Source: a virus
Virus record (IMG/VR): IMGVR_UViG_3300044638_001100
Span: 1-20,109 of that record
Direction: 5' to 3' (one strand)
Length of the DNA stretch: 20,109 nucleotides
Part shown: piece by piece, positions 1 through 20,109 of the stretch
Layout: every line of letters starts with the position of its first letter
How positions within the stretch are numbered: the stretch's first letter is position 1
Notes under the pieces: model-generated
Databases searched by the model: none
What the model saw: only the letters and a program-made list of their open reading frames with translations
What the model was told of the DNA's origin: nothing
Translations under genes and position numbers: made by a program

Positions 1-1318
1 CTATGGATATGTTGTCGGCTAAAAGCTGCGTACTCCACACATATGGTGGGCCAAGGTATTGCAAAGAATACAACGCCTGATCTGTCCATACCACAATCTC
101 TTGACGGCTTTGAAGTGTTGTAACAATCTTTGAGCCGTGAGACAGCCGCGCACTACCCGCTTGGTTTGTAATAGCGGGAAACCATGTTGTCAACGATTCT
201 TGGTCTGACCAACGGATAAGTAGTGGGTCTAATACTGTGCTGCCGTAATCATTGGTTCCAAACACAAGCAGGAAACGGCTGGCATCCGATATGGTAAAAG
301 TGTTTTGGTAAAGCGGTGTAGACCCATCAGCACCTGACAAAGAGGACAGCAAAATACCGCGAGAAGAAATTGCTTGTATTCCGCTTTGGGAGCCAGAAGT
401 GTTTATTGATACGCCTCCTGAAGTGGCCGCTAGATTAAATGTCGTGGCCGTTACGTACTTGGTGTAGTAAGTGACTCCGGGTAACAAACCTGTTGGTAAA
501 GCGCCTGTAGTTGTAAACGTAATTGGTGTTCCGTCTGCCAAATTTACTACAGCCGTTACTACACAAGGGGACGCAATGGTCATGGACACCACGGAATTTG
601 ACACCCCAATAGCTGAATTCCAGTAGTAAAGCGGGGAACCGCGAGGGCCATAAACTAAATCTTGACCCCAATTCAACTGGTTCCAAATACGCAACGCATC
701 CGTGGATGTACTACCAAAACCCCATGTGCCAGAACCCCATGTGCCAGAACCCCAGCCTGTCAAAGGAACGGCAGAAAATGGGCCGGTGTTGACTTGATAC
801 ACCGCATAAACAGTACCGCCGCCAGTGGCGGCAGTAGCAGCCGCAGCAATTGTTATGGTGTAGGAAGTTGAGTTTATAAAGGTTATCTGATACTCACCAG
901 AAATCGTCTGCCCACCAACAGCCGTTGCACCGTAGAAGGTAACGTAGTCATTGTTGATGAAGCCGCCATTTGAATCGGCAACGGTGACAGTTGTTGTTCC
1001 GTTTGTCGTAAACGGATTTGTAAGTGTGGTGGTTGTTCTGATGGGTGTGATGTCGTTGTACACGCCGCCACTCTCAATATAGAACTTTAGGTTTGTGCCA
1101 ACACCAAGCAGGTTCAAGGAGCCAAGCGTCACCCAGTTCCATAAAGAACGACAAACCCCCAAAAAAGTAAAAGTTGAAATGCGCTCCCAGCCACCAATTT
1201 TCTCAGGCGTGCCTTGACGGAACCGCACCTTATTGGATTCATACCAACCACCCTCATTGGTGTACCTCGTGTTCTCACGATTTACACCGGGTTTCAGTAG
1301 AATTTTTTGTAATGGCAT
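1..1318 (-). CDS. P22 gp10-like DNA-stabilisation / tail nozzle protein, 3' end cut off by the window
   Basis: The frame is open from ATG at 1318 to the window edge, giving at least 439 residues; the C terminus is missing. The N terminus reads MPLQKILLKPGVNRENTRYT, followed by GGWYESNKVRFRQGTPEKIG and LGVCRSLWNWVTLGSLNLLG. Near the edge are WSDQESLTTWFPAITNQAGS and VVWTDQALYSLQYLGPPYVW. I recognise this pattern (KPGVN opening, FRQGTPEKIGGW, WSDQES) from podovirus proteins annotated as packaged-DNA stabilisation or tail nozzle proteins related to P22 gp10, which close the DNA channel below the adaptor ring. That name rests on remembered similarity, not a search. It is the last gene seen in the operon, four bases after the endolysin stop. 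The ribosome-binding site is weak, so translation is probably coupled to the endolysin gene. Family members usually have several hundred more residues than are visible here. Confidence 0.8.
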   Translation of the reverse strand, partial: MPLQKILLKPGVNRENTRYTNEGGWYESNKVRFRQGTPEKIGGWERISTFTFLGVCRSLWNWVTLGSLNLLGVGTNLKFYIESGGVYNDITPIRTTTTLTNPFTTNGTTTVTVADSNGGFINNDYVTFYGATAVGGQTISGEYQITFINSTSYTITIAAAATAATGGGTVYAVYQVNTGPFSAVPLTGWGSGTWGSGTWGFGSTSTDALRIWNQLNWGQDLVYGPRGSPLYYWNSAIGVSNSVVSMTIASPCVVTAVVNLADGTPITFTTTGALPTGLLPGVTYYTKYVTATTFNLAATSGGVSINTSGSQSGIQAISSRGILLSSLSGADGSTPLYQNTFTISDASRFLLVFGTNDYGSTVLDPLLIRWSDQESLTTWFPAITNQAGSARLSHGSKIVTTLQSRQEIVVWTDQALYSLQYLGPPYVWSTQLLADNISI

Positions 1319-1322
1319 GGCG

Positions 1323-1787
1323 TTAGGCTACAAGTCCGGGAACATACTGCGTTTTACCAGCGACTTTCATAGCGGTCAACTCCTGTTTTTTCAAGTTATT
1401 CGGGTCGTAGGACACATGCACCCAGCCACTGTCAGGAATGCCGGGGGTGTAGAACTCCAGAATCAACTGGGTGTAGTCCAGATTATCCATGATCCACTGC
1501 GCTAAGTCAGCGTTTGCTACGCCGGGAATCTCTATATCGGCTGCTCGGCCAAGGCAATGGTCTGAGGACTTTGAGCCTCCGGTAGCTTGGTTGACGGCTG
1601 GAGCACGGAACCCTGAGTTCACCTTAACGCCTTTGCCAAAGTGGTCTCGGACAGGCTGGAGGACTTTCTCGCACAACAAGCGCAGGCTCGCAGTCTCGGC
1701 TTCGCCGGGGGTGTTGTCCAAGTCAAGACGCAGTGCAGTCTCAGATTTTGTCAGTTCGTGGAGGGAAAAGTTAGCGGTCAGGTTCAT
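1323..1787 (-). CDS. Endolysin, M15-type zinc D,D-carboxypeptidase/endopeptidase
   Basis: This 154-residue protein would cut peptide bonds in peptidoglycan. The family is peptidase M15 (M15_3 type), recognised from the FSLHELTKSETA opening, the VNSGFRAPAVN segment and the zinc-site pattern. Likely metal ligands are H77 and D84 (SSDHCLGRAADIEI) and H124 (SGWVHVSY); E111 in QLILEF fits the catalytic base. Length is typical of single-domain phage M15 lysins, with no cell-wall binding domain. There is no signal peptide or signal-anchor, so release to the periplasm should need a holin; the two-helix protein at 2230-2550 is the candidate. The ATG overlaps the Rz stop as ATGA, with AGGAGC upstream as ribosome-binding site. 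Its position beside Rz/Rz1 confirms a lysis role. Confidence 0.92.
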   Translation of the reverse strand: MNLTANFSLHELTKSETALRLDLDNTPGEAETASLRLLCEKVLQPVRDHFGKGVKVNSGFRAPAVNQATGGSKSSDHCLGRAADIEIPGVANADLAQWIMDNLDYTQLILEFYTPGIPDSGWVHVSYDPNNLKKQELTAMKVAGKTQYVPGLVA

Positions 1788-2233
1788 TGGGCGCTCCTAG
1801 CGTTGTTGTAAAGGGTTATGCAGGCATTGAGCTTTTCAATGGCTCGGTTGCCTTCGTCGGTTATGGCGACAAGAGCTTTAGCAGTCTCTCGGTCAAGTTC
1901 GGCTGATGCTTCTCCTCCACTATCTCCTGTGGGAGTGGCGGGATCTGGGGAGGCTGGTACGGGGCAGGTCGTTTTGACGCGCAGCTTGAGAGCGCCAGAA
2001 TCAATAGCAGCATCGCGCTGCTTTGTAGCAAGTTTGGCTTTTTCATTGGTCTTCCTCAGTGCTTCAGCGGTGGTGGTTACGGCAACGGCTAGAGCCTGTT
2101 CCTTGGCCCGTGCTTCAGTGTTTAAACGATCAACTTCCACCTGCTGGGCTTCTCTCTCGACATACTTGCCGTAGAAATACCCGCCGCCAAAGGTCAGCAG
2201 CAGGGCAATCAATCCAGAGAGTAAACCCTTCAT
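1784..2233 (-). CDS. Rz: Rz-like inner-membrane spanin (i-spanin)
   Basis: This 149-residue protein begins MKGLLSGLIALLLTFGGGYF, one N-terminal membrane helix (about residues 4-21). A charged, Ala/Glu/Lys-rich coiled-coil-like stretch follows (about 25-80), then a proline-rich linker and a second helical part. That is the layout of an i-spanin: anchored in the inner membrane, with its periplasmic part bound to Rz1 so that inner and outer membranes fuse in the last step of lysis. The start overlaps the stop of the holin candidate as ATGA and has no strong ribosome-binding site of its own, so coupling is likely. A complete Rz1-type lipoprotein gene lies wholly inside it in another frame, which makes the assignment firm even without clear sequence similarity to lambda Rz. 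Confidence 0.85.
   Translation of the reverse strand: MKGLLSGLIALLLTFGGGYFYGKYVEREAQQVEVDRLNTEARAKEQALAVAVTTTAEALRKTNEKAKLATKQRDAAIDSGALKLRVKTTCPVPASPDPATPTGDSGGEASAELDRETAKALVAITDEGNRAIEKLNACITLYNNARSAQ
1861..2046 (-). CDS. Rz1: Rz1-like outer-membrane lipoprotein (o-spanin), nested inside Rz
   Basis: This 61-residue protein starts MKKPNLLQSSAMLLLILALS and has a lipobox ending at Cys22 (LSSC). The predicted mature lipoprotein is about 40 residues. It is rich in proline (RPAPYQPPQIPPLPQE), as in known o-spanins, and ends in a short amphipathic stretch. Residue 23 after the lipid-bearing Cys is Ala, not Asp, which fits export to the outer membrane. The gene lies entirely within the Rz gene in a different frame, the embedded arrangement known from several phages. 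GAGGAAG seven bases or so before the ATG is a good ribosome-binding site. The coincidence of signal peptide, lipobox, proline-rich core and Rz overlap makes this a real gene and not a shadow frame. Confidence 0.9.
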   Translation of the reverse strand: MKKPNLLQSSAMLLLILALSSCASKRPAPYQPPQIPPLPQEIVEEKHQPNLTERLLKLLSP

Positions 2234-2550
2234 GGCTTGGGAGGCTCGTCGTTATCGTTAGCTTCGGCCTTGGCCACGGCGTTGGCTACAGCTTTGATGC
2301 CCGAACGTCCAGCCACTCCGCCCAGAACGCCTGTGATGAACACCATGATGGTGCTGATCTGCTGGGTGTAAATTTTGTCGATGGGGGCCATGCCTGCCAT
2401 TGGCTGAGTGACGTAGGTCACCGAATACAGGAACGCCACCATAGCGCCAAGCAGGATGGTCACCAGAATGATGATGACAAAAGCCCAGACGCGCACTTCA
2501 ATCTCTTCGGCGGTCAGGCGGTTGTTTGTTTTGTAGGCAACAGTAGGCAT
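2230..2550 (-). CDS. Two-helix membrane protein, candidate holin
   Basis: This 106-residue protein has two predicted membrane segments: about residues 21-43 (VWAFVIIILVTILLGAMVAF) and about 65-81 (ISTIMVFITGVLGGVAG). The C-terminal tail is charged and hydrophilic, and a short polar N terminus precedes the first helix. Small size, two helices and position directly before Rz/Rz1 and the endolysin make a holin the best guess, because the endolysin has no export signal. I do not recognise a named holin family. The ATG at 2550 overlaps the preceding stop as TGATG, with GGAG eight bases upstream. A GTG one codon earlier is also possible but gives poorer spacing. It could instead be an antiholin or another membrane protein. 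Confidence 0.6.
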   Translation of the reverse strand: MPTVAYKTNNRLTAEEIEVRVWAFVIIILVTILLGAMVAFLYSVTYVTQPMAGMAPIDKIYTQQISTIMVFITGVLGGVAGRSGIKAVANAVAKAEANDNDEPPKP

Positions 2551-2753
2551 CACTTTTTCTCCTGTTCAGGTTTGATAAGCTGTTCTGGGCAAGTGCCAGT
2601 GGCAGTACAGATTGGCGGCTTGCACTCTGCGTTATTCCAGTTTGTTGGGTCTTGGCAGGGGTAACGAAAGCGGTCATCACAACCGACCAGCAAGCCACAG
2701 AGGATGCCAACGCAAACAGTAAGCATCAGCAGTTTGAGTTCATGTTTTGTCAT
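2550..2753 (-). CDS. Small Cys-rich lipoprotein
   Basis: This 67-residue protein has a classic lipoprotein signal: MTKHELKLLMLTVCVGILCG followed by LLVGC, with the lipid-bearing Cys at residue 25. The mature part (about 43 residues) has Cys33, Cys44, Cys49 and Cys55 around YPCQDPTNWNN and KPPICTATGTCPEQL. It resembles small YPCQDP lipoproteins I recall from aquatic phages; no function is known to me. Residues +2 and +3 are Asp-Asp, which in enterobacteria tends to keep lipoproteins in the inner membrane. The ATG at 2753 is preferred over an earlier in-frame start because GGAGAG lies about ten bases upstream and the lipoprotein signal begins there. It overlaps the preceding gene by 14 bases and opens the lysis cassette. 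A role in lysis timing or superinfection exclusion would be guesswork. Confidence 0.78.
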   Translation of the reverse strand: MTKHELKLLMLTVCVGILCGLLVGCDDRFRYPCQDPTNWNNAECKPPICTATGTCPEQLIKPEQEKK

Positions 2754-3030
2754 TCTTACGTCTCTCCTGTTCCATCTCACGCCTTAACTTTTCAAGCTTC
2801 TCAGTCTGCATCTTCACTTCATGCTTGGCATCTAGTATGTCCAAGTACAACATTCCCAGCATTGGCAAGAGCAGGGCGACCAACACACAAGCAGCAATCC
2901 AGCCCATCACGTCTTCCCCAAACGACTGACGAACAGGAGCCACAACCACAGGTAAAGGAGGAATAGGATAGTCGCTACGAGATACGCCGACTTTGCTTGG
3001 AAGTTTCTTTTTTCCTCCCGTCGTTGCCAT
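2740..3030 (-). CDS. Small membrane protein with proline-rich N terminus and C-terminal coiled coil
   Basis: Ninety-six residues. In order: a basic start (MATTGGKKKLPSKVG), a Pro/Val-rich stretch at 21-32 (YPIPPLPVVVAP), one membrane helix at about 43-63 (GWIAACVLVALLLPMLGMLY) and a highly charged helical tail to the end (EKLEKLRREMEQERRKNDK), which looks like a coiled coil. I do not recognise the family. AAAGG upstream of the ATG supports the start. The first 124 bases overlap the end of the preceding gene in another frame, where that gene encodes its own membrane helix. The protein has a plausible membrane and coiled-coil design along its whole non-overlapping part, so I take it as real. 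Its place directly before the lipoprotein and holin candidate suggests the lysis block. Confidence 0.7.
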   Translation of the reverse strand: MATTGGKKKLPSKVGVSRSDYPIPPLPVVVAPVRQSFGEDVMGWIAACVLVALLLPMLGMLYLDILDAKHEVKMQTEKLEKLRREMEQERRKNDKT

Positions 3031-3509
3031 TGCTTGTACCTTTCCTGCGCCTCTTCCTTCAACCTTGCCTTCTCCTGTTCCTCCTGTATGACGCTTCGCA
3101 TGTCAAACACTTTGCTGTACAGCGCCCCCATCTCAGGCGGTGACTGATACACCATCGTTTCCCTGATCGTCACTTCCAGCGCAGCCATCTGGTCTTGAGC
3201 CATAACCCTCTTCAGGGCGGCTTCCATCAGGTTGGCGTTGGGGTCGTAGACAGTCTGGCTCTTTTCTTCCTCTTCTCTTATGTGCGCCGCCAACTGCTCT
3301 TGCAACTTGAAGAACTCAGTAAGCTGGCTGACAACATTCGCCATGACTTGGGTTTCGTCAACAGCAACGTACTTTTCCTTCTTTTTCGCCACAGGCTTGG
3401 GCGCGGCAGGGGCGGGGGTTCCACCAAACATCTTTGCCAGCTTGCCCCAGAACCCATGAACTTCCTTGGCAATCCCAACAGCTTCATCAACTGTAGCCTT
3501 GACCTCCAT
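2907..3509 (-). CDS. Helical protein with C-terminal membrane anchor; true start probably upstream
   Basis: From the first ATG (3509) the protein has 200 residues. It has an Ala/Pro/Lys linker (about 28-46, TPAPAAPKPVAKKKEK), a long charged helical region (about 50-165) with likely coiled coils, and one C-terminal membrane helix (about 175-195, LVATILFLLYLWLWLLFVS) with a short basic end. This looks like a tail-anchored membrane protein; I recognise no named family. The ATG has no good ribosome-binding site. The frame stays open upstream for 31 further residues from an ATT at 3602, and that stretch (IDPISILFAANACVAAIKEG and on) looks like real protein. The gene probably begins there or lost its original start. 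Its last 124 bases overlap the next gene. Confidence 0.72.
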   Translation of the reverse strand: MEVKATVDEAVGIAKEVHGFWGKLAKMFGGTPAPAAPKPVAKKKEKYVAVDETQVMANVVSQLTEFFKLQEQLAAHIREEEEKSQTVYDPNANLMEAALKRVMAQDQMAALEVTIRETMVYQSPPEMGALYSKVFDMRSVIQEEQEKARLKEEAQERYKQWQRREEKRNFQAKSAYLVATILFLLYLWLWLLFVSRLGKT

Positions 3510-3602
3510 GAAAGAAGTCTTTGCCTGCTTGTAAAGCTCGCACCCTTCCTTGATGGCAGCGACACAAGCATTTGCGGCGAAGAGGATGGAGATTGGATCA
3601 AT
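3510..3602 (-). other. Probable coding extension of the tail-anchored protein gene, without a normal start codon
   Basis: The frame of the gene at 2907-3509 continues upstream to the stop of the adhesin gene (TAA at 3627-3629), with no ATG, GTG or TTG between. The peptide from 3602 reads IDPISILFAANACVAAIKEG and then CELYKQAKTSF. The first 18 codons match the repeat copy at 4718-4773. Three of the four base differences are silent in this frame, while in another frame they would change residues, so this frame has been under selection. ATAAGG lies eight bases before ATT at 3600-3602, so an AUU start is possible. Alternatively AAG at 3612-3614 is a mutated ATG. Confidence 0.5.
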
Positions 3603-3604
3603 TT
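3549..3604. repeat. 56-base direct repeat, copy A
   Basis: This segment matches 4718-4773 at 52 of 56 positions, in the same orientation. The longest exact run is 27 bases (3559-3585). Homology stops sharply at both ends. The copy lies in the 5' part of the tail-anchored protein gene and is in frame with it. Together with copy B it flanks the adhesin and tail-chaperone genes. Confidence 0.92.
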
Positions 3605-3626
3605 CAAAGACCTTATTTGTTTGATT

Positions 3627-4229
3627 TTATGCCGCAAATAAGTATATATAGCCAGCTCTTGAAACCGCGCCTGACCCGTCAGTTCGTCTTACAGTAACTG
3701 TAATATTAAGATAGCCGTAGCCGGGGCCTCCAGAGGCGTACCTTTGATACGAAAAAGTGCGTGCAGTGCCAACGCTTACATACGGTGTGCTATATCCAGA
3801 ACCAAAGTAGAACTCTCCCAACCATATCATGCGATATTGGCTTGGCGATGTGTTTGTAAAATAAACGCTAAACTCAATACCGCTTCCAATACCAGCGCCA
3901 GTTGGGGTGCAGTATGCCGTGGGAGATGGATAAACATTATTGCCCTGCCCCCCGCTATAAGTAATAGTTCCGTCAGATTGAAAAGTAATACTAGGTAACT
4001 TGCTAAAATCACCAGACGTGTAAGTGGTGCCGTAGTCCCACGTATTTCCATTATTAAACTGCGGGGTAATGTTAGTTTTTCCCTGTAAGTTACTCATGCT
4101 GATAGTGCCACTTGGCACGCCTGCAAGAGTTCGCACGTTGGCTTGGTTTAAGCTGATGGCTGTTGTCGCGGCTAACCCCAACTCGGTGTTGACCTGCGAC
4201 ATTGATATTGTTCCGGTAGGTAGAGTCAT
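3627..4229 (-). CDS. Small tail adhesin-like protein
   Basis: Two hundred residues. The N terminus has two related blocks: LPTGTISMSQVNTELGLAAT and, about 38 residues later, VPSGTISMSNLQGK. I know this GTISMS-type opening from many phage tail and fibre-associated proteins, where it probably serves attachment. The rest is Gly/Ser/Thr/Tyr-rich and appears to be beta structure (for example YLNITVTVRRTDGSGAVSRA), suiting a receptor-contacting tip. The ATG follows AAGGCGA and sits nine bases after the tail chaperone stop, so the pair is probably translated together. The two genes lie between direct repeats, suggesting exchange as a cassette. A receptor-binding role is inferred from composition and neighbours; no catalytic motif is visible. 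Confidence 0.65.
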   Translation of the reverse strand: MTLPTGTISMSQVNTELGLAATTAISLNQANVRTLAGVPSGTISMSNLQGKTNITPQFNNGNTWDYGTTYTSGDFSKLPSITFQSDGTITYSGGQGNNVYPSPTAYCTPTGAGIGSGIEFSVYFTNTSPSQYRMIWLGEFYFGSGYSTPYVSVGTARTFSYQRYASGGPGYGYLNITVTVRRTDGSGAVSRAGYIYLFAA

Positions 4230-4238
4230 TCGCTCGCC

Positions 4239-4703
4239 TTAAGGTATTGTGGGCCAAGTGATACTGTCAGGGAAATCGTTTTGTTCAGGTACATCACGCA
4301 AAGCTTGTCTGTACGCCAGATACGCTGCTTTCTTTGCGTCAGACAATGGAGAATCAGATAGCACCGCCCAATCAGACGCAAACAAAAGTTGATTGCGTTG
4401 AATTCTTGCCATTTCTTCTGGCGTACGTTGTGGGTAAACTGGCGCTTCTGGTTCTGGCGCGGGTTGGAATGTTGCTGCGGCAGAATGATTGACAAGGTTT
4501 TTGGCGGCTGTTATTTCAGCAGTTTCCCAGCGGTATTTAGGAAGGGACTGAATCACCCGTTCTTTAATCTGGTCTTCTGTCATGCCGTCATCTAATTGCA
4601 CCCAATTACCCCAAGGTGGCAACGATGTGTCGGTGGGGGTGTAAATAACAAACAGTCGTTTTTCAGACTGGATGTAATTTTCAATTTTGTATGTGAATTC
4701 CAT
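4239..4703 (-). CDS. Phage tail assembly chaperone-like protein
   Basis: This 154-residue protein has an N-terminal part of uncertain fold with PPWGNWVQLDDGMTEDQIKE, a Pro/Glu/Ala linker (PAPEPEAPVYPQ) and a C-terminal segment RNQLLFASDWAVLSD, AYRQALRDVPEQ and SITWPTIP. The C-terminal pattern (RN-LL-SDW, YRQALRD-P, I-WP) is typical of the tail assembly chaperone family (Phage_tail_APC type) often coded next to fibre genes. Such proteins help fold or trimerise fibres. The likely client is the adhesin coded nine bases downstream, or one of the large fibres. GGAG upstream of the ATG is a clear ribosome-binding site. The 70 bases before the gene hold repeat copy B and no gene of their own. Confidence 0.8.
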   Translation of the reverse strand: MEFTYKIENYIQSEKRLFVIYTPTDTSLPPWGNWVQLDDGMTEDQIKERVIQSLPKYRWETAEITAAKNLVNHSAAATFQPAPEPEAPVYPQRTPEEMARIQRNQLLFASDWAVLSDSPLSDAKKAAYLAYRQALRDVPEQNDFPDSITWPTIP

Positions 4704-4717
4704 TTTTTACTCCGTAT

Positions 4718-4773
4718 CTTAATTGCGGCGACACAAGCATTTGCGGCGAAGAGGGTGGAGATTGGATCAATTT
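4718..4773. repeat. 56-base direct repeat, copy B (likely remnant of the 5' end of the tail-anchored protein gene)
   Basis: This copy lies between the stop of the 735-residue fibre gene (4774) and the start of the tail chaperone (4703). Read on the minus strand it encodes IDPISTLFAANACVAAIK, one residue different from copy A, and then runs into unrelated sequence (codons for I-R). It has no start codon and no continuation, so it looks like a gene fragment left by an insertion or duplication. Confidence 0.88.
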
Positions 4774-6981
4774 TTACTTCGCTTTAAGTGCAGTGAGCTC
4801 AGCCTGAACACTGTCCAGTTTGGCGTTTAACTCTTTAATGGCGTTTATTAACGGAGAAATAAACATTTCTCTTGAGATGGCTTGAATTGTGTCCGCTCCA
4901 ACATCCCAACCAGCAAAAGTTGTTACCCCTTCAGCATCTAGAGCGGCTTTAACTTCTTGCGCTATAAGGCCATGCATGACAGTGTTTGTGTCGCGTTTAT
5001 TTTTTTCGTTATAGTACGGAAGAGTCTGGTCAATTTCGTTGCTTGGCTTCCACTGGTATTTAACTGGACGCAAACGATTGATAAATGACAGACCCAGAGA
5101 GTCTTCTTGAATATTTTTCTTTAGCCTCTCATCAGAAGTTTGAGTCCAAGTAGCATTTACTGTATAAGCGTTATAAATCTTACCGGCAAAGTTTCCAATT
5201 GTTACAGTGCTATCTGCTTGTCCTGTAAGAGAATCGCCGATAACAATCTGCTGAGCAGAAGTGGCGCTACTAGTATCTGCGCTATACCCAATGCAAGTAT
5301 TCCCACTACCTGATGTTATCCTATCACCTGCTGTAAAACCTATACAAACATTGTAAGCACCAGAGTCTATAAGACGTCCGGATTGAGAGCCAACAGCCGT
5401 ATTGTAGTCGCCGCCTGTAACAGAAGTAAGTGCAGTATTCCCACAAGCCGTATTGTCAAAAGCGGTCGATAAAGCGTTTGCTAGGGCGCTAGTTCCAATT
5501 GCGGTAGAGGTTGATACTCCAGAATTCCCAGTGCAGTTAAGAGATGTTAGGGCAGAAATTGAACCGCCTGTAATGCTAACGCTACTACTATTTTGAGTAG
5601 CCATAGTACCAAGACCAAGATTACTTCTAGCTCCTGAATCAGTAGTTGCGCCTGTGCCGCCGTTGGCAACAGCAACAGTGCCTGATACGTTACTCGCCGT
5701 TGTGGCGTTGGTGGCATTGGTTGCGTTCGTGGCGTTCGTTGCAGAAGCTACTGACTGACTGGCAATATTAGCGGACGTAATGAAGGTGCCGCCAGACTGG
5801 GGGCCGGTAGCTGTTAACGCGTTGCCTGAACATGATGCTGCTGTTGTTGCATTCGTGGCGTTGGTGGCGTTCGTGGCGTTCGTGGCGTTGGTTGCATTTG
5901 TAACAGCCGTCGATCCAATTTGACCAACAATATCCGCCGCACTTGCAACGGTAACCGCTGAACCCCCTGCACCTTTCAATAATGCGCCGGAAGAAAATGT
6001 TGTAGCCCCTGTACCGCCATTAGCAACAGGCAAAGTGCCTGTCACGTTGGTGGTTAAGTTTGCAAACGTAGTTGAGGTTGTCCCTGTACCGCCGTTGGCA
6101 ATTGGCAAAGTTCCAGTCACGCCAGAAGTCAAACTGACATTTGTGATTGTGTTGCTTGAGCCGTTGATGGTTGAGCTAGTAATAGTTTTGTTGCTCAGAG
6201 CCTCCGTACCAGCCAAGGTTGCCAATGTGCCCGTTGTGGGCAGAGTGACAGAGGTTGTGTTGGTAGCTGTGAGGGTGGTTGCAAATGCGCCTGATGTGGT
6301 CAGGTTGCCCCCCAAAGTGATTGTCTTGCCTGAGTTGGCGACACCTGTACCGCCGTTAGCCCCGAGCAATACGCCAGAAATATCAGCGCTACCAACGTCG
6401 ATGGCATCCCAGCTTGTGTTTGTGCCGTCGGATTTCAGATACCTTCCGTTGGCACTTGTTTGTACTGGAGCCAGAGCGTTGAAGGCTGCGTTGGCTGTGA
6501 CTTGACCTGTGCCGCCTTTGTTGATGGCCAAAGTTCCAGTTATGGAGGATGCTTGCAACTCGTTGAAGTTTGTGCCATCAGACCACACTATGACCTTAGC
6601 GCCGTTGGCAATTGTTACCCCTGTGCCCGCTGCGGTGGTGTTACCGATTACAGTCGAGTTGTAAATAATCATCGAGTAGCCACTGTCGTTCCACACGATA
6701 TACTGCTTTGACGCTGGGGGAGCATAGACGTTGAACGCCGCGCCGGTGGTTGTCGTGAAACGCAGCATGGCGTAGACAGACTGGTTATCCGCAACGGTAG
6801 AAGATGCCCCGTTGATGTATGTCAGGGCTTGGCTGGCGCTTGTGACACTGACAGTTTGATACCCGGCAATTGCTGCTTCCAAAAGGTACGCAAACGTGTT
6901 GTTTGTGGTCGTGCCCCATGTACCGGCTTGAGCGCCTGCGTCGATCAGTTCAATGCGTAGGTCTGGTGAATATGAACTCAT
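4774..6981 (-). CDS. Tail fibre with C-terminal peptidase S74 chaperone domain
   Basis: This 735-residue fibre starts with YSPDLRIELIDAGAQAGTWG, an N-terminal module common in phage fibres that probably binds the tail. A shaft follows with GGTG-containing repeats (LPIANGGTGTTS, LPVANGGTGATT) and runs of Asn-Ala-Thr. About residues 494-570 carry five units of about 17 residues with a G-x-x-A core (for example NTAVGS, NVCIGF, NTCIGY), likely a trimeric beta-roll. The end is a peptidase S74 intramolecular chaperone domain: S616-D-E-R-L-K621 gives the Ser-Lys pair, with HGLIAQEV and a final coiled coil (AIKELNAKLDSVQAEL). S74 domains guide trimer folding and then cut themselves off. AAGGATG precedes the ATG. 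It is one of two S74 fibres here. Confidence 0.92.
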   Translation of the reverse strand: MSSYSPDLRIELIDAGAQAGTWGTTTNNTFAYLLEAAIAGYQTVSVTSASQALTYINGASSTVADNQSVYAMLRFTTTTGAAFNVYAPPASKQYIVWNDSGYSMIIYNSTVIGNTTAAGTGVTIANGAKVIVWSDGTNFNELQASSITGTLAINKGGTGQVTANAAFNALAPVQTSANGRYLKSDGTNTSWDAIDVGSADISGVLLGANGGTGVANSGKTITLGGNLTTSGAFATTLTATNTTSVTLPTTGTLATLAGTEALSNKTITSSTINGSSNTITNVSLTSGVTGTLPIANGGTGTTSTTFANLTTNVTGTLPVANGGTGATTFSSGALLKGAGGSAVTVASAADIVGQIGSTAVTNATNATNATNATNATNATTAASCSGNALTATGPQSGGTFITSANIASQSVASATNATNATNATNATTASNVSGTVAVANGGTGATTDSGARSNLGLGTMATQNSSSVSITGGSISALTSLNCTGNSGVSTSTAIGTSALANALSTAFDNTACGNTALTSVTGGDYNTAVGSQSGRLIDSGAYNVCIGFTAGDRITSGSGNTCIGYSADTSSATSAQQIVIGDSLTGQADSTVTIGNFAGKIYNAYTVNATWTQTSDERLKKNIQEDSLGLSFINRLRPVKYQWKPSNEIDQTLPYYNEKNKRDTNTVMHGLIAQEVKAALDAEGVTTFAGWDVGADTIQAISREMFISPLINAIKELNAKLDSVQAELTALKAK
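5704..5898 (-). repeat. Two clusters of 9-base repeats coding Asn-Ala-Thr runs in the fibre
   Basis: Clusters at about 5704-5741 and 5847-5898 consist of near-identical 9-base units (ggcgttggt / ggcgttcgt on the plus strand). They encode four to six consecutive NAT triplets each in the fibre shaft. Such runs are prone to slippage and could change shaft length. Confidence 0.75.
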
Positions 6982-6991
6982 GATTCATCCT

Positions 6992-7177
6992 TTATTGGTT
7001 GGCGGGTGGAGGTGGAGGACGAACGCCATTTTGTTGCATAGCTTGAAACTCCTGCCCCAGCTTGCTCAGTTTCATAAACAAATCAATGCACTCGCCAAGC
7101 TGCCCAGCGGCCAATTGCTTCATGATGATGTTAAATTCGGCAACCGTTACTTCGCCAATGTTAATTTTGTCGTTCAT
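6992..7177 (-). CDS. Small helical protein between the two fibre genes
   Basis: This 61-residue protein starts MNDKINIGEVTVAEFNIIMK, continues with a helical region (GECIDLFMKLSKLGQEFQAM) and ends in a proline run (RPPPPPANQ). I recognise no named family. The first part resembles short helical proteins that phages code beside fibres. The ATG overlaps the stop of the large fibre as ATGA and is preceded by AAAGGAT. The gene ends ten bases before the next fibre. A role as fibre assembly factor or small chaperone is suggested only by position. Confidence 0.7.
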   Translation of the reverse strand: MNDKINIGEVTVAEFNIIMKQLAAGQLGECIDLFMKLSKLGQEFQAMQQNGVRPPPPPANQ

Positions 7178-10100
7178 GATTTATCCTTTATTGATTGTTC
7201 CAATTTTGCCTCAAGCGTTGCCACTTTGTCGGTCAGCTCCTTGATGGCTTCAATGAACAAGCCAGCCATGTTTGCGTAAGCTACACCGTACTTGTCGTTT
7301 TCTTTATCGTAAGTCACAACCTCTGGGGCAATTTCCAACACCTCTTGAGCAATGACACCCATCTGGCGTTTGTCGTGATGGGCTTCATCTTTAATGTCTT
7401 CTTCAATTTTCTTGTAGTACACGCCCCGCAGCTTGTTTGTTTTTTCAAGCGCATTGTCAATGGTAACTACGTCCTTCTTGGCTCTGCGGTCTGAATACGC
7501 AACCACGTTGGCTGTCGCATAGATTGACCCAGCCACATACATTGCATACGAAGAAGACGTTGTGGATGTCATTATCCCAATGCCACCATTTGACACAAGG
7601 TAATAAAGGGGCCAAACGCCGTTTGATTCTCGGTAAAAACCGCCGTTACCAGAAGCGTCAGCCATTGCATTCAAATGATTGGTTGAGGTGCCCATCAAAT
7701 AGCCGAAGTAACCATTCTTTGACGCTGATTGTGTCGCCCCGCCATAAGTTGTGGTCGTATTTGTTGCAATTTGAGGGCTGGTAAACGTGCCACAAACAAA
7801 GGCTTCATATCCAGTGCCGGGGTTGTTTGTTATAGCAATGCGTCCGCTGGTTTCAATGGCGATACTGGAAGCCACAACCCCGCCCCAATGAAAACCAAGC
7901 CTAGGAGCAGAAGCGCCAGCACCACCATTTCCCGCTTCACGAACACAAACAACATTACTATAGGATGTGCCGGAGGAGGCGGCGTAAATACCAGTACCTG
8001 CGTTCGTTATTTGGGTGGCGAGGATTGACTGACCATTTATGAAAGAGGCTACTGCCGCCGCACTTGCGGAACGATAGTAGTTGTCGCCCTGCTTGGCCAT
8101 TATTGCCGTCACACCGGAAGAAATAGCGTTGTCGGTTGAGTTGAAATAATTGGTAAAAATGTATCCGTTCGCGTCAGTAGCAACGAGCCGATTGCTCGCA
8201 ATTGATGCGGTTGGTGTAAAGCCGTTAACGGTAGATACCGAAAGTGCTCCAGCGGCAGATATGGAGCCCGCTGTTCCAGACGCGCCATTCCCAAAAACAA
8301 TACCGCCAGTACCAGCGTAGTAATTCAAGTACATTGCTTTACTAGTACCAGAATCCAAATGTAAATTGCCGTCTGTTGTTACAACAGACGCAAAACTTGC
8401 CGTGCGTGTAATTCCGTTAACACCATCCCCGCCAACTTGCAAAGTTGCAGCCCATGTGGGATTTGGGCCGAATCTGGCGTAGTTACCGCTACCAATTGAT
8501 AGCGAGCTACGATTAAGAGTTACAGCGCCGGTGTGGTCAATAGTGACCGCCGTCTTTGCCCCTGTTGCAAAGTCATCGGTGGTAGCCAAATACATCTTGG
8601 TACCAAATGCGCCAGATGATTGCACATAAATCCCAGCCTGCGCTCCGCCGCCAGAGTTCCATGTCCATGTAAGTGCTTGCGCATTGTTTGTGCTAGAAGT
8701 CCCGTTAAACACTTGGCCATAGTTTGTCAAGCCCGGAGTTGTTGTGTTGATGGCTGCGGGCGCAAATGAGCTGGTGATAGTGCTGCTAAAAGCGCCGGTG
8801 GTAGCGCTAACTGTGCCGCCAGATTGGTTTGTTGCAGTTGTTGCAGTAGCCGCATTTCCCGAAGTTGAATCAGAAACTCTTGCAGAGTCAACACGAACGC
8901 CGTAGGTGTTTGCACCGTTCCAGCCCATCAATGTAGGATAAGTTGCTATCCAAGCACCTGTGGAATTAGTGTTGTTTACGCTTGTGCCGCTTGGCGATGT
9001 GCTATTGGAAGCATCAAAAATTACATGGCTATTACCGTAGTTCTTCCATGCCATCAAACCAACCACGTTACCAAGAACGCCTGTACCGCTCCAGTTTGTT
9101 TGCCCGCTGGACAAGGTTGTTGCAGTTGTTGCAGTAGCCGCATTGCCAGTAGTGTTCTGGTTAAAAGTAGGCCAAGTAAATGTGCCTGTGCTGAAGTTGC
9201 CAGACTGGGGTGTCCCCAAAATTGGGGTTGTAAAGCTTGGCGAAGTAGCCAACGCAACCACGGTGCCGGAGCCTGTTGTGGAGTAAGACGTAGCCCACGA
9301 TGTACCTGTGGAGTTGGGTATGCCTGCGCCGGGATAGACCATAGTGCTTGGGGCTGAAGCAGACACCCAAGTTGTGCCATTAGACTGAAGTACGTTACCG
9401 TTTGTACCGGGGGCTACGACCTGAAGCGCTGAAGTGCCGTTACCCAGCAAGACGTTGTTGGCTGTGAATGTTGCTGCGCCTGTACCGCCATTACCGACAG
9501 GCAGTGTTCCTGTGACGTTGGTGGCCAAGTCCACGAAAGTGGTTGATGTAGAGCCTGTGCCGCCGTTGGCGATTGGCAGTGTTCCGCTGACATGCGTTGC
9601 CAAACCAATCTTGCCCCAGCTTGGGTTTGCGCTAACACCGCCAGAGATCAGGGCGTTGCCAACTGCCGCATCCGCAAGCGTTGCGAGCGACGTAGTCGTA
9701 TCTGCGTAGAGCAAATCTCCCACAGCGTAAGAGGTAAGGCCAGTGCCGCCGTAAACAGCACCAATAGCTGTAGCGTTCCAAGTACCAGCAGTAAGAGTAC
9801 CGACTCCAGTAACGCCCGTGTAGCTGCCAGACAACCGTGAAGTGCCCAACGTACCTGTTGTGATATTTGAAGCATCAGTTGTATCCGTTGTTGCTGAAGC
9901 TGCCAAGCCTGAAACTGCCGCCGAAGAAATGGCAATACCCGTGGGGCTAACGCCGGTCACTTGCCCTTGCGCGTTGGTTGTGAATACTGGGACTGATGAT
10001 GCTGAGCCATATGTACCCGCCGTACCAGTGTTGGCAATATTGAATGTGTAGGTTGGGGACTCACTCAGCCCTGTACCCGCCGTGTATGTAATTGGCGCAG

Positions 10101-10980
10101 AGAACTGCTGAAAAACAATCGCTGTCGTGCCAATCGTTATAGGAGGAGCAGTCTGCTGCACCCAAGCGGTGTTGACGTTAGCAGTACCGCTGGTCACCAA
10201 GAAAAAGTCGCCCTCGTCAATCTGGTCAACCCCAGTGCCAACAGTATCAAAATCTGTAGCGCGGGTCAGTATGTATGGTGTTCCAGCAGAGCCAACCTGA
10301 GTAACCGTATAAACACCGTTGTTTGCACCTGCCGCTTCGTTTTTTACAAGTATGCGTTCTGTAACGACAGTAAGCGTTGAGTCCACAGACAAAGCGCCGT
10401 TAGCGTTTCCTGTAAGCGTTGCCCCCACCCCGGATGTGCCGTTGTTGTATGTGTTTGCTGGTAGCGTTGTTGTAGTTGCTAAAGCTACAGCTTCATGGAA
10501 GTGAATACCCGATGCAATCGCATCCGCATACGCCTTGTTGACAATGTCGGTGTTGTTGGTTGGCGTTGTTGAAACTGTGCCGGATGTAATATTGGCCGTT
10601 GTAATGTTTGCAGTGCTTGCGCCCAGTGTGCCAATATCTAAAACGGTTACAGCAGACCCCGCCGCATCTAAATACACCGCCCTTTCCGCTGGGTATGTAC
10701 AAAACACGTTCTTTGAGCCAGCGGCAAAATTAACCAAGCTGCCAGAATTGCTGGATTCAAAAACAGTGGTGCGGCTTAACGTTGTGCCAGAAGCTGTGTA
10801 TGTGCCAAGACCTACTTCCCACTCCCCCGTAGTTGGGTTGGCAATTGCGTAGTACGTAGTGTTACCGTCGCCAATAATTGCAAACGTCTGAAAGCCCAGA
10901 ACCGCGCCGCCAAGAGTCACTGTTCCTGTACCAGCGGTGGTGGTCGTTTCTTGAACTCTGTCTTTGACTACGAATGCCAT
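7174..10980 (-). CDS. Large tail fibre with C-terminal peptidase S74 chaperone domain
   Basis: This 1268-residue protein is the largest in the window. The N-terminal module (VVKDRVQETTTTAGTGTVTL, then FQTFAIIGDGNTTYYAIA and TYPAERAVYLD) is one I know from phage fibre proteins, and probably docks to the tail. A second module (NKAYADAIASGIHFHEAVAL to about residue 295) is also common in such fibres. The shaft has GGTG repeats (LPIANGGTGSTS, LPVGNGGTGAAT) and long Thr/Ser/Gly/Asn-rich beta stretches. The C-terminal S74 domain has S1163-D-R-R-A-K1168 as the Ser-Lys pair, MGVIAQEV, and a final coiled coil (ELTDKVATLEAKLEQ). It should trimerise and self-cleave. The ATG follows AGGG, four bases after the repeat-protein stop. 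It probably binds the host receptor. Confidence 0.93.
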   Translation of the reverse strand: MAFVVKDRVQETTTTAGTGTVTLGGAVLGFQTFAIIGDGNTTYYAIANPTTGEWEVGLGTYTASGTTLSRTTVFESSNSGSLVNFAAGSKNVFCTYPAERAVYLDAAGSAVTVLDIGTLGASTANITTANITSGTVSTTPTNNTDIVNKAYADAIASGIHFHEAVALATTTTLPANTYNNGTSGVGATLTGNANGALSVDSTLTVVTERILVKNEAAGANNGVYTVTQVGSAGTPYILTRATDFDTVGTGVDQIDEGDFFLVTSGTANVNTAWVQQTAPPITIGTTAIVFQQFSAPITYTAGTGLSESPTYTFNIANTGTAGTYGSASSVPVFTTNAQGQVTGVSPTGIAISSAAVSGLAASATTDTTDASNITTGTLGTSRLSGSYTGVTGVGTLTAGTWNATAIGAVYGGTGLTSYAVGDLLYADTTTSLATLADAAVGNALISGGVSANPSWGKIGLATHVSGTLPIANGGTGSTSTTFVDLATNVTGTLPVGNGGTGAATFTANNVLLGNGTSALQVVAPGTNGNVLQSNGTTWVSASAPSTMVYPGAGIPNSTGTSWATSYSTTGSGTVVALATSPSFTTPILGTPQSGNFSTGTFTWPTFNQNTTGNAATATTATTLSSGQTNWSGTGVLGNVVGLMAWKNYGNSHVIFDASNSTSPSGTSVNNTNSTGAWIATYPTLMGWNGANTYGVRVDSARVSDSTSGNAATATTATNQSGGTVSATTGAFSSTITSSFAPAAINTTTPGLTNYGQVFNGTSSTNNAQALTWTWNSGGGAQAGIYVQSSGAFGTKMYLATTDDFATGAKTAVTIDHTGAVTLNRSSLSIGSGNYARFGPNPTWAATLQVGGDGVNGITRTASFASVVTTDGNLHLDSGTSKAMYLNYYAGTGGIVFGNGASGTAGSISAAGALSVSTVNGFTPTASIASNRLVATDANGYIFTNYFNSTDNAISSGVTAIMAKQGDNYYRSASAAAVASFINGQSILATQITNAGTGIYAASSGTSYSNVVCVREAGNGGAGASAPRLGFHWGGVVASSIAIETSGRIAITNNPGTGYEAFVCGTFTSPQIATNTTTTYGGATQSASKNGYFGYLMGTSTNHLNAMADASGNGGFYRESNGVWPLYYLVSNGGIGIMTSTTSSSYAMYVAGSIYATANVVAYSDRRAKKDVVTIDNALEKTNKLRGVYYKKIEEDIKDEAHHDKRQMGVIAQEVLEIAPEVVTYDKENDKYGVAYANMAGLFIEAIKELTDKVATLEAKLEQSIKDKS
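9479..9592. repeat. Segment shared with the second fibre gene (counterpart at about 6009-6120)
   Basis: This stretch codes GTLPIANGGTGSTSTTF, then NVTGTLPVGNGGTG. It is clearly similar in DNA and protein to 6009-6120 in the 735-residue fibre (GTLPIANGGTGTTSTTF, NVTGTLPVANGGTG), in the same orientation. The two large fibres therefore share part of their shaft, by duplication or recombination. Confidence 0.75.
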
Positions 10981-10984
10981 TTGG

Positions 10985-11905
10985 TCAGCCCTGCGTTTTG
11001 ATTACTTGCCATGTGTCAGTTTGACCGTCGTATATGACTGTCCAACCGGCATTCTGAGCGGCGTTGATGTTCTGCCATCCATCTGTCTGGGCTGTCCCAA
11101 TCGTCGCCCAAGTTGTTGTTTGTGAGGCGTTGATATTGCCCCAATCCGCCGTTTGCGCATCGTTGATGATCTCCCAAAGCAGCCTTGCAATGATCTGATC
11201 TGCGGCTACCGCACCTTCAGTGATGGTAGCAAAAAAGACCGCACTTGCAAAGACCGTATCCAATACTTGGGCGGTCTCGCTGATAGTTGCGTTAAACGTG
11301 GACGGGGCCACCAAAACACTGTCCGCCGCCGTGGTTGATTCAGAAATCTGGGAGGGGAAGACCGCTTGTGCGTTGACGGTTTCTGAAGCTGTGGCGCTCT
11401 CGCTAACACTTGCCGGGTAGGAGGTTGTCGCACTGGCAGAATCCGCCGCTGTGGCAGTCTCAAGAATCGTCGCCAAGAACGCCGCAAAGGCTGCGGCTGA
11501 GTCGGAAGCGGTAGCAGTTTCAGCAATATTGACGCTGAAATCTACCAAAGAAGACACAGAATCGACCCCAGAAGCCGCTTCATTTACTACACCGTTGAAA
11601 TCAACCAAGCTGCTTACCGAGTCTGCTCCTGCGGCTGTTTCCGCTATGGACGAAACAAAATCAACCAAGGCGCTGGGAGCGTCCCCAATAACGGCAGTTT
11701 CCGCAATGTCTGTATTGAAGTTAGACGCAGCCACCGCTACGCTGTCTGCCCCTGTAGAAGCCTCTGCAACAGATGTGGGAAAAACCGCAAGGGCTGCTAC
11801 CGAATCTGTCCCCGCCGCTGATTCATCTATTGAAGAATCAAATACCTGCCCCGCTGCACCTTGCGCAGCAAATGGAGCGGCAGCAAATGGGGCATCAGCA
11901 AACAC
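10985..11905 (-). CDS. Repeat-built virion protein (11 units of 20 residues, then 5 units of 11 residues)
   Basis: This 306-residue protein begins at a GTG (11905); no ATG exists in the frame, so apart from the initiator it has no methionine. After an Ala/Pro/Phe-rich opening, residues 22-247 are eleven units of about 20 residues (two of 21), with consensus F-x-x-x-I-x-E-T-A-x-A-x-D-S-V-S-A. Residues 248-302 are five units of exactly 11 residues with Gln at position 4 and Trp at position 8 (NDAQTADWGNI, NASQTTTWATI, GTAQTDGWQNI). I recall both repeat types from phage structural proteins but no named function. It sits between conserved virion genes and the large fibre, four bases before the latter, so a linker or fibre-base role is likely. 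There is no good ribosome-binding site; the start lies three bases after the previous stop. Confidence 0.8.
   Translation of the reverse strand: MFADAPFAAAPFAAQGAAGQVFDSSIDESAAGTDSVAALAVFPTSVAEASTGADSVAVAASNFNTDIAETAVIGDAPSALVDFVSSIAETAAGADSVSSLVDFNGVVNEAASGVDSVSSLVDFSVNIAETATASDSAAAFAAFLATILETATAADSASATTSYPASVSESATASETVNAQAVFPSQISESTTAADSVLVAPSTFNATISETAQVLDTVFASAVFFATITEGAVAADQIIARLLWEIINDAQTADWGNINASQTTTWATIGTAQTDGWQNINAAQNAGWTVIYDGQTDTWQVIKTQG
11000..11842 (-). repeat. Coding tandem repeats: 60-base units (11165-11842) and 33-base units (11000-11164)
   Basis: The 60-base units encode the 20-residue E-T-A-x-A-x-D-S repeats, and the 33-base units the Q-T-x-x-W repeats. The units are diverged in DNA but strictly in phase at protein level, which points to old duplications kept by selection. 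Confidence 0.85.
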
Positions 11906-11908
11906 ACG

Positions 11909-12484
11909 TTATGCAGCGTCAAGGCTGAATGTGTAGGTCACGTTCAGAGTGTCACCAGACACAACGGTGCGGTCGCCGGGAGACTGGAAATCTGACTCGG
12001 AGAACAATACGCCTGACGTGCCGCTGGACACGGTACACAGAAATGCGCCAGCGATAACGCCACCTGCGCCAGAAATGGTGAAGGAAGAGGGTGAAGCAGA
12101 GTTGCTGATGACGGATGGGTCTGCGGTTGTAGCCGTACCAAAAGTCACGGCCTTGCGTGAGCCAGAGTAGTCGGTGTACTCAGTCCATGCTTTAGAAGCC
12201 AGAGTGTCGGCTGCGGCAAAGGTTGTACCAGAACCGGGGCCAGTAATTAAACCGAGGAAGAAAGCAGCGGTATAGGTTGAACCCTTGAAGTACTGGGTAT
12301 TCATGTTCTGCAAACCTTCGTTGACCACGAGGTTGTGCATTTGGTCTTCCCACTTCAGGTTACCGTCTTTGTCAAGACACTGAACGTGGAACACGCCGCC
12401 TGCCCGCGCACCAGAATCGGCTCCAGTACGAGCGACAAGACCCGCGCTTACGGTGTCTGTTGAAGTTGCTTTTTCGTTAAACAT
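11909..12484 (-). CDS. Conserved phage virion protein (unknown function)
   Basis: This 191-residue protein carries the block FHVQCLDKDGNLKWEDQMHN, LVVNEGLQNMNTQYFKGS and FFLGLITG. I know this pattern (DGN-KW, NLVVN-GL, Y-GL) from conserved structural proteins of many tailed phages, where it lacks a firmly assigned role. The second half is Ser/Thr/Gly-rich beta sequence ending DTLNVTYTFSLDA. AAGGAGCGACT before the ATG is a strong ribosome-binding site. It follows the neighbouring virion gene by nine bases and precedes the repeat-built protein. A tail or collar component is likely from position. Confidence 0.7.
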   Translation of the reverse strand: MFNEKATSTDTVSAGLVARTGADSGARAGGVFHVQCLDKDGNLKWEDQMHNLVVNEGLQNMNTQYFKGSTYTAAFFLGLITGPGSGTTFAAADTLASKAWTEYTDYSGSRKAVTFGTATTADPSVISNSASPSSFTISGAGGVIAGAFLCTVSSGTSGVLFSESDFQSPGDRTVVSGDTLNVTYTFSLDAA

Positions 12485-12493
12485 AGTCGCTCC

Positions 12494-12916
12494 TTATACA
12501 AGCCTAATGAGTGCTGATGTGCTGGTATCAGCAGGCATCGTTACAGTGAAAGTTGAAGTTGATGTTTTGTCGTTGCCAAAGTCCAGAACACAGACGGCAG
12601 CGCCAGTAGTGTTGTTGTAGATCAAAGCACCGCGAGCAGTGATTGATCCAGTCCATGCTGGGGAAGCGAACGTGACATACACAACGCTACCAGCCGATGT
12701 TGTGGCCGTGGATACAGTGGCGGCAATTACTTGCCCGGTAGCCACATAATTCCCACCAGATGCCTCGCCTGTGGTCGTGTAGCCTGTGGTCGTTTCATCC
12801 AGTGTTGCAGCATTTGTGTACAGAGCCAGCTTGAATTGGTTTGATGAAAAATTCATCGTTCCGTTCATAAGCCCGGTACGCAAAGTGTTGCATGAATAGT
12901 TGCCGGTAAAAGCCAT
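12494..12916 (-). CDS. Conserved phage virion protein (unknown function)
   Basis: This 140-residue, beta-rich protein starts MAFTGNYSCNTLRTGLMNGT, followed by FKLALYTNAATLDETTTGYT, then SITARGALIYNNT, AVCVLDFGNDK and a hydrophobic end. I recognise the FKLALYT-x-A-x-L-x-x-x-T-x-x-Y and ARGALIYN / VLDFG-DK pattern from a widespread family of small phage structural proteins without assigned function. The ATG at 12916 shares one base with the previous stop (TGATG), with GGAG seven bases upstream. A TTG one codon earlier is less likely. The link to the adaptor gene just upstream suggests a role at the head-tail junction or tail. Confidence 0.72.
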   Translation of the reverse strand: MAFTGNYSCNTLRTGLMNGTMNFSSNQFKLALYTNAATLDETTTGYTTTGEASGGNYVATGQVIAATVSTATTSAGSVVYVTFASPAWTGSITARGALIYNNTTGAAVCVLDFGNDKTSTSTFTVTMPADTSTSALIRLV

Positions 12917-13644
12917 CAACGCACTCCGTTATTCTGGGCCAGAGGCGGAACTCTGAACTGGCCACTTCGGTATGCATCGCTACGCTCCAGACCATCACCC
13001 AGACGTTGAGCCAATGCAAGTGCTTCTTTGTACTTGCCGTCATACAAAGCAATGATGTCTTGCTCGCCCTTCATGAACGTGTAAGCCTCGACCAATGATC
13101 CGTACAACAGCACGGTGTCAAAGTTGTCGCCCAACCAAGTCTGGCCAGAAGCCGCAACAGTGATGGACTCGGGATAGTAGTAATAGTGAAGCTCGACGTT
13201 GTAAGCCGCATCAGGTGTTGGGCCAAGAATGAAGCTCAACTCATTGGTGATGACGGGGCTGGGGTCGTTTGTGGTTGTCGGGCCAAACAGAGCGTAGTAC
13301 TTGGGTGTCGCTGTGTCAGTAGCCTTGGGATACGCCTGACGGATGAAGTTCACATCCTTGTTCAGCAAGAACTCTTGCCCGTCCGCAGTCTCAACGGCCA
13401 ACGAATACGTCGCCAGAAAATCTGCCGGACACGACAAGTACTTGTTGCCATTTGATGTGATACCCGTCACGTTCTTACGCAACGATGGGAACTGAACCGT
13501 GTTGTAGATGCGCTGCTCAGCCTGCGTGATGAAAGTGTTTAACTGGGTCGTTGAGGACACAGTACTTCCATCGGCAAGATACGTTGCTGGGAACGTATTC
13601 TCTACATAGCTTTGAATTGCAGCGATCAACTGGGCGTAGGTCAT
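12916..13644 (-). CDS. Head-tail adaptor protein (phage SU10 adaptor-like)
   Basis: This 242-residue protein begins with a helical part (MTYAQLIAAIQSYVENTFPA, FITQAEQRIYNTVQFPSLRK), continues with beta segments (PADFLATYSLAV, ELHYYYYPESIT) and returns to helix near the end (LGDNFDTVLLYGSLVEAYTF, YKEALALAQRLGD). I recognise the YYYYPESI, DN-D-LLYGSLVEAY-FMKGE and YKEAL order from adaptor proteins of the SU10 type that form a ring under the portal. The start overlaps the previous stop as ATGA. With the gp4-like protein at 14530-15459 it gives two candidates for successive connector rings. Family naming is from memory and not a search. Confidence 0.75.
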   Translation of the reverse strand: MTYAQLIAAIQSYVENTFPATYLADGSTVSSTTQLNTFITQAEQRIYNTVQFPSLRKNVTGITSNGNKYLSCPADFLATYSLAVETADGQEFLLNKDVNFIRQAYPKATDTATPKYYALFGPTTTNDPSPVITNELSFILGPTPDAAYNVELHYYYYPESITVAASGQTWLGDNFDTVLLYGSLVEAYTFMKGEQDIIALYDGKYKEALALAQRLGDGLERSDAYRSGQFRVPPLAQNNGVR

Positions 13645-13901
13645 GCCATCGGGCCTCTGGCCATCAAGCCTTTAGTTGCTGCGCCTGTGCCACGGATTTT
13701 GATACCAGTGGTTTTGGGCTCTGGGTAGTCATTGCTGTGTGTGTTAGCCACAGAGACGTTTGCCTTGCGCATGTACTCTTTATTGTTGCTCACGCCAGCG
13801 GGCTCAATCTTGAGCTTCTTGCCAGTCATTGTGTGTGGCTCGGCGTAAACGCTGGCTGGGCCAACTTCTTTGCCGCCTTTTTTCATGCTGTATTTAGCCA
13901 T
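13641..13901 (-). CDS. Small basic conserved phage protein
   Basis: This 86-residue, Lys/Gly-rich protein opens MAKYSMKKGGKEVGPASVYA and ends KIRGTGAATKGLMARGPMA. I recall the RGTGAATKG-x-x-ARGPM ending in small proteins from aquatic phages; its function is unknown to me. No membrane helix, signal peptide or catalytic motif is visible. GGAGGT a few bases before the ATG is an excellent ribosome-binding site, and the gene lies two bases after the preceding small basic gene. The Gly/Lys-rich end recalls the tails shared by three proteins in the 16-17 kb cluster, but real similarity is uncertain. Confidence 0.75.
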   Translation of the reverse strand: MAKYSMKKGGKEVGPASVYAEPHTMTGKKLKIEPAGVSNNKEYMRKANVSVANTHSNDYPEPKTTGIKIRGTGAATKGLMARGPMA

Positions 13902-13903
13902 GA

Positions 13904-14092
13904 TTAACCTCCACGACCAGAACGACGACCGGGGCTCATTTGGTTGGCAACTTTAGCCAAGCCACGGCCCATCTTCAGCATGTCGCTGTTAGTCTTGCCA
14001 CCAGCACGCATTTTTTTAGCGTCGGGATGCATGCGTTTTTCGTGAGATTTCACTTCTTTGCTGGCAATGCGTTTAACTGATTTTGTGTCCAT
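13904..14092 (-). CDS. Very basic small protein
   Basis: This 62-residue protein starts MDTKSVKRIASKEVKSHEKR and has MHPDAKKMRAGGKTNSDML in the middle and SPGRRSGRGG at the end. It is strongly basic, partly helical and flexible at the C terminus, with no membrane segment. AAGGAG before the ATG supports the start. Such composition would suit binding to DNA or to the acidic inner surface of a capsid, but nothing in the sequence proves either. It lies nine bases after the zinc-ribbon gene and directly before another small basic gene. Confidence 0.72.
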   Translation of the reverse strand: MDTKSVKRIASKEVKSHEKRMHPDAKKMRAGGKTNSDMLKMGRGLAKVANQMSPGRRSGRGG

Positions 14093-14101
14093 ATCGACTC
14101 C

Positions 14102-14530
14102 TTATGTCGTTGTAACCGTTACTGTACCAAGTTCTACCGCTAATACCAAGTTGTTTGGCGTTAGGGCAGCATCAAAAAACGAAGACCCACCAACAGGATT
14201 CCATCCCCACTGGAAGATCCGACTGCCGCCCTCGTTGGTTCCTGAACCTGTTGGCCCAGTCCCACCGTTCACGTTAATCTGCAACCCGCTGTTGCCCGAT
14301 AGAAGATAGCTTCGATCTGGGCGAGGGTTACGCAAGCCTTGAGGGTCGTCCACCGGGAACATACCCAACTGCAACTGAGGCTGGTCAGGGTCCCAACACT
14401 CTGGGCATACAAGCAAGTCGTAGTTCTTGGTCTTGATGATTTCCTTGCGCAAAACCTTGAGCTTGAACCGCTGGTCGCAACGGTCGCACTGGGCGATTGC
14501 CCATTTGCCGCTGGCGAACCGATTACCCAT
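14102..14530 (-). CDS. Zinc-ribbon protein of the virion operon
   Basis: This 142-residue protein has two Cys pairs, C15-x-x-C18 and C42-x-x-C45, spaced like a zinc ribbon. The surrounding sequence is basic (RFKLKVLRKEIIKTKNYDLL). A conserved-looking stretch follows (CPECWDPDQPQLQLGMFPVD, LRNPRPDRSYL). The second half is Gly/Ser/Thr/Asn-rich and ends in repeated Val-Thr, probably a beta extension. I recall the first half from phages as a conserved protein of unknown role. The ATG shares one base with the adaptor stop (TAATG) and follows GGAGGT. Its tight coupling to the gp4-like adaptor suggests a connector or assembly function rather than transcription control, but DNA binding cannot be excluded. 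Confidence 0.78.
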   Translation of the reverse strand: MGNRFASGKWAIAQCDRCDQRFKLKVLRKEIIKTKNYDLLVCPECWDPDQPQLQLGMFPVDDPQGLRNPRPDRSYLLSGNSGLQINVNGGTGPTGSGTNEGGSRIFQWGWNPVGGSSFFDAALTPNNLVLAVELGTVTVTTT

Positions 14531-15459
14531 TATGTACCTCCAATATATTGCTGTCTGGGCACGAACCGGATCGCAGCTTTCTCGTGATCTTCATACGCTG
14601 CTAGTTCCCAAGCCTCGTCATACTGGGCCTTCAAAAACTGGAGGCGCTCAGCGCCTTGGGGAATCTTGCCAGCGATGTAGTACGACAGGCCAGCGGCCAT
14701 GCAGGGAATGAACCTGAACGGAACATCCATCACGTTCACACCGCCACCAGCGTCTTGGGTGCGGCGCAGTCGCCAGTACACAAATTGGTACGGCTGCGCA
14801 TTGTCAGGGGTTGGCCAAACGGTCACGGCTGGCAGGTTTTGAACGGAGACATTTGCCCCAGTCAGGTGGGTTGCTGCTGTGGTGCCATTCTGCCCACGGA
14901 AACAATTATTGAGCGTATTACCGTCGATATAACCATAATTGATGGTTTCTGAGCCTATCTGCACAAAGCCTAAAGCAGGCATACCAGCGGTAGAAGTCAC
15001 CGTGATTGTGGTCGCAGTGGCTGAAATGCCGCCATTCAACGTGGTAATCGGGGCCGCAGTCTGGCCATCCAGCCGCTGTATCCATACCTGAATTGGGCGG
15101 GCCTGCTGAAGTTTGTTAGGGAGAGTAGCGTAGGTAGAAACACTAATACGGGTGATGGTCAAGTCAGCCTGATTGGAGGTGTTGTTGGCTTGCGTGCGGA
15201 TGACGTGTTCAATCAAGTCCACGGTGTCGTTGGGCAGGGCATAGGTGCTTTGGCCCGGAACCAAGTCAATGACCCCTGTCTCAATCGTCCACATGTTGAT
15301 GCCACGGTTGGCCCACTCAGCGAACATGATGTTGAGACTACGGCGTGCAGTACGCAGGTCATAGCCCGTGCGCAGCTCGCCCCCAGCGCGTTCAAACGCC
15401 TCCTCGACGAGTTCAGTCAGGTCGAGGTTAAATGATGCGGAGCCGGAGGTTGTTGCCAT
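14530..15459 (-). CDS. Head-tail adaptor, P22 gp4-like, with an inserted beta domain
   Basis: This 309-residue protein has a helical N terminus (residues 11-50) with LTELVEEAFERAG, LRTGYDLRTARRSLNIMFAE and WANRGINMWTIETG. This matches the helix pattern of P22 gp4-type adaptors (A-x-x-x-L-N-x-M-x-x-E-W-x-x-x-G-I). A beta segment with PGQSTYALPNDTVDLIEHVI follows. Residues about 131-207 look inserted: TTITVTSTAGMPALGFVQIG and CFRGQNGTTAATHLTGANV form a beta module I know from unrelated phage proteins. The core then resumes with VWPTPDNAQPYQFVYWRLRR and ends in helices. It should form a ring under the portal. The ATG shares one base with the preceding stop (TAATG). Confidence 0.75.
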   Translation of the reverse strand: MATTSGSASFNLDLTELVEEAFERAGGELRTGYDLRTARRSLNIMFAEWANRGINMWTIETGVIDLVPGQSTYALPNDTVDLIEHVIRTQANNTSNQADLTITRISVSTYATLPNKLQQARPIQVWIQRLDGQTAAPITTLNGGISATATTITVTSTAGMPALGFVQIGSETINYGYIDGNTLNNCFRGQNGTTAATHLTGANVSVQNLPAVTVWPTPDNAQPYQFVYWRLRRTQDAGGGVNVMDVPFRFIPCMAAGLSYYIAGKIPQGAERLQFLKAQYDEAWELAAYEDHEKAAIRFVPRQQYIGGT

Positions 15460-15692
15460 TATCTAAACCCTGCCGTTTTCTTTGCGATGTTTTTGGGTTG
15501 TGCCACAAACTGCTTACCCGCCGCCTTACCTTTGCGCTTGGCTTTGGTTGTAGCAGCGTACTCAGCAGGGGACAAAGACTTGATGGCAGCTTCTGGCAAA
15601 TACCGTTCGCCCGTTTTGGACGAAGGCTTCCCCGACTTGGTACGCCATTTCTGGTCGCCCCAATTTTTAAGGGAAGTCTGCGGCGCTTTCAA
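15459..15692 (-). CDS. Small basic conserved phage protein (TTG start)
   Basis: This 77-residue protein contains NWGDQKWRTKSGKPSSKTGE, RYLPEAAIKSLSPAEYAATT and KGKAAGKQFVAQPKNIAKKT. I recognise the KWRTKSGKPSS-TGERYLP / EYAATT-AKR / GKQFVAQPK-IAKKT pattern from a small protein common in marine and freshwater phages; its function is unknown. No start other than TTG at 15692 lies near the upstream gene's end, and it overlaps that stop as TTGA, so coupled translation is likely. The protein is highly basic with no membrane helix. It immediately precedes the gp4-like adaptor, sharing a base with its start region. Confidence 0.78.
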   Translation of the reverse strand: MKAPQTSLKNWGDQKWRTKSGKPSSKTGERYLPEAAIKSLSPAEYAATTKAKRKGKAAGKQFVAQPKNIAKKTAGFR

Positions 15693-15964
15693 TCTCTGTA
15701 ACCCCCACCTGCTGCCTTGTACTTCTTGGCTACAAGCTGCGCCTTACGTGCTGACCACTGGCCAGCTCCAGTACCGTGAGTCGCCGCCGCTTTAACCTGA
15801 GACACAATCCGCTTACGCAGACTAGGCTTGGTGTAATTACCGGCGGCGTTGACCTTCCCACCGTCCGCATACTCGGTGAAGTCAGTGTCGTCCCGACGTG
15901 CCTTACGTTTGGCCCCGGGCATCTTGGAGGGGCGTATAGCCCCCATGCCACGAGAGGCCATCAT
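15689..15964 (-). CDS. Small basic conserved phage protein (GQWSARKAQL family)
   Basis: This 91-residue protein has MMASRGMGAIRPSKMPGAKR, then ADGGKVNAAGNYTKPSLRKR, and ends THGTGAGQWSARKAQLVAKK with YKAAGGGY. I recognise the NYTKP-LRKR, GTGAGQWSARKAQL-AK-YK-AGGGY pattern as a recurrent small phage protein of unknown role. The C-terminal half looks helical and basic, as in a nucleic-acid-binding element. Two ATG codons in a row are possible starts (15964 or 15961); both overlap the previous stop. There is no clear ribosome-binding site, so translation is probably coupled. Confidence 0.78.
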   Translation of the reverse strand: MMASRGMGAIRPSKMPGAKRKARRDDTDFTEYADGGKVNAAGNYTKPSLRKRIVSQVKAAATHGTGAGQWSARKAQLVAKKYKAAGGGYRD

Positions 15965-16203
15965 TTGATGATCGTCCCACGAGTTTTACCGCGCTGAGCA
16001 CAGCCATCTGCACGGCTGGAAGCTGAACCACCTGCGGCAAACTTCTTGCCCATGTCCTTTTTGGTGGTGGGCGCTTCAGCAGCTTTGGCAGCAGCTTTCT
16101 TATCCGCAATTTCTTGTAGAACTTCCGCAGGAGCAGGCGCATCAGTACCGCCAGTCTTGGCTTCTTTGCGGTACTTTTCTGCCTTTTTATCGTCTTCAGT
16201 CAT
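15961..16203 (-). CDS. Small charged protein with the RADG-RGKT tail
   Basis: This 80-residue protein starts MTEDDKKAEKYRKEAKTGGT, has an Ala/Lys-rich helical middle (EVLQEIADKKAAAKAAEAP) and ends SSRADGCAQRGKTRGTIIK. The last 18 residues (63-80) match the ends of the two preceding proteins, with the core R-A-D-G-x-A-x-R-G-K-T. AAGGTGAACC before the ATG is a good ribosome-binding site, eight bases after the previous stop. Function is unknown. The helical middle with a flexible basic tail would suit a minor virion or scaffold-like protein. Confidence 0.75.
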   Translation of the reverse strand: MTEDDKKAEKYRKEAKTGGTDAPAPAEVLQEIADKKAAAKAAEAPTTKKDMGKKFAAGGSASSRADGCAQRGKTRGTIIK

Positions 16204-16211
16204 GGTTCACC

Positions 16212-16778
16212 TTAATACATCTTGCATTTGGTTTTGCCGCGAGAAGCGATGCCGTCAGCTCGTTTGGAAGCGGATGATGTCATACCGCCAGACTTATACG
16301 AGCTTTGTTTAGCTGCACGGCGACGTGCATCGGCGGCTGCGGCGGCTCGGGACGATACCCTAAGTGCGTCAGTTTTTTGGGCGCTTAGTTCTTCCGGCAC
16401 TTCTTGGGCAAACTTTTTTGTCTTTGCTTCACGTTTGACTGCGCGTGAAAGATTGGTAAGTTGATCAGTACGATTTGCGCTAGACACAGGAGTCGTAAGC
16501 CCAGCAGGTTTATCTGCGGCAGGGGCGGGTTTAACAACGAGGTCATTTGTTGCATCGCCTACACCCGGACGCGTTGTTCCGGTACCACCGGGCGTATAGG
16601 AGCTTTCGTTTGTAGGTGTAAAAGCATCTTCCAATGCTTCTACTTTTTTAGTGTCGCCGGTGTAAGAACTGGTCTTTTGGTCGCCCGCGTCATCTTTGTC
16701 CTTACCTTTGGACGCCATGTACGCCGCGCCCGCAAGAGCAGCAAGACCCGCTAATCTACCCAAATTTTTCTTTGCCAT
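16212..16778 (-). CDS. Basic protein with N-terminal hydrophobic segment and the RADG-RGKT tail
   Basis: This 188-residue protein begins MAKKNLGRLAGLAALAGAAY, a basic start followed by a short Ala/Gly/Leu hydrophobic stretch that might be a weak membrane segment. The middle is Lys/Asp/Thr/Pro-rich and probably disordered (SKGKDKDDAGDQKTSSYTG). A helical Ala/Arg-rich part follows (SSRAAAAADARRRAAKQSS). The end (GGMTSSASKRADGIASRGKT plus KCKMY) matches the tails of the neighbours on both sides. AAAGGGGCAATC before the ATG is a strong ribosome-binding site. I recognise no named family. The small hydrophobic Ala/Gly start and basic body resemble some ejection or internal head proteins, but this is only analogy. 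Confidence 0.72.
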   Translation of the reverse strand: MAKKNLGRLAGLAALAGAAYMASKGKDKDDAGDQKTSSYTGDTKKVEALEDAFTPTNESSYTPGGTGTTRPGVGDATNDLVVKPAPAADKPAGLTTPVSSANRTDQLTNLSRAVKREAKTKKFAQEVPEELSAQKTDALRVSSRAAAAADARRRAAKQSSYKSGGMTSSASKRADGIASRGKTKCKMY

Positions 16779-16788
16779 GATTGCCCCT

Positions 16789-17259
16789 TTAGCAGGCTTT
16801 GCCGCCCATGTTCATCTTGACCATTTTGCCTTTGGTTTTGCCTTTGACAGCTAAACCATCGCGGCTGGGGGCTGCGGTTTTAACAGCGCCCATCTTGCTG
16901 GCAGTCATGCCGCCTTTGGCCATTTTCTTCATGCCTGCTTCTTTCATTTCGTGCTTAATCATTGATGCAGGTGCGCCCTTCTTTTTCATGAAGGACACTT
17001 CTTTTTTCATCATTCCTTTGGATTCTTTCATTTCGCCACCCTTTTTAAAAAGTTCGTTCTTACCCTGATTGGTCTTTGGTTTGTTAACCGCTTGCGCATC
17101 AGCGCGGCTCTTAGAGCCTTTGCCAAATTTCATACCCTTGCTGGCTTCGCTGAAGTCCTTGCCAACGGCTTTAGGCACTCCAACTTTCTTCGCAAACGCT
17201 GGGTTGTGCGCCACAGCATCCATGAATTTCTTTTGCTTATCACTTACTGCTGGCATCAT
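16789..17259 (-). CDS. Lys/Met-rich basic protein with the RDG-KGKT tail
   Basis: This 156-residue protein opens MMPAVSDKQKKFMDAVAHNP, followed by AFAKKVGVPKAVGKDFSEAS; I recall this SDKQKKFM-AVAHNP-FAKKVG pattern from many aquatic phages. The rest is extremely Lys/Met/Gly-rich (KKEVSFMKKKGAPASMIKHE, KEAGMKKMAKGGMTASKMGA). The end carries PSRDGLAVKGKTKGKMV (from residue 131), related to the tails of the next two proteins. Residues 51-67 (SRADAQAVNKPKTNQGK) look like a degenerate internal copy. Starts at 17259 or 17256 both overlap the previous stop, with GGGG upstream. Function is unknown; its charge suggests binding to nucleic acid or an acidic protein surface. Confidence 0.78.
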   Translation of the reverse strand: MMPAVSDKQKKFMDAVAHNPAFAKKVGVPKAVGKDFSEASKGMKFGKGSKSRADAQAVNKPKTNQGKNELFKKGGEMKESKGMMKKEVSFMKKKGAPASMIKHEMKEAGMKKMAKGGMTASKMGAVKTAAPSRDGLAVKGKTKGKMVKMNMGGKAC

Positions 17260-17495
17260 TTCCCCGCTTGAAGGAGTCGGTCAATTTTTTCTTCAAGGCG
17301 GTTAAACCGTTGGTCAATGTGGTCAGTAACTCTTTGCACTTCTGAATTAGTTGCGTAATCACGGGCAATCTCCTCGCGTGTTCGGTTCAATAAAATGCTC
17401 AAGCGTGCCAGCTCGTCGAATTTTTCACGAATGAAAAACCACAATGCCCCCATAACAAGAGACAGACCCGCAGACCAAAGCGTGTTAATGTCCAT
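17256..17495 (-). CDS. Small membrane-anchored coiled-coil protein
   Basis: This 79-residue protein has one N-terminal membrane helix (INTLWSAGLSLVMGALWFFI, about residues 3-22) followed by a long charged helix (FDELARLSILLNRTREEIAR, VTDHIDQRFNRLEEKIDRLL) with heptad-like leucines and isoleucines. The start at 17495 lies one base after the preceding stop; a longer in-frame version beginning at 17552 would overlap that gene and lacks support. The design (anchor plus coiled coil) resembles small phage membrane proteins of unknown role; lysis or superinfection functions are possible but unsupported. It is the only membrane protein in the small-gene cluster. Confidence 0.72.
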   Translation of the reverse strand: MDINTLWSAGLSLVMGALWFFIREKFDELARLSILLNRTREEIARDYATNSEVQRVTDHIDQRFNRLEEKIDRLLQAGK

Positions 17496-17496
17496 G

Positions 17497-17751
17497 TCAG
17501 CACTTCCATCTAGCCAAGGAAGCCGCCTTACGGGTGGGCTTGCCTTTTTCATCTTTCATCGGGCCGGGCATACCTGACATGCGAGCGCAAAATGACTTCT
17601 TGCGGGGGCCACCTTGGGGCTGTGGAGCCTTCAGGTTACTGCCCGTTGCTGCGTTGTACTTGGCGCGGCCTTTGGCAGTCAAACCCGCCCCCTTGGAGAC
17701 AGGCAGCTTTTCGCCACGTCCAACTGCAAGGGAGGGATTCTTCTTAGCCAT
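17497..17751 (-). CDS. Small basic conserved phage protein (KKSFCARMSG family)
   Basis: This 84-residue protein starts MAKKNPSLAVGRGEKLPVSK and has KGAGLTAKGRAKYNAATGSN, then GGPRKKSFCARMSGMPGPMK, DEKGKPTRKAASLARWKC. I recognise the LTAKGR-KYN--TGSNLK-P and KKSFCARMSG patterns from a widespread small phage protein of unknown function. Two Cys remain in an otherwise Lys/Gly/Pro-rich chain. The ATG at 17751 overlaps the preceding stop by eight bases; an in-frame ATG seven codons earlier is less likely, because family members I recall begin near KKNPSL. It opens the run of very basic proteins. Confidence 0.78.
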   Translation of the reverse strand: MAKKNPSLAVGRGEKLPVSKGAGLTAKGRAKYNAATGSNLKAPQPQGGPRKKSFCARMSGMPGPMKDEKGKPTRKAASLARWKC

Positions 17752-18259
17752 AGTAAATCTGCGCCCCGTCAATAGAACTCATGTAGGCATAAATTCCATT
17801 TACTGCCAATACGCCTTCGCCGGGGATAAGCGGGGCGTTTTGGAACTCGTCTGATGCGTGAGTTTCATAGGTTAACAACCAACGATTTGCGCCGCTGACA
17901 TAAAGCGCTGCTGGAGAACCTGTAATAGTCCCAGTATTGATGTCTGTGATCGTAAACGCATCTGCGGTTGTTACAGTGATAGCGTAATTCCCATCAGTGG
18001 CAGTGCCGCCTGAGCCAGTAACAAAGTGAATGCCGACAACAGTGCCGGTTGTTAACCCGTGCGCGGTTTTTGCAATCGTCACAGTCGCGCCACTACGTCC
18101 GTAAGTAACGCTTGAAGTTACTGGGGCTACGGTTGTATCAAACAATACCAAAGTCCCGCCACCGCCATAAAAAGAAACACCTTTTACCCTGTTTCGTCCA
18201 AGCACAAAAAAACCACTTTGGTTTAGGTGCCCTTGTCTTACATCAGTTTGCATCGTCAT
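17744..18259 (-). CDS. Beta-rich protein of the virion operon (unknown function)
   Basis: This 171-residue protein starts MTMQTDVRQGHLNQSGFFVL, followed by GRNRVKGVSFYGGGGTLVLF. The middle (TVTIAKTAHGLTTGTVVGIH, TDGNYAITVTTADAFTITDI) is a beta module with the H-G-L-T-T-G-x-x-V and D-G-x-Y-x-I-T-V elements that I know from phage and bacterial proteins as a small beta domain. The end is GEGVLAVNGIYAYMSSIDGA. GGAGCAGCAAA before the ATG is a good ribosome-binding site. The start lies 17 bases inside the preceding small gene. A capsid or tail decoration role is plausible from fold type and position, not demonstrated. Confidence 0.7.
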   Translation of the reverse strand: MTMQTDVRQGHLNQSGFFVLGRNRVKGVSFYGGGGTLVLFDTTVAPVTSSVTYGRSGATVTIAKTAHGLTTGTVVGIHFVTGSGGTATDGNYAITVTTADAFTITDINTGTITGSPAALYVSGANRWLLTYETHASDEFQNAPLIPGEGVLAVNGIYAYMSSIDGAQIYYG

Positions 18260-18413
18260 TTTGCTGCTCCAGTTCTGGTGCTTCTATCCTGTTTATGAGC
18301 ATCTTGTACGCTTGGATCGTGGCCTGAGATTGAATCAAAAAAGTTTGGGCTTTCTGTGCTTCAGTCTCTAGGTCACGTATCTCAGACTCCAAGAATTCCT
18401 TGGTGATCTGCAT
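18243..18413 (-). CDS. Small coiled-coil protein
   Basis: This 56-residue protein reads MQITKEFLESEIRDLETEAQ, KAQTFLIQSQATIQAYKMLI, NRIEAPELEQQNDDAN. It is almost entirely helix with heptad-like spacing of Leu, Ile and Phe in the first 42 residues and an acidic polar end, so it probably forms a coiled coil. It is compactly placed: one base after the previous stop and 17 bases over the next start. Similar short helical proteins are frequent in phage structural operons. I recognise no specific family. No good ribosome-binding site precedes the ATG, which suggests coupling to the gene above. Confidence 0.72.
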   Translation of the reverse strand: MQITKEFLESEIRDLETEAQKAQTFLIQSQATIQAYKMLINRIEAPELEQQNDDAN

Positions 18414-18414
18414 A

Positions 18415-18987
18415 TTAAGCCGCGCTGGAACACATGATGAAGTAAGGCGTACCGTCTGATGCCACGACTCTCAAAGTCTTAGCAATAGTGGCGGTGCTTG
18501 TTACAAACAAGGCTGCGGGGATGTTGAACAAGTTTGCGACAGTGCCAGTGCCGCTGTTTGTGAAGCGGATGAACGAAGCATTTGTCCAAGTACCACCAGA
18601 GGCAAAGTTGGAGTCAGCTTGAATAGCTGCAATCGTACCGCCGGGGTTGGTCGATGTGCCGCCCAGAGTAGCGCGAAGAGCGTTACCTGCGCCAGAGATA
18701 GTGCCAGAACCGTTAATGCTCAAGCTAATGTGAGCGCCGTTGACAGTACCACCAGTAGCTGCGCCAGCACCTGTGACCTGAGTCAAAGCACGGTAAGTTT
18801 CACCAGAGCCTGTAGAGGTAAAAGCCAAACGCTGATAAGACAGACGTGTATCGCCAGTAGCGGCAGAAGTCGTAACATATGATTCAGACACATTGCCAGC
18901 GGCGGTTTCAACGACGGGGCTAGAAGCTGTTCCGGAGATAAAGCCATTTTGTGATATGACTGGGCCGGAGAACGTGGTATTTGCCAT
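18415..18987 (-). CDS. Beta-rich, probably exposed virion protein (first gene of the second late operon)
   Basis: This 190-residue protein begins MANTTFSGPVISQNGFISGT and is Gly/Ser/Thr/Ala-rich throughout, with short hydrophobic beta-like segments (HISLSINGSGTISGAGNALR, FIRFTNSGTGTVANLFNIPA) and an end KTLRVVASDGTPYFIMCS. The composition suits a head decoration or head-fibre protein, and it comes right after the capsid gene. I recognise the F-SGPV-S-NGF opening from phage proteins of unknown role. AAGGAACAATC before the ATG is a strong ribosome-binding site. It has its own promoter and leader, which should give it high expression separate from the capsid gene. Confidence 0.72.
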   Translation of the reverse strand: MANTTFSGPVISQNGFISGTASSPVVETAAGNVSESYVTTSAATGDTRLSYQRLAFTSTGSGETYRALTQVTGAGAATGGTVNGAHISLSINGSGTISGAGNALRATLGGTSTNPGGTIAAIQADSNFASGGTWTNASFIRFTNSGTGTVANLFNIPAALFVTSTATIAKTLRVVASDGTPYFIMCSSAA

Positions 18988-19011
18988 GATTGTTCCTTAC
19001 ATGCAAGTGAG

Positions 19012-19054
19012 GGTGTTCTGTCTGCATGTCGTCAGCCGGGACTGTCAGAACACC
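19012..19054 (-). promoter_or_regulatory. Inverted repeat in the leader of the second late operon
   Basis: Two perfect 9-base arms (19012-19020 and 19046-19054, GGTGTTCTG / CAGAACACC in the transcript) enclose a 25-base loop. In the leader RNA this makes a stem upstream of the ribosome-binding site. It is not followed by a T-run, so it is not a terminator; it may stabilise the mRNA or bind a protein. Confidence 0.6.
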
Positions 19055-19073
19055 GGATAACCCCGGATTGAGA

Positions 19074-19101
19074 GCAATATACACCATTTAAACGCTGTCA
19101 A
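19074..19101 (-). promoter_or_regulatory. Sigma-70-type promoter for the operon from 18987 downward
   Basis: On the minus strand a perfect -35 box TTGACA (19096-19101) is followed by a 16-base spacer and TATTGC (19074-19079). A better -10 match, TATATT (19076-19081), lies 14 bases away. This sits directly after the capsid gene terminator and about 90 bases before the next start codon. The -10 choice is uncertain. Host-type boxes imply transcription by host RNA polymerase. Confidence 0.6.
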
Positions 19102-19115
19102 CAAGGTTTAAACAT

Positions 19116-19140
19116 AAAAAAGGGAGCCGAAGCTCCCTTT
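19116..19140 (-). terminator. Rho-independent terminator after the major capsid gene
   Basis: On the minus strand a perfect 9-base stem (AAAGGGAGC / GCTCCCTTT) closes a TTCG loop with a C-G closing pair, the very stable C(UUCG)G tetraloop. The RNA then runs into a U-rich tail (six consecutive T from within the stem end, then TATG). It begins 14 bases after the capsid stop. It should end or thin out transcription of the capsid gene. Confidence 0.92.
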
Positions 19141-19154
19141 CTCTGTGTGGACTA

Positions 19155-20066
19155 TCAGGCGGAACCTGAAGAACCCCACATACCCAATGGGTCAGACCAG
19201 CCGAAGCTGTAACGCTCACGGGCCTTGTAACGCACGTTACCGGTATCAAAGTCGCCGTCCATGCTGTTTTGCAGCGGGGTGCGGACGAAATGCTTCATAC
19301 CGTTAGGCACGTCAGTGGTCAGATACCAACCGTTGGTGTCAGTCAAGAAGTGATTGACGGTGTAGCCCTCGGGGATTGCGCCCATCTGTTTGATAGCGTT
19401 GATGTCGTTATCAGCAGTGGAGACACGCAGTTCAGTGTCAAGCAAACGCTTAGCAACGAACATGAGTGCTGGAGGCACAATCATTTTCTTGGGCTTAGCG
19501 GCAATCAACAGGCCACGCTCATCAGTCCAAGCGGCGATTTGAATAACGGCTGCTTCCAAAGAAGTCTCGTTCAAATCAACTTGGGTGGTGGGAGTGTTGC
19601 TGTTGGTGCCACCAGAGATCAAGGGGTGGCTTGCGTTGAACAAGGACACGCCGTCGCCACCGGGGTAGCTGGAGCTGAAGCCATTGTTCAGGACGGCAGC
19701 AGCCTTGACCTGTTTGGTGTAAGCCATAGCGCGAGCCAAAGACTTGGTGTAGCGGGCAGACAACGAGTCATACAAGTTATCTTCCACTGCTTCTTCAGTG
19801 ATGGAGAAGCCCAAGGCGATGGTTTCGTGGGTATAGCGGGTTGACCATGCTTCTTGTGCATTGTCGTAAGCGATGGCAGAGCCTTCGTTCTTGACAGGTG
19901 CGGCAGAGAAGCCGGACAGCTTGGTTTCTTCTTCAAACGAACGCTCAGAGGTCTCTGTTTCGTAGATCTCTTTGTGTTCTTCGCCGTAACGAGCGTACTC
20001 CATACCGAACAAAGCGTTCAGACCGGGGAGCAACTCTTTCAGCAGTTGTGCGCGTGAAATAGCCAT
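19155..20066 (-). CDS. Major capsid protein (HK97-fold, Mu gpT-like)
   Basis: This 303-residue protein begins MAISRAQLLKELLPGLNALF. It contains a stretch typical of phage head proteins: RSFEEETKLSGFSAAPVKNE, ETIALGFSITEEAVEDNLYD, SLSARYTKSLARAMAYTKQV. Then come LFNASHPLISGG, AKPKKMIVPPALMFVAKRLL and a final FDTGNVRYKARERYSFGWSD. I know this order (ERS-EE-----GF-AAPVK-EG, TEEAVEDNLYD, F---HPL, P-LMF-A-R-L) from capsid proteins annotated as Mu gpT-like or HK97-fold. It lacks an evident N-terminal scaffold domain, so a separate scaffold gene probably lies upstream outside the window. AAGGAGCTAAATC before the ATG is a strong ribosome-binding site, and a terminator follows the stop, both fitting very high expression. 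Confidence 0.9.
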   Translation of the reverse strand: MAISRAQLLKELLPGLNALFGMEYARYGEEHKEIYETETSERSFEEETKLSGFSAAPVKNEGSAIAYDNAQEAWSTRYTHETIALGFSITEEAVEDNLYDSLSARYTKSLARAMAYTKQVKAAAVLNNGFSSSYPGGDGVSLFNASHPLISGGTNSNTPTTQVDLNETSLEAAVIQIAAWTDERGLLIAAKPKKMIVPPALMFVAKRLLDTELRVSTADNDINAIKQMGAIPEGYTVNHFLTDTNGWYLTTDVPNGMKHFVRTPLQNSMDGDFDTGNVRYKARERYSFGWSDPLGMWGSSGSA

Positions 20067-20081
20067 GATTTAGCTCCTTGA

Positions 20082-20109
20082 TTAAACGCCAGAAGCGATA
20101 GTGGTTGTA
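20082..20109 (-). CDS. C-terminal end of an upstream gene, cut by the window
   Basis: Eight codons (TTTIASGV) and a TAA stop precede the capsid ribosome-binding site. In this phage type the gene before the capsid is often a scaffold or decoration protein, but eight residues cannot identify it. The frame is chosen because its stop lies 15 bases before the capsid start, as usual here. Confidence 0.4.

Follow-up and report, generated by a model that had tools for sequence, protein, structure and literature searches.

Exchange of tail fibre genes between unrelated phages has been described for P2, Mu, P1, lambda and T4, according to the studies cited in PMC3945230 (its references 71-74). The locus analysed here resembles these cases in that receptor-binding genes appear to pass between unrelated phages together with their assembly helpers, host-recognition modules being thereby replaced or supplemented. 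However, the exchanges in P2, Mu, P1, lambda and T4 are ascribed, in the account that PMC3945230 gives of them, to site-specific recombination of the invertase type, whereas here no integrase accompanies the genes and the trace left behind is a partial duplication of 56 bases. The locus is also reminiscent of the mosaicism, due to relaxed homologous or to illegitimate recombination, described by De Paepe et al. 2014 (PMC3945230), with joins at gene borders and unrelated genes lying between conserved neighbours, and the conserved 5′ end of the gene at its right border could serve as a homologous patch. It differs from that mosaicism in that the left join looks non-homologous and in that the recombinase types searched for occur in one of seven long relatives (ERF in one, tyrosine integrase, PF00589, and RecT in none). 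Small chaperone genes that adjoin the gene of a putatively dependent tail protein are known from Alteromonas phage V22 (gp26/gp27; PMC7289586), T4 (gp37/gp38) and Mu (Tfa); here, in contrast, a chaperone of the PF16778 family precedes its putative partner. Finally, the border gene, which we named IDPIS after the first residues of its protein, starts at ATT, as does infC of E. coli (PMC5472188). The infC and sigR starts are under IF3 control (PMC5472188), whereas IDPIS genes form a phage family of unknown function in which ATT alternates with GTG.

The window is the whole stretch of 20,109 nucleotides that was analysed (IMG/VR virus record IMGVR_UViG_3300044638_001100). The genes of interest all lie on its minus strand and are transcribed in the order S74 fibre (6981-4774), copy B of the repeat, chaperone (4703-4239), adhesin-like gene (4229-3627) and IDPIS with copy A, followed downstream by small membrane proteins, a holin-like gene, a spanin pair and an M15 endolysin. 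This corrects the order of the gene pair, the chaperone being transcribed before the adhesin-like gene. The features are, in the order of transcription:

4774..6981, minus strand: tail fibre of 735 aa with a C-terminal S74 domain (chaperone of endosialidase; PF13884, 50 bits for a cut-off of 22; phrog_4636 tail spike, 113 bits).
4718..4773, minus strand: repeat copy B, a duplicate of the first 18 codons of IDPIS including its ATT start, directly behind the fibre stop.
4239..4703, minus strand: phage tail assembly chaperone of 154 aa, first gene of the cassette (PF16778, 74.5 bits for a cut-off of 26.6).
3627..4229, minus strand: adhesin-like protein of 200 aa, a receptor-binding candidate, second gene of the cassette.
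3549..3604, minus strand: repeat copy A, the 5′ end of the IDPIS gene (2 bases, the ATT start codon and codons 2-18).
2907..3602, minus strand: IDPIS gene of 231 aa, predicted to be tail-anchored and all-helical, with a conserved ATT start (3602-3600).

The two copies of the repeat are identical at 52 of 56 bases in the same orientation. Elsewhere in the window, copy A matches without gaps at no more than 30 of 56 bases, and 33 of 56 is the best reached in 200 shuffled windows. Both end abruptly, the sequence running on as ATACGGAG... beyond copy B and as GAAGGGTGCG... beyond copy A. Hence, the direct repeat with sharp ends reported in the original prediction is confirmed. The same prediction held that both copies encode one peptide, which is not borne out: copy A encodes IDPISILFAANACVAAIK and copy B encodes IDPISTLFAANACVAAIK. 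It was right in placing copy A in frame in the downstream gene. This gene does not start at ATG 3509, its coding sequence beginning at the ATT of 3602-3600.

The start of IDPIS marks a sharp limit in related genomes. With the IDPIS protein as the query, one scan retrieved 588 relatives, 80 of which were fetched. When the window is compared by blastn with nearly every relative, homology sets in at the very start of copy A and is lost upstream. In 64 distinct relatives whose protein identity is 75% or more, nucleotide identity to the window is 0.23-0.40 (about 25%) across the 60 bases that precede the start codon and rises to 0.73-0.90 (about 82%) behind it, and the step falls at base -2 of the start codon, which is the first base of the repeat. 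Moreover, the proteins encoded immediately upstream of IDPIS in 98 loci fall into 36 unrelated clusters, which include S74 fibres, Gp10_C-type fibres, glycine-rich adhesins, other tail chaperones, 2OG oxygenases, a methyltransferase and small membrane proteins. Since identity jumps at this point and the upstream genes fall into so many clusters, the IDPIS start is the right-hand limit, fixed in position, of a hypervariable stretch of tail genes. Its presence in many freshwater phage contigs provides a handle for mining receptor-binding genes.

One relative (L017) displays this border with just one copy and without the cassette. In this relative, the S74 fibre gene abuts IDPIS, the junction is the same as at copy B and the last 16 bases of the fibre gene are those of the fibre gene of the window. 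By blastn, positions 1449-1520 of L017 align to copy B plus these 16 bases, and L017 from 1465 aligns to copy A onward. An S74 fibre also adjoins IDPIS in L240. Because the L017 fibre differs from that of the window, L017 represents the empty junction of a relative and not the direct ancestor. The original prediction had pointed to relatives with one copy and no cassette, of which L017 is an example, and to relatives with other genes between two copies; other genes do occupy the same border in relatives, but never between two copies. Furthermore, a scan of IMG/VR for copies of the IDPIS start that are not followed by a G-initial codon retrieved 38 stretches, namely truncated copies in the four contigs of this virus and 34 genes with Q at codon 19. 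No truncated second IDPIS start was found in other loci among these 38 matches and the 87 loci with the peptide, and neither the fetched loci nor the pattern scan revealed other genomes in which an insertion had duplicated this site again. As a truncated second copy was found in this virus only, the repeat is a private scar of this virus and not a general exchange device.

Four other IMG/VR contigs (L001-L004), which come from other samples, also have both copies, differing from each other by the same four mismatches and enclosing the same cassette, and the two-copy arrangement was not found outside this virus, i.e. the window and these four contigs. The contigs are separate assemblies. L002 and L004 differ from the window at about 72 positions near 1000-1500, in the endolysin region, the remaining shared stretch being nearly identical; this region appears to have been exchanged recently among strains of the virus. 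L003 shows strong differences in the N-terminal part of the fibre and near 2500-2750. Despite these differences elsewhere, the cassette and both copies are identical across all five sequences.

By the search made here, the chaperone has no more than three non-self relatives in IMG/VR (L160, L112 and L161), with 73-75% identity. In L160/L119, L112 and L161, the pair has kept its order and spacing, a gene with the adhesin N-terminal module following 9-10 nt after the chaperone. Since L161 encodes a T4-type gp32 (PF08804, 152 bits; phrog_224), along with a cell-wall hydrolase, it is T4-like; L160 and L112 have neighbouring genes in common with it, and all three are classed here, from their gene content, as T4-like phages. 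Local alignments of the window to the three contigs start at base 4720, with the last 3 bases of copy B, and therefore T4-like homology begins where the repeat ends. On the right side, the alignments stop beyond the N-terminal module of the adhesin-like gene, the C-terminal half being diverged. With a GC content of 0.456-0.466, the cassette differs from the IDPIS gene (0.523) and from the T4-like contigs (0.40). As the T4-like relatives are only 73-75% identical, they would not be the direct donor.

Two further observations concern the neighbourhood of the border. The S74 fibre, the left neighbour of the inserted segment and assigned by a C-terminal S74 domain above cut-off, has a GC content that drops to about 0.42 in its C-terminal third also (window 4550-5550), and its tip may therefore be a separate import. 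The gene that immediately precedes IDPIS in L041 (3311-3952) resembles, by eye, the gene that follows the adhesin gene in L160 (6586-7233) and L112 (5717-6364), which suggests that T4-like DNA may have entered the spot upstream of IDPIS more than once.

Concerning the function of the pair, the original prediction of an adhesin and its chaperone stands for the chaperone, whose residues 98-154 match Phage_tail_APC (PF16778) above the curated cut-off, and less firmly for the adhesin, which is proposed from its position, its chaperone neighbour and other weak evidence. The adhesin-like protein consists of a conserved N-terminal module of 50 residues, present in 79 IMG/VR loci, and a variable C-terminal part predicted to be beta-rich. 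Full-length relatives are encoded by L083, which is the best one at 44% identity, and by L161, and the C-terminal half thus has no close relative. The protein matches phrog_26817, of unknown function, and its structure model is a beta-sandwich of low confidence (pLDDT 68.5), for which structure comparison gave no convincing fold match. By analogy with members of known families such as V22 gp26/gp27 (PMC7289586), the chaperone would serve the adhesin-like protein, which would contact the host. The cassette may thus add or alter a receptor-binding protein matured by the chaperone and could have an effect on host range.

The segment 3549-4773 is probably a horizontally acquired, T4-derived tail module joined by illegitimate recombination. 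The chaperone-adhesin pair, native to T4-like freshwater phages, would have been inserted between the S74 fibre and IDPIS. At the left join, T4-like DNA from just upstream of the chaperone ribosome-binding site would be fused to codon 18 of IDPIS and, at the right join, an intact IDPIS would have been left behind the adhesin; since the left join is made at codon 18 and the right one retains the intact gene, copy B is what remains, truncated behind codon 18, of the original contact between fibre and IDPIS, whereas copy A belongs to the functional gene. The claim that a receptor-binding cassette was inserted where a resident gene starts, the 5′ end of which is now double, is supported by the empty site of L017, the swapped neighbours and the T4-like homologues that begin at the end of copy B. 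The simplest route would be a single unequal illegitimate crossover between two related phages, one with the fibre next to IDPIS and the other with chaperone, adhesin and IDPIS in a row. Among the IMG/VR relatives of the cassette genes, no phage with this second arrangement and without copy B was found, and the second parent is therefore hypothetical. Microhomology at the left join amounts to 3 bases at most (AAG/AAA), hence its non-homologous appearance. An insertion after codon 18 that did not restore the gene would destroy IDPIS, so that selection to keep IDPIS intact would suffice to explain the partial duplication. We infer the number and the order of these steps, as well as a setting of mixed infection.

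A variant of this scenario that concerns the steps only is a tandem duplication in place, slippage or template switching having copied the 5′ end of IDPIS while a T4-like fragment was caught between the copies. Among 79 distinct alleles, no two are closer than copies A and B (4 differences), L017 coming next (5 differences). A duplication in place accounts for this no less well than a hybrid of two parents, 56 bases being too short to separate the two. The failure to find a cassette-bearing parent that lacks copy B also speaks for it. However, it requires two non-homologous joins and a duplication. In addition, three of the four differences between the copies are third-position changes that are also present in other functional alleles, a hint, with too few sites for significance, that copy B diverged while coding. 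We therefore view a duplication in place as a tentative alternative to the crossover, possible but not the expected course of events.

The 56-base repeats might instead be att-like sites or homology arms of a dedicated mobile cassette. They are located exactly where relatives diverge, and empty and swapped versions of the region exist. Nevertheless, two copies are found in this virus alone (38 pattern matches and 87 peptide loci), the segment between them contains two genes only, with no integrase or transposase, and no integrase was detected in the seven long relatives either; furthermore, the cassette is identical in all five sequences and relatives swap genes at the border without a second copy, all of which makes such a device very unlikely. 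The same facts leave unsupported the original idea that the repeats allow the cassette to be lost or swapped, since the five sequences keep both copies and the relatives need no second one. No deletion product with this fibre was found, and loss of the cassette by recombination between the repeats is possible.

Slightly less credible still is a functional reason for the retention of copy B, which might be a translated leader that tunes the expression of the chaperone. The frame of copy B, which retains the ATT start, is open for 59 codons and overlaps the chaperone start, and the copy is identical in all strains of this virus. However, this identity covers the whole region and not copy B alone, AUU is a weak start, and the chaperone has its own ribosome-binding site, GGAGTAAAAAATG, in common with a T4-like relative that lacks copy B. 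Lastly, an artefact in which the assembler made the second copy, as might be suspected in a metagenomic contig with near-identical repeats, is ruled out for practical purposes because four contigs assembled from other samples show the arrangement as well, the two copies keeping their four fixed differences while the variation in the flanks is not the same.

The locus offers an unusually clear view of a freshwater phage that would have gained a receptor-binding module from an unrelated phage, in which the type of donor, the recipient junction and the scar can all be named. This tail-module mosaicism is well resolved but of an ordinary, already-known sort of phage gene swapping. More unusual, and perhaps more interesting, is the conservation of an AUU/GUG start in the border gene.

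Among 105 distinct loci, the first codon of IDPIS is ATT in 87, GTG in 17 and a GTG located one codon upstream in one. Inclusion of two more clades, which are about 30% identical to the window, brings the total to 228 distinct loci, with ATT in 158, GTG in 69, another codon in one and neither ATG nor TTG in any. In none of the 87 ATT loci does an ATG, GTG or TTG lie in frame between the upstream stop and the ATT, the next such codon usually being codon 32. In codons 2-31, substitutions are distributed as 188:64:1336 over codon positions 1, 2 and 3, and no periodicity is seen in the 30 bases upstream. Moreover, a Shine-Dalgarno-like word (4-6 bases, located 3-12 bases away) precedes 66 of the 105 starts; for comparison, this is the case for 105 of 511 random codons and for 23 of the 94 ATGs at codon 32. 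Since no canonical start lies upstream, codon periodicity sets in at the start and Shine-Dalgarno-like words are enriched, IDPIS is very likely translated from AUU. Control of this start by IF3, as for infC (PMC5472188), may be suggested by analogy. No prior report of AUU/ATT starts in phages was found in the part of the literature that was covered, and the many natural variants of IDPIS make non-canonical initiation in phages testable.

Because of this conserved start, gene callers cut the first 31 codons off the genes of the IDPIS family; in the window, for instance, standard ones start at ATG 3509. A comparable shift is seen in two GenBank records, the start of which is annotated 7-8 codons downstream of the conserved one: GTG in L252 (MW202484.1, 4001-4022) and GTG one codon further up in L253 (MW202462.1, 4001-4025).

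No PHROG family matches the IDPIS protein at E<=0.001, and neither Pfam nor PDB gave a significant match. The structure model of this protein comprises four long helices (pLDDT 75.7) with a predicted C-terminal membrane anchor, and structure comparison gave no convincing fold match. On balance, we favour the view that IDPIS represents a large undescribed family of freshwater-phage membrane proteins, the AUU/GUG start of which would be selected for low expression and perhaps be IF3-sensitive, the same codon forming the border of the host-recognition region. One relative (54% identical) sits in a contig of a betaproteobacterial MAG. This is only a hint of a betaproteobacterial host, since the MAG contig may be a binned phage contig.

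Two minor observations concern the genes associated with IDPIS. A contig of 64.8 kb, IMGVR_UViG_3300020727_000019, carries IDPIS and the lysis genes twice, at opposite ends and with 78-81% identity (L377, 1-2562; L387, 1-3681), which may reflect either a real duplication of the block or a contig made of two strains. In the window, a lipoprotein-like frame of 61 aa (1861-2046) is nested, in a different reading frame, within the Rz-like spanin gene (1784-2233, minus strand; phrog_1327), and the two are likely to be an embedded Rz/Rz1 pair.

What the first reader, a model, noticed from the sequence alone, without database searches (positions are those of the whole stretch)
15964..16869. Three consecutive genes share a C-terminal tail with core (R)-A/R-D-G-x-A-x-(K/R)-G-K-T
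The ends of the 156-, 188- and 80-residue proteins read PSRDGLAVKGKTKGK, KRADGIASRGKTKCK and SRADGCAQRGKTRGT, while the bodies differ completely. A degenerate copy (SRADAQAVNKPKT) sits inside the first. A short tail kept on unrelated bodies in neighbouring genes looks like a sorting, packaging or docking tag, for example for entry into the capsid. I recall similar tails in other aquatic phages but know of no described function.
Basis: partly seen in the sequence, partly recalled or inferred. Interest (0 to 1): 0.68.

Follow-up and report, generated by a model that had tools for sequence, protein, structure and literature searches.

The report
Shared C-terminal tag on phage proteins
A large, mostly uncultured family of freshwater phages puts the same roughly 20-residue tag on the ends of one to five otherwise unrelated small proteins made next to the capsid gene, which looks like an address label that most likely brings these proteins into the virus particle, although this has not been tested.

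Summary
The 188- and 80-residue proteins end in S-x-RADG-(I/C)-A-x-RGKT-(K/R)-x-x-x-x; the 156-residue protein carries a relaxed copy 14 residues before its end. Its supposed internal degenerate copy is something else. A position-blind scan of IMG/VR plus relatives gave 301 distinct segments with the motif, all within 19 residues of the stop codon, with free synonymous variation, on about 95-139 groups of bodies with no BLAST similarity. The tag is confined to one phage lineage (118 of 120 loci; MCP 74-94% identical to the window's). It sits in one place: 214 of 223 tags lie between the major capsid gene and the adaptor gene, all on the same strand. It is a true add-on: 105 DUF6321 proteins end at W-x-C, and 23 continue straight into the tag. 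No Pfam, PHROG or NCBIfam model covers it and no searched paper prints it. Best reading: a protein-level recognition tag, most likely for loading variable accessory proteins into the virion, analogous to the T4 capsid targeting sequence or encapsulin targeting peptides. Virion entry itself is inferred; a nucleic-acid-binding tail or another assembly dock is not excluded.

The parts
15964..16020 (-). C-terminal tag of protein C: SSRADGCAQRGKTRGTIIK
   Evidence: orthologues keep it
15961..16203 (-). gene C, 80 aa, predicted disordered, tagged
16215..16268 (-). C-terminal tag of protein B: SKRADGIASRGKTKCKMY
16212..16778 (-). gene B, 188 aa: conserved start MAKKNLGRLAGLAALAGAAYMAS, hypervariable middle, tag
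16819..16866 (-). relaxed tag copy in protein A: SRDGLAVKGKTKGKMV, 14 residues follow the GKT core
16789..17259 (-). gene A, 156 aa; residues 2-51 match phrog_16759 and the N-termini of two PHROGs named virion structural protein
17071..17109 (-).
17497..17772 (-). DUF6321 protein, untagged here (ends WKC); orthologues in the same slot elsewhere carry the tag after W-N-C
13904..14092 (-). 62-aa gene whose relatives carry an N-terminal form of the motif (MGFKSAADGITKKGKTKGRN...); absent from the window's version
19155..20066 (-). major capsid protein, upstream landmark of the tagged cluster
14530..15459 (-). 309-aa protein matching the annotated (Pam1-type) adaptor of DSL-LC04, downstream landmark

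Best explanation
The tail is a short, flexible C-terminal recognition tag (hinge K-G-G-x-V, then S-A-S-x-R-A-D-G-[CI]-A-x-[RK]-G-K-T-[RK]-G-x-[MIF]-[VICY]) shared by a variable set of late accessory proteins of one family of short-tailed freshwater phages. Shown: it is conserved at protein level, it is C-terminal, it is appended to and missing from otherwise orthologous proteins, and its genes lie only in the head-to-connector gene block. Inferred: one conserved partner made at the same time (major capsid protein, scaffold or portal) binds it, so any protein carrying it is loaded into the procapsid before DNA packaging and delivered with the genome. Bodies can then turn over freely while the address stays fixed.
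For: 301 distinct segments found by a position-blind pattern, all within 2-19 residues of the stop, codons freely synonymous. Control of 257 Gb of cellular genomes: 32 matches, at scattered positions except in L231, L249 and L250: L231 and L249 are pieces of this phage lineage, L250 looks like a chimeric contig end. 95-139 body groups; 92 representatives align only over the tag. Clean add-on: 105 DUF6321 proteins end at W-x-C, 23 run on into the tag; a body found with the tag in L120 is fused to body C in L278. Location: 214 of 223 tags between MCP and adaptor, 9 just downstream, 223 of 223 on the MCP strand; nowhere else in contigs of up to 66 kb apart from isolated loose-pattern matches. The only two body types with outside relatives, gene A's N-terminus and DUF6321, resemble proteins named virion structural protein or structural protein. 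Tags in one genome are no more alike than tags across genomes (0.665 vs 0.677), as expected if the partner is conserved through the lineage. Protein C with its tag is predicted disordered. T4 precedent: a 10-residue terminal sequence suffices for capsid entry and is shared by divergent small basic internal proteins (PMC9026906).
Against: No virion proteomics, binding data or complex model links the tag to the particle. Gene location alone cannot separate packaged proteins from assembly factors. The tag is basic and could simply bind DNA or RNA. Some copies are followed by 6-46 residues, one gene family carries a related motif near its N-terminus, and close tagless relatives exist (HTVC023P, CRP-902), so the tag is dispensable to the wider group. 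No prohead protease or dedicated receptor gene was identified.
Confidence: 0.5

Rival explanations
1. The tail is a nucleic-acid-binding or condensing module: small basic proteins that coat phage DNA or RNA, with the RADG...RGKT tail gripping the phosphate backbone. Packaging, if any, would follow from DNA binding and not from a capsid signal.
For: The tag carries four to six basic residues and one acidic one; bodies have a median net charge of about +4 per 100 aa; neighbouring untagged proteins of 91, 77, 62 and 86 aa are also small and basic.
Against: The conserved positions include many uncharged ones (S-A-S, A, G, C/I, A, G, T), and the lineage-wide sequence is much tighter than charge alone would need. 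One late locus only.
Confidence: 0.2
2. The tag docks proteins on another assembly partner and the proteins are not delivered cargo: head-completion or neck factors, external capsid attachments, or non-virion chaperones of late assembly.
For: The slot lies between the capsid/cement genes and the adaptor gene; some bodies are long and low in complexity, like surface extensions; the C-terminal end need not be free.
Against: Large turnover of bodies and varying number per locus (1-5) is unusual for structural neck parts.
Confidence: 0.18
3. Ordinary paralogy: the genes descend from one duplicated gene whose disordered bodies diverged beyond recognition, leaving only a functional C-terminal motif.
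For: Tagged genes sit in tandem; orthologous B proteins keep start and tag while the middle is hypervariable; single-linkage BLAST joins many bodies weakly.
Against: DUF6321 and gene A bodies have independent families outside this lineage and exist with and without the tag; 92 representatives share nothing else; tags in one genome are not closer at DNA level than tags between genomes.
Confidence: 0.1
4. The conserved stretch is a nucleic-acid element (ribosome binding site of the next gene, recombination site) read by chance as a peptide.
For: Tagged genes are tightly packed and often overlap the next start.
Against: All synonymous codons are used at conserved positions; tag DNA identity is only about 59% both between and within loci.
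Confidence: 0.01

Closest known systems
[quoted passage not shown]
   Same: Short terminal peptide shared by small proteins with divergent bodies; set of bodies differs between related phages; proposed as a general way for T4-like phages to load varied proteins into heads (PMC9026906).
   Different: CTS is N-terminal, about 10 residues, cleaved by gp21 protease and demonstrated by fusions. Here the tag is C-terminal, unrelated in sequence, no protease or cleavage is known, and capsid entry is untested.
Encapsulin targeting (cargo-loading) peptides
   Same: Short C-terminal peptide on otherwise different proteins, on a disordered tail, placing cargo inside an HK97-fold shell (PMC10960027, PMC8346489).
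   Different: Cellular nanocompartments with few enzyme cargos; different sequences; here a replicating phage with several small disordered proteins per genome.
Pfam DUF6321 (PF19846)
   Same: Short module near the C-terminus of proteins of many lengths in aquatic phages; in this lineage one of the bodies that receives the tag.
   Different: It is a separate domain; the tag is neither part of it nor covered by its model.
HTVC023P-type pelagiphages, Planktothrix phage Pag-Yong1, DSL-LC04 ('Dishuiviridae' proposal), Roseobacter CRP-901/902
   Same: Same phage group: MCP 54-73% identical, same gene order around GroES, MCP and adaptor.
   Different: HTVC023P, DSL-LC04 and CRP-902 lack the tag; Pag-Yong1 has one variant copy, GGMIGRDGCAKRGRTKGRFI, on UMO75986.1.

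Membership tests
T4-type capsid targeting sequence | Shared short terminal peptide on divergent bodies | tested here: met
T4-type capsid targeting sequence | Peptide at the N-terminus | tested here: not met
   Tag is C-terminal in 301 of 301 segments; an N-terminal relative exists in one other gene family
T4-type capsid targeting sequence | Cleaved by a prohead protease | not testable with these tools
   No protease was recognised among TerL, portal, GroES and the three genes before MCP; processing needs mass spectrometry
T4-type capsid targeting sequence | Directs protein into the procapsid | not testable with these tools
   Only gene location and annotation of relatives support it
Encapsulin-type targeting peptide | Short C-terminal peptide on a flexible tail | tested here: met
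Encapsulin-type targeting peptide | Binds the inside of an HK97-fold shell | not testable with these tools
   MCP matches Phage_capsid_4 and Mu gpT families; no complex could be modelled
Any described domain (Pfam, PHROGs, NCBIfam) | A profile covers the tag | tested here: not met
   92 tagged representatives: few hits, to body domains or weak chance-like matches; the window's B and C match nothing
One paralogous gene family | Bodies alignable over their length | tested here: not met
   DUF6321 and A bodies have separate families

The most novel reading that the evidence does not exclude
A previously undescribed C-terminal capsid cargo-loading code in tailed phages: one conserved tag that a widespread uncultured freshwater phage family puts on a rotating set of host-acting or anti-defence proteins packaged and injected with the genome.
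Probability: 0.35. Interest if true: 0.85.

Novelty: new variant of a known kind. Interest (0 to 1): 0.62.

Why it matters
If it is a loading tag, one motif search would list candidate packaged and injected proteins of a large uncultured phage family, whose functions cannot be guessed from their disordered, fast-changing bodies. It would be a second, independent solution to the T4 internal-protein problem, this time C-terminal, and a ready handle for loading foreign proteins into phage heads. Even if the partner is something else, a peptide kept lineage-wide on about a hundred unrelated bodies is a sharp, testable binding motif that current domain libraries miss.

Tried and rejected
Internal degenerate copy in A: rejected. 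DNA-level element: rejected by codon freedom. Recent tandem duplication of the tag: not seen in general; tag DNA identity within loci equals that between loci, apart from a few pairs such as L058 and L192. Genome-specific tag-receptor pairs: no sign, within-genome tags are not more alike. Membrane or pore role for the tagged set: only 3 of 146 representatives have a strongly hydrophobic 19-residue stretch. A second multi-body tail in these phages: the next commonest, RGTGAATKG...RGPMA on the 86-aa gene, looks mostly like one gene family. tblastn of tag or tagged proteins against isolate phages: nothing usable beyond DUF6321 matches and a DSL-LC04 body match without the tag. PDB: no match for tag, MCP or 242-aa protein. 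Literature text search for the motif: only unrelated chance strings. Structure models: C disordered, A ordered only in about residues 1-40, so no fold search was made. One alignment call failed on a wrong frame and one script on a missing file.

Full report
WHAT IS THERE. The window is a 20.1-kb IMG/VR record coding mostly on the minus strand. Read along the coding strand it runs: major capsid protein (Phage_capsid_4 / Mu gpT), a 190-aa protein in the place where relatives have the annotated cement protein, 171 aa, DUF6321 protein, a 98-aa spanin-like protein, A (156 aa), B (188 aa), C (80 aa), two small basic proteins, a 309-aa protein matching annotated adaptor proteins, 142, 62, 86, 242, 141 and 191 aa, then fibres. 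A, B and C are the three genes of the finding. B and C end in the canonical tag; A has a relaxed copy 14 residues from its end. The degenerate DNA pattern for R-A-D-G-x-A-x-[RK]-G-K-T occurs twice in the window, 0.00 expected.

THE TAG IS REAL AND C-TERMINAL. Every one lies 2-19 residues from the stop codon, 217 of 301 at exactly 5. Columns the pattern did not fix are also conserved: S/T-A-S before the motif, C or I at +4, K/R at +11, G at +12, hydrophobic last residues, and a K-G-G-x-V hinge upstream. All synonymous codons are used, so selection is on the peptide. A control scan of 257 Gb of bacterial and archaeal genomes found 32 matches, scattered in position except in three MAG contigs; two of these (L231, L249) encode the same phage lineage and the third (L250) looks like a chimeric contig end. 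A profile search without the fixed pattern finds variants (RADGCC, GFT, GHT, ANG) that leave G3, G8 and T10 as the firmest positions.

THE BODIES ARE UNRELATED AND THE TAG IS AN ADD-ON. Bodies without the tail fall into 95 (E<=1e-3) to 139 (E<=1e-8) groups. An alignment of 92 representatives is conserved only as KGGxVxSASxRADGCAQRGKTRGxMx. Pfam, PHROGs and NCBIfam have no model for the tag; apart from a few weak matches they know only two body types, DUF6321 and phrog_16759, the N-terminal module of A. The cleanest evidence for modularity comes from DUF6321 proteins, recruited here by their own motif: 105 stop exactly at W-x-C, as in the window, and 23 continue W-N-C-[A/K]-x-G-G-... straight into the tag. 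A body tagged directly in L120 is found fused in front of body C in L278. B orthologues keep their start and tag while the middle is rewritten (about 51-63% DNA identity against about 82% around the tag). Paralogy with fast-diverging disordered bodies may account for some pairs but not for these cases.

WHERE IT OCCURS. Of the 120 loci found by the lineage-blind scan, 118 carry other genes of the window's phage group; the two exceptions are fragments of about 1 kb. Where MCP is present it is 74-94% identical to the window's. In 17 fetched stretches the gene order is constant: TerL, portal, GroES, coiled protein, two genes, MCP, cement region, DUF6321, tagged cluster, adaptor, fibres. Across all loci with both landmarks, 214 of 223 tags lie between MCP and adaptor, 9 just after the adaptor, and 223 of 223 on the MCP strand. 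Contigs of 44-66 kb have the tag in this cluster and nowhere else, apart from isolated loose-pattern matches and the contig discussed below. Loci hold 1-5 tagged genes, usually adjacent. Isolates with a related capsid (54-73% identical) mostly lack it: HTVC023P, DSL-LC04 and CRP-902 have none, Pag-Yong1 has one variant copy. In DSL-LC04 a homologue of one tagged body ends in a different basic tail, GGLVTSKGQGRVIRSKKTRIC. One 66-kb contig carries two versions of the A-to-142-aa segment about 75% identical, abruptly becoming 100% identical to the window downstream; this suggests swapping of the segment between co-occurring strains, though a chimeric assembly is not excluded.

WHAT IT PROBABLY DOES. 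Shown: a protein-level C-terminal recognition motif, modular, old (tag DNA identity within loci equals that between loci) and tied to the head gene block. Not shown: the partner. Tags in one genome are no more alike than tags across genomes (0.665 against 0.677; permutation mean 0.676, sd 0.008), so the partner's binding surface should be conserved through the lineage; the capsid protein fits this, and scaffold and portal are also candidates. Tagged proteins are mostly without membrane segments and mildly basic, and the one folded in full, C, is predicted disordered. The two bodies with outside relatives are both linked to virions by annotation: A's module begins PHROGs named virion structural protein, and DUF6321 ends a cyanophage protein annotated as a T4-like structural protein. 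The most economical mechanism is loading into the procapsid by a shared tail, as T4 does with its N-terminal CTS on divergent internal proteins (PMC9026906) and encapsulins do with C-terminal targeting peptides (PMC10960027). I put virion loading at about 0.5; nucleic-acid binding and other assembly docks take most of the rest.

MEMBERSHIP AND NOVELTY. It works like a CTS or cargo-loading peptide but is not filed as either: the CTS terminus is wrong, cleavage and capsid entry are untested, and there is no sequence relation. No domain library covers it and no paper in the searched library prints it. I rate it a new variant of a known kind, with an open route to something more if loading is confirmed.

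Noticed in passing
window 13904-14092 and L013:636-830, L046:2247-2441, L181:5735-5935: The 62-64-aa gene between the 142-aa and 86-aa genes has two N-terminal versions; in many relatives it starts with an N-terminal relative of the tag (MGFKSAADGITKKGKTKGRN).
   Followed up: partly
L264 and L265 (both ends of one 66,202-base IMG/VR contig): Two divergent versions (about 75% identical) of the A-to-142-aa segment occur in one contig, with a sharp switch to DNA 100% identical to the window downstream: allele exchange or a strain-chimeric assembly.
   Followed up: partly
window 17497-17772; phrog_3477, 10346, 28131, 727, 30733: DUF6321 (SFCARM...W-x-C) itself matches the C-terminal ends of PHROG families of 99 to 928 positions, so it may be another C-terminal module of aquatic phages.
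   Followed up: no
L257 and L282 (HTVC023P): Four ORFs of pelagiphage HTVC023P share a different tail, GGSG(I/V)V(I/V)IRYKFQ, after glycine-rich stretches; probably a fibre-end motif.
   Followed up: no
L258:5640-6245 (DSL-LC04): Two adjacent small proteins upstream of the capsid gene end in similar basic tails, AKKKTKIY and SKKTRIC; the second is homologous to a tagged body.
   Followed up: partly
L250:162-2003 (Patulibacter MAG contig): An acyltransferase-like ORF ends abruptly in the phage tag at the contig edge; looks like a chimeric assembly.
   Followed up: partly
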